The translations under genes and the position numbers were made by a program. The notes under the pieces are model-generated. The model had not been told where the DNA came from and searched no databases. It saw only the letters and a program-made list of their open reading frames with translations. A stretch of DNA of 64,000 nt from Methylobacterium sp. PvR107 (GTDB taxonomy: Bacteria > Pseudomonadota > Alphaproteobacteria > Rhizobiales > Beijerinckiaceae), in the NCBI RefSeq assembly GCF_017833295.1, contig NZ_JAFIBW010000001.1, positions 3,747,501 through 3,811,500 of the forward strand. Reading direction: 5' to 3'. This document shows, piece by piece, positions 1 to 64,000 of the stretch (positions within the stretch are counted from its first letter, which is position 1; each line of letters starts with the position of its first letter).

Positions 1-546
1 GTCGGGGACCGGATCGACGCCTATGTGGGCTGCGTCGGGACGGGCGGCTCGGTGACGGGGATCGGCCGCGGCCTCAAGGCGCACGACGCCCGGACCGTCA
101 TCGCCGCCGTCGAGCCCGAGGGCTCGATCGTGTTCGGCGGCCCCGGTCACCCGTATTACCAATCCGGCACCGGTACGCCCAAGGGCGACACGGTCGGCCT
201 CGTGCTCGATTACGGCTGCATCGATCTCGGACTGCGGGTCTCCGACGCGCAGGCCTTCGAGACGGCGCGCTACTTCGCCCGGCGCTACGGGCTGCTGGTC
301 GGCGGCTCCACCGGCGGCGCCCTCTACAAGGCGCTGGACCTCGTCGCCGAGGGGCGGATCGCCGGCAACGTTCTCGTCTCGGTCGCCGACGGCGGCGAGA
401 AGTACCTTCAGACCATCTTCAGCGACGCCTGGATGGAGTCGAAGGGTCTGCACGACCCGGCGGTCTGGGACCGCCTCGACGCCTGGCTCGGCCGTCGGGC
501 GGGTGCGGCCGCCCGGCCCGACGTGCCGCTGCTGGCGGTGGCCTGA
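1..546 (+). CDS. SbnA-like PLP-dependent synthase, C-terminal part (cut by window edge)
   Basis: The frame is open from base 1, so the N-terminus, including the PLP lysine, lies outside the window. The visible 181 residues are the C-terminal part of a cysteine-synthase-fold enzyme: the phosphate-cup motif TGGSVTGIGRGLK (near residue 15) and the late GLLVGGSTGGAL loop. In staphyloferrin B synthesis SbnA joins O-phosphoserine and glutamate into the secondary amine ACEGA. That role is inferred here because the next genes are an opine dehydrogenase, a NIS synthetase and an SbnI-like protein, not other cysteine genes. Plain cysteine synthase is the alternative. It ends 4 bases before the next start, so it is probably in the same operon. 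Confidence 0.8.
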   Translation, partial: VGDRIDAYVGCVGTGGSVTGIGRGLKAHDARTVIAAVEPEGSIVFGGPGHPYYQSGTGTPKGDTVGLVLDYGCIDLGLRVSDAQAFETARYFARRYGLLVGGSTGGALYKALDLVAEGRIAGNVLVSVADGGEKYLQTIFSDAWMESKGLHDPAVWDRLDAWLGRRAGAAARPDVPLLAVA

Positions 547-550
547 CACG

Positions 551-1693
551 ATGACCCCCCTCAACGTCGCGATCTGCGGCGGCGGCCGAACCGGCCACCT
601 CAACGCGGTGCTGTTCAGCCGCCAACCCGGCGTGCGGGTCTCCTGGCTCACATCGAATCCGGCAGTCGTCGGCGGCGCCGCGGGCGGGATCGTCGCCCAC
701 CTGCCGGACGGATCGGCCCTGCCCGGAGAGCCCGCGCAGGTGGGCACGGATCCCGCCAGCGCGGTCCGCCACGCGGACGTGGTGGTGATCACGGTGCCGG
801 CCGACGCGCGGGCCGCCGTGCTGCGGGCGATCGGCCCGCACCTGCGTCGCGACCGACCGGTCTATGTCGGCGCGATCCCGGGCTTCTGCGGGTTCGACTG
901 GCTCGCCGCGGAGATCCTGGCCAACCGACCGAACGCGGTGATCTGGGGCCTGAAGGACGTGCCGCACACCGCCTTCGACCTCGTGCCTGGCCGCAGCGTG
1001 CGGATGGGCGGCGCCAAGCAGCGGCTCCACGCCGCGACCCATCGCCGGGAGAGCCGGGAGGCCCGTGCCGAACTCGCGGCGCATCTGGGCAGCCTGTTCG
1101 AGGCGCCCGTGGAGATGCTGCAGGATTATCTCGCGATCACCCTGACCCCCGGCAACCCGATCATGCACAGCGCGGTCGTCTACGGGCTCGTCGGCCCCTA
1201 CGGCCAGTGGCGCGACCGGACGCTGCCCGAAGACTTCTGCTGGTGGACGGACTGCCCCGAGCTCGGGGCCTATTTCCTGGAGCGCTGCGACGCCGAGAAC
1301 CAGGCTTTGCGGCGCGCCGCCGCGGGGCATTTCGGGATCGATCTGTCCTCGGTGAAGCCGCTGGCGACCGAGATCATCGAGGCCTACGGCGACCAGATCG
1401 CCGACACCGCCACGATGCTCACGATCCTGCGCACGAACCGGGCCTATGCCGGCATCCGGGCGCCGCTGGTCCATGACCCGGCCGCGGGCGGCTTCGTGCT
1501 CGACCGGACGAGCCGCGCCTTCCGGGAGGACGTGGTCTACGGGCTCGGCCTCCTCGTGCAGATGGCCGCGGGCCTGTCCGTGTCCGTCCCCCACCTCGAC
1601 GAGATCCACCGCTGGGCGCTGGGCTACATGGGCGGCGTCGCGGGCGAGCCGCTCTCCCATCTGCCGCGGGCTTGGCCGGGAGCCGCGCAATGA
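551..1693 (+). CDS. NAD(P)-dependent octopine/nopaline-type opine dehydrogenase
   Basis: 380 residues from the ATG at 551, chosen over an in-frame GTG at 503 that would overlap the previous gene. The N-terminus is a Rossmann fold with the dinucleotide loop CGGGRTGH at residues 9-16. The second half is the alpha-helical opine dehydrogenase domain, with the conserved Asn-Pro/His region (GNPIMHSAVVYG) that carries the catalytic His in this family. Family enzymes interconvert an amino acid plus a keto acid with a secondary-amine opine. ACEGA, the product expected from the SbnA-like neighbour, is chemically an opine. I infer that this enzyme oxidatively cleaves it to 2,3-diaminopropionate and 2-oxoglutarate, the job SbnB does in Staphylococcus. 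Its stop overlaps the next start (ATGA). Confidence 0.85.
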   Translation: MTPLNVAICGGGRTGHLNAVLFSRQPGVRVSWLTSNPAVVGGAAGGIVAHLPDGSALPGEPAQVGTDPASAVRHADVVVITVPADARAAVLRAIGPHLRRDRPVYVGAIPGFCGFDWLAAEILANRPNAVIWGLKDVPHTAFDLVPGRSVRMGGAKQRLHAATHRRESREARAELAAHLGSLFEAPVEMLQDYLAITLTPGNPIMHSAVVYGLVGPYGQWRDRTLPEDFCWWTDCPELGAYFLERCDAENQALRRAAAGHFGIDLSSVKPLATEIIEAYGDQIADTATMLTILRTNRAYAGIRAPLVHDPAAGGFVLDRTSRAFREDVVYGLGLLVQMAAGLSVSVPHLDEIHRWALGYMGGVAGEPLSHLPRAWPGAAQ

Positions 1694-3576
1694 CCGGCCT
1701 GTCGTCCGCCGTCGCTTCCCCCGCAATCCCGGAAGACGCCACCGTGCTCGCCCATGCGCGCCGCAACGCCCTGCGCCGGCTGGTGCGCTGCCTGTTCGCC
1801 GAGAACATCCTCGACGTGACGCGCCTCGCGGTGTCGCCTGACGGACGTGAGGCGCGGTTCCCGCTTCCGGACGGCCCGGATGGCCCGGCCCATCTCCACT
1901 TCGCGCATCTGGTCGTGGCACCGGCGCGCACGATCGTCCTGCACGGTCCGATCACGCGGGTCCTGGCAAGCGGCGAACGCGAACCGGTCGCGGATCCGGA
2001 TCTGTTCCTCGACCTCGTCCGGGATCAGTTCGACTTCGCGCCAAGTCCAGAAGGGCTCGCCGGGCTGAAGGCCGACATGGCCGACAGCATCGCCAACGAC
2101 GTCGCGGCGCGCCGACACCGGCAGAGCTGGAACCGGGACCTCGCCCGCCGCATCCGCGAGGCCGGCGCGGCGGACCTCCCGGACTACCTGCGGCGGCACA
2201 GCGACGTGCGCGCGACCGCGATCCTGCTCGACCAATGGGGCGCCCTCGAAGGGCACCCGTTCTACCCCACCTGGAAGACGCGCCCCGGCCTGAGCGAGGC
2301 CGAGGTTGCCGCCCTGTCTCCGGAATTCGCCGCCCGCGTCCCCGTCCGGGTCGCAGCCCTCAGGGCCGACATGGCCCATGCCGAGACGATGCCGCACGTC
2401 ACGAGCGTCCACGCGTGGTTCGCGTCGGCCTTTCCCGAGACCTGGGAGCCTTGGCGGGCCGGTCTCGTCGCCCGTGGACTCGACGCTGCGGATTGGCTGC
2501 CCCTGCCCATCCACGCCTGGCACCTCGAAGCCTTCGTGCGCGCGCACTTCGCCGAGGCGACGGCCGAGGGAACCCTGATCCTCGACGGGCCGGACATCGA
2601 GACCGCGCCGAGCATGTCGTTCCGCACGATGATGACCGAAGGGCCGCCGGACGCGCCGTTCATCAAGCTCCCGATCGCCCTCTGGATGACGAGCGAGCAG
2701 CGCAGCCTCCAGGCCAAGTCGATCCACATGGGACCGCGCAACAGCGCCGTCATCGCGACCATTCTGGACCGCGAGCAGGGCTTTGGCGGCCGGCTGGCGA
2801 TCTATCCCGAGGAGGTCGCCTATCATTACCGCCACGCGGTCGATCGCGACGACGCGCCGGGGAAGGACCTCTCGGTGGTGTTCCGCGCGACGGCTCCCGT
2901 GTTCGCGGCCTGCGCGGGTAGCCTGCACGTGCCGGTTGCGGCCCTCTTCACCGCGCTCCCGGATACGGGGCGGCCGTTCGTAACCGCCCTGATCGGGAGC
3001 GGCGATCCGGAGGCGTTCTTCCGGGCTTATGCCCGCACGGTCGTGCAGCCCGTGTTGGCGATCTACCTCCTCTACGGGGTCGGCCTGGAGGCGCACCAGC
3101 AGAATACCAGCGTCGTCTTCGACCCAGCCGGTCGGCCGCTGCGGATCCTCGTGCGCGATTTCGGGGACGGGCGCACCTTCGCGCCGCTCCTCGAAGCGCG
3201 CGGACTGACGCTCGAGCCCTACCGGTACCCCGGCATCCTGCCGACGGTCTTCCGCGACGACATCGAGCCCGTCCGCGCCCTCGTCCTCAATGCGTGCTTC
3301 GTCTGCCACCTCCACGAACTCGCCCTGGCGCTGACCGCCGCGTACGGGCTGCCCGCCACGCGACTCTGGGAGATCCTGGGGGCGGAGACGCAGGCGGCCT
3401 TCGCGGCCGTGGCCGACCGGGTCGACCCGGCTCTCTGGTCGACCGAGCGCGACGCCTTCCTGCACGCGCCGTGGACTGCCCGCTCCCTGCTGCGCATGCA
3501 TCTCCTGCGCTACGCCGATTATCGGCTCCAGCACGCCCTGCCGAACCCCATCGATCCGGCGACCTATGGCCGCTGA
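1690..3576 (+). CDS. NIS siderophore synthetase, IucA/IucC family
   Basis: 628 residues from the ATG at 1690, which overlaps the upstream TGA; an upstream TTG at 1672 is less likely. It has the hallmarks of NRPS-independent siderophore synthetases: GHPFYPTWKTRPG (nucleotide-binding region, about residue 188), KLPIALWMTSEQR (about residue 325) and EAHQQNTSVVF (about residue 467), with the C-terminal FhuF-like region. These cytoplasmic enzymes adenylate a carboxylate such as citrate or 2-oxoglutarate and condense it with an amine or alcohol. In this locus the amine would be 2,3-diaminopropionate. Length is normal for the family. Only one synthetase is in the window; staphyloferrin-B-type pathways need more, which could lie upstream. 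Translationally coupled to both neighbours. Confidence 0.92.
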   Translation: MTGLSSAVASPAIPEDATVLAHARRNALRRLVRCLFAENILDVTRLAVSPDGREARFPLPDGPDGPAHLHFAHLVVAPARTIVLHGPITRVLASGEREPVADPDLFLDLVRDQFDFAPSPEGLAGLKADMADSIANDVAARRHRQSWNRDLARRIREAGAADLPDYLRRHSDVRATAILLDQWGALEGHPFYPTWKTRPGLSEAEVAALSPEFAARVPVRVAALRADMAHAETMPHVTSVHAWFASAFPETWEPWRAGLVARGLDAADWLPLPIHAWHLEAFVRAHFAEATAEGTLILDGPDIETAPSMSFRTMMTEGPPDAPFIKLPIALWMTSEQRSLQAKSIHMGPRNSAVIATILDREQGFGGRLAIYPEEVAYHYRHAVDRDDAPGKDLSVVFRATAPVFAACAGSLHVPVAALFTALPDTGRPFVTALIGSGDPEAFFRAYARTVVQPVLAIYLLYGVGLEAHQQNTSVVFDPAGRPLRILVRDFGDGRTFAPLLEARGLTLEPYRYPGILPTVFRDDIEPVRALVLNACFVCHLHELALALTAAYGLPATRLWEILGAETQAAFAAVADRVDPALWSTERDAFLHAPWTARSLLRMHLLRYADYRLQHALPNPIDPATYGR

Positions 3577-4744
3577 CATGTCAGGCTCGACCGGCATCGT
3601 CCGCCTGCTGTTCGCGATCCAGCTCGTCACTATGGGCGCCATGGAGATGAGCGGGCCGTTCTGGCCGCTTCGCCTCCGGGAGCTCGGCACGTCGGAGACC
3701 GTGTTCGGCCTCGCCTCCACCGGCACCTACGTCGCCCCGATGCTGGGAATCGCCTTGACCGGTAGCCTCTGGGGGCGGATGGGCGACCGCTACGGCCACA
3801 AGCTGATGATGGTCCGCGCCCTGGCGGGCTTGGCGCTCACCCAGCTTGGCCTGGCCCTCGCGGGCGATGCCTGGGTGATCGTCCTGCTCCGCTTCGTGCA
3901 GGGGGCCTGTGCCGGCTTCTCGGCGCCGGCCCAGGCCTACGGGGTCGGCCTCGTGACCGCCGAGCGCCGGGGCCGCCTGTTCGCCTTCCTGCAGGTCTCC
4001 ACCAATGTCGGCTCCCTGGGCGGCGCCGTGCTCGGCGGCGTGATCCTCGACCATGCGAGCTTCTTCTGGATCAACGCCGCCGCCTCGGGGCTGTGCGCGG
4101 CCTGCGGCCTCGCCGTACTGGCCCTCCTGCCGACCGGAACCGCGGCTCCGCGAACCGCGCGCGCCGAAGCGGCACCCGCCGCAGCCTGGCGCAATCCGGT
4201 GATCGCCAGTCTCCTGCTCGCGCAGGGCGGCCTGATCGCCAGCCGGCTCATGCCGCAGATGCCGTTCGCCCTCTACGTGCGCACGACCTTCGGGGTCGAG
4301 AACTGGGTCGTCGGCCTCTGCTACGGCCTCATGGCGGCCGGCTTCATCGCGTCCGCGGCGCTCTGGGCGCGGACCTTCGAGGGCCTCTGCCGGCCCAGGG
4401 CGCTCGCCGGCATCGCCGTCGTCGCCCTCGCCTGTGCCGCGACCGTGCTGGCCGCCGGGACCACGGCCCACGTGGCGGTCTTCGCGGCGAGCTACGGCCT
4501 CTGGGGCGTGCTCCTCGGCGCCACGACGCCGGTTCTCACCGGCCTCATCTCGCGCGAGGCGGCGGCGCATCGTCAGGGCCACATCTTGGGCGTGGTGCAG
4601 AGCACCACGCAGGTCGCCTCAATGGCCGGCGTCGCCCTCGGAGGCCTCGTCACCCAGACCGCGGGAGCCCCCGCCGTCTTCCCCCTCGTCTCCGTCCTGT
4701 ATCTCGCTTCCTGCGGCCTCCTGCTGCGGGTGCGTCAATCCTGA
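3566..4744 (+). CDS. MFS transporter, probable siderophore exporter
   Basis: 392 residues with about twelve hydrophobic segments and the MFS loop 2-3 signature around GRMGDRYGHKLMM. The ATG at 3566 overlaps the synthetase gene by 11 bases; an in-frame ATG at 3578 just after that stop is an equally possible start. Position directly behind a NIS synthetase matches SbnD/AlcS-type exporters, which move the finished carboxylate or citrate siderophore across the inner membrane. Substrate is inferred from context only. GC-rich and like its neighbours in codon use. Confidence 0.88.
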   Translation: MAADMSGSTGIVRLLFAIQLVTMGAMEMSGPFWPLRLRELGTSETVFGLASTGTYVAPMLGIALTGSLWGRMGDRYGHKLMMVRALAGLALTQLGLALAGDAWVIVLLRFVQGACAGFSAPAQAYGVGLVTAERRGRLFAFLQVSTNVGSLGGAVLGGVILDHASFFWINAAASGLCAACGLAVLALLPTGTAAPRTARAEAAPAAAWRNPVIASLLLAQGGLIASRLMPQMPFALYVRTTFGVENWVVGLCYGLMAAGFIASAALWARTFEGLCRPRALAGIAVVALACAATVLAAGTTAHVAVFAASYGLWGVLLGATTPVLTGLISREAAAHRQGHILGVVQSTTQVASMAGVALGGLVTQTAGAPAVFPLVSVLYLASCGLLLRVRQS

Positions 4745-4779
4745 AGCCGTCGCGTGCCGTCGCCGGCGTGGAACGTGCC

Positions 4780-5199
4780 ATGAGCGATTTCGACTGCGTT
4801 CATCTGCCGATCGCGGCGCTTCGTCCGACGGAGGAGATACTCCCGTCCCGCGTGCGGGAAGTCATGGCGATGATCCTGGAGGAGAACGCCTGGACCCAGC
4901 CGATCTGCATCGAACGCACCGCCCATGCGCTCCTTGATGGCCACCATCGACTCGCCGCCGCAATCGCGCTGAGGCTCGCCAAGGTCCCGGTTTACATCTT
5001 CGACTATGCGGACGTCGAATTACTGTCGTGGCGCTCGCATATCTTGCCGACACGTGGTGAGGTCATTGCCCGCGCTCGCAGCGGGCAGCTCTATCCCTAC
5101 AAAACCACGCGCCACGTCTTTCCGCCGCGTTCGACCTGCAACGTTCCTCTCGGCGAACTCAGAATGCCGATCGAACCACGGAGAGCCTTTATCGCCTGA
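4780..5199 (+). CDS. ParB/sulfiredoxin-fold protein, SbnI-like (probable serine kinase)
   Basis: 139 residues starting 35 bases after the exporter gene. It has the ParB-N/Srx fold pattern: an early LRPTEEIL segment followed by RVREVMAMILEE and a substrate-contact motif LLDGHHRLAAA around residue 52. In Staphylococcus SbnI has this fold and makes O-phosphoserine from serine and ATP, feeding SbnA. Because this gene ends a locus with an SbnA-like enzyme and a NIS synthetase, the same role is the simplest reading. It is much shorter than SbnI (about 254 residues) and lacks its C-terminal part, so any regulatory function of that part should be absent. A DNA-binding ParB role is unlikely, as no HTH domain follows. 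Confidence 0.75.
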   Translation: MSDFDCVHLPIAALRPTEEILPSRVREVMAMILEENAWTQPICIERTAHALLDGHHRLAAAIALRLAKVPVYIFDYADVELLSWRSHILPTRGEVIARARSGQLYPYKTTRHVFPPRSTCNVPLGELRMPIEPRRAFIA

Positions 5200-5247
5200 T
5201 CGCGTCAAGGCTGGCCTCGGTCAGCGCGAGGTTTTGACGGTGATCGG

Positions 5248-5261
5248 CTGGGAGATCCCAG
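5248..5261 (+). terminator. short hairpin after the siderophore operon
   Basis: Inverted repeat CTGGG/CCCAG with a 4-nt loop, about 50 bases past the SbnI-like stop. No T-tract follows, so termination is only a guess. The rest of 5200-5480 shows nothing I can name. Confidence 0.25.
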
Positions 5262-5480
5262 ATCCTGAATCGTGTTGCGTTCCCGATTGAGCGGAGCGCG
5301 CCAATGTTCACGGTGCATCAGGGAGCAGTCGCCGGGCCTCTCGACCGCCGCCGCCCTCGTTGGCCGCCGACGCGTCGCCGCATTGAGCCTGCTTATACAC
5401 CCTCACGCGTGCGGGGGCGGGACGCGGCGACCAGGCAGACCTGAACGCGTGCCGAGAAACGTCCCGCCCCGCACCAATGA

Positions 5481-6041
5481 TCAGTCGCGCACGACCACCT
5501 TGGTGCCGACGCGCGCCCGGTCGTAGAGGTCGACCACATCCTTGTTGGTCATGCGGATGCAGCCGGACGAGACCGCCGCGCCCATCGTCTCGGGCTCGTT
5601 CGAGCCGTGGATCCGGTAGAGCGACGAGCCGAGATAGAGGGCGCGGGCGCCGAGCGGGTTGTCCTGGCCGCCGGCCATGTAGCGCGGCAGGTCGGGGCGG
5701 CGGGCCAGCATCTGCTGCGGCGGGCGCCAATCCGGCCATTCCTTCTTCATGGTGACGGTCTTGGTCCCGGACCACGAGAAGCCCTGCCGGCCGACGCCGA
5801 CGCCGTAGCGGATCGCCGCGCCGCCGCCGAGCACGTAGTAGAGCCGCCGCTGGCGCGTCGAGACCACGATGGTGCCGGGCTTCTCCTTGCCGGTCCAGGC
5901 CACCGTCTCGCGCGGGATCGCCTGGCTGCGGAAGACGTTGAGGAAGTCGGCGATCGGGCCCCGCTCCAGCGGGTTCGCCGCCGCGGGGGCGCTCCCGAGC
6001 AGAAGTCCCGCGAGCCCGAGCATCGCGATCCGTCTCGACAT
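5481..6041 (-). CDS. L,D-transpeptidase (YkuD domain), exported
   Basis: 186 residues. The start at 6041 is preferred because GGAGG sits 9 bases upstream; the ATG at 6050 has no room for a ribosome binding site. A signal peptide (MSRRIAMLGLAGLLLG...APAAA) leads into a YkuD catalytic domain with the signature IHGSN followed about 12 residues later by SSGCIRM, holding the catalytic His and Cys. Such periplasmic enzymes form 3-3 peptidoglycan cross-links or attach proteins to peptidoglycan. The domain covers nearly the whole mature protein. It is last of a minus-strand group after the DUF4926/DUF6883 pair. Confidence 0.92.
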   Translation of the reverse strand: MSRRIAMLGLAGLLLGSAPAAANPLERGPIADFLNVFRSQAIPRETVAWTGKEKPGTIVVSTRQRRLYYVLGGGAAIRYGVGVGRQGFSWSGTKTVTMKKEWPDWRPPQQMLARRPDLPRYMAGGQDNPLGARALYLGSSLYRIHGSNEPETMGAAVSSGCIRMTNKDVVDLYDRARVGTKVVVRD

Positions 6042-6215
6042 GGTCTCCATCCTCCATCGGTCGTGGCGCGGGCCGTTGCGGCGGCCCCACGCGCGTCGGG
6101 CGACCCGGCCCGGACTTCGCGGCAAGGTTGAGGCCGAGCGGCCGGGGAGGGCACTTCCAGGCGTGGCTGTGTGGTGTCGGCAACACCCGTTCCTCGGCGC
6201 GGGACTTTGGATTGG

Positions 6216-6583
6216 CTAAGGGCCTTCCGAGAACAGGGACGATCCCGGGCGGATAGCGCTGTGACGAGCTGCGCGTCGGTCGCGCCCGTCATGACCCAGC
6301 CGCTGCGGATGCGGGTCCAACGGCGGCTCGGCGTCGGAAGCGGTCCCTCGCAGGCCATCTTGGTCAAACCGCCGGTGTCGACGAACGCCTTACCGGTATC
6401 CGGATCGCCGACATGTTCGAAGACGGCATCGGCGAAGCCGACGGAGTCTTCGGCGCTGAAGCCGAGGTCGCGGAAGAACTCGGCTTTCGAACCGCCGCTC
6501 GGGTGAGCCGGATTCAAGGGATAACCGCCGATCTTGCCGCCGGGAACGATGCGGTTCCCGGGGATCGGTCGGCGCGTATTCAC
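6216..6583 (-). pseudogene. DUF6883-like protein with lost stop codon
   Basis: Starts with GTG at 6583, overlapping the stop of the DUF4926 gene. The first 115 residues or so resemble DUF6883: GGYPLNPAHPSGGSKAEFF near the start, and RIRSGWVM and LVTALSA at the end. The domain normally ends the protein, but this frame has no stop until 5747 and would run 294 bases into the L,D-transpeptidase gene on the same strand. A one-base shift in 6219-6240 would reach a TAG at 6218-6216, giving about 122 residues. So it is either frameshifted, mis-sequenced, or a real extended protein. The end given here assumes the frameshift. Function unknown. Confidence 0.55.
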
Positions 6584-6825
6584 CCGGCGTGGCGGTCGGC
6601 CCGGGCGGCGGATGCGGCCGGGATGGTCGCCAGAGCACCCTCCGGCTCGGCGAACTCGACGATGAGGGTCTGTGCGTCCTGCGTCACGTAGACCACCGTC
6701 CCTTCCGTGCCAGCCGGCATCGCGTCGCCATCATCGGTCACGGCCTGATCGAGCAGCACGACGCGGTCGAGGTCCCGGATTGCGGGCTCGGCACGGCGCA
6801 GGCTGTACAGGGTCTCAACCGACAT
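6580..6825 (-). CDS. DUF4926 domain protein
   Basis: 81 residues from the ATG at 6825. The frame stays open upstream to 7353, but that part has no recognisable protein character. The domain pattern is clear: IRDLDRVVLLDQAV, then AGTEGTVVYV, then LIVEFAEPEG and AT. DUF4926 proteins are about this size, and as I recall are often encoded beside a DUF6883 protein, as here (4-bp overlap with the next start). Biochemical function is unknown; a small two-gene toxin-immunity or regulatory unit is speculation. No good Shine-Dalgarno is seen. Confidence 0.65.
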   Translation of the reverse strand: MSVETLYSLRRAEPAIRDLDRVVLLDQAVTDDGDAMPAGTEGTVVYVTQDAQTLIVEFAEPEGALATIPAASAARADRHAG

Positions 6826-6960
6826 GGGCGCACGCTCGCGCGGCGCCTCATCGCGCGCAAGGTGCTCGATATCGCGCAAGGCCTCGGTCAGAGCAGCTTC
6901 GGAACCGGCGCGACGCCGTGGGGAATTGCGCCGGGCGACAGCCGTGCTTATCTCGAAGCC

Positions 6961-7374
6961 GTGATCCGATCCGTCGCCCATCTGGCCCACTGTGTCGTGG
7001 CCTTGCCGGACCGCCTCGCCCGGGGCCTCGCCGCGCTGGTGTTGCTCGTCCTCGCGACGGCCGCGATGGTCGCCGCGCCTGCGCCGGCTGAGGCCAAGCC
7101 GACAATGGGGCCCGCCTGCGCCCTCGCGAGTCCGCGCTTGGCGATGCTGTCGGGTGCGCCGGACGCGCAGCCCGAGGCTGAGCGGCCTGCCTTCGGCCGC
7201 ACGGATCTCTGTGCCGCCGATTGCGAGATCCCCCCCGAGCTCGGGCTGCCGCGGCCGCCCGTCGAGGCGCCGCGGCCCCGTCAGACTGTCTCTGCATCGT
7301 TCGATCATCGGTCCGACGCCGTGCCGGCCTCCGTGCCGGACGGGGCGCTGCACCGGCCGCCGCGACTGGCCTGA
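6961..7374 (+). CDS. small secreted or membrane-anchored protein, unknown
   Basis: 137 residues from the GTG at 6961; the frame is open farther upstream but there it overlaps the DUF4926 gene on the other strand. A hydrophobic stretch (LAALVLLVLATAAMVAAP) ending in an AEA site looks like a signal peptide. The rest is proline/alanine-rich with three cysteines and no known domain. It sits 131 bases upstream of the RND adaptor gene on the same strand. Start and reality are moderately supported only. Confidence 0.45.
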   Translation: MIRSVAHLAHCVVALPDRLARGLAALVLLVLATAAMVAAPAPAEAKPTMGPACALASPRLAMLSGAPDAQPEAERPAFGRTDLCAADCEIPPELGLPRPPVEAPRPRQTVSASFDHRSDAVPASVPDGALHRPPRLA

Positions 7375-7505
7375 CGCGCGCCCCGGCCCTCGAGGCCGGC
7401 GCGAGCGCGCCTGTCCTGATCTCAGCCCGACCGGTCGCGTGGCCGGTCCCGAGATCGGTCTCGACGAAGCGCGGGCAATTGCTCCGCGCCAGCCTCAGCA
7501 GACGC

Positions 7506-8810
7506 ATGCTTTCAGGAGCGTCGGTAATCGTGACCCGTACTCTGTCCGCCAGAATCCCGTCCCCGCTCCGCGCCTCGAGCCGCAGGGCCGCCCGCCTGCC
7601 CGCGGTCCTTCTCGTGGTCGGTCTCGCGGCCTGCAACCCCAAGCAGGCCGCCGCGCCGACGCCGCCCGTGCCGGAGGTCGGCTTCGTCAAAGTGGAGCCC
7701 CAGGCGATCCCCTACCTGCGCGACCTGCCGGGCCGCGTCGCGCCGATGCGCATCGCCGAGGTCCGCTCCCGCGTCTCGGGCCTCGTGGTGAAGCGCCTGT
7801 TCGAGCAGGGCAGCCAGGTCAAGGAAGGCGACATCCTCTACAAGATCGACCCGGCGCCCTACGAGGTCGAGCTTGCCAGCGCCGAGGCGGCGCTGGCCCG
7901 CCAGGAGGCGGCCCTGGTGCTGGCCCGCCAGCAGGCCGACCGGCTGGAGCAGCTGCTCTCCCGCGCCACGGCGAGCCAGGCCCAGTACGACGCCGCCTTC
8001 GCGGCCAAGAAGCAGGCGGAGGCCGAGGTCGCCGGCGCCAAGGCGACCCGCCAGCGGGCGCAGCTGAATCTCGGCTGGACCGACGTGCGCGCGCCGATCA
8101 CCGGCCGGATCGGCCGGGCGCTGCTCACCGAGGGCACCCTGATCGAGCCCGGCGCCATGGGGGCGCTCGCCACGATCCAGCAGCTCGACCCAATCTACGT
8201 CGACATCACCCAGTCGGTGGGCGAGCTGAACCGCCTGCGCCGGGACCTCGCCAGCGGCGAGCTGGCGCGGCTGGAGGACAACACCGCCAACGTCCACCTG
8301 ATCATGGACGACAATTCGCTCTACCCGCTGGCGGGCCGGCTGCTGTTCTCGGACGTCACCGCCGACCCGAGCACCGGGCAGGTGACGCTGCGGGTGCAGT
8401 TCCCCAATCCGCACGACGAGTTGTTCCCCGGCATGTACGTGCGGGCGCGGATCAAGCAGGGCATCGATTCCGACGCGATCGCGGTGCCGCAGCAGGCGAT
8501 CCAGCGCACCGATGACGGCCGCGCCGAGGTCTGGGTGGTGCGCGCCGACGAGACCGTGATGCGCCAGCCGGTCGAGGTCGGGCCGGTGGTCGGGCAGAAC
8601 TGGCTGATCCGCTCCGGGCTGAAGGCCGGCGAGCGGGTCGTGATCGACGGCTTCCAGAAGATCACCGTGGGCGCCAAGGTGAAGCCCCTCGACCAGACGC
8701 CGGCCCACGGCGAGACCGGCCCGAAGCACGATGCCGATGAGGCCCCAGACTCGCCCGGCGACAAGGCGGAGGCCGCGCCGCGCGCCGCCGCCGTCCAGCC
8801 GCGCCACTGA
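7506..8810 (+). CDS. RND efflux periplasmic adaptor (HlyD/AcrA family), lipoprotein
   Basis: 434 residues from the ATG at 7506; a GTG near 7530 is also possible. A signal sequence ends in a lipobox-like LVVGLAAC, so the protein is probably lipid-anchored in the inner membrane. Then come the first half of the lipoyl domain (VRSRVSGLV...EGDILYKIDPAPY), a coiled-coil hairpin rich in Ala/Gln/Glu (about residues 120-190), the second lipoyl half (DVRAPITGRIGR) and the beta-barrel/membrane-proximal domains. It is the AcrA-type partner of the pump gene that starts 18 bases downstream. No outer-membrane channel gene is adjacent, so a TolC made elsewhere is expected. Confidence 0.93.
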   Translation: MLSGASVIVTRTLSARIPSPLRASSRRAARLPAVLLVVGLAACNPKQAAAPTPPVPEVGFVKVEPQAIPYLRDLPGRVAPMRIAEVRSRVSGLVVKRLFEQGSQVKEGDILYKIDPAPYEVELASAEAALARQEAALVLARQQADRLEQLLSRATASQAQYDAAFAAKKQAEAEVAGAKATRQRAQLNLGWTDVRAPITGRIGRALLTEGTLIEPGAMGALATIQQLDPIYVDITQSVGELNRLRRDLASGELARLEDNTANVHLIMDDNSLYPLAGRLLFSDVTADPSTGQVTLRVQFPNPHDELFPGMYVRARIKQGIDSDAIAVPQQAIQRTDDGRAEVWVVRADETVMRQPVEVGPVVGQNWLIRSGLKAGERVVIDGFQKITVGAKVKPLDQTPAHGETGPKHDADEAPDSPGDKAEAAPRAAAVQPRH

Positions 8811-8828
8811 GCCCGGGAGAGCCCGACC

Positions 8829-11800
8829 ATGGCACGCTTCTTCATCGACCGCCCGGTCTTCGCCTGGGTGGTGGCCCTGTTCATCTGCCTCGGCGGTGCG
8901 CTGGCCATCCCGAACCTGCCGGTGGCGCAGTACCCGGTGATCGCCCCGCCCTCCATCGCCTTGTCGACCGCCTATCCGGGCGCCTCGGTGGAGAGCCTCT
9001 ATATCGGCACGACCCGGCTCATCGAGGATGAGCTGAACGGTGCCGCCAACATCATGAGCTTCGAGTCGACCACCGACTCGTTCGGCTCGGTCAACATCAC
9101 CGCCACCTTCCAGCCCGGCACGGACCCGGCGCTCGCCTCCGTGGAGGTCCAGAACCGGCTGAAGCGCGTGGAGGCCCGCCTGCCGGCCGAGGTGCGCCAG
9201 CAGGGCATCCTGGTGGAGGAGGCCTCGGCCGCGACCCTCAACATCATCACGCTCGTCTCCAAGGACGGATCGATGGACGAGGTCGGCCTCGGCGACTTCC
9301 TGATCCGTAACGTGATCAACGAGATCCGCCGCATCCCTGGGGTCGGGCGCGCGACGCTCTACTCCACCGAGCGGTCGCTGCGGGTCTGGGTCGATCCCGA
9401 CAAGCTGCGTGGCCTGTCGCTCAGCGCCTCCGACGTCACCGACGCGATCCGCAACCAGAACATCCAGGTCGCCTCCGGCTCGGTCGGTGCGCAGCCGAGC
9501 CCGACCCGGCAGGCGCTCACCGTGCCGATCATCGTCAAGGGCCAGCTCGGCACGATCGAGGATTTCGGGGCGGTCGTGCTCCGGGCCAATTCCGACGGCT
9601 CGAACGTGCGCCTGCGCGACGTCGCCCGGATCGAGCTCGGCGGCGACGCCTACCAGTTCTCGACCCGCCTCAACGGCGGCCCGGCCGCCGGCATCTCGGT
9701 GACGCTCGCCCCCGACGGCAACGCGCTGGAGACCGCCAAGGCCATCCGCGCCAAGATGGTGGAGCTGTCCCAGTTCTTCCCGCCGGACCTGAAGTGGGAC
9801 ATCCCCTACGACATCACCCCGGCCGTTGAGGCCTCCATCGAGAAGGTGCTGCACACGCTGGTCGAGGCGGTGGTGCTGGTCTTCCTCGTGATGTTCCTGT
9901 TCCTGCAGAACATCCGCTACACCCTGATCCCCACCATCGTGGTGCCGATCGCCCTCATGGGCACGGTCACGGTGATGTGGATCTCGGGCTTCTCGGTCAA
10001 CGTGCTCACCATGTTCGGCATGGTGCTGGCCATCGGCATCCTGGTCGACGACGCCATCGTGGTGGTGGAGAATGTCGAGCGGATCATGAACGAGGAGGGG
10101 CTGCCCCCCAAGGAGGCCACCAAGAAGGCCATGGGGCAGATCACCGGGGCGATCATCGGCATCACCCTGGTGCTGGTGGCGGTGTTCATCCCGATGGCGT
10201 TCTTCCCCGGCTCGGTGGGCATCATCTACCGGCAATTCTCGATCGCCATGGTGACGTCCATCGGCTTCTCGGCTTTGCTCGCCCTGTCGCTGACGCCGGC
10301 GCTCTGCGCGACCTTCCTGAAGCCGATCGAGAAGGGCCACGGCCATGCCAAGGGCGGCGTGTTCGGGATGTTCAACCGGTTCGTCGACCGGGAGACCGCC
10401 CGCTACGGCCGCGGCACCGCGGCGTTCATCCGCAAGTCCGGCCGGGTGATGATGGTCTACCTCGCGCTGGTGGCCGGTACGGCCTACGCCTTCGTGCAGC
10501 TGCCGGAGGGCTTCCTGCCGGTGGAGGACCAGGGCTTCTTCACGGTCGACGTCCAGACGCCGCCGGGCGCCTCGTACAACCGCACCCAGGAGGCGGTCCG
10601 GAAGGTCGAGGAATACCTGCTGGCGCAGCCCGGCGTCGCCACCGTGACGATGCTCAACGGCTTCTCGTTCTCCGGTCAGGCGCCCAGCACCAGCCAGGCC
10701 TTCGTCACCCTCAAGCCCTGGAGTGAACGCGACGCGAAGAACTCGGCCGCCGCGCTGGTGGCCGCCACCAACGCGGCGCTCAGCACCTACCGCGACGCCA
10801 CCGTGGACGCCCAGGAACCGCCCCCGGTCGACAACCTCGGCAACGCGGCGGGCTTCTCGTTCCGCCTCCAGGACCGGGCCAACCGGGGCTACGCGGCCCT
10901 GCTCTCGGCCCAGGAGCAGCTCCTGAAGCTCGCCACGCAGAGCCCGATCCTCCAGAAGGTGAAGATCGAGGGCCTGCCGCCGACCCCGCAGGCGGAGCTG
11001 ATCATCGACCGCGAGAAGGCGGCCGCGCTCGGCGTGAAGTTCGAGGACATCAACGCCACGATCCAGCTCAACCTCGGCTCGGTCTACCCGAATGACTTCC
11101 CCAACCGGGGCAAGATGCAGCGGGTCTATGTCCAGGCCGAGCAGCTGCAGCGCATGAACGCCTCGGACATCCTCAACTACGCGGTGAAGAACGCCACCAA
11201 CACGATGGTGCCGATGTCGTCCTTCGCGGAGCTGAAATGGGGCATGGGGCCGAGCCAGATCGTCGGCTTCAACGGCTACCAGTCGGTCCGTTTCACCGGC
11301 GAGCCGAACCCCGGCTACACGTCGGGCGACGCGATTGCCGAGATGGAGCGGCTGATGCTCCAGCTGCCCAAGGGTTTTGGCTACGCTTGGACCGGGCAAT
11401 CCTATCAGGAGAAGCAGGCTGGCAGCCAGGCGAGCCTGCTCCTGGCGCTGTCGGTGCTGATCGTATTCCTGTGCCTCGCCGCACTCTACGAGAGCTGGGC
11501 GATCCCGGTCTCGGTGATGCTGGTGATTCCGCTCGGCGTCATCGGCGCGGTGGCGGCCGTGTACCTGCGGGGCATGCCCAACGACGTCTACTTCAAGATC
11601 GGGCTGATCACGATCATCGGCCTCTCGGCCAAGAACGCGATCCTGATCGTGGAATTCGCGCGTGACCTCTGGAAGCCCGGCACCTCCGTGGTACGGGCCG
11701 CGATCGAGGCGGCGACGCTCCGGTTCCGGCCGATCGTGATGACCTCGCTGGCCTTCATCTTCGGCGTGGTACCGCTGGCCATCGCCACCGGCGCCGCCTC

Positions 11801-11987
11801 GAAGAGCCAGCAGGCGATCGGCACCGGCGTGATGGGCGGCATGATCACCGCCACCGTGCTGGCGGTGTTCTTCGTACCGGTGTTCTTCGTGATCGTGATG
11901 CGCCTGTTCCGGCGCAAGGCGGTGGCGGAGGGCGAGGCAGCGGAAGCCGGTGCGCGGCACGAGCCGGCACGGGTAGCGGCGGAGTGA
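8829..11987 (+). CDS. RND multidrug efflux transporter, HAE1/AcrB type
   Basis: 1052 residues, normal for AcrB. Starts MARFFIDRPVFAWVVALF, typical of the family. Proton-relay residues are present: the Asp-Asp pair in transmembrane helix 4 (AIGILVDDAIVVVENVER) and the Lys in helix 10 (GLSAKNAILIVEF). Two large periplasmic loops flank the usual twelve helices. It should pump amphiphilic drugs or metabolites from periplasm and inner membrane through a TolC-like duct, energised by protons. A purine-rich GGGAGAG precedes the start, and it forms an operon with the adaptor gene. A 4.5-kb open frame on the opposite strand is a GC artefact. Confidence 0.96.
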   Translation: MARFFIDRPVFAWVVALFICLGGALAIPNLPVAQYPVIAPPSIALSTAYPGASVESLYIGTTRLIEDELNGAANIMSFESTTDSFGSVNITATFQPGTDPALASVEVQNRLKRVEARLPAEVRQQGILVEEASAATLNIITLVSKDGSMDEVGLGDFLIRNVINEIRRIPGVGRATLYSTERSLRVWVDPDKLRGLSLSASDVTDAIRNQNIQVASGSVGAQPSPTRQALTVPIIVKGQLGTIEDFGAVVLRANSDGSNVRLRDVARIELGGDAYQFSTRLNGGPAAGISVTLAPDGNALETAKAIRAKMVELSQFFPPDLKWDIPYDITPAVEASIEKVLHTLVEAVVLVFLVMFLFLQNIRYTLIPTIVVPIALMGTVTVMWISGFSVNVLTMFGMVLAIGILVDDAIVVVENVERIMNEEGLPPKEATKKAMGQITGAIIGITLVLVAVFIPMAFFPGSVGIIYRQFSIAMVTSIGFSALLALSLTPALCATFLKPIEKGHGHAKGGVFGMFNRFVDRETARYGRGTAAFIRKSGRVMMVYLALVAGTAYAFVQLPEGFLPVEDQGFFTVDVQTPPGASYNRTQEAVRKVEEYLLAQPGVATVTMLNGFSFSGQAPSTSQAFVTLKPWSERDAKNSAAALVAATNAALSTYRDATVDAQEPPPVDNLGNAAGFSFRLQDRANRGYAALLSAQEQLLKLATQSPILQKVKIEGLPPTPQAELIIDREKAAALGVKFEDINATIQLNLGSVYPNDFPNRGKMQRVYVQAEQLQRMNASDILNYAVKNATNTMVPMSSFAELKWGMGPSQIVGFNGYQSVRFTGEPNPGYTSGDAIAEMERLMLQLPKGFGYAWTGQSYQEKQAGSQASLLLALSVLIVFLCLAALYESWAIPVSVMLVIPLGVIGAVAAVYLRGMPNDVYFKIGLITIIGLSAKNAILIVEFARDLWKPGTSVVRAAIEAATLRFRPIVMTSLAFIFGVVPLAIATGAASKSQQAIGTGVMGGMITATVLAVFFVPVFFVIVMRLFRRKAVAEGEAAEAGARHEPARVAAE

Positions 11988-11999
11988 GACACTGATCTC

Positions 12000-12024
12000 C
12001 CTCCCCCCTCTGCGGGGGGAGGGG
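12000..12024. repeat. single arm of the GC-rich palindromic repeat (family A)
   Basis: The arm CCCCTCTGCGGGGGGAGGGG follows the RND pump stop and matches the outer arms of the composite repeats at 15983, 30191 and 52936. It could act as an intrinsic hairpin between the RND and peptide-transport operons. Confidence 0.5.
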
Positions 12025-12186
12025 ACGTGCACGCGCGCTGCGCGCGATTTCCCATCCTCTCTGGTCCGAAGCTTGCTGTGGGCGCGGCGGTCGCGCCGTT
12101 TGCCGATGCGCGGTGCCGGGGCTAAGCCTCAACCACCGCTTCCGCGGAACGGCCTGCGCTCAACTTTCACGGTTTCGGAGATCCGC

Positions 12187-13803
12187 TTGTCCCGCTCAGC
12201 CCTGAAGACCCTCGCCCGCGGCGTGTCCGCGGTCGCGGTCGCGACGTTTGCCTTCGCCGCGCTGCCCGCGCAGGCCGCCAACGTGTTCCGCTTCGCCTTC
12301 CAGGGTGATCTGAAATCCCTCGATCCCTACTCCCTGAAGGAGAGCTTCACGGAAGGGATGCAGGAAGCGGCCTACGAGCCCCTCGTCACCCTCGACAAGA
12401 ACCTGAAATTCGCGCCGGCCTTGGCCGAATCCTGGGAGACGCCCGAGCCGACCCGCTGGCGCTTCCACCTGCGCAAGAACGTCAAGTTCCACGACGGCTC
12501 GCCCTTCACGGCCGACGACGTGCTCTTCTCCGCCCAGCGCGTCCGGGCTACGGGCTCGAACTTCACCACCAACGTCCCGGCCGACGCCGAATTCGTGAAG
12601 GTCGACGACTTCACCGTCGACATGGTGCTCAAGAAGCCGAACCCCATCGCCATCGCCCAGTTTCCGACCTGGGTGATCATGTCGAAGGCGTGGTCCGAGA
12701 AGAACAACGTCGTCCAGCCGACGCCGCCCAACGCCTCCAGCCCGAGCTACGCGACGCTCCACGAGAACGGCACCGGCCCGTTCGTGATCGCCGAGCACCA
12801 GCCCGGCGTGAAGACCGTGTTCAAGAAGTTCGATGGCTACTGGGGCAAGGCCGAGTCGAACCTCGACGAGGCCATTCTCACCACCATCGCCAACCCGGCG
12901 ACCCGCGTCGCGGCGCTCCTCTCCGGCGAGGTCGACTGGATCGACCCCGTGCCGCTGCAGGACCAGCAGCGGGTCAATGCCAGCGGCACCGCCACCGTGA
13001 TGGCCGGCCCCGAGCTGCGCACGATCTTCCTCGGCATGGACCAGGACCGGGACGAGCTGAAGGATTCGAGCGTCAAGGGCAAGAACCCGTTCAAGGACAT
13101 CAAGGTGCGCGAGGCGTTCTACCTCGCCATCGACGAGGACACGATCGCCAAGCGCGTGATGCGCGGGCAGGCGGTGCCCTCCGCCCTGATGATCGCGCCG
13201 GCCCTCTACGACCGCGGCGCCGAGTTCAAGCGCCCGGCCACCGACCTGAAGAAGGCCAAGGAACTCATGGCCCAGGCGGGCTACCCGGACGGGTTCTCGC
13301 TGACCATGGACTGCCCGAACGATCGCTACGTCAACGACGAGGCGATCTGCCAGGCTGTCGTCTCGATGCTGGCCCGCATCAACGTCAAGGTGAACCTCAA
13401 CGCCCAGCCGAAGGCCAAGTACTTCGCCAAGGTGCTGGCGCCGGCCTACGACACCTCGTTCTACCTGCTCGGCTGGACCCCGTCCTCGCTGGACAGCCAC
13501 AACATCCTCTACGAGATCGTCGGCTGCCGGAAGCCCGGCGACAAGTCGGGCCGCGGCGGCTGGAACCTCGCGGGCTATTGCGATCCGAAGATCGATGAGA
13601 TCGCCGACAAGGTCGAGGGCGAGACCGACAAGACCAAGCGCGACGCCCTGATCAAGGAGGGCTTCGATGTCCTCAACGCCGACTGGGGCTACATCCCGCT
13701 GCACCAGCAGGCGCTCGCCTGGGGTGTCTCCAAGAAGGTCCATCTCACCCAGCGCGCCGACAACCTGCTCCTGCTCTACTGGGTGTCGAAGGACCCGCAG
13801 TAG
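12187..13803 (+). CDS. dipeptide/oligopeptide ABC transporter substrate-binding protein
   Basis: 538 residues using TTG at 12187, which has GGAG six bases upstream and gives a clean signal peptide (MSRSALKTLARGVSAVAVAT...PAQA). No ATG lies near that point. The mature part is an SBP family 5 (DppA/OppA) protein: FQGDLKSLDPYS at the start, ALAESWETPEPTRWRFHLR and KFHDGSPFTADDVLFS in the first lobe. It binds peptides or similar solutes in the periplasm and delivers them to the permeases encoded next. Start of a five-gene transporter operon. Exact ligand cannot be read from sequence. Confidence 0.93.
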   Translation: MSRSALKTLARGVSAVAVATFAFAALPAQAANVFRFAFQGDLKSLDPYSLKESFTEGMQEAAYEPLVTLDKNLKFAPALAESWETPEPTRWRFHLRKNVKFHDGSPFTADDVLFSAQRVRATGSNFTTNVPADAEFVKVDDFTVDMVLKKPNPIAIAQFPTWVIMSKAWSEKNNVVQPTPPNASSPSYATLHENGTGPFVIAEHQPGVKTVFKKFDGYWGKAESNLDEAILTTIANPATRVAALLSGEVDWIDPVPLQDQQRVNASGTATVMAGPELRTIFLGMDQDRDELKDSSVKGKNPFKDIKVREAFYLAIDEDTIAKRVMRGQAVPSALMIAPALYDRGAEFKRPATDLKKAKELMAQAGYPDGFSLTMDCPNDRYVNDEAICQAVVSMLARINVKVNLNAQPKAKYFAKVLAPAYDTSFYLLGWTPSSLDSHNILYEIVGCRKPGDKSGRGGWNLAGYCDPKIDEIADKVEGETDKTKRDALIKEGFDVLNADWGYIPLHQQALAWGVSKKVHLTQRADNLLLLYWVSKDPQ

Positions 13804-13812
13804 GAGCGCGGC

Positions 13813-14793
13813 GTGCTCGCCTTCCTGCTGCGCCGGGTGATCCAGGCGGCCGCGGTGCTCGCGGTCGTCGGGCTCATCGCCTTCGCGATGTTCCGGTTCG
13901 CGGGCGATCCCGTGAACCAGATCGTCGGGCCCGACACCACCGTGGCCGAGCGGGCCCAGATCCGGACGGATCTCGGCCTCGACGATCCGGTGCTGGTCCA
14001 GTTCGTCCGCTATGCCGGCAACGTGGTGCGGGGCCGGTTCGGCATCTCGTACCAGTTCCGGCAGCCGGTCTCGCAGCTGCTCGCCGAGCGCATGCCGGCG
14101 ACGCTGGAGCTCGCCTTCTGCGCCACGATCTTCGCCCTGGTGGTGGGGATCCTGATGGGCGTGTACTGCGCGCTCCGCCGCGATTCCTGGCTCGCCGGGC
14201 TGTTCCAAGCGGTCTCGCTGATCGGGATCAGCCTGCCGACCTTCCTGATCGGCATCCTGCTGATCTACCTGTTCTCGGTGACGCTCGGCTGGCTGCCCTC
14301 CTACGGGCGCGGCGACACGGTGCGGCTCGGCTGGTGGACCACCGGCTTCCTAACCGCCTCCGGGCTCAAGGCGCTGATCCTGCCCTCGGTGACGCTCGGC
14401 CTGTTCCAGATGACGCTGATCATGCGGCTGGTCCGTGCCGAGATGCTGGAGGTGCTGCGCACCGACTACATCCGCTTCGCCCGCGCGCGGGGGCTGACCA
14501 CCCGGGCCGTCCACTTGCGGCACGCCCTGAAGAATACGCTGGTGCCGGTGATCACCATCGCGGGCCTGCAGCTCGGTTCGGTCATCGCCTTCTCGATCAT
14601 CACCGAGACGGTGTTCCAGTGGCCCGGCATGGGCCTGCTCTTCGTCCAGGCCGTGCAGAACGTCGATATCCCGATCATGTCCGCGTATCTGCTGCTGGTC
14701 GCGCTGATCTTCGTGACCATCAATCTCGTTGTCGACATCCTCTACACGGTGGTGGACCCGCGCCTGCGGCTCTCGACCGGGCGCGCGGCGTGA
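13813..14793 (+). CDS. peptide ABC transporter permease, DppB/OppB type
   Basis: 326 residues from GTG at 13813, nine bases after the binding-protein stop. Six hydrophobic segments, an N-terminal helix followed by a long periplasmic loop (GDPVNQIVGPDTT), and the cytoplasmic EAA-type loop around ARARGLTTRAVHLRHALKN that docks on the ATPase. First of the two inner-membrane subunits of the importer. Confidence 0.94.
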   Translation: MLAFLLRRVIQAAAVLAVVGLIAFAMFRFAGDPVNQIVGPDTTVAERAQIRTDLGLDDPVLVQFVRYAGNVVRGRFGISYQFRQPVSQLLAERMPATLELAFCATIFALVVGILMGVYCALRRDSWLAGLFQAVSLIGISLPTFLIGILLIYLFSVTLGWLPSYGRGDTVRLGWWTTGFLTASGLKALILPSVTLGLFQMTLIMRLVRAEMLEVLRTDYIRFARARGLTTRAVHLRHALKNTLVPVITIAGLQLGSVIAFSIITETVFQWPGMGLLFVQAVQNVDIPIMSAYLLLVALIFVTINLVVDILYTVVDPRLRLSTGRAA

Positions 14794-14834
14794 GATCGGA
14801 CATGACGGAAGGCTTCGGTTGCCCGCCCCTCCAC

Positions 14835-14925
14835 CGTCATCGCGAGCGGTGCGAAGCGACTCAGGGCAGCGCGCGTCCGGAGGGCGTGGCGCGCCTGGAT
14901 GGCTTCGCACCGCTCGCAAGGACGG
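14835..14925. repeat. intergenic repeat family B, copy 1
   Basis: About 90 bases beginning CGTCATCGCGAGCGGTGCGA and ending CTTCGCACCGCTCGCAAGGA, so the ends are imperfect inverted repeats. A CAGGGCAGCGCG core is shared with the copies at 24137, 41851 and 58657; the copy at 26673 is in reverse orientation. It lies between the two permease genes. Confidence 0.7.
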
Positions 14926-14974
14926 GGGCTGCCGCCCCGAAGGTTTCAACCGGACATGGCGTGAGAGGCGGCCG

Positions 14975-15946
14975 ATGAGCGGATACGACCTCGACGCGGG
15001 CGATGCCCCGCCGGTCCCATTGCCGGAGGCGCCACCCTCCCGGCTCGCGCGCTGGCGGGATTCCGACCTTCTGGCCAACTTCCTGCGCTCGAAAACCGCT
15101 GTGGCGGCGCTGATCGCCACGGTCCTGATGGTCGGGCTCGCCTTCGCATCGCCGTGGATCGCCCCCCAGAATCCCTACGACCCGGCCCAGCTCGATTTGA
15201 TCAACTCCAACCTGCCGCCGATCTGGCAGGCAGACGGTCAGGCGCCCTATTATCTCGGCACTGACGACCAGGGCCGGGACGTGCTCTCGGCGGTGCTGTA
15301 CGGCCTGCGCCTGTCGCTGATCGTCGGCGTGCTCGGGGTGGTGACCTCCGGCATCCTCGGCATCGCGCTCGGCCTGATCGCCGGCTACGCGGGCGGGGCC
15401 GTCGACACGCTGATCATGCGGGTCGCCGACGTGCAGCTCACCTTCCCGGCGATCCTGATCGCCCTGGTGGTGGACGGCGTCGCCAAGGCGAGCTTCGGCA
15501 GCGCGCTCGATGTCGGGCCGTTGATCGGGCTGATCGTGGTCTCGATCGGCCTGTCCTTCTGGGTGCAGTACGCCCGCACCGTCCGCTCCTCCGTGATGGT
15601 CGAGAAGGGCAAGGATTACGTCCAGGCGGCCCGGCTGATCGGCCTGTCGTCCCCGGTGATCTTGGTGCGCCACGTCCTGCCGAACGTCACCGGCCCGGTC
15701 TTCGTCATCGCGACGATCAACCTCGCGCTCGCCATCATCACCGAGGCGACCCTGTCGTTCCTCGGCACCGGCCTGCCCGAGACCATGCCGTCGCTCGGCA
15801 CGCTGATCCGCACCGGCAACCGCTTCCTGTTCTCCGGCGAGTGGTGGATCGTCGCCTTCCCGGGGCTGGCGCTCGCCGGACTGGTCATCGCCATCAACCT
15901 CTTGGGGGATTGGCTGCGCGACGCGCTCAATCCGAAGCTGCAATGA
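14975..15946 (+). CDS. peptide ABC transporter permease, DppC/OppC type
   Basis: 323 residues from the ATG at 14975. A short proline-rich N-terminus precedes the OppC_N region (LLANFLRSKTAVAAL, ASPWIAPQNPYDP) and the GTDDQGRDVLS segment typical of DppC. The EAA loop is near ARLIGLSSPVILVRHVLPN. Pairs with the upstream permease to form the channel. Unusually, 181 bases with a family-B repeat separate the two permease genes, and a family-A composite repeat separates this gene from the ATPase genes. Confidence 0.94.
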   Translation: MSGYDLDAGDAPPVPLPEAPPSRLARWRDSDLLANFLRSKTAVAALIATVLMVGLAFASPWIAPQNPYDPAQLDLINSNLPPIWQADGQAPYYLGTDDQGRDVLSAVLYGLRLSLIVGVLGVVTSGILGIALGLIAGYAGGAVDTLIMRVADVQLTFPAILIALVVDGVAKASFGSALDVGPLIGLIVVSIGLSFWVQYARTVRSSVMVEKGKDYVQAARLIGLSSPVILVRHVLPNVTGPVFVIATINLALAIITEATLSFLGTGLPETMPSLGTLIRTGNRFLFSGEWWIVAFPGLALAGLVIAINLLGDWLRDALNPKLQ

Positions 15947-15982
15947 TGGTGGATGTGATCGAGTCCTGGACGATCACCGCCG

Positions 15983-16160
15983 CCTCTCCCTCCCTCCTCT
16001 GCGGGGGAGGGCGGCCCCCGAAGGGGGTCGAGAGAGGGCACCCCGGCTTCCGGAATTGGCGCGGCCTTCATGACGGCCGGTGTGTCATCCTGCGCCGTCG
16101 CTCCCTTCTCCCGACCCCTGCTGACACAGGGGCCACCCTCCCCCGCAGAGGGGAGAGGGC
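15983..16160. repeat. composite palindromic repeat family A, copy 1 (about 178 bp)
   Basis: Two arms in inverted orientation: CCTCTGCGGGGGAGGGCGGC on the left, and CCACCCTCCCCCGCAGAGGG on the right. They enclose a conserved middle with ACCCCGGCTTCCGGAA and CTCCCTTCTCCCGACCCC. The same layout recurs at 30191 and 52936. Located inside the peptide-transporter operon between permease and ATPase genes, so it should be transcribed and could fold into a long hairpin. Confidence 0.75.
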
Positions 16161-16184
16161 GGGCGCGTGGCAGGACCGGACAGC

Positions 16185-17165
16185 ATGACCGACACCATCC
16201 TCTCCGTGCGCGACCTGACGGTCGCCTTCGACACCCGCCGCGGGCCGCTCACCGCCATCGACCGGGTCTCCTTCGACATCGGCCGCGGCGAGATCCTGGG
16301 CGTCGTCGGCGAGTCCGGGGCCGGCAAGTCGGTGACCGGCTCGGCGGTGATCGGGCTGATCGACCGGCCCGGCCGGATCGCCGGCGGCGAGATCCTCTTG
16401 CGCGGCGCGCGCATCGACAACCTTTCCCCCGAGGCGATGCGGCGGGTGCGGGGCAGGCGCATCGGCATGATCTTCCAGGATCCGCTGACCTCCCTCGACC
16501 CGCTGTTCCGCGTGGGCGACCAGATCGTCGAGACCCTGCGCACCCACACCGACCTGTCGGCGAAGGCCGCCCGCACCCGCGCCATCGATCTGCTGGCCGA
16601 GGTCGGCATCCCGGCGCCCGAGCGGCGGATCGACGGCTACCCGCACGAATTCTCCGGCGGCATGCGCCAGCGGGTGGTGATCGCGCTCGCGCTCGCCGCC
16701 GAGCCGGAGCTGATCATCGCCGACGAGCCGACCACGGCGCTCGACGTCTCGGTCCAGGCCCAGATCATCACGCTACTGAAGCGCCTGTGCCGCGAGCACG
16801 GCACCGCGGTGATGCTGGTAACCCACGACATGGGCGTCATCGCCGAGGCCGCCGACCGGGTGGCGGTCATGTATGCCGGGCGGGTCGCCGAGATCGGCCC
16901 GGTCGCCTCGGTGATCGCCAAGCCGCACCACCCCTACGCGGTCGGCCTGATGGGGGCGATCCCGACCCTGTCGCAGGAGGCCAACCGGCTCAGCCAGATT
17001 CCCGGCTCGATGCCCCGGCTCACCGCCATCCCGCAGGGCTGCGCCTTCAACCCGCGCTGCCCGAAGGTGTTTTCACGATGCCGGGTCGAGCGGCCGGAGC
17101 CGATCCCGGTCGATGCGAGCCGGGTCGCCTGTCACCTGTACGATGCAGCGGAGCAAGCGGCGTGA
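16185..17165 (+). CDS. peptide ABC transporter ATP-binding protein, DppD/OppD type
   Basis: 326 residues from the ATG at 16185; a GTG six codons upstream lies against the repeat. Walker A GESGAGKSVTG (about residue 42), signature FSGGMRQRVVIALAL, Walker B LIIADEPTTALD, then the H-loop VTHDMGVIAE. The C-terminal oligopeptide extension has the Cys-containing GCAFNPRCPKVFSRC motif, often an Fe-S site in DppD/OppD. Stop overlaps the next start (GTGA). Confidence 0.95.
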   Translation: MTDTILSVRDLTVAFDTRRGPLTAIDRVSFDIGRGEILGVVGESGAGKSVTGSAVIGLIDRPGRIAGGEILLRGARIDNLSPEAMRRVRGRRIGMIFQDPLTSLDPLFRVGDQIVETLRTHTDLSAKAARTRAIDLLAEVGIPAPERRIDGYPHEFSGGMRQRVVIALALAAEPELIIADEPTTALDVSVQAQIITLLKRLCREHGTAVMLVTHDMGVIAEAADRVAVMYAGRVAEIGPVASVIAKPHHPYAVGLMGAIPTLSQEANRLSQIPGSMPRLTAIPQGCAFNPRCPKVFSRCRVERPEPIPVDASRVACHLYDAAEQAA

Positions 17166-18142
17166 GCGCCTACGTCGAAGTCACCGACCTGCGCCGCCGG
17201 TTCGATGTCTCGAAACCCTGGCTCAACCGGGTGATCGAGCGCGAGCCCCGGAAATTCCTCACCGCGGTGGACCGGGTCGGCTTCACGATCGAGAAGGGCG
17301 AGACCTTCGCGATCGTCGGCGAATCCGGCTCCGGCAAATCGACGGTGGCGCGGATGGTGGTCGGCCTGCTGCCGCCGAGCGCTGGCGAGGTGACGATCAC
17401 CGGCGTCTCGATGACCGATCCGCGCCAGGCTGCCGCCCGGCGACGCCTGCGGGCGCGCATCCAGATGATCTTCCAGGACCCCTACGCGTCCATGAACCCG
17501 CGCTGGCGGGTGGGGAAGATCATCGCCGAGCCGATCCGGGCCTTCAACCTGATCCACGGCGAGGGGGCGATCCGCGCCCGGGTCAGCGAGCTGCTCGGCC
17601 TCGTCGGGCTCCACCCGGACGACGCGCGAAAATACCCGCACGAATTTTCCGGCGGCCAGCGCCAGCGGGTGGCGATCGCGCGGGCGCTGGCGAGCCAGGC
17701 GGAGTTCCTGGTGGGCGACGAGCCGACCTCGGCGCTCGACGTCTCGGTGCAGGCGCAGATCCTCAACCTGATGCGCGACCTGCAGGACCGGCTCGGCCTC
17801 ACCTACCTGTTCATCTCCCACAACCTGGCCGTGGTCCGCCACATGGCGACCCGGGTGGGGGTGATGTATCTCGGCCGCCTCGTGGAGGTCGCCGCCGCCA
17901 AGGACCTTTTCGCCAGGCCCCGCCATCCCTACACGCGGATGCTCCTCGACGCGGTGCCCGACCTCGCCCATGTCGGCCGCGCCCGGGTGCCGGTCTCCGG
18001 CGAGATCCCGAACCCGATCGACCCGCCGCCCGGCTGCACCTTCAACCCGCGCTGCCCGCTGGCGAACGACCGCTGCCGCGCCGAGGTCCCGGCGCTCCGC
18101 GACGGCGTCGCCTGCCACGCCGTGCAGGAGGGGCGGGCCTGA
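17162..18142 (+). CDS. peptide ABC transporter ATP-binding protein, DppF/OppF type
   Basis: 326 residues from GTG at 17162, overlapping the DppD-like stop. Walker A GESGSGKSTVARM, signature EFSGGQRQRVAIARAL, Walker B FLVGDEPTSALD, and the C-terminal PPGCTFNPRCPLANDRC motif. Forms the ATPase heterodimer with its neighbour. Last gene of the transporter operon. A weak GGGTC/GACCC hairpin (18143-18159) follows the stop without a clear T-run. Confidence 0.95.
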   Translation: MSAYVEVTDLRRRFDVSKPWLNRVIEREPRKFLTAVDRVGFTIEKGETFAIVGESGSGKSTVARMVVGLLPPSAGEVTITGVSMTDPRQAAARRRLRARIQMIFQDPYASMNPRWRVGKIIAEPIRAFNLIHGEGAIRARVSELLGLVGLHPDDARKYPHEFSGGQRQRVAIARALASQAEFLVGDEPTSALDVSVQAQILNLMRDLQDRLGLTYLFISHNLAVVRHMATRVGVMYLGRLVEVAAAKDLFARPRHPYTRMLLDAVPDLAHVGRARVPVSGEIPNPIDPPPGCTFNPRCPLANDRCRAEVPALRDGVACHAVQEGRA

Positions 18143-18390
18143 GGGTCGGGCACGGACCCGTTCCGGTGCGCGCGCTCGCTGATGCGAGGGCGCGATCGCT
18201 CGAACAGGCGTGAACGCTTCGGCATACACCGGCGCGGCCGGCGCAACATGCAGCCTCCGCTGGACGAGGCTGGAGGGCGTACCGCACGAATCTCGGCCGG
18301 CCCGGCGACGCCTGCCCGGCGCCCGGGAGACGCCGGCGGTCAGGCGGAGCTGACCGTCGGCGCGAAGCCCGGTTTCGCGGTCTTGACCGA

Positions 18391-18828
18391 TCAGATCTCG
18401 AACCCGGTCAGACCGTGACCATGATGCGTCTCGAGACCATGAGCATTGGCCGCGAGAGAAGGGTCGAGCGAGCCTGTGCTCGTGGTCCCGGTCTGCTCCG
18501 CATGGGGCTGTGTCGCACCCTCCTGTGTCGCTGATGCGGTGAGCACCTGCGTTGTCGGTGACGAGGCCGATCCCCGCACGGTGACGGTGACGCTCTGCTG
18601 GGCTGTGCCGCCGTGGCCGTCATCGACGGTGACGGTGAAGCGCTCGACCCGGGTCTGGCCCTGCTCGAGGGTTGCGACCGCGCTGTGGTCGACGCTGTAA
18701 TCCCACGCGATGGTGCCGGAGCCGGTGCTGGATCCGGGCTCCTTGGCGATCCGGGCGGCGAGGCGGCCGACCGTGCCGTCGGCGGGGGTGACCGTGGTCG
18801 GCAAGGATCTGAGCGAGATCCGCGGCAA
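18391..18828 (-). pseudogene. VCBS-repeat type I secreted protein, C-terminal remnant
   Basis: The frame encodes the end of a VCBS/cadherin-like adhesin: GTIAWDYSVDHSAVATL and RVERFTVTVDDGHGGTAQQS make one VCBS repeat, followed by a Thr/Ser-rich linker and the terminus HGHGLTGFEI. No signal or start region exists; such proteins are usually many hundreds of residues long. Similarity stops near 18800, exactly where a 5'-truncated HlyD gene begins on the other strand. The last residues match the end of the 19737 protein (LTGFEF), suggesting a common secretion signal. Reads as a broken gene, although a short product cannot be excluded. Confidence 0.65.
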
Positions 18829-19336
18829 GTGGTCGGAACTGGTGGAGAAGCGGGTCGCGGCCGAGGATCAGCTCAAGCGCGTGGACCTGCGCGCGCCTCA
18901 GGACGGCGTGGTGCATCAGCTGGCCGTGCACACGATCGGCGGCCTGGTGACGCCGAGCGAGCCGGCGATGCTGATCGTGCCCAGCGGCGATCAGCTGGCG
19001 GTCGAGGTACGGATCCAGCCGCAGGACATCGACCACGTGTGTCCCGATCAGGCCGCGCTGCTGCGGTTCTCAGCCTTCAGCCAACGTACGACGCCGGAGA
19101 TCGAAGGCCGGGTGAGTCGGGTCTCGGCGGACGTGAGTACCGATTCGAAGACTGGCGCCAGCTACTACGTGGCGCGGATCACGGTGCCGGAGGAGCAGCA
19201 GGCCCGCCTGGGTGAGGTGAAGCTGGTTGCGGGCATGCCGGTCGAGGCGTTCCTGCAGATCGGCGCGCGCTCGGTCATCAGCTACCTGACCAAACCGCTG
19301 ACCGACCAGATCGCGAAGGCGTGGCGCGAGCGGTAG
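18788..19336 (+). pseudogene. HlyD-family type I secretion adaptor, C-terminal remnant
   Basis: About 180 residues matching only the C-terminal 40 percent of a type I secretion membrane-fusion protein: end of the coiled coil (LVEKRVAAEDQLKRVDLRAP), lipoyl half (GVVHQLAVHTIGGLVTP), beta-barrel (RIQPQDIDHV, SAFSQRTTPEIEGRV) and the closing SYLTKPLTDQIAKAWRER. The N-terminal membrane anchor and most of the coiled coil, about 260 residues, are absent. The GTG at 18788 is only the first start in frame, with no ribosome binding site. Without the anchor it should not work in secretion. No type I ABC ATPase is nearby. Confidence 0.75.
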
Positions 19337-19603
19337 CGCCGGCCCGCCGCGCGGCATGCCCGAGACTTCGGCCCCCGTGCGGTTCTCCATCCGGCCGACG
19401 TTCGGCCGGCCGTTCAACGGCGGCGGATCGGATCCGGGTCGGGGTTGTTCGCGCGACGGCCGCAACCGACGAGGCCTGTACCAGCATCCAGATTTAATTG
19501 TTCGCCCCATCGAAAGTCATATTGTCGAAAAATGTGATGGTATATCTGAGTTTGGTCCCCAGATAATCGCTTTCTGCTTGATATAGCCCGCGAAAATGCG
19601 GTT

Positions 19604-19629
19604 ATCTCGACGATTTTATCTTTCGAGAT
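19604..19629. promoter_or_regulatory. inverted repeat in AT-rich upstream region
   Basis: ATCTCGA and TCGAGAT, 7 bp each, separated by 12 bases, in the AT-rich stretch 19490-19700 that precedes the secreted Ser-rich protein. A regulator site is possible; chance occurrence is not excluded. Confidence 0.3.
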
Positions 19630-19652
19630 GGCGTGATCGATCTTTCCTGTGA

Positions 19653-19682
19653 TTGAAAGGATCGCTTATCATGGGGTATGAA
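19653..19682 (+). promoter_or_regulatory. candidate sigma70-type promoter for the 19737 gene
   Basis: TTGAAA at 19653 and GTATGA/TATGAA ending at 19682, with 17-18 bases between them, about 55 bases before the start codon, inside a locally AT-rich region. Consensus match only. Confidence 0.4.
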
Positions 19683-19736
19683 TCGGCGGCGCGAGTTCTT
19701 CCGACGCACTTAAGCCTGTAAAATGGGGGATGTACC

Positions 19737-20660
19737 GTGACTCTGATTACAAAAAATGATTACGCCGGCCGTACCGACAGTTCTGCGCAGGGCCTGCATT
19801 TCATCACGGCCTCCGCGCGTCAACCGGCCAGGCAGGATGGGGACGAGGCCGGTGCCGGCAATGCGCCGCCTATCTTTGTATCCGACGACGTCAACTCGGC
19901 GTTTCTCGATGACTTCGTGAAGTCCGACATCGACGACATCGACGACGTCGCGACAGGGTGGCAGTCCATCTTTGCCCCTGTGCCCAAGGCGCGCGCGGAT
20001 CAGTACGCCGTGCCCTCGGCCGATAGCAGCCACTTCAGCGCCTCGGGCGGGCATATGCAGGGCGTCGGAACCTCGTCCTCCGGCAGCCGCCACTTCGGCG
20101 CCGCCTCGGACGGGGACGCGCACGGCGTCGAGATCCCGTCCTCCGGCAATGGTCATCTGAGCAAGTCTTCGGACGGAAGTGCGCGCGCCGCTGGTGCTTC
20201 ATCGGACGACAGCAAGCATGTCAAAATCAACGTGGCCGATGACAGCCTTCACAATGTTGATGCTCCGTCGTCCGTCAAATTCGGCACGCTGACAACCAGT
20301 GGCGAGAAGGCGCCCGAATGGACCGGGGACGAGATCTCTTCGGGCTCGAAGGTCGCCCGCAAGTCCGTCGGGGTCTCCGTCCATAATCACACGGAAAGCG
20401 AATCCTTTGTTCCCGCCGTGGATGATGATCACGGCGGCGCGATCGACCGCGCCGTGAGCGAATTGCTGCAGGGCTCCACATCGTCCTCATCCGCGGCACT
20501 GGGCGTGCGCGGCGATACGGTCTCTGATTTCACCCCGACTCAGAACCACATCAATACCGGCAGTCTGACGGATATCGGCGCGATTACAGGTTTCTCCACG
20601 GAGAGCGCTCACCCGGTAGACGTCCATCATGCTCTCGGATTGACCGGCTTCGAATTCTGA
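19737..20660 (+). CDS. Ser/His/Asp-rich repetitive protein, candidate type I secretion substrate
   Basis: 307 residues from GTG at 19737, with GGGGGA six bases upstream. No N-terminal signal or membrane segment. Residues 96-180 consist of four tandem units of 21-22 residues (consensus x-x-H-[FLV]-x-x-x-x-[DG], closing with S-S or D-D). The protein is acidic, low in Cys, rich in Ser, His, Asp and Gly. It ends VHHALGLTGFEF, nearly the same as the VCBS remnant at 18391 (HGHGLTGFEI). A shared C-terminus with no N-terminal signal fits a type I secretion substrate, and the neighbouring HlyD remnant agrees. His/Asp clusters could bind metal. Family unknown to me. Confidence 0.75.
   Translation: MTLITKNDYAGRTDSSAQGLHFITASARQPARQDGDEAGAGNAPPIFVSDDVNSAFLDDFVKSDIDDIDDVATGWQSIFAPVPKARADQYAVPSADSSHFSASGGHMQGVGTSSSGSRHFGAASDGDAHGVEIPSSGNGHLSKSSDGSARAAGASSDDSKHVKINVADDSLHNVDAPSSVKFGTLTTSGEKAPEWTGDEISSGSKVARKSVGVSVHNHTESESFVPAVDDDHGGAIDRAVSELLQGSTSSSSAALGVRGDTVSDFTPTQNHINTGSLTDIGAITGFSTESAHPVDVHHALGLTGFEF
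20022..20276 (+). repeat. four tandem 63-66-bp coding repeats
   Basis: Units start at 20022, 20085, 20148 and 20211, encoding DSSHFSASGGHMQ..., SRHFGAASDGDAH..., NGHLSKSSDGSAR... and SKHVKINVADDSLH.... Protein spacing is regular but the sequence is diverged, so they are old duplications. Confidence 0.65.
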
Positions 20661-21346
20661 TTCCGCAGCCGGCTTATTGTCCTTCCCGGTCTGGATGCCA
20701 CGCGATCGGGAAGGGATGAAAGACGTGCTCGTCCGACAGGGATAGACAGGCGCTCGCGAGGGACATGACGTTCGCACGTCTGCAACCGACAGACGTCGCG
20801 ACGTCTCGATGGGCGTACCGCCCGAACAAGCCCGACCGACCGATCCGCTGCGGGCCGGGATTTCGGCCGCGGCCCGCAGCACGATCCTGGCCTGCCCCGG
20901 CCGCGGCCGGCGCCCCAACAGGGTCTGACCTGGTTACCTGCTCGCCCGCACGCATGACCCGCCACGCCGCGCGGATGTCCAGGTTCGCGGCCGGTTCCGC
21001 AGCAGATGCTCGTTCGGGCCTGGGCGCCCGTTGCGGCACGCGCCGAAGCCGTTCTGCCGCGCTCTGCTCTCGCTGACCGGATCCGCATCCTCCCTCCGGT
21101 AATGGATGGGTTGCAGCTCCGGGGCGAAGACAACCGACGCGGTAAGGCTGTCCCGAAACGGCGTCCCGAAGCGCGGTAAGAACCGTCCCAAGGGCGGCCG
21201 CAAAGCATCTCTTTTCCCTCATCGGGTCCCAATTCGGAACACAAGGGTACTCAGTTCCCGGCCTGTGAATTGCTGGACTTCGACCATCCGACCGCGCGTC
21301 TCTTGCGGGCGAAGCTTGTCAGAGGCGGCAGAAGCGGTTGCGAGAC
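20661..21346. other. 686-bp gap without a convincing gene
   Basis: Open frames here on both strands are arginine/proline-rich GC shadows without domains or ribosome binding sites. An imperfect inverted repeat TTCCCG...CGGGAA near 20684-20714 could end transcription of the upstream gene. Nothing else is recognised. Confidence 0.5.
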
Positions 21347-21358
21347 ATGGTCGCCAGC

Positions 21359-22693
21359 ATGATGGACATGGATCGCAGGCTGATCCTCCGGGGGCTTGCC
21401 GCAACGGCGGCCGCGACGATGGCCGGTTCCTCCGCGCGGGCGGCTGAGCGCCGGACCTACGATGCGCCGCCGGAGCGGGCCGCCGATTTCGTCGGCCGGA
21501 TCGGCGTCAATGTGCATCTGGCCCAGAAGGGCACCGTCTACGACAGATATTATGAGGGCTCGATCCTGCGGGCGATCGAAGATCTTTCGATCAAGCAGAT
21601 CCGGCAAGGGGTCTACAGCCCGACGCCGGGTGTGACCGACACGTTGTACACGCGCATGCGCGAACTGGCGCGCCTCGGTTGCCGCTTCTCGGCGGTCTGC
21701 AACGATCCGAGCGATCAATACGTCACCACGCCCCCATCCGCACTTCCGCTGATCTACGAGCGATGTGACGGGGCGATCGACATCGTCGAGGGTGGGAACG
21801 AGCCCGCGCTCCTCGCAGACCCGACGCTCAATCCGACCCTGTCGTGGCTCCACCAGCGCGGCCTGCACGAGACCGTGCGCCGCGAGCTGGCCGGGTCGCG
21901 GATCGAGGTCGCATCGCCGAGCTACATCCAGGGCAACATCGCGCTGGCCAAACCCCTCGCGGGGTTCGCGGATCTGTCGAACCTCCACCCCTATCCGGGC
22001 ATGGAGCATCCCGAGACGCAGGGGCCTGGGCGTCTGGGTGGCTTTCGCGCGGCGATGGTCCCGGTCTGCGGCGGCGTCGCGAGCCTCATCACCGAGACCG
22101 GCTATCACACGGCGCTCGCCACAGCGTCGGCGCATCTGCCGGTCTCCGAGGCGATCCGGGCGCGCTACATGCCGCGGCTGCTCCTGTTCGCCTACCTGGC
22201 GGGCATGCGGCGCACCTATATCTACGAACTCCGCTCCAGCTTCGGCCGCGGTCCGACCGATCCCGAATCCGCCTTCGGCCTGCTGACCCACGACGGCCAG
22301 CCGACGGCGGCGTACCGGGCCGTGAAGACGCTCATCGCCCTGTTCTCGGGGCCGCGCGGACCAGCCGCCCCGTCCCCGGGGCAGACGTCGCCCCGACCAA
22401 TCGCCACGATCGGGAGCCACGAGGACGTCCAGGGGCAATGCTTCCGGCGCGAGGACGGAACGATCCTCCTGCCGCTCTGGCTGGGCGTCGCCGGTTGGGA
22501 CAGGGGCGCGCAGGCGACGCGCGTCCCGGTGAGCCGTCCCCTGCGTCTCGAATGCGGGGGACGGCGGAACGCGCTGACCGTGCACCGCTTCGATGACGAC
22601 GGCGGCAGCCGGGCGGTGTCCATGCCGCTCGAAGAGGGCGTGGGGCGGATCGAAATCTCCGATCGTCTCACGGTCCTGGAATTCGCGGCCTGA
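21359..22693 (+). CDS. exported glycoside hydrolase-like protein (clan GH-A fold)
   Basis: About 444 residues from the ATG at 21359; several starts between 21338 and 21368 are possible and none has a strong ribosome binding site. The N-terminus MDMDRRLILRGLAATAAAT with A-x-A after it is a signal peptide with Tat-like arginines. The body looks like a TIM-barrel glycosidase: GGNEPALL (near 21794) supplies the acid/base Glu after Asn expected at strand 4, and ITETGY (near 22092) the nucleophile Glu at strand 7. C-terminal 100 residues resemble a beta-sandwich. Periplasmic or secreted polysaccharide cleavage is inferred; the following acyltransferase suggests an exopolysaccharide context. Confidence 0.75.
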   Translation: MMDMDRRLILRGLAATAAATMAGSSARAAERRTYDAPPERAADFVGRIGVNVHLAQKGTVYDRYYEGSILRAIEDLSIKQIRQGVYSPTPGVTDTLYTRMRELARLGCRFSAVCNDPSDQYVTTPPSALPLIYERCDGAIDIVEGGNEPALLADPTLNPTLSWLHQRGLHETVRRELAGSRIEVASPSYIQGNIALAKPLAGFADLSNLHPYPGMEHPETQGPGRLGGFRAAMVPVCGGVASLITETGYHTALATASAHLPVSEAIRARYMPRLLLFAYLAGMRRTYIYELRSSFGRGPTDPESAFGLLTHDGQPTAAYRAVKTLIALFSGPRGPAAPSPGQTSPRPIATIGSHEDVQGQCFRREDGTILLPLWLGVAGWDRGAQATRVPVSRPLRLECGGRRNALTVHRFDDDGGSRAVSMPLEEGVGRIEISDRLTVLEFAA

Positions 22694-22853
22694 CCCGCGT
22701 CGCGCGCAACGTCCTCAACATCTTCGACCGTCGGCGTAAACCTTAATGCAATCTATAAATTGCCCAGCCCTGTCTTGGTGATTACCGTATCAGTGCTTTA
22801 TCGATCGCCAATGTAGTGAAGCGATACCGCCTCGAACCGAAGAGCTTAGATCC

Positions 22854-24095
22854 ATGCCGCAACTCGGCTCGATCACTGACCGTGTGCGGGGATCCTTTCC
22901 GGCCCTCGGCCGGCGCGCGCCCGATCTGGCTCAGCAGCTGGACGCGCATGGCGGGATCGGACCCGGCTTCCATCTCCTGCGGCACGTGCTCTCGGTGCTC
23001 ATCCTCGCGCACCATTGCCGCGTCGCGGTCATCGGTGCGGTGAATCCTGGACAGGAGACGCTCGAGACCGGCGCGGCCGCGGCCGGCGCGACAATCGTGG
23101 CGATCGGCCATGGCAAGGTCCTGGGCGGGTTTCTCCAGCCGTTCCTGTACGCGCTCGTCGGCATGTTCTTCGCCCTCAGCGGCTTCCTGATCGCCGGGAG
23201 CGCGTTGCGCACCGGCAAGGTCGGCCCGTTCCTGGCCAACCGAGGGCTGCGGATCCTGCCCGCGCTCACGATCGAGGTGACGCTCTGCGCTTTGGTGCTG
23301 GGGCCGTTCTTCACCACGCTTCCGCTGCGGCAATACTTCTCCGACCCGCTGTTCCTGAGCTACTTCGGCAACATCGTCGGTCACGTCTCGTTCGTGCTGC
23401 CGGGGGTCTTCCAGGACAATCCGTGGCCTTCGGTCGTCAATACCAATCTCTGGACGCTGCCGCCGGAGTTCTGGTGCTACCTGATCATGCTCGGGCTGAT
23501 GATCAGCGGCGTGCTCGCGACGCCGATCCGACTCACGGGGGCCGTCATCGGAATCGCGGCGATCGCCCTGGGACTCGGTCTCTACGATCCGTCAACCTAC
23601 ACGGTGCGTCACGACAACACGCATTTCACCACGTGGTACATCGTGCTGATGTTTTTCTTTGGCGTCGTCCTGTTCCTGAACGCGCGACGCGTCGTGATGA
23701 ATTTTTGGATCTTCCTGGTGTGCGGATCGCTATACTACGTCATGATGATGGCCGATGTTCTCGGCGTCGTCAGCGGCATGCTTCTGACGTACTGCATGGT
23801 CTATATCGGCATGCAGAACTTCCGCTGGTTCGACCGGATCATCAAGAAGGACCTGTCATACGGCATCTACCTGTACGGCTTCCCGCTCACGCAGGCCACC
23901 GTCGCGCTCCTGCTTCCGCACCTCGCCGACGTCCCCAAAGCGGTCTGCTTCGCCGTGATCTTCCCCGTGGTGCTGTTCCTGACCGGATCCTTCGCGTCGA
24001 TCTCGTGGGACTACATCGAGAAGCCGGCGCTCAAGCTCCGCCGCTTCCTGGTGCGCAAACCGCGGCCGCCGGCCAGCGTCGCCCAGGCGGCCTGA
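22854..24095 (+). CDS. acyltransferase family 3 membrane protein (OafA/YrhL-like)
   Basis: 413 residues from the ATG at 22854. About ten hydrophobic segments. Early motif LLRHVLSVLILAHH carries the His of acyltransferase-3 proteins, then FFALSGFLIAGSAL and NRGLRILPAL, characteristic of the family. These inner-membrane enzymes transfer acetyl or succinyl groups to sugars of lipopolysaccharide, exopolysaccharide or secondary metabolites. Separated by 160 bases, locally AT-rich, from the glycosidase gene, so it may have its own promoter. Acceptor unknown. Confidence 0.88.
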   Translation: MPQLGSITDRVRGSFPALGRRAPDLAQQLDAHGGIGPGFHLLRHVLSVLILAHHCRVAVIGAVNPGQETLETGAAAAGATIVAIGHGKVLGGFLQPFLYALVGMFFALSGFLIAGSALRTGKVGPFLANRGLRILPALTIEVTLCALVLGPFFTTLPLRQYFSDPLFLSYFGNIVGHVSFVLPGVFQDNPWPSVVNTNLWTLPPEFWCYLIMLGLMISGVLATPIRLTGAVIGIAAIALGLGLYDPSTYTVRHDNTHFTTWYIVLMFFFGVVLFLNARRVVMNFWIFLVCGSLYYVMMMADVLGVVSGMLLTYCMVYIGMQNFRWFDRIIKKDLSYGIYLYGFPLTQATVALLLPHLADVPKAVCFAVIFPVVLFLTGSFASISWDYIEKPALKLRRFLVRKPRPPASVAQAA

Positions 24096-24136
24096 GACGG
24101 GTTCCGTCCGAAGGCTTCGGTCGATGCGTTTCGTAC

Positions 24137-24227
24137 CGTCATCACGAGCGAAGCAACGTGACCCAGGGCAGCGCGCCGCCGGGATCGGGGCGCCGCCGGG
24201 CTGGCTTCGCTCCGCCCGCACAGACGG
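24137..24227. repeat. intergenic repeat family B, copy 2
   Basis: Begins CGTCATCACGAGCGAAGCAA, has the ACCCAGGGCAGCGCGC core, and ends GGCTTCGCTCCGCCCGCACA. Lies between the convergent acyltransferase and amidase genes. Confidence 0.7.
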
Positions 24228-24298
24228 CGGGCCCAAAAACGGGATGCCGGGGTGGTGCGCGGTCACGTGGTCCGGAACCTGCCCTCGGGACGAGCCTG

Positions 24299-25720
24299 CT
24301 AAATCCCGTTCGCCGAGGGCGGGACCCGGCTGCACCAGTCGTGGGCGCGCTCGTACTGGTGCGCGATCCGAAGAAGCGTGGTCTCGGCGAAGGGCCGGGC
24401 GGCGATCTGCAGGCTGATCGGCAGGCCGGCCCGGTCGAAGCCGCAAGGCAAGGCGAGGGCGGGCAGCCCCGTCAGGTTGAACGGGTAGGTCAGGCGCCAG
24501 GATGCCGCCAAGACGCTTTCTTCCCGCCCCCCGAGCGTGACGGTGGCGGAATCGGTCTTCCAGGCAGTGAGGGGCGTGGCGGGCGTGATGATCGCGTCGG
24601 CCTCCGCCAGCACAGCGGCCATCTCGGCCATGATCCGGGCCCGCACCTGCTCGGCCCGCAGGTAGTCCGGTCCGGTCACGAACCGGCCCATCTCCACCAG
24701 ATCCCGGACATCGTCGGCGAAGCCCGCCACGTGGCCCTGCGCGAGGCTGCGGTCGTGGTAGGCGGTCGAGGATGCCAGCTCGATGGCGTAGATGGCGCCG
24801 AGCCCGTAGCGCAGGGACGGCACCGTGACGTCCGTCACCGCGCAACCCTGGCCGGCGAAGAAGCGGATCGCGTCCTCGACGGCGGCGCCGATGTCCGCGT
24901 CGACCGCGTCGAAGAAGTGGTTCCGGATCACCGCGATCCGCAGGCCCCGGACCGGCTGGTCGAGGCCGGCCGTGTAGTCCGGCACCGGTGCCGACGAGGC
25001 TGCGGGATCGCCGGCGTCCGGGCCGGCCAGGATCTGCAGCATCAGGGCGGCATCGGCCACCGTCCGGGTCAGCGGCCCGGCATGGTCGAGGGACCAGGAA
25101 TGCGGCACGATCCCCGACCGCCCGATCCGGCCGTAGGTCGGCTTGAGGCCGACCACGCCGCACAGGGCGGCCGGGATGCGGATCGAGCCGCCCGTATCCG
25201 AGCCGAGGGCGGCCGGACAGAGGCGGGCGGCCAATGCGGCCCCCGAGCCGCCGCTCGAGCCGCCCGGCACCCGCGCCAGATCCCACGGGTTGCGCGCGCG
25301 CGGCGTGACGGTGCCCCAGGCGAATTCATGCATGGCGAGCTTGCCGAGGATCACCGCCCCGGCCGCGCGCAGCTTCGCCACGCAGTGGCTATCCTCCATC
25401 GGGAAGGTCAGGGCCTCGACCGCGGTGCCCGCCCGGGTCGGCAGGTCGGCCGTGGTGTAGTTGTCCTTGATGGCGACCGGGATCCCGTGCAGCGGACCGC
25501 GCGGGCCGGTCCGGGCGATCTCGGCATCGGCCGCGCGCGCCGCGTCGCGGGCGGTCGGCGACAGGCAGACGAAGCTGTTCAGGTCGCCGTCCAGGCGTTC
25601 GATCCGGTCCAGACAGGCATCCACCAGCTCGGCGCTCGACAGCTGCCGCGCCGCGATCCGGGGCGCGAGGTCCGTGATCGGTCTCTGCCAGAGGGCGTCA
25701 GTCATGGGCGCGTCAGTCAT
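24299..25720 (-). CDS. amidase (amidase-signature family, AtzF/GatA-like)
   Basis: 473 residues from ATG at 25720, overlapping the DUF1028 stop by 8 bases; a second ATG at 25705 is possible. All amidase-signature elements are present: catalytic Lys in IPVAIKDNY (about residue 80), the Gly/Ser loop [15 protein letters not shown] with cis-Ser (about residue 155) and the Ser nucleophile in [13 protein letters not shown]. It hydrolyses a C-N amide bond of a small amide or ureide; exact substrate is unknown. Last gene of the operon with the amide-type transporter and nitrilase, which supports amide nitrogen scavenging. No C-terminal allophanate-hydrolase extension is seen. Confidence 0.92.
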
Positions 25721-26633
25721 GGGGCACCGGGCGGTACGGCAGGCTCGGGTCGAACACGATCGGCGGGTGGATCTGCGCCAGATCGAGGCTGCGCAGCATC
25801 GCGATCTCGGCGAGCACCGGGGCGAACTGCGCGAGGAGGTGCGTGATCCGCGCGGGCTCCTGGCGTAGGCCGATGACATCGCTGATCAGGTCGGGGGCGC
25901 CCGTGGGGACCGCGCCAGGCCGCTGCCCGGGCGGTTCGAGCAGCATCGCCACCACGTCGTCCGGCAGCGCGCCAGACGGCCCGTCCCTGCGCGGCATGCC
26001 GGCCACGAAGGGCACCAGCTGCCGGCGCGCGACTTCGAGCACGCGGCGCAGCTCCGCCACCGGCTCGGCGTGCTCGTCGACGCGCAGGTCGAGGAGCGGG
26101 TAATCCTCCCCGGCGACGATCCGGAGCGCCGCCGATTGCTTGCCGCGCCTGTCGCCGCCCGCGGCGTCGCCAGCCTCCAGGACCCGCATCAGCCGCGCGT
26201 CGAGAGCGCAGGCGGCGCTTCCTTCGAAGGCCACGGCCATGGCGTCGATCACGCCGCGCGAGGCCAGCATGTTGCCCTGCACGGCATAGTCCGCCCCGGT
26301 GCGGTGGCCGGCCACCTGCGTGCAGCCCGCTCCGGTCCAGGCGGCGGCGGTGCCGTGCGCGTCGACCAGCCCGAGCTGCCGCAGGTCCGGCCGGTCGTCG
26401 GTGGCGAGGGCCGCCGCGAGGGCCGCGTCGGGCGCCCGCCCCCCGGCGAGACCGTCGAGGATGCGGGCCGCGAGGTAGGGATTGACCCAGGATTGGGTGG
26501 AGACGGCGCCGATCCCCGCCTTGATGTACGGGCAGAGGCTGCCCACGGCCGGAACCGCGCTCGCCACCGCCACGCCGAGCTGCCCGGTCCGGGAACAGCG
26601 GGCGACGATCGAGAAGGTGTTGAGTTCGCTCAT
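25713..26633 (-). CDS. DUF1028 protein (predicted Ntn-hydrolase fold)
   Basis: 306 residues from ATG at 26633. N-terminal 200 residues fit DUF1028: FSIVARCSRTGQLGVAVAS, VGSLCPYIKAGIGAVSTQS, NPYLAARILDGL, and TGADYAVQGNMLA. The family is predicted to have the Ntn-hydrolase fold and often lies beside amidases or amide-importer genes, but no reaction is established. The C-terminal 90 residues are a separate, less conserved extension. Overlaps the amidase gene, so coupled translation and a role in the same amide pathway are likely. Confidence 0.85.
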   Translation of the reverse strand: MSELNTFSIVARCSRTGQLGVAVASAVPAVGSLCPYIKAGIGAVSTQSWVNPYLAARILDGLAGGRAPDAALAAALATDDRPDLRQLGLVDAHGTAAAWTGAGCTQVAGHRTGADYAVQGNMLASRGVIDAMAVAFEGSAACALDARLMRVLEAGDAAGGDRRGKQSAALRIVAGEDYPLLDLRVDEHAEPVAELRRVLEVARRQLVPFVAGMPRRDGPSGALPDDVVAMLLEPPGQRPGAVPTGAPDLISDVIGLRQEPARITHLLAQFAPVLAEIAMLRSLDLAQIHPPIVFDPSLPYRPVPHD

Positions 26634-26672
26634 GGTCCTTCGGCTCCCTTCGCGCTGATCCCCAGGCAAGGC

Positions 26673-26762
26673 CGTCTTTGCGAGCGGGGCGAAGCACCAC
26701 AGCAGCGCCCTGTTCGGTAGCGTGGCGCGGCCCTGGGTCGCTTCGCTGCGCTCGCGATGACG
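26673..26762. repeat. intergenic repeat family B, copy 3 (reverse orientation)
   Basis: Starts CGTCTTTGCGAGCGGGGCGA and ends GCTTCGCTGCGCTCGCGATG; the core reads GGCGCGGCCCTGGGTCGC, the reverse of copies 1 and 2. Between DUF1028 and the LivF-like gene inside the operon. Confidence 0.65.
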
Positions 26763-26782
26763 GAGTTGGACCGGGGACCGCC

Positions 26783-27506
26783 TCACACCGCCAGATGATC
26801 GATGACGCGGGCCGTCGCGTCCGGCGCCTTGGCCGGACCGCTGTCGACGATCTCGCCGAGCTTGAGCACCGCGTAGCGGTCGGCCAGTCCCAGGGCGAAG
26901 GCCACATGCTGCTCGACCACCAGCATGGACACGCCCGAATCGCGCTCGGCCTGGAGGACGCCGCGCAGGCGCTCGACCATCGAGGGCTGCACGCCCTCGG
27001 AGATCTCGTCGATCAGCAGCAGGCGCGGGCGCAGCATCAGGGCGCGCCCGAGGATCAGCATCTTCTGCTCGCCGCCCGAGAGCGTGCCGGCGCGCTGGGC
27101 GAGCCGGTCCTTCAGGAACGGGAAATGGCCGAACAGCCGCTCCAGGGCCTCCGGCAGAACCCGGTCCGACGGCACCGCGAGGCGCAGGTTGTCGCGGATC
27201 GACAGGTCCTGGAACAGGGGCTGCTCCTGCGGCGCGTAGCCGACGCCGAGCGCCACGAGGCGGGCGGGCGACAGGCCGGCGAGCCCCTGGCCCCCGATCG
27301 TGACCGCGCCGCCCCGCAGGGCCACCATCCCCAGGATGGTCTTGAGCAGGGTGGTCTTGCCCATGCCGTTCTTGCCCAGCAGGGCGACGATCTCGCCCGG
27401 CTGCACCGACAGGGACACGTCCTTCAGGATCGAGACGGCCCCGTAGCCGCTCGACACCCGCTCGAGGGCGAGCGCGGCTCCGGTCGGTTCGCTCCGTCGC
27501 GCTGCC

Positions 27507-27514
<8 letters not shown>
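26783..27514 (-). CDS. branched-chain amino acid/urea-amide ABC ATPase, LivF/UrtE type
   Basis: 243 residues from ATG at 27514, overlapping the upstream fusion gene's stop. Walker A GKNGMGKTTLLKT, signature LSGGEQKMLILGRAL, Walker B LLLIDEISEGVQP, and the His loop VVEQHVAF. It is the partner ATPase to the LivG domain encoded just before it. Gene order and AmiC-like binding protein suggest short-chain amides or urea rather than leucine. Confidence 0.92.
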
Positions 27515-29304
<1,790 letters not shown>

Positions 29305-29312
<8 letters not shown>

Positions 29313-30138
29313 GGGAGAAACCTTTCGGGCTGATCCGCAGCACGAGGGCGGCCAGCACCGCGATGGCGATGCTGCCCAGGATCGGGCTCACGAAGGTGCT
29401 GATCAGGACCTGCACGGCCCCGAAGACCAGGCAGGCCGCCGCGAGTGCCAGGTACGAGGCGTCGGCGACCATCACCAGCATGAAGGCGCCGATCAGCCAG
29501 GAGACGCCCATGTTCGGGTCGACGCTGGTGAGCGGCGTCAGCAGGACGCCCGCCAGCGCCGCCAGGCCGGCGCCGATCATGAACACCACGAGGCGCACGC
29601 GCCCCGTGTCGATGCCGAGGCTGCGCGCCAGGGTCTCGTTCATGATCACCGCCCGGGCCGAGAGCCCGAGCCGGGTCCGCTCGATGGTCAGCGCGAACAG
29701 CGCGCCGATGGCCAGCGCGATGCCCAGGGCGACGAGCCGGTAGGCGGAATAGTCGACGCCGAGGATCTCGACGGTGCCCGAGAGCAGGTTCGGGGTGAGC
29801 TGGACGTCGCGGCCGAAGCCCAGGGTGATGAGCTGCCCGACCACGATGCCGAGCCCCCAGGTGGCGAGGATCGCGTCGAGGGGCCTGCGGTAGAGCGGGC
29901 GGATGATGAAGTGCTCCGCGAGCCCGCCGAGCAGGGCGCCGACCACGAAGGCGAGCGGCAGCGCCGCCCAGGGATTGAGCCCGAGCTTGGCGGTGACCAC
30001 CGCGCAATAGGCGCCGACCGTCAGCCACGCCCCGTGGGCGAAGTTGATGATCTTGAGTACGCCGAAGATCGCCAGGAGGCCGATCGAGACCACGAACAGG
30101 ATCGCCGCGGTGGTCAGGATGTCGAGGGTGAGCAGCAT
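29305..30138 (-). CDS. ABC permease, LivH/UrtB type
   Basis: 277 residues from ATG at 30138. Hydrophobic throughout, with the LivH signature GVLKIINFAHGAWLTVGAYC near residue 25 and an internal GLSARAVIMNETLARSLGID loop that contacts the ATPase. Partners the LivM half of the fused protein. A 250-base gap containing a family-A composite repeat separates it from the binding-protein gene upstream. Confidence 0.93.
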
Positions 30139-30190
30139 CGGGAGGTCCGGGTGCGCGGGAACGGAAAGGCACGGCGGGCGACGCTGCGCC

Positions 30191-30364
30191 CCCTTCCCCC
30201 TCTGCGGGGGAGGGTGGCCCTTGCGTCGGCAGGGGTCGGGTGAGGGGAACCCCGCTTCCAGAAAAGACGCGCCCGGCATGGCGGGATGAGGCCCGTCCGG
30301 CACCGTCGCTGCCCTCTCCCGGCCCCCTTCGGGGGGCCCCCTCCCCCGCAGAGGGGGGGAGGGG
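30191..30364. repeat. composite palindromic repeat family A, copy 2 (about 174 bp)
   Basis: Left arm CCCTTCCCCCTCTGCGGGGG, right arm CCCCCTCCCCCGCAGAGGGG, same middle motifs as copy 1 (ACCCCGCTTCCAGAAA and GCCCTCTCCCGG). Lies inside the amide-transport operon, between the binding-protein and LivH genes. Confidence 0.75.
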
Positions 30365-30392
30365 AAGCGGGGGCTTCCTCAGTCCCCTCCGC

Positions 30393-31547
30393 TCACGGCA
30401 GCTTCGGGCACTGCTCGCCGGGATCGACGTCCTTGAAGGTCCCGGCGACCTTCACCGATCCGTCCGCCTGGATCTGGCCGAGATACATGGTCAGCGGCGC
30501 GTGGTGCTGCTTGCTCATGCGGATCGTGCCCCGCGGCCCGGTGAAGCTCACCGTCGGCAGCGCCTCCAGCACCTTGGCGGTCTCGGTCCCGCCCGCCTTC
30601 TCGGCCGCGGCCTTGTACAGGTAGATCGCCTCGTATTCCGGCACCGAGAGGTCGTTCGGCGTGCGCAGTTCCGCACCGAACTTCTTCTTCATGGCCGCCA
30701 GGAAGGTCTTGTTCTCCGGGCTGTCGATCCCGGTGACGTAGGAGGCCGAAAGGTAGACGCCCTCGGCGTCCGCGCCCATGCTCTTGGCGGTGCCCTCGTC
30801 CAGCGCGAGGTTGGCGAAGGGCAGCGTCACGCCCGCGCCGCGCAATTGCTTGGTCAGCGTGACGTTCGGCGCGCCGCCCGCGGTCGAGGTGATCAGCGCG
30901 TCGGGCTTGGCCTCCTTTAGCTTCGAGATGATCGCCGTCCAGTCGCTGCCGTCCATCGGCAGGTATTCCTCGCCCAAAACCTTGCCGCCGGTCTTCTCGA
31001 CGTAGCCCTTGGCGAAGCCCAGCATGCCGCGGCCGAAGGCGTAGTCGCTGCCGATCAGGAAGTAGGTCTTGGCGCCCTTCGCCTTGAACGCATCCACCAC
31101 CGGCGGCACCTGCTGCTCCGGCACCCAGGCATCCACGAACATGTTCCTGTTGCAGGAATGGCCCTCGTAGAACGAGGTGTAGATGTAGGGCACCTTCCCC
31201 TTGGTGACGGCGGGCAGGCCGGCATTGCGGGCCGCGCTGGTCTCCATGGAGATCAGGACGTCGACCTTCTTCTGGTAGATCAGGCTGTCGAAGGCCTTCT
31301 GGGCGCCGGCCGCCCCGGAGGCGTCGTCGGCCACCTCCAGGGCGAGCTTGCGGCCGAGCACGCCGCCCTGGGCGTTGATCTCCTCGACGGCGAGTTCGGC
31401 CGACTGCACCACCGACGGCGCGACGACGCTGTTGGCACCCGACAGGCCGATCGGGATGCCGATGACGATCGGCTTGCCGTCGGCGGCCTGCGCGGCCGAG
31501 GCGGCCAGCGCGAGCGTCGCGGCGCCGACGAGGGACCATTTCATCAT
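30393..31547 (-). CDS. ABC substrate-binding protein, UrtA/AmiC-like (amide or urea type)
   Basis: 384 residues from ATG at 31547 with AGGAG seven bases upstream. Signal peptide MMKWSLVGAATLALAASAAQA. The mature protein is a type I periplasmic binding protein of the Leu/amide group: PIGLSGANSVVAPSVV, then YTSFYEGHSCNRNMF, which corresponds to the ligand-pocket segment of AmiC/UrtA-type proteins, and SDYAFGRGMLGF. It should capture short amides, urea or similar nitrogen compounds for the permeases encoded downstream. Follows the nitrilase gene by 37 bases. Confidence 0.9.
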   Translation of the reverse strand: MMKWSLVGAATLALAASAAQAADGKPIVIGIPIGLSGANSVVAPSVVQSAELAVEEINAQGGVLGRKLALEVADDASGAAGAQKAFDSLIYQKKVDVLISMETSAARNAGLPAVTKGKVPYIYTSFYEGHSCNRNMFVDAWVPEQQVPPVVDAFKAKGAKTYFLIGSDYAFGRGMLGFAKGYVEKTGGKVLGEEYLPMDGSDWTAIISKLKEAKPDALITSTAGGAPNVTLTKQLRGAGVTLPFANLALDEGTAKSMGADAEGVYLSASYVTGIDSPENKTFLAAMKKKFGAELRTPNDLSVPEYEAIYLYKAAAEKAGGTETAKVLEALPTVSFTGPRGTIRMSKQHHAPLTMYLGQIQADGSVKVAGTFKDVDPGEQCPKLP

Positions 31548-31584
31548 GAACGAACTCCTTGGATAACGACGGGGCGAAGCGGGA

Positions 31585-32430
31585 TCAGCCGTAGATGTCG
31601 GTGCGGCGGTCGCGCAGGAGGGAGTTGAACGCGTTCAGGTCCTTGCGGCCGGCCGCGTCGAGGTCGACCAGTGCCGAGAGGGTCTCGGTCCGGTCGCGGC
31701 TCGCCGGGCCGGCCAGCGGCCAGCCCTTGGGTCCGATGATCAGGCTCTGGCCCTCGAAGGGCTGGCCGCGCTCGATGCCGACCCGGTCGGCGCAGGCGAT
31801 GAAGAGGCCGTTCGTGTGGGCGGCGGCCCGGTGCAGGGTGTTGGCCATGGCGGCCTCGCCCTCGGGCTGGTCGGGCATCGGCACCCAGTTGGTCGGGATG
31901 CAGACGATCTCGGCGCCGCCGAGCGCGAGCTGGCGGAAGGTCTCGGGGAACCAGCCGTCGTAGCAGATCGCCACGCCGACCTTGCCGAGCGCCGTGTCGA
32001 AGACCGGGAAGCCGAGGTCGCCCCTGGCGAAGAACACGTTCTCCTGATCCCAGAGATGCGCCTTGCGGTAGGTGCCGATATAGCCCTCCGGCCCGACGAT
32101 CACGGCGGCGTTGTAGAGGGTGTCGCCTGCGGATTCGGCGATTCCCGCCACGATGTGCACGCCGAGCTCCGCGGCGAGCGCCGCCCAGGCCCGGGTCGTC
32201 GGGCCGTCCGGCACCGGCTCGGCCAGCGCGGCGGCTTCCGCGGCGGATTCGAACACGTAGCCGGTGCTGGCGAGTTCGGGCAGCACGATCAGGCGGCTGC
32301 CCGCGGCGGCGGCGGCGCGGACGAGATCCGACGCGCGCGCCATGTTGGCGCCGACGGCGCCGAAGATCGGCTCGAACTGGATGCAGGCCACCCGGACGGG
32401 CGGGCGCGCAGGATCGTTCGCTTGGATCAT
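31585..32430 (-). CDS. carbon-nitrogen hydrolase (nitrilase superfamily)
   Basis: 281 residues from ATG at 32430, the first start after the terminator-containing leader; the open frame continues upstream only through non-coding leader sequence. Catalytic triad visible: Glu in VLPELASTGY, Lys in GTYRKAHLWDQE, Cys in VGVAICYDGWFPE. The family hydrolyses nitriles, amides or carbamoyl compounds to acid plus ammonia. As first gene of an amide-uptake operon under amiC/amiR control, an aliphatic amidase- or omega-amidase-like role is the best guess. It is much shorter than AmiE (about 346 residues). Confidence 0.92.
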   Translation of the reverse strand: MIQANDPARPPVRVACIQFEPIFGAVGANMARASDLVRAAAAAGSRLIVLPELASTGYVFESAAEAAALAEPVPDGPTTRAWAALAAELGVHIVAGIAESAGDTLYNAAVIVGPEGYIGTYRKAHLWDQENVFFARGDLGFPVFDTALGKVGVAICYDGWFPETFRQLALGGAEIVCIPTNWVPMPDQPEGEAAMANTLHRAAAHTNGLFIACADRVGIERGQPFEGQSLIIGPKGWPLAGPASRDRTETLSALVDLDAAGRKDLNAFNSLLRDRRTDIYG

Positions 32431-32446
32431 GAGAGCTCCAAAACGC

Positions 32447-32492
32447 AAAAAGCCCCTGGGCGCGGAGACAATCATCCGCGAACCAGAGGCTT
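32447..32492 (-). terminator. intrinsic terminator in the leader of the nitrilase operon
   Basis: On the minus strand AAGCCTCTGG pairs with CCCAGGGGCTT, enclosing an inner CGCGGA/TCCGCG stem, followed by TTTTTGCGTTTT. It ends only 17 bases before the nitrilase start codon, so it is an attenuator rather than an end-of-operon terminator. Confidence 0.85.
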
Positions 32493-32540
32493 CAAAGCCA
32501 AGATGTAGTGCAGCAATCCTGCTGCGGGGCAACCTTGCCC
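32488..32540 (-). promoter_or_regulatory. candidate ANTAR (AmiR) antiterminator leader hairpins
   Basis: Three small hairpins precede the terminator on the minus strand. GGGC-AAGGTT-GCCC (32540-32527) has a six-base loop with A at position 1 and G at position 4, as reported for ANTAR target RNAs. GCAGC-AGGATT-GCTGC (32525-32510) has A1 but A4. GGC-TTTGAA-GCC (32499-32488) shares its 3' arm with the terminator stem, so the two cannot form together. AmiR bound here should favour antitermination. Confidence 0.6.
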
Positions 32541-32549
32541 GATAAGACT

Positions 32550-32577
32550 AGGATACGCGTCGCGACATGGACCGCAA
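32550..32577 (-). promoter_or_regulatory. candidate promoter of the nitrilase/amide operon
   Basis: Minus strand TTGCGG (32577-32572) and TATCCT (32555-32550), spaced by 16 bases, just after the amiR stop. Transcription from it would start near 32541, right at the first leader hairpin. Confidence 0.45.
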
Positions 32578-32604
32578 GACCATAAATGCGGCAGGCTGCT
32601 GCGA

Positions 32605-33231
32605 TCAGGTCTTTTCCGCCAACGCGATGCGCAGGCCGAGACCGCTCATCGCCTCGTGCGCCGCGACCACGCTCTCGGCGACGCTCGCCATCGGGACGCG
32701 GGAGGCGGTGGCCCGGTCCCGGAGCATCTTGTAGGCGGCGTCCTCGTCGATCCGGTTGAGGTCCACCAGCAGCCGGACCGCCTTCTCGACGGTGCGGCGG
32801 CCCTTCATGGTCTCCTCCAGGCGGTTGATCTTGCTGATCAGCCGTCCCTCGTAGCCGCGCCGATAGCGGGCCAGGGCGAACTGGGTCAGCACGCCGCGCG
32901 GATGGAGCGGCTTGTTCAGCACGCCGTGGGCGTTGACGTCGGCGATCGCCTTCAGGGAGGTCGGGCTCTCGTAGGCGACGATGGCGATGACGGCCGGTTC
33001 GCTCTCCTCGATCGACGGCAGGAGGTGCATCACCTGCGCGTCGTCGAGCTGGATGAACAGCGTGTCGATGTCGGGCGGCAGCGCGGCGGGCGGCGGCCAC
33101 GCGAGCGAGACCGCGCAGCCGAGGCGGCGCAGCTGCTCGAGGAGCGCGGCGCCCTCCTCGTCGCGGGGGTGGATGACGAGGGCGCGGGCCCGCCGCAGGT
33201 CGTCCAGGATCTTGCGGGCAGGCGCGGTCAC
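32605..33231 (-). CDS. amiR: AmiR-like ANTAR antitermination regulator
   Basis: 208 residues from GTG at 33231, overlapping the amiC stop. N-terminal pseudo-receiver domain (LVIHPRDEEGAALLEQL) followed by a coiled coil (about residues 128-150) and a C-terminal ANTAR RNA-binding domain (AVRLLVDLNRIDEDAAYKML). Length matches Pseudomonas AmiR (196). AmiR binds nascent leader RNA and prevents termination when released from AmiC by an amide. The hairpin-terminator leader directly downstream of this gene is the expected target. Confidence 0.9.
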   Translation of the reverse strand: MTAPARKILDDLRRARALVIHPRDEEGAALLEQLRRLGCAVSLAWPPPAALPPDIDTLFIQLDDAQVMHLLPSIEESEPAVIAIVAYESPTSLKAIADVNAHGVLNKPLHPRGVLTQFALARYRRGYEGRLISKINRLEETMKGRRTVEKAVRLLVDLNRIDEDAAYKMLRDRATASRVPMASVAESVVAAHEAMSGLGLRIALAEKT

Positions 33232-34382
33232 GCGGCCATCCCTTCGTCCAGCCAGTTCGTCTCGAAGCGGGACCAGGCCAGATAGGGATCGGGCCGCACC
33301 GGCCGGCGCGCCCGCCAGACGACGTCGAACTGCCCGTCGCTGCGGGCGACCCCGATGCCGGGGGTAAGCCAGATGTGCCGCGTCTCGCCGTCGAAGGCCA
33401 GCTCGCCCTCCGGTGCCGCGATCCGCTGCCGCAGGGCCGCTGCGCCGAGGCGCTCGGCGTCGAGCGTTCCGGCCTCCGCGAGCGCCCGGGCGAAGAGGTG
33501 GACCTGCGCGTAGGCCGTCTCCGACCACATGCTGGTCGGCCGCTCGGCCCCGAACCGGGCCTGGAAGGCGTCCACGAAGCGCCGGTTCGCGTCGCCCGCG
33601 AGCGCCGAGAAGTAGGAGGCCGCGAGGACGTGGCCGCTGCAGAGTTCGGGGCCGATCGCCCGGATCTGCCCCTCCGCGAGGGTCAGGCTGGCGATCGGGC
33701 AGCGGGTCCGGTCGATCCCGGATCCGGCATAGGCGCGGTAGAGGCGCTCGGCGCCGCGCCCGACCACGGTCGAGAACACCGCGTCCGGCGCGGCGTGGCG
33801 GATCTCGGTGATCATCGCGGCGTGGGCGGCGTCGTCCGCGTCGAGGGGCGCGTAGAGCTCGCCGACGATGGCCCCGCCCTTGGCCTCGATGAGGTCGCGC
33901 ATCACCCGGTTCGATTCGCGCGGGTAGATGTAGTCCGATCCGATCAGGAAGATCCGCGGTCCGTGCTCCTGGAGCAGGTAATCGGCCAGGGCGAAGACGT
34001 TCTGGTTGAGGGTCGCGCCCGTGTAGACGATGTTCTCCGAATACTCGAAGCCCTCGTAGATCGACGGATACCAGAGCAGCCCGTTGTGCCGCTCCACGGT
34101 CGACAGCACCGACTTGCGGCTGGCCGAGAGCGAGCATCCGAACACCACCTCGGCGCCATCCTCGGCGAGCATCCGGCGGGCGTAGGCGCGGTAGGCGTCG
34201 GTGTCGCCGGCCGGATCGTAGCAGATCGGCGCGATCGGGCGCCCGAGCACGCCGCCCGCATTGTTGATCTCCTCGATCGCCAGGGCGGTGCCGAGGAAAT
34301 GCTCGGTCTCGGTGATGCCGCTGACGCCGCTGCGGGAGAACAGGACTCCGACGCGCCAAGTCGCTTCGTCCCTGCCTGGCAT
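33228..34382 (-). CDS. amiC: AmiC-like amide sensor, negative regulator
   Basis: 384 residues from ATG at 34382; Pseudomonas AmiC has 385. A periplasmic-binding-protein fold without a signal peptide, so cytoplasmic: VGVLFSRSGVSGITE, YPSIYEGFEYSENIVYTGA, SDYIYPRESNRVMRDL. In the known system AmiC sequesters AmiR until an amide binds. Translationally coupled to amiR by a GTGA overlap. Similar in fold to the binding protein encoded at 30393, so sensor and transporter probably recognise related ligands. Confidence 0.92.
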   Translation of the reverse strand: MPGRDEATWRVGVLFSRSGVSGITETEHFLGTALAIEEINNAGGVLGRPIAPICYDPAGDTDAYRAYARRMLAEDGAEVVFGCSLSASRKSVLSTVERHNGLLWYPSIYEGFEYSENIVYTGATLNQNVFALADYLLQEHGPRIFLIGSDYIYPRESNRVMRDLIEAKGGAIVGELYAPLDADDAAHAAMITEIRHAAPDAVFSTVVGRGAERLYRAYAGSGIDRTRCPIASLTLAEGQIRAIGPELCSGHVLAASYFSALAGDANRRFVDAFQARFGAERPTSMWSETAYAQVHLFARALAEAGTLDAERLGAAALRQRIAAPEGELAFDGETRHIWLTPGIGVARSDGQFDVVWRARRPVRPDPYLAWSRFETNWLDEGMAA

Positions 34383-34535
34383 GGCATCCTCGCGGTGCTG
34401 TGGCGGTCCGCCCAGCGGGACGCTGTGCGCAGCCCCGTCCTATCGCAGGCGCGACGATCTTGGGAAGCAAGCCGTCCGGGCGGCGGCCATGGTGGTCGAG
34501 CGCGGCTGGTGGCCGATCGCGCCGTGCCCCCGCGG

Positions 34536-34979
34536 TCAGGCGTCGCGCCACTCGGAGAACGTCGCGGCCTGACCGACGATGACGCCGTCGCGGTCGAGCT
34601 GCCAGACCACCGCCCGCTCGATCCAGAACCGCCGTCCGTCCTTGGCGATGCGCAGGCCGCGATAGCCGCGGCTGAAGCCGTCCCGGGTGACCGCGTCGAG
34701 GAGCCGTTGCCGCTCGGCGCGCTCGGGCGCCTCGGCCGAGAGCCGTGACGGCAGGCCGACGAGTTCCGCCCGCGTATAGCCGAAGCAGGCCTGGGCCGCC
34801 CGGTTCGCATAGGTGAAAAGCGGATCCGCACCGCCATCGTGGGCGAGCACCACGAAGGGCGCCTGCCCGTAGAGCCACGCCGCGTCCGCCCCATCCGGCA
34901 CCAGGGCTTCACCGAGCCGCCGCGCGTAGCTGCCCGTGAGCACGGCGAAGTAGTCGGGATCGTGCGAGAGGTCGCGCAT
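34536..34979 (-). CDS. MEKHLA (PAS-related) domain protein
   Basis: 147 residues from ATG at 34979; an ATG at 35015 would add 12 residues. The whole protein is a MEKHLA domain: PFVVLAHDGGADPLFTYANR, ELVGLPSRLSAEA, GFSRGYRGLRIAKDGRRF and VWQLDRDGVIVGQAATF. The domain is PAS-like and best known from plant HD-ZIP III factors; bacterial stand-alone copies have no assigned function. It is 153 bases upstream of amiC on the same strand and may be the first gene of the regulatory part of the amide locus. Confidence 0.85.
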   Translation of the reverse strand: MRDLSHDPDYFAVLTGSYARRLGEALVPDGADAAWLYGQAPFVVLAHDGGADPLFTYANRAAQACFGYTRAELVGLPSRLSAEAPERAERQRLLDAVTRDGFSRGYRGLRIAKDGRRFWIERAVVWQLDRDGVIVGQAATFSEWRDA

Positions 34980-35574
34980 GGCGCCCTTCTTGGCCGGAAC
35001 CGCGCCGATTCGCATGTGCGGTAGCGCAAGGCTGCCGCACGGCCCCGCTCAGACCTCGACGCGTCTCTCCCATCCCCGCAACAGGGGGAGGGAGGGCGCG
35101 TGCCGCATCCAACGTGCCAATCCGTTCGAATGGCCCACGCGGAGAGGCGGCCTCGGCCCGCGGCACTTGAACATCGTTGGTGTACGGGCGGGAGCATCGG
35201 CCCGAACCGCGATGTGTAAGGACAGGATGAGCAGAACAGCGTTCATCAGTTTGCGATGACGTTCATTCGAAAAATGAATGATAATAAAAGAAATCCGTCT
35301 GTTCTATGAATTGAGTAAGGTAGAATACATTCCGAAATAGAGTTTCCTTTTTGGCGCGCGACTCATCTGTATGTCGCAAGTCACCCCTCGGCTGAGGGGA
35401 ACCGATGCTGAGAGGATTAGGCGTCAAGCTCGGGTGTGCATGATCTCATCGTCATGATATCCGGGCTACGATCGCCGATGAGGGGATTGTGCGCCATCGG
35501 GCTCCGGACGCGGATGTCCCGGCCGTGCGCCGTTCCCGGCGACACGCCCATGGGATCGGAGAGGTGGGACGCGC
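34980..35574. other. 595-bp intergenic region between divergent genes
   Basis: Contains part of a family-A repeat arm (35062-35098), an AT-rich tract (35260-35350) with a TTCATT/AATGAA inverted repeat at 35262-35278, and a GC-rich hairpin CCCCTC-GGCT-GAGGGG at 35384-35399. Promoters for the MEKHLA and ParA-like genes probably lie here, but I cannot place them. No convincing ORF. Confidence 0.5.
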
Positions 35575-36279
35575 ATGGATCCCGAAGGATCCGAACGGGA
35601 GCCGGACACCGTTCCGGGGCAGGGGGGCCGGCCGCTGCGGATCCTCGCCGTGGCGGTGCAGAAGGGCGGCACCGGCAAGACCACGCTTGCGGCGTCCCTG
35701 GCCATTGCCGCCGCGGAGGCCGGCGAGCACGTCACCGCCCTCGACCTCGATCCCCAGGGCTCCCTGGCGGGCTGGGGCGCCCTGCGGAGGGACGATTCCG
35801 TCGCGGTCGACCGGGTCCAGCCCTGGGAGATGGGCCAGCTCTCGGAGATCCTGGACCTCCTCGCCGAGCAGGGCACGACGCTCGCGGTGCTCGACACCGC
35901 CGGCAGCTCCGCTGGGCTCGCGCCCGCCCTGAAGGACGCCGACTTCGTGCTGATGCCGGTCCGCCCCTCCCGGCTCGACATCGTGGCCGCCCGGCCGACG
36001 CTCCAGGCGCTGGTCGGCCTCGGCCTGCGGGAGCGGCTGGCCCTGGTGCTGAACCAGTGCCCGCCGCCGCCCTCGCCGCGCACCGGGGCCTACGCGGCGC
36101 AGCTGCGGGCGCTGGGCGTGCTGGCCGAGCCCGGCATCATCCACCGGGTCGACCACCAGGACGCCCTGGCGACTGGGCTCGGCGTCACGGAATACGCTCC
36201 CGGCAGCGCGGCCGCCGAGGAGGTCCGGGCGCTCTGGGCCTGGATCGACGGGAAGATGCGGGCGGCGCCCGCCCGCTGA
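35575..36279 (+). CDS. ParA/MinD-family ATPase, orphan
   Basis: 234 residues from ATG at 35575, preceded by GGAGAGG. Deviant Walker A VQKGGTGKTTLAAS at about residue 29, Walker A' ALDLDPQGSLAGW, and Walker B region LAVLDTAGS. This pattern marks ParA-type ATPases that dimerise on ATP and move plasmids, chromosomes or protein clusters. There is no parB beside it, so it is not an obvious partition operon. A cargo-positioning ParA (chemoreceptor, carbon-storage) or stray plasmid-derived gene is possible. A parS-like 16-mer lies 5.5 kb downstream. Confidence 0.88.
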   Translation: MDPEGSEREPDTVPGQGGRPLRILAVAVQKGGTGKTTLAASLAIAAAEAGEHVTALDLDPQGSLAGWGALRRDDSVAVDRVQPWEMGQLSEILDLLAEQGTTLAVLDTAGSSAGLAPALKDADFVLMPVRPSRLDIVAARPTLQALVGLGLRERLALVLNQCPPPPSPRTGAYAAQLRALGVLAEPGIIHRVDHQDALATGLGVTEYAPGSAAAEEVRALWAWIDGKMRAAPAR

Positions 36280-36298
36280 GATCGGCCCTCCGCCGCGA

Positions 36299-37684
36299 TC
36301 AGCCCCGGCCGAGGGCCGCGAGGATCCGCGCCCAGGAGCGCGTGCCCTTGTGGAAGCTCGTCAGGTCGTACTTCTCGTTCGGCGAGTGGATCCGGTCGTC
36401 GTCGAGCCCGAAGCCGATCAGCAGGGTGTCGCGCCCCAGGATCCGCTTGAAGTCGCCGACGATCGGGATCGAGCCGCCGGCGCCGACGGTCACCGCCGGC
36501 ACGCCCCACTCGTCCTGCAGCGCCGCCTTGGCAGCCCCGAGCTGCGGCATGTCGAAGGGCAGGCTGATCGCCCGCGAGCCCTTGTAGGTGATGACCTCGA
36601 CCTTGCAGTCCGAAGGCACACGCTCGCGCACGAAGGCCTCAAAACTCTCGGCCAGCCGCTTCGGATCCTGGTCGTCCACGAGGCGGAACGAGACTTTGGC
36701 CGAGGCGGTGGAGGCGATCACCGTCTTGGTGCCCTCGCCGGTATAGCCGCCGATGATGCCGTTGGCGTCGCAGGACGGGCGCGATTGCACCAGCTCGATC
36801 GGCATCCGCCCGCGTTCGCCGGCGGGCTCCTTGAGGCCGATCGGGCCGAGCAGGGTTTCGGGCGTCAGGCCGAGGCCGCGCCACTGCTCCAGCACCTCCG
36901 GCGGGCGTTCGTGCACGCCCTCATAGAAGCCCGGGATCGTCACCCGCCCGTCGGCATCGTGCAGGTCGGCGATGATCTTGGCGAGCACGTGGATCGGGTT
37001 GCGCGCCGCGCCGCCGAAGAAGCCGGAATGCAGGTCGCGGTCGGCGCAGGTGACCTTCACCTCGAAATAGGCGAGCCCGCGCAGCGACGACGTGATCGCC
37101 GGGGTCTTCCGGTCCCACATGCCGGTGTCGCAGACCAGCACCACGTCGCAGCCGAGTTTCTCGCGATTGGCCGCGACCCATTCGGGAAGCCCTTGCGAGC
37201 CGCTCTCCTCCGCGCCCTCGATCAGGATCGTCACGCCGCAGGGCAGTTCGCCGTGCATGGCGATGAAGGCCCGGCAGGCCTCCACGAAGGTCATCACCTG
37301 GCCCTTGTCGTCGGAGGCGCCGCGCCCGACGATCCTCTTGCCGCCCTGGCCGTCATCGGCGATGTGCGGCTCGAAGGGCGGCGTCTTCCACAGGTCGAGG
37401 GGATCGACCGGCTGCACGTCGTAATGGCCGTAGAACAGCACGTGCGGCGCGCCGGGTTTCGGCTTGTGGGCCAGCACGACCGGATGGAGCGAGGTCTCCT
37501 CCACGGAGGTCTCGAAGCCCAGCGCGGTCAGGTCCTGGGCGAGCCAGGCGGCCGCCTCGCGGCAATGGCCGGCATAGGCCGGATCGGTGGAGATCGACGG
37601 GATCCGCAGGAAGGCGAACAGCCGCTCCAGGGCGTTCTCCAGATCCGTGTCGATGTCGTTGAGGATCGCGTCGAGCGCGGCCAT
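36299..37684 (-). CDS. M20-family dipeptidase/metallopeptidase
   Basis: 461 residues from ATG at 37684. Metal-site motifs of M20 are visible: YGHYDVQPVD (His and Asp), RGASDDKGQ (bridging Asp), EGAEESGSQGLPEW (Glu pair) and CDTGMW; a dimerisation lid lies between about residues 190 and 350. Such cytoplasmic zinc enzymes cleave dipeptides or N-acyl amino acids. Length and motif spacing fit the carnosinase-like dipeptidase group. Convergent with the ParA-like gene, 19 bases apart. Confidence 0.92.
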   Translation of the reverse strand: MAALDAILNDIDTDLENALERLFAFLRIPSISTDPAYAGHCREAAAWLAQDLTALGFETSVEETSLHPVVLAHKPKPGAPHVLFYGHYDVQPVDPLDLWKTPPFEPHIADDGQGGKRIVGRGASDDKGQVMTFVEACRAFIAMHGELPCGVTILIEGAEESGSQGLPEWVAANREKLGCDVVLVCDTGMWDRKTPAITSSLRGLAYFEVKVTCADRDLHSGFFGGAARNPIHVLAKIIADLHDADGRVTIPGFYEGVHERPPEVLEQWRGLGLTPETLLGPIGLKEPAGERGRMPIELVQSRPSCDANGIIGGYTGEGTKTVIASTASAKVSFRLVDDQDPKRLAESFEAFVRERVPSDCKVEVITYKGSRAISLPFDMPQLGAAKAALQDEWGVPAVTVGAGGSIPIVGDFKRILGRDTLLIGFGLDDDRIHSPNEKYDLTSFHKGTRSWARILAALGRG

Positions 37685-37918
37685 CGGGGGGCTCCGGGGT
37701 TTTTTCGCAGGACCAGGGTTAGCCGAGGCGGAGCGGCCGCCGCAATGTCCGATCTGCGATGCCGGGTCCGCCGGGCGGCCGTGACGGGGTTCAAGCGGAA
37801 CAGGGACAGATTGGAATTGTTATCGACCGAATGGCCGGCCGGCCTCCGCGCGCCGCCCCCGTCGCCGCTTCCTCTGCTCCTCGCCCGGCCCCGGCCGGCC
37901 CAGACCGTGGACGACACC

Positions 37919-38443
37919 ATGCCCCTCGAAACCCAGCCGCCGGTGGCGGCGAACACGCCCATCGGCATCACGCTCACGATCAACGGGCAGCGGCGCGAGC
38001 TCCAGGTCGCCCCATGGACCACGCTTCTCGACCTGCTGCGCGAGCGCCTCGACCTCACCGGTACCAAGAAAGGCTGCGACCACGGCCAGTGCGGCGCCTG
38101 CACGGTGCTGGTGAACGGCACCCGGGTGAATTCCTGCCTGACGCTCGCGGTGATGAAGGACGGTGCCGAGATCACCACGGTCGAGGGCCTCGCCGGCCTC
38201 GGCGACCGGGCGGGCAGCAACGCCCTCCACCCGATCCAGGAGGCGTTCATCGAGCACGACGCCTTCCAGTGCGGCTACTGCACGCCGGGCCAGCTCTGCT
38301 CGTCGGTCGGCTTGATGAACGAGGGCCATGCCCATACCCGCGACGAGATCCGGGAGGCGATGAGCGGCAACATCTGCCGCTGCGGCGCCTACACCAACAT
38401 CGTCGACGCCATCGAGGATGTCATGCAGGGAGGCGCCCGATGA
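37919..38443 (+). CDS. aldehyde/xanthine dehydrogenase-type 2Fe-2S subunit
   Basis: 174 residues from ATG at 37919. Carries two 2Fe-2S clusters: the plant-ferredoxin type CDHGQCGACTVLVNG-x-C (residues about 55-75) and the helical type CGYCTPGQLC plus CRCGAY. It is the small electron-transfer subunit of a three-component molybdenum hydroxylase like PaoABC. No Tat signal is seen, so the enzyme is probably cytoplasmic, unlike E. coli PaoA. Stop overlaps the FAD-subunit start (ATGA). Confidence 0.94.
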   Translation: MPLETQPPVAANTPIGITLTINGQRRELQVAPWTTLLDLLRERLDLTGTKKGCDHGQCGACTVLVNGTRVNSCLTLAVMKDGAEITTVEGLAGLGDRAGSNALHPIQEAFIEHDAFQCGYCTPGQLCSSVGLMNEGHAHTRDEIREAMSGNICRCGAYTNIVDAIEDVMQGGAR

Positions 38444-39447
38444 ACCGCTTCGATTACGTCCGCGCAGGTACGGTCGCGGAGGCGGTGCAGGCTTTCGGCG
38501 CAGGCGCCCGCTTCATCGCCGGCGGCACCAACCTGATCGATCTGATGAAGTACGAGGTCGAGAAGCCGGGCCGGCTGATCGACATCACCCGCCTGCCCCT
38601 CGACCAGATCGAGGATCACGGGAACGGCCTGCGGATCGGGGCGCTCGCCACCAACGCCAAGGTCGCCTACGACGACCGCGTCACGGAGCGCTACCCGCTG
38701 CTGCGCAACGCGATCCTGGCCGGCGCCTCGGCGCAGCTGCGCAACGCCGCCTCGACCGGCGGCAATCTGCTCCAGCGAACCCGCTGCTACTATTTCTACG
38801 ACGTGGCCACGCCCTGCAACAAGCGCGAGCCCGGCTCCGGGTGCTCGGCGATCGGCGGGATGACCCGCATCCACGCGATCTTCGGAACGAGCGCGCACTG
38901 CATCGCCACCCACCCCTCCGACATGTGCATCGCGCTCGCCGCCCTGGAGGCGAAAGTGCAGGTGAGCGGGCCGCAGGGCGACCGGTCGATCCCGTTCTCG
39001 GAGTTCCACCGCCTGCCCGGCGACACGCCGGAGCAGGACACCAACCTGGTTCCCGGCGAGATCATCGTGGCGGTGGATCTGCCGGAGAGCCGCTTCCCGC
39101 AGCACTTCACCTACCTGAAGCTGCGCGACCGGCTGTCCTACGCCTTCGCGCTGGTCTCGGTGGCGGCGGCCCTGGAGCTCGACGGCGACACGGTGAAGAC
39201 CGCCCGTCTCGCGCTCGGCGGCGTCGCCCACAAGCCTTGGCGCAACCGCGAGGCCGAGGCCCTGCTCGAGGGCAAGCCCGCCACCCGCGAAACCTTCCAG
39301 GCGGCGGCCGACCTCATCGTCGCGGAGGCGAAGCCGCAGGCGACCAACGGCTTCAAGATCGATCTCGCCCGGCGGGCCATCGTGCGCGGCCTCGAACAGG
39401 CCGCTGCCGGCACGCCCCAGTCGCTCAGCGACAAGCGCATCCAGTAG
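38440..39447 (+). CDS. FAD-binding subunit with extra Fe-S loop (PaoB-like)
   Basis: 335 residues from ATG at 38440. FAD domain of the CO-dehydrogenase flavoprotein type: ARFIAGGTNLIDLMK and LRNAASTGGNLLQRTRC. An inserted Cys-rich loop (C-YYFYDVATPC, GSGC, then HC) is the 4Fe-4S site seen in PaoB and related reductases. It passes electrons from the molybdenum subunit to the acceptor. Operon with both neighbours. Confidence 0.93.
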   Translation: MNRFDYVRAGTVAEAVQAFGAGARFIAGGTNLIDLMKYEVEKPGRLIDITRLPLDQIEDHGNGLRIGALATNAKVAYDDRVTERYPLLRNAILAGASAQLRNAASTGGNLLQRTRCYYFYDVATPCNKREPGSGCSAIGGMTRIHAIFGTSAHCIATHPSDMCIALAALEAKVQVSGPQGDRSIPFSEFHRLPGDTPEQDTNLVPGEIIVAVDLPESRFPQHFTYLKLRDRLSYAFALVSVAAALELDGDTVKTARLALGGVAHKPWRNREAEALLEGKPATRETFQAAADLIVAEAKPQATNGFKIDLARRAIVRGLEQAAAGTPQSLSDKRIQ

Positions 39448-39455
39448 GTCCCGCC

Positions 39456-41723
39456 ATGTCCCACACCTCAAGCCCCCAGACCTTCAGCTCCACCGGCCGC
39501 GATACCTTCGTCGGCACCCCGCGCAGCCGGATCGACGGCCCCGCCAAGGTGACCGGGCTCGCCAAATACGCGGGCGAGTTCGCCGCCCCCGATCTTGCCT
39601 ACGGCTACGTCGTGTCGAGTGCGATCGCCAAGGGCCGGATCACGGCCATCGATTCCGCCGAGGCCGAGGCGGTGCCGGGCGTCCTCAAGGTCATCACCCA
39701 CGAGAACCGGCCGCGCACCGCGTGGCGGGACAAGAATTTTCAGGACGCGGTGGCGCCCCCCGGCTCGCCGTTCCGCGCCCTCTACGACGACCTGATCGTG
39801 TTCAGCGGCCAGCCGGTCGCCCTCGTGGTGGCCGAGGATTTCGAGACCGCGCGCTATGCCGCCTCCCTGGTCCGGGTCAGCTACGAGACCCAGGAACCCG
39901 GGACCGATCTGGGAGCCCTGCGCGGCACGGCCTACGACCCGCCCGACAAGCGCGAGGGCATCAAGCCGCCGCCGCAGCCCTGGGGCGACGCCGACACGGC
40001 CTTCGGCAGCGCGGCAATCCGCGTCCAGGGCGAATACAGCCTCGCCGATGAGCACCATAACCCGATGGAGCCGCACGCCTCGACCGTGGTCGTGGAGGAG
40101 GACGGGACCTACACGGTCTACGACAAGATCCAGGGCGTCTCGAACAGCCATCAGTATCTGATCAACGTGTTCGGCCTGAAGCCCGATCAGGTCCGTGTGC
40201 TCAACCCCTATCTCGGCGGCGGCTTCGGCTCGGGCCTGCGCCCGCAATACCAGCTGTTCCTGGCGATGCTGGCCGCGCAGGAGCTGAAACGCTCGGTGCG
40301 GGTGACCCTGGCCCGCGACCAGATGTGGAGCTTCACCTACCGGTCTGAGGCGCTGCAGACGATCGCGCTCGGCGCCGAGCCGGACGGCAGGCTGACGGCG
40401 TTGCGGCACGACGCCGTCCAGGGGACCTCGCACTACGAGGATTACCAAGAGGTCGTCGTCAACTGGTCCGGTGTCCTGTACCGGTGCGACAACGTCGCGC
40501 TCGGCTACCGGCTGGTGAAGCTCGACACGCCGACGCCCGGTGACATGCGCGCCCCCGGCGCGGTCACCGGCGTCTTCGCCATCGAGACCGCCATGGACGA
40601 GCTCGCCTACGCGACCGGGCTCGACCCGATCGCCCTGCGGCTGAAGAACTACGCCGAATCCGATGCCACTGCCGAGGGCAAGCCGTTCGGCTCGAAGGAG
40701 CTGCGGCGCTGCTTCGAGCTCGGTGCCGAGCGCTTCGGCTGGGCCAAGCGCAATCCCGAGCCGCGTTCCACCCGTGAGGGGCGGGAGCTGGTCGGCTGGG
40801 GCGTGGCCACCGGCATCTGGGAATCGATGATGATGCAATCGAGCGCCATCGCGACCCTGACGCCGGACGGCCGCCTGACAGTCGGCAATTCCACCGGCGA
40901 TATCGGCACCGGCACCTACACGATCCTGACGCAGATCGCCGCCGACACCCTCGGCCTGTCGATGGATGCGGTCACCACCAAGCTCGGCGACACCCGCCTG
41001 CCCGAGGCTCCGGTCGCGGGCGGCTCCTGGACCGCCGCCTCCTCGGGCACCGCCGTGATGAAGGCCTGCCGCAACGTTGGCGAACAGGTTTTCAAGCTCG
41101 CCCGCGGGCTCGAGAACTCGCCGCTCGCCAATGTCGATTTCGACCGCGCCGTGTTCTCGGACGGGCGCATCGCGGTGGCGGGCGATCCGGGCCGCGGCGT
41201 CGCGCTGGTCGAGGTGCTGCAGGCGGCGTGCGTCGACAAGGTCGAGGCCGTCGAGCAGGCCGGGCCCGACCAGGACTTCAACAAGAAGTACGAGGCCTAC
41301 ACCCACTCGGCGATCTTCGTGGAGGTGAAGGTCGACGAGGAGCTGGGGCAGGTCCGGGTCACGCGCGTCGTCTCGGCGATCGCGGCCGGCAAGATCCTGA
41401 ACCCGAAGACCGCGCGGAGCCAGATCCTGGGCGGGGTGGTGATGGGGATCGGCTCGGCCCTGGAGGAGGAGTCGATGCTCGATCACCGGTTCGGCCGGTT
41501 CATGAACCACAATCTCGGCGAGTACCACGTGCCGGTGAACGCCGACATCTACGACATCGACGTCATCTTCGTGGACGAGGAGGACAAGGCGAACCCGCTG
41601 GGCGTGAAGGGCCTTGGCGAGATTGGCATCGTCGGCGTCGCGGCCGCGATCACCAACGCGGTCTTCCACGCGACCGGAAGGCGCGTACGCCATCTGCCGA
41701 TTACGCCCGACAAGCTCCTGTGA
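39456..41723 (+). CDS. molybdopterin-binding subunit, aldehyde oxidoreductase type (PaoC-like)
   Basis: 755 residues from ATG at 39456, close to PaoC (732). Starts with the substrate-access region RIDGPAKVTGLAKYAGE; NPYLGGGFGSGLRP and PTPGDMRAPGAVTG are molybdopterin-contact loops; VKGLGEIGIVG contains the catalytic Glu of the family. The enzyme probably oxidises aldehydes or N-heterocycles with water and passes electrons to its Fe-S and FAD partners. A dedicated cofactor-insertion chaperone (PaoD/XdhC) is not in the window. Confidence 0.93.
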   Translation: MSHTSSPQTFSSTGRDTFVGTPRSRIDGPAKVTGLAKYAGEFAAPDLAYGYVVSSAIAKGRITAIDSAEAEAVPGVLKVITHENRPRTAWRDKNFQDAVAPPGSPFRALYDDLIVFSGQPVALVVAEDFETARYAASLVRVSYETQEPGTDLGALRGTAYDPPDKREGIKPPPQPWGDADTAFGSAAIRVQGEYSLADEHHNPMEPHASTVVVEEDGTYTVYDKIQGVSNSHQYLINVFGLKPDQVRVLNPYLGGGFGSGLRPQYQLFLAMLAAQELKRSVRVTLARDQMWSFTYRSEALQTIALGAEPDGRLTALRHDAVQGTSHYEDYQEVVVNWSGVLYRCDNVALGYRLVKLDTPTPGDMRAPGAVTGVFAIETAMDELAYATGLDPIALRLKNYAESDATAEGKPFGSKELRRCFELGAERFGWAKRNPEPRSTREGRELVGWGVATGIWESMMMQSSAIATLTPDGRLTVGNSTGDIGTGTYTILTQIAADTLGLSMDAVTTKLGDTRLPEAPVAGGSWTAASSGTAVMKACRNVGEQVFKLARGLENSPLANVDFDRAVFSDGRIAVAGDPGRGVALVEVLQAACVDKVEAVEQAGPDQDFNKKYEAYTHSAIFVEVKVDEELGQVRVTRVVSAIAAGKILNPKTARSQILGGVVMGIGSALEEESMLDHRFGRFMNHNLGEYHVPVNADIYDIDVIFVDEEDKANPLGVKGLGEIGIVGVAAAITNAVFHATGRRVRHLPITPDKLL

Positions 41724-41731
41724 ATGGCGAA

Positions 41732-41747
41732 TGTTTCACGGGAAACA
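41732..41747. promoter_or_regulatory. parS-like centromere site
   Basis: TGTTTCACGGGAAACA differs from the canonical bacterial parS TGTTTCACGTGAAACA by one base at position 10. The flanks extend the palindrome (ATGTTTC/GAAACAT). It lies 8 bases after the molybdopterin-subunit stop. A match this close is very unlikely by chance in GC-rich DNA, though a single site proves nothing. No T-run, so not a good terminator. Confidence 0.55.
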
Positions 41748-41850
41748 TTTACGGCCCGGAAAGGAGTCAATTAAGGGGGCCGTAGCGCTGTGAGCGCGGC
41801 GGCTCTTCTGCGTGACGCAGGCTCCAGGGGAGGCGCGCCAGACCGCTCAG

Positions 41851-41940
41851 ACATCGCGCGCGCCGCGGGGCGACCCAGGGCAGCGCGACTTCGTTGAGCG
41901 TGGCGCTACCCTGGAATGCTTCGCTCCGCTCGCGAGGACG
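41851..41940. repeat. intergenic repeat family B, copy 4
   Basis: Contains CGACCCAGGGCAGCGCGACT and ends CTTCGCTCCGCTCGCGAGGA. Located between the parS-like site and the EamA gene. Confidence 0.65.
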
Positions 41941-41984
41941 ATGATGCGACCGAGCGCAGCCCTGAGAACCGACACGGGATCCCG

Positions 41985-42422
41985 GTGAGCCATCTGCTGC
42001 AATCCTGGCGCTTCTGGGCGCTCGCTGCCGCCGGTTTCGCGGCACTCACCGCGATCCTTGCCAAGGTCGGGATCTCGGGTGTGCAGTCGGATGTCGCGAC
42101 CCTGGTCCGCACCGTCGTGATCCTGATCTTCGCCGGGGCGATCGTCGTCGGTACCGGCCAGGCCGGCGGCGTCGCGCAGATCTCGGGCCGCAGCTTCGTC
42201 TTCCTGGTCCTGTCGGGACTCGCCACCGGGGCGTCCTGGCTGTGCTACTTCCGGGCGTTGTCGCTCGGCGACGCCGCCCGGGTCGCGCCGCTCGACAAGC
42301 TCAGCGTCGTGCTGGTGGCACTCCTCGGAGCGAGCCTGCTTGGCGAGACCCTGAGCCTCGCGGCCTGGGCGGGCGTCGCGCTGATCGCGGCGGGCGCCGC
42401 ACTCGTCGCCTCCGGTTGGTGA
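41985..42422 (+). CDS. EamA-type small membrane transporter
   Basis: 145 residues from GTG at 41985. Four to five hydrophobic segments in one EamA/DMT unit: WALAAAGFAALTAILAKVG, SWLCYFRALSLGDAARVAPL and LSVVLVALLGASLLGETL. This half-length form (about 140 residues) is common and should work as a dimer. Substrate unknown. It stands alone after the repeat. Confidence 0.85.
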   Translation: MSHLLQSWRFWALAAAGFAALTAILAKVGISGVQSDVATLVRTVVILIFAGAIVVGTGQAGGVAQISGRSFVFLVLSGLATGASWLCYFRALSLGDAARVAPLDKLSVVLVALLGASLLGETLSLAAWAGVALIAAGAALVASGW

Positions 42423-42487
42423 GGGGGCGCACCGTTCCGTTAACCCGAACGGCGCATCCTGGCGGTCCCTCGTAAAAGGGGACCGCC

Positions 42488-42643
42488 ATGGATTGGGTCT
42501 ACCGCGGCTTCGAGACCTCGCTTCTCGGTCTCGCCCTCTGTCTCGGCCTCGCCGCCTGCCTGACGCTCGGCACGGAGCGGATGCCGCCCGGCACGCTCTC
42601 CGTCGCCCTGCCGATGCTCACGGTGACCGCTCGCGCACCGTGA
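42488..42643 (+). CDS. 51-residue membrane peptide, unknown
   Basis: ATG at 42488 preceded by AGGGGA at good spacing; ends TGA at 42643. Encodes MDWVYRGFETSLLGLALCLG and then LAAC, one hydrophobic helix with a lipobox-like LGLAAC, and a short tail ending TARAP. Supported by the ribosome binding site and a sensible single-span topology. No family is recognised. Confidence 0.5.
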   Translation: MDWVYRGFETSLLGLALCLGLAACLTLGTERMPPGTLSVALPMLTVTARAP

Positions 42644-42677
42644 GGCCGGGAGCCAGCCGGATCCGGGTGGCGCTGGC

Positions 42678-43358
42678 TCAGGCGGCGCTCCGCGTGGCCG
42701 GGAACATGATGCTCCGGGCTTCCGCGTCCATCTCCGCCTTGAAGGTGTGGCGGCTCTTCAGCGCCTCGGCGGCCTGGGCGGCGGGCCGCGCATTGATCGC
42801 GTCGAGGAGACGCTTCACGTTCGGCAGGTCCGCGAAGGCGGTCTCGCCGAGCACGAACGGCACCATCCGGGCCCAGCCCCAGACCGCCATGTCGACGATC
42901 GTGTAGCTGTCGCCGAGCACGTAGGTGCGGCCGGCGAGCCTCTGGTCGAGGATGCCCCAGTGGCGGCGCGCCTCGAAGGCGTAGCGCTCGGTGGCGTAGG
43001 CGCCGCCGTCCTGCGCGAAGTGGCGGAAATGGACGCACTGGCCGGAGAACGGCCCGATGCCGGTGGCCACGAACATCAGCCAGGACAGCATCTCGCCGCG
43101 CACGGGCTCGCCCTCGGGCAGGAACCGCCCGGTCTTGCCCGCAAGGTAGAGCAGGATGGCGTTCGAATCGAACACCGTCACGTCGCCGTCGACGATCGCC
43201 GGCACCTTCCCGTTCGGGTTGATCGCCGTGTAGGCGGGATCGAACTGCGCGCCCTGGCGGGTGTCCACCGGGACCGTTTCGTAGGGCAGGCCCATCTCCT
43301 CGAGGCAGAGGGCCACCTTCATGGGGTTGGGGCTGAGATTGTAGAAGAATCGAATCAC
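42678..43358 (-). CDS. glutathione S-transferase family protein
   Basis: 226 residues from GTG at 43358, with AGGGAG upstream. Thioredoxin-like N-terminus (FFYNLSPNPMKVALCLEEMG), cis-Pro in GKVPAIVD, glutathione-contact DSNAILLYLA, then the all-helical C-terminal domain with SYTIVDMAVWGWAR. Typical of bacterial GSTs of the YfcG/YghU-like type; the substrate cannot be told. Convergent with the small peptide gene. Confidence 0.92.
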   Translation of the reverse strand: MIRFFYNLSPNPMKVALCLEEMGLPYETVPVDTRQGAQFDPAYTAINPNGKVPAIVDGDVTVFDSNAILLYLAGKTGRFLPEGEPVRGEMLSWLMFVATGIGPFSGQCVHFRHFAQDGGAYATERYAFEARRHWGILDQRLAGRTYVLGDSYTIVDMAVWGWARMVPFVLGETAFADLPNVKRLLDAINARPAAQAAEALKSRHTFKAEMDAEARSIMFPATRSAA

Positions 43359-43431
43359 GGCGCTCTCCCTGAACGACGCCGGCAGGATCGCCGGGGCTGC
43401 GCTCGGCACAAGCCGCCGCCACGCAAGGCGG

Positions 43432-44901
43432 CTATTCCGCCACGATCTTGTAGCTGCGGCCCGGGGTCAGCTGCGCCCCCCGCTCCAGGCCGTTGAGCAC
43501 GAGGAACCGGTCGAGCGCCCGGTCCGGCACGGCCATGCGCCGGGCGAGGTCCTCGGCGCTGGTCGAATCCGCCTGCACCACCTGCAGCCGCAGCGGACGC
43601 AGGACCACCTGGTCGGGCGACACGGCGACCAGGGTCGCGATCCAGCGGCGGAAGGCCGGATCGGGATCGGTCGCGCCCTTCGCGGCCATGATCATCCGGT
43701 AGGTCGACTCGCCGATCCGGATCGCCGCGAGACGGAAGGTCCAGTCCTTCCCCCGCGACAGCGCGAAGGCCGCCGGGTGGCCGCTGACCTCCCGGGTCTC
43801 GAAGCCGGGCGGGTCGAAGGCGTCGTTCCAGCTCGCCTTCAGCACCGCGTCAAGGGGCTGCCCCTCCTTGGCGTCGATCTGGTCGAACAGCAGGCGGCGG
43901 CTGCCGTCCGGGATCGTGCCGAGCACGGCCGAGCGCGTGTTCTCCAGGGTGAAGCCCTCCGGCACCTCGAAGGCGATGCCGAGGCCGGGATGGATGAAGC
44001 GGTGGCCGCGCACGGCGCCGTCGCGCGGATTGTCGCCATAGGCGAGCCCGTCGACGGCGGCGAGGTAGCTCGCGCGGTCGTCGGTGCCGATGCCCGGCGC
44101 GCCGATGCGCCGGGCCGCCCGGGTGACCTGGGTGATGCGCTCGGCCGTCCCCGGATGGGTCGCCAGCATGTCGGGCTCGGTCGCGCTGCCCGCCTTCAGG
44201 CCGGTCGAGCGGTTGAGCGCGGTGAGGAACCGGCCGGCCGCGAACGGGTCATAGCCGGCCTTGGCGAGGGTGCGCACGCCGGTGGCGTCCGCCTCGAGCT
44301 CCTGCTCGCGGGAGAACCGGGCCAGCGCGAAGCGCGACTGGTGCTGCAGCTGGGCGCCGGTATCGGGATCGTTGAGCACGTCCGCCACGACCCGGCTGAC
44401 GAGGGCCGAGCGCAGCTCCAGCTCGCTCCGGGCCGTGGCGTGGCTGAGCGTCACGTGGGCCATCTCGTGCGCCAGCACGGCCGCCACCTCGGAGGTGTCG
44501 CTCGCCAGCGCCACCAGCCCGCGGGTCGCGTAGAGCCGCCCGTTCGGCAGCGCGAAGGCGTTGACCACCGGCGAATCGAGGAGCGTCACCGCGTAGGCCT
44601 GGTCGGGACGGTCGCTCGCCTTCACGAGGCGATCGGTCACCTCGGTGAGCATCCGCGTCACGTTCGGGGCGCGCGCCTCGCCGCCGAACGAGGCCACGAG
44701 CTTGAGGTGGTCGGCATCCGCGACGCGCTCGCGGCCGGTGGTGCGCGGCGCCTCCGCGGGCACCCGCACGACGGCGGGCCGCACGGTCGCCTCCGACTGG
44801 TCGGCCACGCAGGCGCCGAGCAGCATGGCCAGGGCACAGAGTGCCGCCGCGCCGAGCGGGACACGCTCCGCCCACCGAAATCGCTCCGTGATCCCGCCCA
44901 T
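43432..44901 (-). CDS. M48-family metalloprotease, lipoprotein
   Basis: 489 residues from ATG at 44901. A hydrophobic stretch ends in LLGAC, a lipobox, so it is probably anchored in the envelope. The zinc site is AVLAHEMAHVTLSH with the third ligand in the EQELEADATG helix; THPGTAERI follows. After about residue 260 comes a large C-terminal region unlike BepA TPR repeats, ending with a LysM-like GRSYKIVAE. Likely role: turnover of misfolded envelope proteins. Starts 5 bases after the SNase-like gene. Confidence 0.9.
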   Translation of the reverse strand: MGGITERFRWAERVPLGAAALCALAMLLGACVADQSEATVRPAVVRVPAEAPRTTGRERVADADHLKLVASFGGEARAPNVTRMLTEVTDRLVKASDRPDQAYAVTLLDSPVVNAFALPNGRLYATRGLVALASDTSEVAAVLAHEMAHVTLSHATARSELELRSALVSRVVADVLNDPDTGAQLQHQSRFALARFSREQELEADATGVRTLAKAGYDPFAAGRFLTALNRSTGLKAGSATEPDMLATHPGTAERITQVTRAARRIGAPGIGTDDRASYLAAVDGLAYGDNPRDGAVRGHRFIHPGLGIAFEVPEGFTLENTRSAVLGTIPDGSRRLLFDQIDAKEGQPLDAVLKASWNDAFDPPGFETREVSGHPAAFALSRGKDWTFRLAAIRIGESTYRMIMAAKGATDPDPAFRRWIATLVAVSPDQVVLRPLRLQVVQADSTSAEDLARRMAVPDRALDRFLVLNGLERGAQLTPGRSYKIVAE

Positions 44902-44906
44902 CGCGA

Positions 44907-45764
44907 TCAGCGCCGCAGCCCCCGCTCCCCCTCCGGCCCGGCCTCCGGCCGGTCCGCCTCGTCCAAGACCTCGATGGCGTCGGCCGCGGCCTCCAGAACC
45001 GGACCGCGCCAAACCTCCAGAACGCCGCGCACCCGCACGGACCGGCCCTCGAGCGAGGCCGCACTCAAACCACGGGCGCGCACCATTCGCCAAGTGCGTT
45101 TCGATACCGTGACGGTCAGCGCGTCCGCGCCGCGGGCGCCGAAATCGAGATACGTCCGTGCGCCGCGCTCGCCGACATGGCGCACGCGGCCTTCGACGAC
45201 GGCGAAGTGCCCCGACACGATTCGGAGCGCCGCGCCGTCATTCGCCGACAGGATGGGCCCGCGCCACAGCCCGAGCCTGCGCGCCCGCGCGGCGGCTTCG
45301 AGCCGGCGCAGCGTCGGACGGCAGAGCGCATCGGCCTCGTTCGCGTCCGCGAAGGCGAGGCCCGCGGCGATGAGGCTGCCGGCGAGGTCGTCGTCGCCAT
45401 CCCCGACCTGGATGTCGGCCCGCTCCCGGCCCCAGCGGTCGGGGTCGCCGCGCGGCATGACGGTGAGACGGGCGCCCCGACGCGCGCCGAGCCAGGCCTG
45501 CGCCTCCCCGGCCAGGTCCGACGGCTCCGGCCAGCGCAGGGAATCGAGGATCACGCGGGCGCCGGATGCCAAGCGGATCTCCCCGCGCGGACCGACCCCG
45601 TCCAGGACCTCCGGCCGCGCCGGCCCTGCCAGACATGCCGAAGCCTCCGTCCGGCCGGCGGCCCAGGCCGGCGCGGCAAGCCCCATCACGAGCGCCGCCA
45701 TCGCGCGCGCCGCCGCCAGCGCCGCCCGGTCCCGCCGCTCCTCTGGCCTCACCGTGCCGATCAT
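44907..45764 (-). CDS. thermonuclease-like (SNase/TNase fold) exported protein
   Basis: 285 residues from ATG at 45764. Signal segment (ARAMAALVMGLAAPAWA) then a beta-barrel SNase-type domain: ARVILDSLRWPEP, AQAWLGARRG, RWGRERADIQVGDGDDDLAGSLIAAGLA. The C-terminal half is an OB-fold-like domain (VEGRVRHVGERGARTYLDFG). Catalytic Arg/Asp/Glu residues of staphylococcal nuclease are not clearly conserved, so nuclease activity is doubtful. Forms an operon with the M48 protease gene. Confidence 0.75.
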   Translation of the reverse strand: MIGTVRPEERRDRAALAAARAMAALVMGLAAPAWAAGRTEASACLAGPARPEVLDGVGPRGEIRLASGARVILDSLRWPEPSDLAGEAQAWLGARRGARLTVMPRGDPDRWGRERADIQVGDGDDDLAGSLIAAGLAFADANEADALCRPTLRRLEAAARARRLGLWRGPILSANDGAALRIVSGHFAVVEGRVRHVGERGARTYLDFGARGADALTVTVSKRTWRMVRARGLSAASLEGRSVRVRGVLEVWRGPVLEAAADAIEVLDEADRPEAGPEGERGLRR

Positions 45765-45856
45765 CGAACCCCCGGGCCCATCATGCCCCGGGACCGCGCG
45801 CTGTCCACCGGGCGCGGTTGGCCTCGAGCGGGGAGGGTGCTATGGAAACCGCGGTC

Positions 45857-46200
45857 GTCTCCGTAGCTCAGCTGGACAGAGCACAGGTTTCCTAAGACAG
45901 GTCGAATTGGGCGTCGCGCCGGGAAACCGCGCGGCGGATCCGCTCAAAGTCGGGGAAAGCTTCAGGCACCGGCGCTGCGGCGTTCGGAGCCCTGCCGATC
46001 CCGAGCCAAGCCCGCGCGGCGCGCCTGCGTCCTTCGGGAAGGTGTAGAGACTAGACGGGCGGCACCTAACGGTCGGGCACAGGCCCGTCCCATGGTGAAG
46101 GGATAGTCCAGGCCACGAACGCGACCCCCGGGCCGCGGCGGCGAAAGCCGAAGTGGTATGAAACCTGGGGTCGCAGGTTCGAGCCCTGCCGGGGACACCA
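45857..46200 (+). tRNA. tRNA-Arg(CCU) interrupted by a group I intron
   Basis: Exon 1 is 45857-45893 and exon 2 is 46161-46200. Joined, they give a 77-nt tRNA with CCA encoded: acceptor GTCTCCG/CGGGGAC (one U-G pair), D stem GCTC/GAGC, anticodon stem CAGGT/ACCTG, loop TTCCTAA with anticodon CCU, variable loop GGGTC, T stem GCAGG/CCTGC with TTCGAGC. The break falls after U36 of the anticodon, as known for the Agrobacterium tRNA-Arg(CCU) intron. The tRNA reads AGG codons. Confidence 0.93.
45894..46160 (+). ncRNA. self-splicing group I intron in tRNA-Arg(CCU), 267 nt
   Basis: The internal guide sequence GGGAAACC (45921-45928) pairs with the last eight bases of exon 1 (GGTTTCCT), placing a U-G wobble exactly at the 5' splice site. 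P7 is formed by GACTA (46049-46053, within AGAGACTAGACGG) and TAGTC (46104-46108, within GGATAGTCCAGG), the conserved R and S elements. The intron ends in G (46160). It has no ORF, so no homing endonuclease. Confidence 0.9.
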
Positions 46201-46340
46201 AGATTTCGCCCGCCTGCGTGCCGCGGCCTTTCGCGGCGCAGCAAATCGTTCACCGTGTGGCCCGCGTCCCGGTGACAAGATCCTGGCGCCGCGCTAAGCT
46301 TTGCTGCCGGGAATCAGGGCAGGGGGTGGACGAGCTCTTC

Positions 46341-46748
46341 ATGGCGGGTCAGAAAACCGATCAGCGCGACGTCTATGTCGGGCAACGCATCGCCGAGCAG
46401 CGACGCAAGGCGTCTCTCACGCAACGTCGCGTCGCGCAGAGCTTCGGTATGTCTGCTGCTCAGCTCCAGAAGTACGAGAAGGGCACCAACCGAATCAGTG
46501 CCGTCCACCTCGATATCTTTTCCCGGATGACCGGCGTCCCGATGGATTACTTCTTCAAGGGTATGCCGCGGACCGACGACTTCATCGCGCCGGGATTCGC
46601 CGAGCCGGACCAGTCCGCCCTCTCCGAAGGTGGACTGAAGCGTTTGGCCGAGGTTGTGGGCCGGCACATCACCGAGAACTTCTCCGAAGAAGCACGGCGC
46701 GACGTCGCCGATGCCATCCGGACGCTGGAAAGCAAGCTCGGCGGCTGA
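46341..46748 (+). CDS. XRE-family transcriptional regulator
   Basis: 135 residues from ATG at 46341; a GTG at 46326 would add five. N-terminal HTH: VGQRIAEQRRKASLTQRRVA, then FGMSAAQLQKYEKGTNRIS and FSRMTGVPMDYFF, a classical SinR/Cro-type domain. C-terminal 50 residues are helical. In alphaproteobacteria a gene of this type commonly lies next to metK and trmB, as here, so it may regulate metK, but no operator was identified. Confidence 0.9.
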   Translation: MAGQKTDQRDVYVGQRIAEQRRKASLTQRRVAQSFGMSAAQLQKYEKGTNRISAVHLDIFSRMTGVPMDYFFKGMPRTDDFIAPGFAEPDQSALSEGGLKRLAEVVGRHITENFSEEARRDVADAIRTLESKLGG

Positions 46749-46820
46749 TCTCCGCGCCCGATCGATCGGCAGGCGGACGGTTTTTAATCCGTATCGTCCG
46801 TTTTAGCGGATCCGTCCGGT

Positions 46821-46878
46821 CCTTCATCTTGACCGTGCACGGGGCGGGTGCGAGAACCCCGTTCCCATGAAGGGTCAA
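46821..46878 (+). promoter_or_regulatory. structured leader candidate upstream of metK
   Basis: Within 45-100 bases of the metK start, CCTTCAT (46821) can pair with ATGAAGG (46867), around an inner ACGGGG/CCCCGT stem. An alternative TTGACC (46829)/GGTCAA (46873) pairing overlaps the first. Mutually exclusive stems next to the SAM synthetase gene suggest a regulatory leader, but the sequence does not match SAM riboswitch classes I can recall. Confidence 0.3.
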
Positions 46879-46922
46879 ACGCCGCAATCGCGACGGCGTA
46901 CCTCTCGAGCTGAGGCCGTCCG

Positions 46923-48101
46923 ATGCCGCGTTCCAACTACCTGTTCACCAGCGAGTCCGTCTCCGAGGGGCATCCGGACAAGGTCTGCGACAGGATCTCG
47001 GACACTGTGGTCGATGCCTACCTCACGGCCATGCCCGAGGCGCGGCTCGGCGTCGAGACGCTCGCCACCACCAACCGCATCGTCATTGCGGGTGAAGTGC
47101 GCGGCCCCGATTCGGTGACGTTCAAGGATCTCGAGGCCCTGACCCGCGAGGCCGTGCGGGACATTGGCTACGAGCAGTCGGGCTTCCACTGGAAGAACAA
47201 CGACGTCGCCATCCACCTGCACGCCCAGTCGGCCGACATCGCCCAGGGCGTGGATGCCGCGGGCAACAAGGACGAGGGCGCGGGCGACCAGGGCATCATG
47301 TTCGGCTACGCGGCCGACGAGACCCCCGAGCTGATGCCGGCGCCGATCTTCTACGCCCACCGCATCCTCAAGGACCTCGCCGATGCCCGCCGGGCCAAGC
47401 AGGGCGATGCCGCCAAGCTCGGCCCCGACGCCAAGAGCCAGGTTACGGTCCGCTACGAGAACGGCCGCCCGGTCGAGGTGACGCAGATCGTGCTCTCGAC
47501 CCAGCATCTCGACGAGTCCCTGGACTCGGCCGACGTGCGCGCCATCGTCGAGCCCTACATCCGCAAGGCCCTGCCGGAGGGCTGGGTCAACGAGGGCACC
47601 GCCTGGCACGTGAACCCGACCGGCAAGTTCGTGATCGGCGGCCCGGACGGCGATGCCGGCCTCACCGGCCGCAAGATCATCGTGGACACCTACGGCGGCG
47701 CGGCCCCCCACGGCGGCGGCGCCTTCTCGGGCAAGGATCCGACCAAGGTCGACCGCTCGGCGGCCTATGCGGCGCGCTACCTCGCCAAGAACGTCGTGGC
47801 CGCCGGCCTCGCCCGCCGCGCCACGATCCAGCTCGCCTACGCGATCGGCGTGTCGAAGCCGCTCTCGATCTACGTGGACCTGCACGGCACCGGGAACGTG
47901 GACGAGGCCAAGCTCGAAGGCGTGCTGATGGACGCCCTGGACCTGTCGCCCCGCGGCATCCGCACGGCGCTCGGCCTCAACAAGCCGATCTACGCCCGCA
48001 CCGCAGCCTACGGTCATTTCGGCCGCGCGCCGGAGGCCGATGGCGGCTTCTCCTGGGAGCGGACCGACCTTGCCGACAAGCTGAAGTCGGCTCTCGCCTG
48101 A
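46923..48101 (+). CDS. metK: S-adenosylmethionine synthetase
   Basis: 392 residues from ATG at 46923. Makes S-adenosylmethionine from methionine and ATP in the cytoplasm. Signatures: [17 protein letters not shown] near residue 10, [12 protein letters not shown] (about residue 120) and the P-loop-like [19 protein letters not shown] (about residue 260). Full length. Flanked by the XRE regulator and trmB, both typical neighbours in this group of bacteria. Confidence 0.98.
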
Positions 48102-48250
48102 CGGAGCGCCACCGCGGCGTCATCCCGGACCTGCGCGGGCAGGTCCGGGCCTTCGGACGACGGATCGCCGGCGCGCGGCGGGCGTGACGCAGAGGCATCG
48201 TAGGCTGGGCGTCTCGTCTCCGAGCCGCGCGAACATCGCGGACCGCCACC

Positions 48251-48366
48251 CCGTCATCCCGGGGCCGCGCAGCGGAGCCCGGGATCCGGACGCGCCGACA
48301 CGCCAAGACTTCGTGCCGCCGGTGGATCCGGGTTCCGGGCTCGCCTGTGGCGCCCCGGAACGACGG
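48251..48366. repeat. intergenic repeat family C
   Basis: Inverted-repeat element beginning CCGTCATCCCGGGGCCGCGC and ending CCTGTGGCGCCCCGGAACGA. A short related piece (GTCATCCCGGACCTGCGCGG) lies at 48118-48157. Together they fill most of the metK-trmB gap. Confidence 0.6.
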
Positions 48367-48440
48367 CACGTGCCGAGGTCGCCGCGCGGCGGAGACGCTC
48401 GCTTCCGGATCTGAGAGCCCTTCGACGTAACACCGTGCCC

Positions 48441-49175
48441 ATGTCAGACATCCCTGGACGCTCGCCCGACACGGCCGAGGAGCCGGAGCGCGCCTTCTTC
48501 GGGCGGCGCAAGGGCAAGCGCCTGCGCGGCCAGCAGGAGCGCCGGCTCGCCGATCTGCTGCCTGGACTGCGCGTCGTCCTGCCGCCGGACGACGCGCCGC
48601 TCGATCCGCGCACGCTGTTCCCGGCCCTGTCGAGCCCGCCGGACGCGGTCTGGCTGGAGATCGGCTTCGGCGGCGGTGAGCACCTTGCGGCCCAGGCCGG
48701 GGCGCATCCCGGCTTCGGCTTCATCGGGGCCGAGCCGTTCGTCAACGGCGTGGTGAAGCTGCTCGCCGCCGTCGAGGAGCGGGGGCTGCGCAACATCCGC
48801 ATCCGCGACGAGGATGTCACCGCCCTGCTGGCGCGGCTGCCCGATGCCAGCCTGGAGCGCGTCTACCTGCTCTACCCCGATCCCTGGCCCAAGCGGCGCC
48901 AGCGCAAGCGCCGCTTCGTCTCGGACGCATCGCTGGCCGAGATCGGCCGCGTCCTCAAGGATGGCGGGCTGTTCCGCTTCGCCAGCGACATCGACGACTA
49001 TGCCGGCTGGACCCTGGCGCGGGCCGCGCGCTGCCCGGTCCTGACGTGGACTGCCAGGAGCGCGACGGATTGGACCCAGCCCTTCCCGGGCTGGCCCGGG
49101 ACACGCTACGAGGCCAAGGCGCTGGAAGCGGGCCGGCGGCCGACATATCTGGAATTCGCGCGAGTCCCGCGCTGA
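48441..49175 (+). CDS. trmB: tRNA (guanine-46-N7)-methyltransferase
   Basis: 244 residues from ATG at 48441 (a GTG two codons upstream is possible). SAM-binding motif LEIGFGGGEHL, then RVYLLYPDPWPKRRQRKRRF, the hallmark of TrmB, and GGLFRFASDIDDYAGW. It methylates G46 in the variable loop of tRNAs using SAM, the product of the neighbouring metK. A basic N-terminal extension of about 40 residues is usual in alphaproteobacteria. Confidence 0.96.
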   Translation: MSDIPGRSPDTAEEPERAFFGRRKGKRLRGQQERRLADLLPGLRVVLPPDDAPLDPRTLFPALSSPPDAVWLEIGFGGGEHLAAQAGAHPGFGFIGAEPFVNGVVKLLAAVEERGLRNIRIRDEDVTALLARLPDASLERVYLLYPDPWPKRRQRKRRFVSDASLAEIGRVLKDGGLFRFASDIDDYAGWTLARAARCPVLTWTARSATDWTQPFPGWPGTRYEAKALEAGRRPTYLEFARVPR

Positions 49176-49329
49176 GTTCGTGCGGGCAGGTCGCCGCAGC
49201 CCTTGCGGGCGCGCCTTGCAACAGTCACGCTCGGACGCCATCCTGAAAGGCCGGTGCGGTCGGCGCCGTGCCGGGACGGGACCTAGCTTCGACGGGACCG
49301 CGCCACGGCGCGTTCGAGGATTCTTCCGC

Positions 49330-51045
49330 GTGAACGAGACGGTGGGGCAGGGCCCGGTGCCGGGCGACCCGTATCGCACCGGCTTCGACGACGCCGCGAT
49401 CGGCCTCATCGTGCTTTCGCCGGATGAGACTGTGATCGTAGCCGCCAACCGGGCGTTGCACGATCTCCTTGGCTGGGCGTCCGGCACGTTGGCCGGGCAG
49501 GCGACCGCCGAACTTCTCAACGAGGGCCCCGGAGGCCTCCGGGACGGTCTCCAGTTCTGGAGGCGCGCGGATGGCAGCGCCCTCGACGTCCGCGTTCGGC
49601 GCACCGGCACGACGCTCGTGGTCGAGCCGGTCGACGTGGACGCGGCAGCCCATTCCGAGGCGAACCGCGAGGCCCTCGCGGCTGCGGGTCTCGGCGAGTG
49701 GCGCTGGGACCGGGCGACGGGGCTGCTGACCCTCTCGCGCCGGGCCGCGCGGATCCTGGGCCGTCCACCGGGACGGTCCGTGTCGTGGGAGGAACTGAAG
49801 ACCGGCCTGTCGCAGGCGGAACTCGCACGCCTGAGCGCGATCATCGCCGAGGCGGGCAAGGCCGGCGAGACCTACCAGTTCGACACGCCGACGACGGTCG
49901 CCGGGCGCACGGTGATCCTGCGGGTGCGGGGCCAGGCCGTACCGGGTCCCGATGGCGAGCCGGTCAGCATGGTCGGCGTCATCCAGGACATCACGACCCG
50001 GGTCGAGGCGCGGGACGAGATCCTGTCCCGCGACCAGCGCCTGCGCGTGGCGACGACGATCGCCAAGCTCGGCATCTTCGAGTGGCACATGCTCGAGGAC
50101 CAGGCGATCTGGGAGAACGAGCACATGTACGAGATCTTCGGGCATGCGCCCGAGGATGGCACGATCGGCAAGAACGAGTTCCTCAACGACATCCTCCACC
50201 CGGAGGATCGCCCCGCGGTCCGCCGGGCGATCTCGCAGGCGCTGCGGGAGGACGGGGATCTGCACATCAGCGGGCGCATCCGGCGCAAGTCCGACGGGGC
50301 ATGGCGCCGGATCGACATGGCCGGCCGGTTCGAGCGCGACGCGCCCGGCCGCCTGCCGCGCCGCCTGATCGGCGTGGTCGCGGACGTGACCGACCGGCGC
50401 CTCGCCGAGGAACGGCAGAGCCTCCTGATCCGCGAGCTGCACCATCGGGTGAAGAACACGCTGGCCACCGTGCAGGCGATCGTGGGCTCGACCGCGCGGA
50501 CCGCGTCCAGCATCGAGAGCTTCTACGAGGCGTTCGTCGGGCGCATCAAATCCCTGGCCCACACCCATTCGGTCCTCACCGAGGCCACGTGGCAGACGGC
50601 CTCGCTCGAAAACCTTTTGCTCAACGAGCTGAAACCCTACGCCGAGGTCGACTCGGAGGCAGGCGTCGAGGGCCGCATCGCTCTGGAGGGGCCAGCGATC
50701 GATCTGCCGTCCGAGATCGCGGTGCCGATCGGGATGGCGATCCACGAACTCACCACCAACGCCGCGAAATACGGGGCGCTCTCCAATCGCACCGGGCGAG
50801 TCGCGGTGGAATGGTCGCTCGAGCCCGGCGGACCGGCCGGAATGCTGCGCTTCTCCTGGCGCGAGAGCGGAGGGCCCCCGGTCGAGCCGCCGAGCCGCCA
50901 GGGCTTCGGATCGCGTCTGCTGCAGCGGGTCCTGATCGCGCAGGTCCAGGCCGAGGTGACGACCGACTACGCGCCCGGCGGCTTCTCCCTGACCATGCGT
51001 GCGCCGATCCCGCCGCGCAACGACAGCCTCAACCCGCTGGTCTGA
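49330..51045 (+). CDS. PAS-domain sensor histidine kinase, HWE/HisKA_2 type
   Basis: 571 residues from GTG at 49330. No membrane segment, so cytoplasmic. Domains: PAS (about residues 15-110), a second PAS-like region (115-230), a PAS_3/PAC domain (235-355, FEWHMLEDQAIWENEHM), then the phosphoacceptor LIRELHHRVKNTLATVQ and an HWE-type ATPase region with HELTTNAAKYGALS and GFGSRLLQRVL. In alphaproteobacteria such kinases often feed the general stress response via PhyR; no response regulator is adjacent here. Signal unknown. Confidence 0.93.
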   Translation: MNETVGQGPVPGDPYRTGFDDAAIGLIVLSPDETVIVAANRALHDLLGWASGTLAGQATAELLNEGPGGLRDGLQFWRRADGSALDVRVRRTGTTLVVEPVDVDAAAHSEANREALAAAGLGEWRWDRATGLLTLSRRAARILGRPPGRSVSWEELKTGLSQAELARLSAIIAEAGKAGETYQFDTPTTVAGRTVILRVRGQAVPGPDGEPVSMVGVIQDITTRVEARDEILSRDQRLRVATTIAKLGIFEWHMLEDQAIWENEHMYEIFGHAPEDGTIGKNEFLNDILHPEDRPAVRRAISQALREDGDLHISGRIRRKSDGAWRRIDMAGRFERDAPGRLPRRLIGVVADVTDRRLAEERQSLLIRELHHRVKNTLATVQAIVGSTARTASSIESFYEAFVGRIKSLAHTHSVLTEATWQTASLENLLLNELKPYAEVDSEAGVEGRIALEGPAIDLPSEIAVPIGMAIHELTTNAAKYGALSNRTGRVAVEWSLEPGGPAGMLRFSWRESGGPPVEPPSRQGFGSRLLQRVLIAQVQAEVTTDYAPGGFSLTMRAPIPPRNDSLNPLV

Positions 51046-51060
51046 ACGGCCTGCGGCCGT
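51046..51060. terminator. hairpin between convergent genes
   Basis: ACGGCC-TGC-GGCCGT, a perfect 6-bp stem with a 3-nt loop, spanning the gap between the kinase stop and the stop of the minus-strand gene. Without T-runs it is only terminator-like; it would serve both strands. Confidence 0.4.
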
Positions 51061-51884
51061 CAGGCGGCGCCCCGGGCCCCGGATTCGCCGCCGCCATCCA
51101 CGAAGGCCTTCAACTCGTCGAGCGACGCGAACGTGAAGCGTCCCCGCGGCGTCTCCGCCTCGATCGAGCCGTCCTCGAACATCACGTAGGTGTTGCCGCC
51201 CGAGGCATAGCGCCCGACGACAATCCGCGTCTCCGTCTTTGGCTCCGGCTCCGGCTCCGGAATCGTGTCGAGGCTCGGACGCAGGGGCGGCGGCTCGTCC
51301 TGGGGCGCCGGGGGTTCCTCGGGGGCGGCGAACAGATCGTCCTCTGGGGCGATCACGCGCGCAGGTTGCGGCGCCTCCGGCCTGGGCTCGGGCCTGGGCT
51401 CGATGGCCGGCTCATCGCGCGTAACAGGCGGGATCGGGAACAGCGGGACCGGCGCGGGCTCGGCGGCCTTCGGCGGCTCGGCGGCGATCGGCGGTGACGC
51501 GATCTCGTCCGACCGAAGTTCCAGGCTCGGCTCGATACGTGGCCGCTCGGGATCGAACGGCGGCTCGACCACCGACGGCACGATGAAGGCCGGGGCGGCG
51601 GGCAGGATTGGCGGCAGCCGGGTCCGGCTCTCGTCCGCTGGCGCGGCTCCGGGCGTCGCACGCCCCGCGGGCACCGGAACCCGCCCGATCGCCCGCTCGA
51701 CCCGCCGGAAGCCGAGGGCGAGCACGCCCAGCCCGAGCAGGACCGCACCCGAGGATGCCGCCACCGAGCCCGCGATCACCATCGCGAGGCCGCTCTCCAG
51801 ACGCACATACGGGAAGCCCTGGATCACGGCGGCGCAGCCCCCGATGATCATGGCGGCGGCGAGCGCGAACAGCGCAGCGATCAT
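51060..51884 (-). CDS. membrane-anchored proline-rich protein, unknown
   Basis: 274 residues from ATG at 51884 (AGAGAG upstream); a GTG at 51911 would add nine. Two hydrophobic helices (residues about 2-25 and 40-60), then about 150 residues rich in Pro, Glu and Ala without structure, then a compact C-terminal segment RYASGGNTYVMFEDGSIEAE continuing to FASLDELKAFV. That last part looks conserved and folded, perhaps a small beta-domain. No function recognised. Confidence 0.7.
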   Translation of the reverse strand: MIAALFALAAAMIIGGCAAVIQGFPYVRLESGLAMVIAGSVAASSGAVLLGLGVLALGFRRVERAIGRVPVPAGRATPGAAPADESRTRLPPILPAAPAFIVPSVVEPPFDPERPRIEPSLELRSDEIASPPIAAEPPKAAEPAPVPLFPIPPVTRDEPAIEPRPEPRPEAPQPARVIAPEDDLFAAPEEPPAPQDEPPPLRPSLDTIPEPEPEPKTETRIVVGRYASGGNTYVMFEDGSIEAETPRGRFTFASLDELKAFVDGGGESGARGAA

Positions 51885-51981
51885 GATACTCTCTGGCACG
51901 GGCCGGCTCACCGCCGGCGCTCAAAGCATGGCGCACAGTAAGGCCTGGCCGTCATATTGCAAAATTAAGCGGCGAAATTGT

Positions 51982-52003
51982 CCGGGATACCGGACTATCC
52001 CGG
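51982..52003. promoter_or_regulatory. perfect inverted repeat upstream of sodB
   Basis: CCGGGATA and TATCCCGG around a 6-base spacer CCGGAC, in the divergent region between the membrane-protein gene and sodB, 180 bases before the sodB start. Could be an operator or an RNA hairpin. Confidence 0.35.
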
Positions 52004-52182
52004 TTGTCCGGGCCCGGCCGCAGCGCGCCCCGTCCCGCCGCGCCGATGTCATCCCCGGAACTTCGCGCGCCATCGGGCCGGAACGGCGTTGCCGTCTCGC
52101 GGCCCTCGACTTACCTAGCGGGCTCTCGACTCGGGAGCCCCGCCGGGGGCGAGACCGTCCCCAGCCAAGCGGAGAAGACGCG

Positions 52183-52782
52183 ATGACCTTCACATTGCCG
52201 GAACTGCCCTACGCATACGACGCCCTTGGGCCGTACATGTCCAAGGAGACCCTCGAGTTCCACCACGACAAGCACCACAAGGCCTATGTCGATACGGGCA
52301 ACAAGCTGCTCGAGGGCACGGATCTTCAGGGCAAGAGCGTCGAAGAGATCGTCAAGGCCGCCTACAACACCAATCAGCCGCTCTTCAACAATGCCGGCCA
52401 GCACTACAACCACATCCACTTCTGGCAGTGGATGAAGCCCAACGGCGGCGGCGCGATCCCGGGTGCGCTCGCCAAGAAGATCGACGAGGATCTCGGCGGC
52501 GCCGAGAAGTTCAAGGCGGATTTCATCCAGGCGGGCGTCGGCCAGTTCGGCTCCGGCTGGGCCTGGCTCGCCGTCAAGGACGGCAAGCTCGCCATCATGA
52601 AGACTCCCAACGGCGAGAACCCGCTGGTCCACGGCGCGAAGCCGATCCTCGGCGTCGATGTGTGGGAGCACTCCTACTACATCGATTACCGCAACCGCCG
52701 GCCCGACTACCTCAAGGCGTTCATCGAGAACCTCGTGAACTGGGAGCACGTGGAGAAGATGTACGCCGAGGCGACGGCCTGA
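52183..52782 (+). CDS. sodB: superoxide dismutase (Fe/Mn type)
   Basis: 199 residues from ATG at 52183 with GGAGA nine bases upstream. Converts superoxide to peroxide and oxygen. Metal ligands: His in LEFHHDKHH, His in GQHYNHIHFW, Asp and His in VDVWEHSYYIDY. Gln in FNNAGQHYNH, in the active-site position typical of Fe enzymes, favours an iron type. No signal peptide, so cytoplasmic. Confidence 0.96.
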   Translation: MTFTLPELPYAYDALGPYMSKETLEFHHDKHHKAYVDTGNKLLEGTDLQGKSVEEIVKAAYNTNQPLFNNAGQHYNHIHFWQWMKPNGGGAIPGALAKKIDEDLGGAEKFKADFIQAGVGQFGSGWAWLAVKDGKLAIMKTPNGENPLVHGAKPILGVDVWEHSYYIDYRNRRPDYLKAFIENLVNWEHVEKMYAEATA

Positions 52783-52935
52783 GGCGTTTTCCCGGGGCCG
52801 CGGGCTTTGTGTCCGCGGCACCCTTGAGATGGCCGCTGAAACCGGCTCTTGATGCGCCCGACGCCGGATGACCCGGTGCAGAAGAGGCCGGCCATTTCCT
52901 TTCGATCGACCAGCGCGACGTTTCCGCGGCGCTTC

Positions 52936-53104
52936 CTACCCCCTTCTGCGGGGGTCGGGCCGGGACGAAGTCCCGCAAGAGGGGAGCCCGGCTTCCGGAG
53001 AGGGCGCAACCTTTATGAAGGCTAGCGCCTGCTTCTGCACCGTCGCGCTGCCCCTCTCCCGACGCCTTTCGGGGGCCGCCCTCCCCCGCAGAGGGGGGAG
53101 GGGG
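52936..53104. repeat. composite palindromic repeat family A, copy 3 (about 169 bp)
   Basis: Left arm ACCCCCTTCTGCGGGGGTCG, right arm CCGCCCTCCCCCGCAGAGGG; middle motifs GCCCGGCTTCCGGAGA and GCCCCTCTCCCGACGC match copies 1 and 2. Lies between sodB and murJ. Confidence 0.75.
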
Positions 53105-53175
53105 ATGCGCGAAGCCGGTCGCTCCACGTGCGCGACGTCAGGGGCTTCCGGCGGCCTGCGACGGCATCCGCGCCC

Positions 53176-54702
53176 ATGATCCGCTCCATCCTCTCGGTTG
53201 GCGGCTGGACGCTGGTCTCGCGCGTCACCGGCTTCGCCCGCGACGTGGTGATGGCCGCCGTGATGGGCGCGGGGCCGATGGCCGACGCCTTCGTGGTGGC
53301 GTTCCGGCTGCCGAACCATTTCCGCGCGATCTTCGGCGAGGGCGCGTTCAACACCGCCTTCGTGCCGGCCTATGCCGGCCTCGCCGAGGCGGGCGCCCCG
53401 GGGGACGCGCATCGCTTCGCCGACCGGGTCTTCACCCTGATGCTGATCGTGCAGCTGGTGCTGCTCAACCTCGCCCTGCCGGCGATGCCCTGGGTCGTGC
53501 ACGCGCTGGCGCCGGGCTTCGCCGAGGATGGCGAGCGCTTCCAGCTCGCGGTGGCGCTGACCCGCATCACGTTCCCGTACCTGCTGTTCATGACTCTGGT
53601 GACGCTGCTGTCGGGCATCCTCAATGCCCACCGGCACTTCGCGGTGGCGGCGGGCGCCCCGGTCCTGCTCAACCTCGCCATGCTGGCCGCCTTGGGGCTC
53701 AGCTTCCTGTTCCCGAATGCCGCCTACGCGGCCGCCTGGGGCGTCGCTGTCTCGGGCGTGCTGCAGTTCGGCCTGCTGTGGTGGGGCTGCCGCCGGGTCC
53801 GGGTGATGCCGGATCTCGCCGTGCCGCGGCTCGACCCGGCGCTGAAACGCTTCTTCGCGGTGCTCGGGCCGGCCGTGATCGGCTCGGCGGGGTTCCAGAT
53901 CGCGGCCTTCGCCGACACGATCATCGCGAGCTGGCTGCCCACCGGGGCGGTCTCGGCGCTCTATTACGCGGACCGGCTCTACCAGCTGCCCTTCGGCGTC
54001 ATCGCGATCGCAGCCGGGACCGTGCTGCTGCCCGAGATGAGCCGCCGGATCGCCGCCGGGGACGTCGCCGGCGCCCACGCGGCGCAGAACCGGGCGGCGG
54101 GCTTCTCGCTCGCCCTGTCGGCGCCGTTCACCGTGGCGTTCCTGACCATCCCGGGCCTGATCATGGCCGCCCTGTTCCAGCGCGGGGCGTTCAGCGCCGA
54201 GGATTCGGCCCGGGCCGCCGCGGTGCTGGCGGCCTACGGGTTCGCGCTCCCGGCCGTGGTGCTGGTGCGCAGCGCCGTGGCGAGCTTCTACGCCCGCCAG
54301 GACACCAAGACCCCGCTCTGGGCCTCGCTCACGGCGATCGGCGTCAACGTCGCGCTCAAGCTCTGGCTCACGGGACCCTACGGCGTCACCGGCCTGGCGC
54401 TCGCCACCGCGGTGAGCCAGTGGGTCAACCTGCTGCTGCTGCTCGTCCTGGCCAAGCGCCGGAACTGGACGGCGCCGGGGCGCACCCTGGGCCTGACCGT
54501 CGCGGGTGTCCTGCTGGCCTGCCTGGGGCTCGCCGGTGTCGCGGTCTACGGTCAGGGGCTCGCCCAGGCGCTGGTGCCGGACCTTCCGCACGGGCGGGAA
54601 CTCGTCGTCCTCGCGGTGCTCGGAATGGCGGGCGCGGCGGTCTATGGAGGCCTGCTGGCGGGCCTGCTGCACCTGTTCGGCCTGCGCCTGCGCCGGGCCT
54701 GA
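53176..54702 (+). CDS. murJ: lipid II flippase
   Basis: 508 residues from ATG at 53176. About fourteen transmembrane helices. N-terminal SVGGWTLVSRVTGFARDVVM and ADAFVVAFRLPNHFRAIFGE with GAFNTAFVPAY are the MurJ/MviN hallmark; the charged central-cavity Arg residues are in this region. Flips lipid-linked peptidoglycan precursor across the inner membrane. Essential in most bacteria. Confidence 0.96.
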   Translation: MIRSILSVGGWTLVSRVTGFARDVVMAAVMGAGPMADAFVVAFRLPNHFRAIFGEGAFNTAFVPAYAGLAEAGAPGDAHRFADRVFTLMLIVQLVLLNLALPAMPWVVHALAPGFAEDGERFQLAVALTRITFPYLLFMTLVTLLSGILNAHRHFAVAAGAPVLLNLAMLAALGLSFLFPNAAYAAAWGVAVSGVLQFGLLWWGCRRVRVMPDLAVPRLDPALKRFFAVLGPAVIGSAGFQIAAFADTIIASWLPTGAVSALYYADRLYQLPFGVIAIAAGTVLLPEMSRRIAAGDVAGAHAAQNRAAGFSLALSAPFTVAFLTIPGLIMAALFQRGAFSAEDSARAAAVLAAYGFALPAVVLVRSAVASFYARQDTKTPLWASLTAIGVNVALKLWLTGPYGVTGLALATAVSQWVNLLLLLVLAKRRNWTAPGRTLGLTVAGVLLACLGLAGVAVYGQGLAQALVPDLPHGRELVVLAVLGMAGAAVYGGLLAGLLHLFGLRLRRA

Positions 54703-54773
54703 GAGGACCGGGCCGGGCTCGCCGCCGCACATCCCGGCCCCAGATCGGGCGAACGCATCCAGTGAGGAACGCC

Positions 54774-55451
54774 ATGACCGACGCACGGGAACCGCTCGCG
54801 GGGGTGAAGGCCGCGGTGTTCGACGCCTACGGCACGCTGTTCGACGTGAATGCCGCGGTCCAGCGCTACGCGGAGGCGGTCGGGCCCGACGCGGTCCATC
54901 TCTCCGAGGTCTGGCGCAACAAGCAGCTGGAATACAGCTGGACCCTGTCGCTGATGGGCCGCTACGCCGCCTTCTGGGATCTCACCGTGCGGGCCCTCGA
55001 TTACGCGCTGGCCGTTCACCCGCAGGTTGATCCCGGCTTGCGCGAGCGGCTGCTCGACGCCTACCGCGATCTGGATGCCTACCCGGAAGTCCCGGGCGTG
55101 CTGGCGGCCCTGCGCAAGCGCGGGATCCGCACCGCCGTACTCACCAACGGCAATGCCGCCATGGTCGACCGGGCGGTGGCCTCGGCGGACTTGGCCGACC
55201 ATCTCGACGCGGTCCTGTCGGTGGACGACGCTCAGGTGTTCAAGACGCATCCCGACGCCTACCGGATCGCCCTGATCCGGCTCGCCCTCGGGGAGGGGGA
55301 CGTGCTGTTCTGCTCCTCGAACCGGTGGGATGTGGCGGGCGCCGGCGCCTTCGGCTTCCGGACCGCCTGGGTCAACCGCAGGGGGCTGCCGGACGAGTAC
55401 GCGGACCTGGCGCCCACGAACGTGGTCACGTCTCTCGACGGGCTCCTCTGA
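54774..55451 (+). CDS. haloacid dehalogenase type II (HAD superfamily)
   Basis: 225 residues from ATG at 54774. Nucleophile Asp in AVFDAYGTLFDV (about residue 14), motif II TNGN in VLTNGNAAMVD, Lys in VFKTHPDAYR, and the dehalogenase loop FCSSNRWDVAGAGAFG. Length and the S-S-N-x-W-D motif match L-2-haloacid dehalogenases, which replace halogen by hydroxyl with inversion. Close to the murJ stop (71 bases) but functionally unrelated. Confidence 0.93.
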   Translation: MTDAREPLAGVKAAVFDAYGTLFDVNAAVQRYAEAVGPDAVHLSEVWRNKQLEYSWTLSLMGRYAAFWDLTVRALDYALAVHPQVDPGLRERLLDAYRDLDAYPEVPGVLAALRKRGIRTAVLTNGNAAMVDRAVASADLADHLDAVLSVDDAQVFKTHPDAYRIALIRLALGEGDVLFCSSNRWDVAGAGAFGFRTAWVNRRGLPDEYADLAPTNVVTSLDGLL

Positions 55452-55601
55452 GCGAGTGGTCGACGCCGTCCGCACGGCCCCTGTCGGCCGGCCGCCGTCT
55501 CGCCTTGGACTAAAGTCGAACTTGCAACCTGCGCGTGTCGCCCTCGGTCTGCACCTGTCTCGTGCGCCATGAATCGAGCGGCGAGCGCTAGGGAGCGTCT
55601 G

Positions 55602-56075
55602 ATGAAGCGTGTGCTGTTGGCGACCGCCGCAATCTGCGTCGGTGCGATCGGGCCGGCCTGGGCCCTCGAAGTCACCAAATCGGTCGATGTTGCCGCCTCA
55701 CCCGAGGCCGTGTGGAAGACCATCGGCGGGTTCTGCGGGATCGGCGATTGGCATCCGGTGATCGAGAAATGCGCCCTGTCCAAGAAGGGCGGCAAGGACG
55801 TCCGGACGCTCAGCCTGAAGGGCGGCGGCACGATCGTCGAGGAGGAAGAGTCCCGCAGCGACACGAAGATGGACTACACCTACACGATCCTCGAAGGTCC
55901 GCTGCCCGTCACCGACTATTATTCGACGATCATGGTCGCAAAGGCCGGCAGCGGCTCCAAGGTGACCTGGAAGGGCACGTTCAAGGCCAAGGGTGCCCCC
56001 GATGCGAAGGCCGAAGAGGCCATCGCCGGCGTCTACGACGCCGGCCTGAAGGGCATCGCCGACAAGGCGAAGTGA
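55602..56075 (+). CDS. exported SRPBCC (START-like) protein
   Basis: 157 residues from ATG at 55602 with GGGAG well placed; an ATG at 55569 would add 11 residues. Signal peptide MKRVLLATAAICVGAIGPAWA, then a single SRPBCC hydrophobic-ligand fold: VDVAASPEAVWKTIGGFCGI, DWHPVIEKCAL, YTYTILEGPLPVTDYYSTI. Periplasmic; ligand unknown. Confidence 0.88.
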   Translation: MKRVLLATAAICVGAIGPAWALEVTKSVDVAASPEAVWKTIGGFCGIGDWHPVIEKCALSKKGGKDVRTLSLKGGGTIVEEEESRSDTKMDYTYTILEGPLPVTDYYSTIMVAKAGSGSKVTWKGTFKAKGAPDAKAEEAIAGVYDAGLKGIADKAK

Positions 56076-56226
56076 CGGCCCGGCGGGGGCGGGCTCGGCG
56101 CGCCTCCGCTCGCGGTTTCCGGACGCGCGGAGGCCATATCCGGCACGCAATCGAATTGCGCCGCTTCGCGGATTTTTAATCCTCCCGGTGTTGGATCATC
56201 CTCAACACGAACGGGAGATGTTTCGC

Positions 56227-56568
56227 GTGTCCTTGAACGGTTCCTTCACGATGATCCGCGCCGGGGCCGCTGCCCTCGCCGCCACCCTGGTGCTCGGGGC
56301 CGTCGCCCCGGCCGTTGCCCGCGACCAGACCGGCGCCATCGTCGGCGGCCTCGCGGCCGGCGTCGTCGGCGGCGTGGTCGGCAGCGCCCTCGTCAACGGC
56401 GCCAACCCGCCGCCCCCGCCGGAGTACCGCCCCCGCCGCGTCCTGGTCGAGGAGCCCGAGACCGTCGTGGTGCGCGAGCGCCGCGGTCCGATCTGCCACT
56501 ACGAGCGTCGCAAGGAGTGGCTCGGGGACGGCGAGTTCACCTATCGCCGCGTCGAGGTCTGCGAGTAA
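56227..56568 (+). CDS. small secreted protein with Gly-rich segment
   Basis: 113 residues if started at GTG 56227, where GGGAG has normal spacing; ATG 56218 is too near that site and ATG 56251 is a further option. Signal peptide (AGAAALAATLVLGAVAPAVA), then a glycine-zipper-like AIVGGLAAGVVGGVVGSALV, a proline-rich link and a short tail with two Cys (CHYERRKEW and VEVCE). Resembles outer-membrane glycine-zipper proteins of Rhizobiales. Function unknown. Confidence 0.75.
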   Translation: MSLNGSFTMIRAGAAALAATLVLGAVAPAVARDQTGAIVGGLAAGVVGGVVGSALVNGANPPPPPEYRPRRVLVEEPETVVVRERRGPICHYERRKEWLGDGEFTYRRVEVCE

Positions 56569-56639
56569 GTCTCCGCCCCGTTTGCGCCCCTCTGCCGGCT
56601 TGCAGGTTCACACACCGCGGTCGGGCACCACCGCCTTGC

Positions 56640-56770
56640 GACAAGGGGGCATGTCCCATCCCCCTTGCGGGGAGGGGTCAGGGTTGGGGGCGGTGCAGAA
56701 GGCACCGGACCGCTTCATCCAGCACCACCCCCACCTCCAACTCCGCCCCACAAGGGGGCGGAGAGGGCGT
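56640..56770. repeat. degenerate family-A repeat arms
   Basis: CCCCCTTGCGGGGAGGGGTC (56660 region) and CCGCCCCACAAGGGGGCGGA (56744 region), arranged as an imperfect inverted pair. Fills most of the gap between the secreted protein and carbamoyltransferase genes. Confidence 0.5.
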
Positions 56771-56841
56771 TGCGGCCAGAGATGTGTGAACACCGTAGCC
56801 TCCGCGGGGGAGGCAGACCGGCGCGGGACCGAACACACGTC

Positions 56842-58599
56842 TCATTTCACCACGAGCCAATCCTCGACCACGAGCGCGTCGAGGCCGGAGGTGTAGAACA
56901 TCAGGATCGCGTCCTCCGCGCCGTGGAGGATCGGTTTGCCCATGACGTTGAAGCTGGTGTTGAGCAGAATCGGCACGCCCGTGATCGCCGCGAAGGCGCC
57001 GATCAGCGCCGCGTAGGCGGGGTTGCGTTCCGCCGTGACGCTCTGGAGCCGGCCGGTGCCGTCGGCGTGGACCACGGCCGGCACCCGGGCGCGCACCGCC
57101 TCGCGCCAGACCAGGGTGCGCTCCATGTAGGGGCTGTCGGCGTAATCCTCGAACCAGTCCGGCCCGGCCTCGGCCAGGATCGACGGCGCGAACGGCCGGA
57201 ACGCCTCCCGGTACTTCACCTTGGCGTTGAGCGCGTCCTTGGCGCCCTCCGGCCGCGGGTCGGCCAGGATCGAGCGGTTGCCGAGCGCGCGGGGCCCGAA
57301 CTCGGCCCGGCCCTGCACCCAGCCGACGAGACCGCCCGCGGCCAGGATCCGCGCCGCCGCGCGTGTGGCCTCCGCGTGGCCGACGCGTCGGGCGCGGGGT
57401 TCCTGCTCGGCGAGCCGCTCCATCGGGGCCGTGGAGACCCGCGAGCCGAGATAGGGCGTGAGCGGGCGGGCGGCGGGCGGCGGACCCGCCCAGCCCGGAT
57501 GGTCCTCCGCGTAGGCGAGCCAGGCGGCGCCGACCGCGTTGCCGTCGTCGGCCGGGGCCGAGGGGACGTGCAGCCGCGCGAACCCGGACCGGCCGAGCAC
57601 CCGGCCATTATAGGACGAGTTCAGACCGCAGCCGCCGGCGATCACGAGATTCTCGGACGGCGCCAGCGCGTGGGCTTCGGCCACCAGCGCGTCCATCAAG
57701 GCCGTAAAAAGATCCTGGCCGCAGCGGGCGAGGTCGGCCCAGCCGTTCTCCAGGGCATCCGCGGGGCGGCGCGCGCGGATCTGCGCGGCGACATCCCGGA
57801 TCGTCTCCCCGTCGGCGAAGCGCAGGCGGTGGCCCTCGACCGTGCAGAGCCGGCCGAGCAGCGCGGCGAGGTCCGGATCGGGGCGGCCGTAGGGGGCGAG
57901 CCCCATGATCTTCCACTCCTCGCCCTTCACCTGGTCGAAGCCGGCGAGGTCGGTGATCAGCCCGTACAGGAACCCCAGCGAGCCGCGCCCGCGGTGGCGG
58001 CGCAGCTCGGTGATCCGGCCATCCTGCAACCGGTAGATCGCCGACGCGCCGGTCTCGCCCATGCCGTCGACCACCAGGGCGGTGGCCTCGTCGAACGGGC
58101 TCCCCCAGAGGCCGTAGGCGGCGTGGCAGAGATGATGCGGGTAGCGCCGCGGCCCGGCGATCGTCGCGCGCGGCGCCGCGCCGGTGATCCGGGCTTCCTG
58201 GTTAAGGGCCAGCAGGGTGCCGTGGCCGGCCCGCTCCTGCGCGCCGTGGAGATCGGCGATGAACACCCGCTCGGCCTGCTCGGGCACGAAGGAGCGGTTG
58301 AGCGCCGTGGTGTGGGCGGCGAGGGCCGTCAGGTCGAAGGCGCCGGCACCGGCTTGGCCCCGCAGGAACTCGCTGAATTGCGGGCCCCAGGTCGAGGCGA
58401 TGACGAGCTCGGAGCCCGGCGGGACGTAGTCCTTCAGCAGCGACGCCATCCGGATCGGGGCGTCCGGCTCGCAGTTCGGCGCCCGCTTGTACTGGAGGAT
58501 GCGCTCGGCGGCCTCGGCGAAGAGCAGGGTGCCGTCGGGCCCGACCAGGGCGAGGGCGGGATCGTGGAAGGTGGTGGCGAGGCCGAGATAGAAGCGCAT
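56842..58599 (-). CDS. carbamoyltransferase, NodU/CmcH/TobZ family
   Basis: 585 residues from ATG at 58599. Kae1-like N-terminal domain: LGLATTFHDPALALV, HHLCHAAYGLWGSPFDEAT, VVDGMGETGASAIY, APYGRPDP, and GGCGLNSSYN. C-terminal YrdC-like part: GRAEFGPRALGNRSILADP and LLNTSFNVMGKPI. These enzymes make carbamoyl-AMP from carbamoyl phosphate and ATP and carbamoylate a hydroxyl of an antibiotic, Nod factor or glycan. No biosynthetic cluster surrounds it, so the acceptor is unknown. Confidence 0.93.
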   Translation of the reverse strand: MRFYLGLATTFHDPALALVGPDGTLLFAEAAERILQYKRAPNCEPDAPIRMASLLKDYVPPGSELVIASTWGPQFSEFLRGQAGAGAFDLTALAAHTTALNRSFVPEQAERVFIADLHGAQERAGHGTLLALNQEARITGAAPRATIAGPRRYPHHLCHAAYGLWGSPFDEATALVVDGMGETGASAIYRLQDGRITELRRHRGRGSLGFLYGLITDLAGFDQVKGEEWKIMGLAPYGRPDPDLAALLGRLCTVEGHRLRFADGETIRDVAAQIRARRPADALENGWADLARCGQDLFTALMDALVAEAHALAPSENLVIAGGCGLNSSYNGRVLGRSGFARLHVPSAPADDGNAVGAAWLAYAEDHPGWAGPPPAARPLTPYLGSRVSTAPMERLAEQEPRARRVGHAEATRAAARILAAGGLVGWVQGRAEFGPRALGNRSILADPRPEGAKDALNAKVKYREAFRPFAPSILAEAGPDWFEDYADSPYMERTLVWREAVRARVPAVVHADGTGRLQSVTAERNPAYAALIGAFAAITGVPILLNTSFNVMGKPILHGAEDAILMFYTSGLDALVVEDWLVVK

Positions 58600-58656
58600 G
58601 CGCAAGCGGGGTAGCGCATTTTTGCCCGCAGCGGACCCCAGAGCTGACCGGCACCG

Positions 58657-58746
58657 GCATCGCGAGCGTCGGCGAAGCGCCCCGGGGCAGCGCGCCCTCT
58701 GGATGTGATGCATCCCTGGAGTGCTTCGCCCCGCGCGCCAGGACGG
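58657..58746. repeat. intergenic repeat family B, copy 5
   Basis: GCATCGCGAGCGTCGGCGAA at the left, GGGGCAGCGCGCCCT core, and GTGCTTCGCCCCGCGCGCCA at the right end. Between the carbamoyltransferase and nhaA genes. Confidence 0.7.
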
Positions 58747-58754
58747 GCGGCGCT

Positions 58755-59960
58755 TCAGGCCGCGGGGATGCGCGGCTTGGCCAGCAGCAGGATCGCCGCG
58801 CCGACGAGCCCCGACAGGGCCGAGCCCGCGAGCACGCCGAGCTTCACGGCGGTCTCGTGCTGCGGATCCGCGAAAGCGAGGCCGCCGATGAACAGGCTCA
58901 TGGTGAAGCCGATGCCGCACAGAACCGCGACGCCGTAGACCTGACCCCAGCCGGCCCCGGCCGGGCGCTTGGCCAGCCCGAGCGCGACGGCCAGCCGCAG
59001 GCTGGCGAAGACCCCGGCCTGCTTGCCCAGGAACAGCCCGGCCGCGATTCCGAGCGTCACCGGCTGGAGCAGGGCCTCGGGGGTGAGGCCGGAGAGGTCC
59101 ACGCCGGCATTGGCGAAGCCGAAGATCGGCACCACCCCGTAGGTGATCCAGGGCGCGAGCGCGTGCTCCAGGCGATGGAGCGGCGAATGCGCGTTCTCCG
59201 GCTTGCCCGGACTGACCCGGATGGGGATGGTGAGCGCCAGCAGCACGCCCGCGATCGTGGCGTGCATTCCGGAGCGCAGCACGAGGACCCAGAGCACGAG
59301 GCCGAGGAGTCCGTAGGCCGGAAGCCGGGCGATGCCGGCCCGGTTCAGGCCGTAGAGGCCGGCGAGCACGAGGGCGGCGAGGCTCAGCATCGTGGCATCG
59401 AGCCCGGAGCTGTAGAACAGGGCGATCACCACCACGGCGCCGAGATCGTCCACGATGGCGACCGCGCTGAGGAAGATCTTCAGGGACACCGGCACGCGGG
59501 ACCCGAGGAGCGCCAGGACACCCAGCGCGAAGGCGATGTCGGTCGCCGCCGGGATCGCCCAGCCCCGCAGGGTCGGAGAACCGAGATTGGCCAGCGCGTA
59601 GAACCCGGCCGGCACCGCCATGCCGCCGAGCGCCGCGAAGCCCGGCAGGACGCGGTCGGGCCAAGTGCGCAGGCGCCCGTCGAGCGCCTCGCGCTTGATC
59701 TCCAGCCCGACGAGCAGGAAGAAGCCGGCCATCAGCCCGTCGTTGATCCAGTGCTGCACGCTCATCGGGCCGAGTGCGGCGTGGAGCGCGTGCGCGTAGG
59801 TCGCGGCGAAGGGCCCGTTGGCGACCACCAGCGCCAGGGCCGCCGCCGCCATCAGGATCAGCCCGCCCGCCGCCTCGCTGGCGAGCATCATGCGGATCGC
59901 CGAGAGTGGGCGCGGGCGCCGCTTCGGGAGCGCGCGGCCGGAAGGCTGGGGCGATGTCAT
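58755..59960 (-). CDS. nhaA: Na+/H+ antiporter NhaA
   Basis: 401 residues from ATG at 59960; two codons farther upstream are alternatives. Eleven to twelve transmembrane helices. [14 protein letters not shown] and [16 protein letters not shown] are typical; the ion-binding Asp-Asp is in [18 protein letters not shown], and GFANAGVDL follows. Exchanges protons for sodium for pH and salt homeostasis. Confidence 0.95.
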
Positions 59961-60015
59961 CGGCGGGGGCTTGCCGCGCATCCTGAGCTGGGACAAGCCC
60001 CCGGGCCCGAAACCC

Positions 60016-60657
60016 TTACGACGTCCGCCCCAGGGCCGCGCGGATCAGCGCCAGCCCGTCCGGGCTCGACCACGCGGCCGGCCCCTTCATCACCCCGATG
60101 GTGCAGCCCTGCGCGTCGATCAGCATCGTGGTCGGCAGGCCGGGCGATTGAGTGTCGCGCTGGATCGCCGGCAGGACGCGCCCCCCGGGATCGGCATAGA
60201 AGGCGAGGTCGCGGATGCCCGCCTGCCTGAGCCATTCCGGCGGCTTCTCGAGATTGCGGGTGTCGACGTTGATCGCCACCACGGAGAAATCCGGTCCGCC
60301 GAGCTGCGCCTGAAGATGGTCGAGGGCCGGCATCTCGGCCTTGCACGGGGCGCACCACGTCGCCCAGAGGTTCACGAGGAGCAGCCGGCCCTTCAGGTCG
60401 GCAAGGCCGGTCTCGGCGCCGTCCGGGCCCTTGAACCGGATGTCGGGCGCCGGCCGGGCCTGGGGCAGCGCCTGCATGGCGGCGACCTCGCCCTTGGACG
60501 CCGCATCGACCCGGGCGAGCGCCGGCTTGGCGGCGGCGCAGGGCTGGAGGGCGCCGCCCGTGTTGCCGGGCACGAGACCGCTCCCGTATAGGGCGAGGCC
60601 GAGGACGGCGAGCGCGGCGATGCCCGCGCCGGCCAGGATGGGTGTGCGGCCGGGCAT
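60016..60657 (-). CDS. tlpA: TlpA-like membrane-anchored thioredoxin
   Basis: 213 residues from ATG at 60657. One N-terminal membrane anchor ([19 protein letters not shown]) then a periplasmic thioredoxin fold with the redox site [17 protein letters not shown] (Cys-Ala-Pro-Cys) and cis-Pro in [11 protein letters not shown]. An extra Cys pair (QPC near residue 40, GC near residue 186) fits TlpA of Bradyrhizobium, which reduces proteins for cytochrome oxidase assembly. Divergent from argH, with 42 bases between starts, an arrangement common in Rhizobiales. Confidence 0.9.
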
Positions 60658-60699
60658 CAGCTTTGCCTGCCGGGACGTTCAGGGCGCGGAAGGATCGAC

Positions 60700-62079
60700 A
60701 TGAGCAACCGGATGTGGGGCGGCCGCTTCGCGAGCGGCCCGGCGGAGATCATGGAGGAGATCAACGCCTCCATCGGATTCGACAAGTGCCTCGCGCCCCA
60801 GGATATCCGCGGCTCGCTGGCGCATGTGGCGATGCTGGGCCAAGCCGGCATCCTGCCGGCGGAGGATGTGGCCGCAATCGAGGCCGGGCTCAAGTCCGTG
60901 CGCGACGAGATCGAGGCCGGGACTTTCACGTTCAGGCGCGAGCTCGAGGACATCCACATGTCGGTGGAGAGCCGGCTCACCGAGATCGTCGGCCCGGCCG
61001 CCGGCCGCCTGCACACGGCGCGCTCGCGCAACGACCAGGTCGCCACCGACATGAAGCTCTGGGTGCGCGACACCCTCGATTCGCTCGACCAGCAGGCGGC
61101 CGACCTGCAGCGGGCGCTCAGCCAGACGGCGCTGAAGCACGCCGGCACCGTGATGCCGGGCTTCACCCATCTGCAATCGGCCCAGCCGGTGACCTTCGGC
61201 CACCATTGCCTCGCCTATGTCGAGATGCTGGCCCGGGACCGGGGCCGGTTCCGCGACGCCCGGGTGCGGCTCAACGAGTGCCCGCTCGGCGCCGCGGCGC
61301 TCGCCGGCACGTCCTTCCCGATCGACCGGCACGCCACCGCGGCGGCGCTCGGCTTCGACCGGCCGACCGCCAACTCGCTCGATTCGGTCGCCGACCGCGA
61401 CTTCGCCCTGGAGGCACTCGCGGCGGCCTCGATCTGCGCCGTGCACCTGTCGCGCTTCGCCGAGGAGCTGGTGGTCTGGACCTCGGCCCAGTTCAACTTC
61501 GTGCGGCTGTCGGACGGCTTCACCACCGGCTCATCGATCATGCCGCAGAAGCGCAACCCCGACGCCGCCGAGCTGGTACGCGCCAAGTCCGGCCGGATCA
61601 TCGGCGCGCTGACCGGCCTGCTTATCGTCATGAAGGGGCTGCCGCTCGCCTATTCGAAGGACATGCAGGAGGACAAGGAGGGCACCTTCGACGCCCTCCA
61701 GGCCCTGTCCCTGTGCCTCGCCGCCCTGACCGGCATGGTCCAGGATCTGGAGCCCAACGCCGCGGTGCTCGCCCAGGCCGCCGGCTCCGGCTACGCCACC
61801 GCCACCGACCTCGCCGACTGGCTGGTGCGCGAGCTCGGCCTGCCGTTCCGGCAGGCCCACCACGTCACCGGCCGCCTCGTCGGCGTCGCCTCCGCCAAGG
61901 GCGTGGGACTCGAAGAGCTGTCGCTGGCCGAGATGCAGGAGGCGGAGCCGCGCATCACCGACGCGGTCTACGCGGTGCTCGGCGTCGCGAACTCGGTGGC
62001 GAGCCGCACCAGCTACGGCGGCACCGCGCCCGACAGCGTCCGGGCGCAGGCGCAGGGCTGGATCGAGCGGCTGGCCTGA
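60700..62079 (+). CDS. argH: argininosuccinate lyase
   Basis: 459 residues from ATG at 60700 with GGAAGG upstream. Cleaves argininosuccinate to arginine and fumarate, the last step of arginine synthesis. Starts [33 protein letters not shown] and the fumarate-lyase signature [12 protein letters not shown] (catalytic Ser loop) are intact, with [16 protein letters not shown]. Full length. Confidence 0.98.
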
Positions 62080-62112
62080 CCGGATCCGATACCGGGCTTC
62101 GGCAACCGTCGG

Positions 62113-62880
62113 TCAGAGCGGCGGATCGGAGCGGAGGACCCGGGACGATCGCCGGCCCGCCAGCTGCTCCATCGCGCCGAGCAGCGTCTCTGCCTCGTCG
62201 AGCAGCCTGTGGGCCATGCTCGGGACGCTCTCGTCCTCCGCGCCGCCCGACCCGCGCGTGACCGGGCTGTCGGGCACCGGCTCGCGATCCACCGGCTGGG
62301 ACGGTGAGACCTCACCGGCGTCTCCCCTCAGTTCCGGCTGTTCCGCTCCGGGATCGCCGTCCGCCGCAGCGGCCTGCGTCGCCTCGGACGCCGCCGCCTC
62401 GGCTTCGCCGGCCAGATTCGCGGGCGCCGCTCCGCTCGCGGCGCTGGTCCGCGCGGCGGCCTTGGCCAGGGCCGGCGAGACGAAGTCCGGCGCAGCCTCC
62501 GCGACGGCGTCGTCCTGGGCGGCATCGGAGATCTGCCGAGCCAGCACGACCAGCTCCCGGGCGATACGGTCGGCCGCCCTGCGATCGCCCGCCACACGGG
62601 CGGCCTGCGCCTCCGCGCGGAGCCGCACCAGCTTCCGCTCCGCTTCCTGGAGCAGATGGGCCGCCATGTCGTGGATGCCGGTCGGGGCCACGCCCAGGGA
62701 TGCCAGCAGGCTCTCCATCTCCGCCCTCCTGACAGAGCGGAACGGCTCCGATGCAGGATCGGCCGGGGCCTCCCCGGCCGATCCTGCGGCCGTATCCGGC
62801 CTTGCGACCGGGGCGTGGGCGGGTGCCTGGGCGCGCTGAACCACAACGAGCGGCAGAATGCTGTTCACGGCTCCCACCAT
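62113..62880 (-). CDS. hypothetical Ala/Glu-rich protein with coiled coil
   Basis: 255 residues from ATG at 62880. Central helix rich in Ala, Arg and Glu (MAAHLLQEAERKLVRLRAEA to LVVLARQISDAA) looks like a coiled coil; the rest is Ala/Pro/Glu-rich and probably disordered. A second helix near the C-terminus (MAHRLLDEAETLLGAMEQL) echoes the first. No signal peptide, no known domain. Convergent with argH. Confidence 0.55.
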   Translation of the reverse strand: MVGAVNSILPLVVVQRAQAPAHAPVARPDTAAGSAGEAPADPASEPFRSVRRAEMESLLASLGVAPTGIHDMAAHLLQEAERKLVRLRAEAQAARVAGDRRAADRIARELVVLARQISDAAQDDAVAEAAPDFVSPALAKAAARTSAASGAAPANLAGEAEAAASEATQAAAADGDPGAEQPELRGDAGEVSPSQPVDREPVPDSPVTRGSGGAEDESVPSMAHRLLDEAETLLGAMEQLAGRRSSRVLRSDPPL

Positions 62881-63312
62881 CGCGACCACACCGCTTCGAT
62901 GAGCGGTCCCCCGTCTTGACCGCGGGACTCACGCGGCACCGGGTGAGGAGCCTGGGCCAATATATTTGGCCTCGCAAGTTTTAAGTTATGCAATCACAAC
63001 ACGAAATCCGTATTTTTGAACAAAAAATCTTGATTTTATCGGATTATGTGTCGTATCGGTTTTGTTTGCGTCAATATTTCTACATTCGTTCGAGACGAAT
63101 ATTAATAATTGTAGCGTCTTCAAGGACGGTGACCGGGCCGTCCCGGGGCGCGCCGACGGCGCCGCGCCCTCCCGCATCAGGTCCAGGCTGACCCACTTAC
63201 CCACAGGGCTTGACGGGAATTGTGCATCGCAACCATCCTCTGACCCGCGCGTTCAGCCTCTGGCTAAGTCCGCTCAGCTAGAAGCTTCGCCGTTTGGATC
63301 GGAGTTCGCAGG
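62881..63312. other. 432-bp intergenic region with a strongly AT-rich core
   Basis: Bases 62955-63125 are conspicuously AT-rich against the GC-rich window, with A and T runs and an ATTCGT/ACGAAT inverted repeat at 63084-63100 (5-base spacer). This may be a promoter/regulator region for the flanking divergent genes or a foreign remnant. The short open frames inside have no coding character. Confidence 0.5.
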
Positions 63313-63609
63313 ATGCCCGTCGAGAGTTGGCTGAACCCGGAGGACGTGCTGGATTTCGCGGCGCATGCGACAGCCATGGTCGATGCCGCTTTGACGGGTT
63401 CGGGCCTGACGCGCGAGTCCTACTGGGCCGCTGTGCGCAAGGGCTACAACACCCCCTACAACGATCCGCCCCGCAAGGATTTCGCGCCCACGCGCGCCGC
63501 CCCGGCGCAGCCGAACGCGATCCCGGGGCCTATCGCTGCGGCCGTGGAACCCGTGGCCGTGCCGGTGGCCGTAATCGCCGCCCGGGCCGCGGAAGCGCGC
63601 GCGCTCTGA
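63313..63609 (+). CDS. hypothetical small protein
   Basis: 98 residues from ATG at 63313. The first 55 residues (PVESWLNPEDVLDFAAHATA, then SYWAAVRKGYNTPYNDPP) look globular; the tail is Ala/Pro/Val-rich. No signal or membrane segment is evident and no known family comes to mind. Supported by codon character and position downstream of an AT-rich regulatory region. Confidence 0.6.
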   Translation: MPVESWLNPEDVLDFAAHATAMVDAALTGSGLTRESYWAAVRKGYNTPYNDPPRKDFAPTRAAPAQPNAIPGPIAAAVEPVAVPVAVIAARAAEARAL

Positions 63610-63679
63610 ACACCGGAACACGCGTCGCCATCTTGCCGACGCTTTACGCAAGCTTCACTAATCCCGATCCCCGGTGCGG

Positions 63680-63708
63680 TTCCTGACGGAGCCGCCCGTC
63701 GTCAGGAA
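63680..63708 (+). promoter_or_regulatory. ribosome-binding-site hairpin before ialB-like gene
   Basis: TTCCTGACG (63680-63688) pairs perfectly with CGTCAGGAA (63700-63708) around an 11-base loop. The 3' arm contains AGGAA, the Shine-Dalgarno sequence of the gene starting at 63715. The stem would hide it, suggesting translational control; it could also mark the end of the previous transcript. Confidence 0.5.
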
Positions 63709-63714
63709 GTGAAG

Positions 63715-64000
63715 ATGGTCCGCGTCTCCCGCTTGCTCCCGGTCGGAGCCCTCACCCTGCTCGCATCCGGGTTCGCCACCGGTCTCTTCGGTGGGCTCGT
63801 CGGCGGCACCGGCCTGTCGGTGACGGCCGCACAGGCCCAGGAAGCGGCGCCCGATGCCGCGGCCGGCGAGGCCGCCTCCGGGCGCCGCGGTCGCCGCCAC
63901 GGCCGCGAGCGGCCGAGGCGGGCCGAGAAGTCCACGGCGACGCCGCCGGGCATGCAGCAGGCCACGCCGGTGGCGATCTTCGGCGACTGGAACGTGTTCG
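63715..64000 (+). CDS. invasion-associated locus B (IalB)-like protein, N-terminal part
   Basis: Starts at ATG 63715 and runs off the window. Visible: a signal-like N-terminus (hydrophobic to LSVTAAQA), a basic Arg/His-rich linker (GRRGRRHGRERPRRAEK), and the beginning of a domain at VAIFGDWNVF, which matches the F-G-D-W opening of IalB-family proteins. These periplasmic or outer-membrane proteins are common in Rhizobiales; their role is unclear outside Bartonella. The call rests on few residues. Confidence 0.6.
   Translation, partial: MVRVSRLLPVGALTLLASGFATGLFGGLVGGTGLSVTAAQAQEAAPDAAAGEAASGRRGRRHGRERPRRAEKSTATPPGMQQATPVAIFGDWNVF

Follow-up and report, generated by a model that had tools for sequence, protein, structure and literature searches.

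The operon at positions 1-5199 of the window, by which we mean the whole 64,000-nt stretch of DNA analysed here, is likely to make a rhizobactin-type siderophore, with its opine dehydrogenase (ODH) running in the forward, reductive direction, and so offers genes for rhizobactin, a siderophore of the 1980s. The observations are its gene content, the conservation of this content, and its occurrence in one strain proven to produce rhizobactin, Pseudomonas sp. FEN, in whose draft genome no other NIS synthetase locus was found.

Gene content and organization of the operon

The window starts within the operon, and the genes under study are as follows:

1-546, + strand: 3' part of an SbnA/CysK-fold PLP enzyme (Y4xP family; PF00291, 218.6 bits); the full gene lies at L005:13503-14546 and starts 498 bases before the window
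551-1693, + strand: ODH (Y4xO family; PF02317, 87.7 bits)
about 1690-3576, + strand: NIS synthetase (Y4xN/PbtA family; PF04183, 161.7 bits; PF06276, 120.2 bits)
about 3566-4744, + strand: MFS exporter (Y4xM family; PF07690, 147.2 bits)
4780-5199, + strand: SerK/SbnI-like ParB-fold protein (NF053625 SerK, 54.5 bits, cut-off 380)

All five genes abut or overlap, with the exception of a 35-base gap before the SerK/SbnI-like gene, and the NIS start codon (ATG, at 1690) shares bases with the stop codon of the ODH gene. The gene set as first described in a sequence-only reading is thereby confirmed, as is its claim that these genes form one tight unit. An inner ATG was also present at 3578 in the MFS exporter gene. 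That reading had proposed extending the sequence upstream for a decarboxylase, a TonB receptor or more NIS synthetases; genes for a TonB receptor and for a decarboxylase of the ornithine/diaminopimelate type were indeed located directly upstream of the window (locus L005), but no further NIS gene was found, PF04183 (IucA/IucC) having a single match in the window's genome, the operon's own NIS gene. A search with known iron-regulator motifs gave no convincing site upstream of the receptor, which was counted against a rhizobactin-type product; the 20 kb searched held a single Irr-like site with 4 mismatches, at L005:9763.

The ODH passed the gathering score of PF02317 (30 bits) and matched octopine dehydrogenase 3c7a with E=2.4e-25. 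H212 and D329 form the catalytic His/Asp pair of octopine dehydrogenase, and H212, R324 and D329 of 3c7a align with H206, R322 and D327 of the window ODH; each of the three positions is conserved in 95% or more of the 81 family sequences aligned. Both the profile and the His/Asp pair place the window protein, as predicted from its sequence, in the octopine/opine dehydrogenase family. Enzymes of this family run preferentially in the reductive sense. On a plasmid of Rhizobium sp. 007, an ODH that is a near outgroup (41% identical) is located in an unrelated cluster.

The NIS synthetase contains IucA/IucC and FhuF domains, and its best solved homologue was AsbB (E=2.2e-23). The best NCBIfam models were FslA for the NIS synthetase (250 bits, below the cut-off of 1000) and the rhizoferrin exporter FslB for the MFS protein (139.6 bits, below the cut-off of 600); that rhizoferrin models are the best matches of both, albeit sub-cut-off, would count against a rhizobactin-type product. 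The SerK/SbnI-like protein had no Pfam match and, given its place in the cluster, probably belongs to the Y4yB family; its E18, D53-G54-x-H56-R57 and KTTRH were retained in at least 95% of 75 rows.

Conservation across related loci

From 94 relatives, 80 loci were kept, all near the query, and gene presence was scored with cut-offs of our own choosing. The decarboxylase, SbnA-like enzyme, ODH, NIS synthetase and MFS exporter were found together in 78 of the 80, indicating that this grouping exceeds chance, and the remaining two loci (L086 and L020) lose core genes at contig ends. The decarboxylase accompanied the SbnA-like gene in 79 loci, the last being cut by a contig end, and a SerK-like gene was present in 74. 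Because all 80 loci are near the query, these counts speak for a close family. Many alignment columns of the core proteins are conserved in at least 95% of rows, the window's own among them, and the window operon holds together the five genes by which we defined a pbt/y4x-type cluster.

A RipC/citramalyl-CoA-lyase-like (CitE-like) gene was detected in 30 of the 80 loci, and in none of the rhizobial loci within the fetched flanks. This gene is a feature of the pbt branch only; it had no match in L005, and the nearest match in the window's genome was weak (95 bits, 36%). In a quick NIS tree (80 of 81 rows, one short row dropped; 29 of the 30 CitE loci), the window's NIS grouped with the CitE-bearing clade, beside which it formed a long branch of its own (0.50) with that of Methylobacterium variabile, a species whose ODH is 81% identical to the window's; 25 of 77 inner branches in this tree were poorly supported, and the window and L008 rows have an odd letter make-up. 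The placement in a CitE-bearing clade of a NIS whose locus lacks the CitE-like gene would also count against a rhizobactin-type product.

The SbnA-fold enzyme and the missing SbnB

The description of the first enzyme as SbnA-like held for its fold but not for its detailed features. The window protein scored 227.9 bits against TIGR03945 (SbnA), below the curated cut-off of 349.95 and practically equal to its score against the cystathionine beta-synthase model (228.5 bits), so the label is loose; the cysteine synthase A model gave a similar 222.5 bits. The FEN counterpart also fell below the SbnA cut-off (227.5 bits), which was exceeded in 3 of 289 class genomes. Five cluster rows were aligned with over-cut-off SbnAs, through which SbnA residues were mapped by motif, and in these rows NQY reads NQS and SSGNLG reads SSGNTG; the roles of Tyr152 (NQY) and of the SSGNLG loop are taken from PMC12414870 (excerpts). 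S147 and T72 of the SbnA-fold enzyme were kept in at least 95% of 80 rows. The title of a 2006 paper states that Y4xP, the SbnA-fold member of S. fredii, encodes a cysteine synthase, and if Y4xP is mainly a cysteine synthase, the first step of the pathway proposed below would be wrong, although a side activity is possible.

No SbnB (TIGR03944) exceeded the cut-off of 326.9 bits in the window's genome, the best score being 98.5 bits, which bears out the claim that an SbnA-like enzyme and an ODH occur here in the absence of SbnB. The SbnA-like enzyme and the ODH occurred together in at least 78 of the 80 loci, and SbnB was over cut-off in only 2 of the 50 genomes surveyed, those of 50 of the 80 related loci, in both cases on contigs other than that of the NIS gene.

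The same operon in a rhizobactin producer

Pseudomonas sp. FEN makes rhizobactin (C15H27N3O8, m/z 378.19) and rhizobactin B (C16H29N3O8, m/z 392.20), as determined by HR-MS/NMR, and the components of rhizobactin are ethylenediamine, alanine, lysine and malic acid (PMC7676072, excerpts). The alanine-derived secondary amine of rhizobactin is an opine bond, and free diaminopropionate is absent from the molecule. The FEN locus (L040, with its ODH gene at L040:10004-11152) contains the complete gene set of the window operon, with identities of 54% for the decarboxylase, 73% for the SbnA-like enzyme, 59% for the ODH, 58% for the NIS synthetase and 55% for the MFS exporter; overall, the window proteins are 37-73% identical to those of FEN, which was counted against a shared product. 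The single PF04183 match in the FEN draft genome lies inside this operon, and a flanking CitE-like gene (160.8 bits, below the cut-off of 375) agrees with the presence of citramalate in rhizobactin B. The link between these genes and rhizobactin rests on one strain, and the FEN amide could come from a non-NIS ligase.

Rhizobactin 1021 requires two IucA/C genes, rhbC and rhbF, and given the single PF04183 match in the draft genome, the rhizobactin 1021 genes were rejected as FEN's source. The FEN authors proposed rhbAB-like genes for rhizobactin (PMC7676072, excerpts), and beyond this suggestion we found no published rhizobactin genes among the matches listed in open-licence PMC. The 'rhizobactin' cluster of S. 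meliloti in PMC12815270 (excerpts) cites the genes for rhizobactin 1021, a different, hydroxamate compound. No open-licence PMC paper contained both 'proteobactin' and 'rhizobactin', and the excerpts of PMC7438024, on opine zincophores, do not mention rhizobactin, IucA, SbnA or cysteine synthase. Rhizobactin was first discovered in Rhizobium meliloti (PMC7676072, excerpts). The operon was also found on one plasmid of S. meliloti, and its ODH on further ones. The strain of the original rhizobactin papers is said to have been R. meliloti DM4.

A proposed forward opine pathway and its alternatives

From these data we infer each reaction, the reaction order, and a window product of the FEN kind. 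The SerK-like protein would act as a serine kinase yielding O-phosphoserine, and the SbnA-fold enzyme would put an amine in place of its phosphate. This amine is probably that at the alpha position of lysine, and the C-N bond formed would be kept, with no release of diaminopropionate. The decarboxylase would then strip the serine-derived carboxylate to give N2-(2-aminoethyl)lysine, which contains the ethylenediamine unit, and the ODH would use NAD(P)H to couple pyruvate reductively to the newly formed primary amine, producing the carboxyethyl (alanine) end. An amide at lysine N6 would then be made by the one NIS synthetase, from malate in rhizobactin and from citramalate in rhizobactin B, after which the MFS protein would export the siderophore and the TonB receptor re-import its iron complex. 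The forward direction is favoured by the FEN product, whose alanine-derived secondary amine calls for the formation of an opine bond, a step for which the ODH is the only candidate in the gene set. The evidence supports what the sequence-only reading had named as its alternative, a genuine opine metallophore assembled by reductive condensation in the forward direction; within this pathway the lysine-first order is perhaps only somewhat favoured.

There is some chance, although we doubt it, that the product of the window operon is another amino-polycarboxylate of a related kind, with a different acyl group or amino acid on the core chemistry of rhizobactin, a reading that partly overlaps our own. 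The identities of the window ODH and NIS to those of FEN (59% and 58%) and the long NIS branch shared with M. variabile in the quick tree are consistent with such divergence, but the near-constant set of five core genes and the alignment columns that the window shares argue against it. Slightly less probable is a variant of the forward pathway with the other polarity, in which the serine unit is added to alanine and the ODH couples the decarboxylated amine with the 2-oxo acid of lysine. The same enzymes could reach the same final molecule in this way, and the profile and alignment results do not fix the amine acceptor, but an extra lysine oxo acid and the right alanine isomer would be needed, while lysine and pyruvate are presumably abundant.

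We consider it very improbable that the ODH runs backwards as a non-homologous SbnB, as the sequence-only reading had preferred. By this account SbnA makes ACEGA, the ODH oxidises it to diaminopropionate and 2-oxoglutarate, the decarboxylase yields ethylenediamine, and the NIS synthetase assembles a staphyloferrin/rhizoferrin-like citrate siderophore. The SbnA-fold and SerK/SbnI-like proteins, the lack of an SbnB over cut-off here and in 48 of the 50 related genomes surveyed, and the sub-cut-off FslA and FslB matches all agree with it. However, the enzyme fails the SbnA cut-off and is altered at the NQY and SSGNLG positions, a decarboxylase accompanies it, FEN's rhizobactin requires an opine-forming step that, within the gene set, the ODH alone could provide, and the reductive preference of opine dehydrogenases opposes it; non-homologous replacement was rejected on the cut-off, motifs and FEN product. 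Overall, the first interpretation was partly supported. Lastly, a zincophore of the staphylopine/pseudopaline (cnt) type, in which an opine dehydrogenase likewise forms a secondary amine with an oxo acid, was rejected, as no nicotianamine synthase matched among 7 operon proteins and the window ODH belongs to PF02317.

If the forward pathway and its link to rhizobactin hold, one pathway would answer for the rhizobactin genes, the structure of proteobactin and the function of S. fredii y4x, and would add a route combining opine and NIS chemistry. The rhbAB attribution for FEN would then be in doubt, and cysteine synthesis by Y4xP would be a side reaction and not what the enzyme is for.

Comparison with known systems

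The gene set itself is already in print, as Proteus proteobactin and Sinorhizobium y4yB-y4xM. The FEN locus has the same genes as the window, including the only NIS gene found in its draft genome; nearby are a CitE-like gene, a class V aminotransferase, an ECF sigma and, as judged by eye, a FecR-like gene, whereas L005 had no CitE-like or class V aminotransferase match. The staphyloferrin B (sbn) locus shares with the window operon an SbnA-fold enzyme, an SbnI/SerK-like protein, a NIS synthetase, an MFS exporter and a decarboxylase of the SbnH kind. It has three NIS synthetases (SbnC, E and F), in contrast with the single PF04183 match in the window's genome, where no SbnB exceeds its cut-off either, and the operon's SbnA-fold enzyme falls short of SbnA in score and active-site motifs.

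The proteobactin genes pbtA-I of Proteus mirabilis were reportedly described by Himpsl in 2010. Like the window operon, pbt comprises a NIS synthetase, TonB receptor, decarboxylase, PLP enzyme, opine dehydrogenase and MFS exporter (PMC11026637, excerpts), and in one P. mirabilis record the ODH, NIS and SbnA-like proteins were 49%, 49% and 70% identical to those of the window. One difference is the CitE-like gene of pbt; another, seen in this record, is that the NIS gene precedes the receptor. The pbt genes are iron-repressed and were needed for detectable iron chelation only together with nrp; the excerpts of the same paper give no structure for proteobactin (PMC11026637).

In S. fredii NGR234, y4yB-y4yA-y4xP-y4xO-y4xN-y4xM on pNGR234a correspond to the genes of the window operon with the SerK-like gene first (y4xO is present in two copies in this strain), but lie inside a type III secretion region and are flavonoid-induced, and have been called "enigmatic" (PMC3973906, PMC10970691, excerpts); no TonB receptor matched within the fetched 19 kb. 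Mutants of USDA257 in y4yA, y4yB and y4xP were unaffected in nodulation in one table (PMC4881576, excerpts), and in USDA191 loss of y4xP was reported to raise nodulation; these accounts make no mention of siderophores, and both were counted against a rhizobactin-type product. We put at about even the chance that one logic, in which O-phosphoserine and lysine are joined, decarboxylated, condensed by a forward ODH and acylated by one NIS synthetase, underlies rhizobactin, proteobactin and S. fredii y4x alike, such that the CitE-like gene would set citramalate over malate, proteobactin would be identical or almost identical to rhizobactin B, and certain rhizobia would produce rhizobactin from a type III secretion island in response to flavonoids.

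Gene content and distribution of the operon

The window (G000:C1:3747501-3811500 of a 6.36-Mb genome) begins inside the operon, the 5' part of which lies outside it. The genes are listed in coordinates of L005, the fetched upstream stretch (window coordinate = L005 coordinate - 14000).

L005:9805-12117, +, TonB receptor, outside window
L005:12114-13493, +, PLP decarboxylase, outside window
L005:13503-14546, +, SbnA/CysK-fold enzyme
L005:14551-15693, +, opine dehydrogenase (ODH)
L005:about 15690-17576, +, NIS synthetase
L005:about 17566-18744, +, MFS
L005:18780-19199, +, SerK/SbnI-like

The gene calls of the sequence-only reading were correct, missing only two genes beyond the window edge, the receptor and the decarboxylase; upstream extension recovered both, but no additional NIS gene, and the operon gene is the single PF04183 (IucA/IucC domain) match in the genome. 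Among the relatives found, the nearest named one is Methylobacterium variabile (ODH 81%). At E<=1e-60 the ODH occurs in 1/99 genomes of its family, the window's own, and the operon therefore looks accessory in that family. A serine-recombinase-like gene (L005:1751-3322, family assigned by eye), ~6.5 kb 5' of the operon, is in keeping with an accessory island.

Related loci were found among named species genomes with an alignment of 18 ODHs, 80 of the 94 relatives being used, and gene presence was scored by cut-offs of our choosing. The decarboxylase was present in 79, the SbnA-like gene in 79, the ODH and NIS genes in all 80 and the MFS gene in 79; this five-gene core was complete in 78, the remaining two loci ending at contig ends. 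The SerK-like gene was present in 74/80 and the receptor in 73/80. Among the hosts are Pseudomonas, rhizobia, Bradyrhizobium, Burkholderiales, Thalassospira and Pectobacterium. Near the MFS gene, 21/80 loci (19 Pseudomonas including FEN, one Paraburkholderia, one uncultured Ralstonia) have a class V aminotransferase/cysteine-desulfurase-like gene (L040:14407-15510 in Pseudomonas sp. FEN), as does a Serratia plasmid (L102).

The proposal that an ODH run backwards replaces SbnB rested on the absence of SbnB, which held genome-wide by the curated cut-off (top match 98.5 bits, cut-off 326.9). Among the genomes of 50 of the 80 loci, two carry SbnB over the cut-off, on contigs other than that of the NIS gene, and 42 have exactly one PF04183 match. 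The first enzyme has the SbnA/CysK fold but fails the curated SbnA cut-off (227.9 vs 349.95 bits), scoring similarly against cystathionine beta-synthase and cysteine synthase models. SbnA-model matches over the cut-off, found in 3/289 genomes of the class, carry SSGNLG and NQY, instead of which five aligned cluster enzymes have SSGNTG and NQS; S147 and T72 are kept in at least 95% of 80 cluster-enzyme rows. Tyr152, Arg132 and Ser185 of S. aureus SbnA are reported to select O-phosphoserine (PMC12414870), these numbers being transferred via the motif rather than through the S. aureus sequence. The motif change argues for another reaction partner or pocket, without naming the partner.

The ODH matches PF02317 (87.7 bits) and scallop octopine dehydrogenase (E=2.4e-25), whose catalytic residues H212, R324 and D329 align to H206, R322 and D327, each conserved across 95% or more of the 81 rows. 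A 41% identical relative on a Rhizobium plasmid (L105:2930-15134) lies in an unrelated cluster that may make another opine-like product; its neighbours are two aminotransferases, a methyltransferase, a methylaspartate ammonia-lyase and an MFS gene.

A candidate link to rhizobactin

One of the 80 loci, L040, belongs to Pseudomonas sp. FEN, whose draft genome has one PF04183 match, located within the operon; rhizobactin 1021 requires two PF04183-type genes. FEN is reported to produce rhizobactin (C15H27N3O8) and rhizobactin B (C16H29N3O8), in which citramalate replaces malate (PMC7676072). This one producer strain is the decisive clue to a candidate operon-rhizobactin link.

The operon offers a candidate enzyme for each rhizobactin bond. 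The SbnA-fold enzyme would form a C-N bond on a serine-derived unit, the decarboxylase would yield the ethylenediamine unit, the ODH, whose reaction direction is not readable from sequence, would make the opine bond toward the alanine end, and the NIS synthetase would form the amide bond. We infer the amine partner of the SbnA-fold enzyme and the order of steps.

With an Ensifer query, ODH matches at E<=1e-60 occur on 43 plasmid records. Sinorhizobium, with S. meliloti among its species, accounts for 22 of these, and the total of 43 includes two chromosome-sized Proteus records and, as equal tallies suggest, the 41% outgroup. Gene content was examined on four of these records and the outgroup; an accessory plasmid of S. 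meliloti USDA1021 carries SerK-like, decarboxylase, SbnA-like, ODH, NIS, MFS, binding-protein and receptor genes. The match is at species level; the rhizobactin strain of S. meliloti is DM4. Rhizobactin is reported to have been found in this species (PMC7676072).

Beside the FEN operon lies a CitE-like gene whose closest model is that of RipC, the C-C lyase of the itaconate pathway (160.8 bits, below the cut-off of 375); we take the FEN gene to be a citramalyl-CoA lyase, and therefore a possible citramalate source. Such a gene is near the operon in 30/80 loci (21 Pseudomonas, 7 Pectobacterium, one Samsonia, one Bosea), and in no rhizobial locus within the fetched flanks. In a quick tree of 80 NIS rows, 29 of which carry the CitE label, that label required 2 changes against a shuffled mean of 24.1, which is consistency rather than proof because shared ancestry alone would cluster it. 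The window's NIS groups with the CitE clade (95% SH-aLRT), its operon has no CitE-like gene, and the top match in its genome is weak (95 bits, 36%, G000:C1:3716333-3717199, ~26 kb 5' of the operon); malate and citramalate therefore both stand.

Comparison with known systems

The same gene set is y4yB to y4xM of NGR234 pNGR234a, where the operon (L103:6192-13237) lies between nopX and nopL in the type III secretion region, with no TonB receptor within the fetched stretch. The role of these genes has been called 'enigmatic' (PMC3973906), and apigenin is reported to induce them strongly, as flavonoid induction (PMC10970691). A 2006 paper, by its title as cited in PMC3973906, has Y4xP encode a cysteine synthase, which counts against the SbnA-fold first step unless that is a side activity; y4xP loss reportedly increased nodulation by USDA191 (PMC3973906).

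The iron-repressed proteobactin operon of P. mirabilis is described with the same enzymes plus a citrate-lyase-like PbtI, with PbtA grouped with Y4xN and oxaloacetate suggested as NIS substrate (PMC11026637). One P. mirabilis record has all seven operon genes and a CitE-like gene, whereas the window's operon lacks the latter. Among the matches listed from the open-licence PMC literature, neither a link between cluster and rhizobactin nor a stated ODH role was found. Published as y4yB-y4xM and as proteobactin genes, the cluster type is therefore already known in print.
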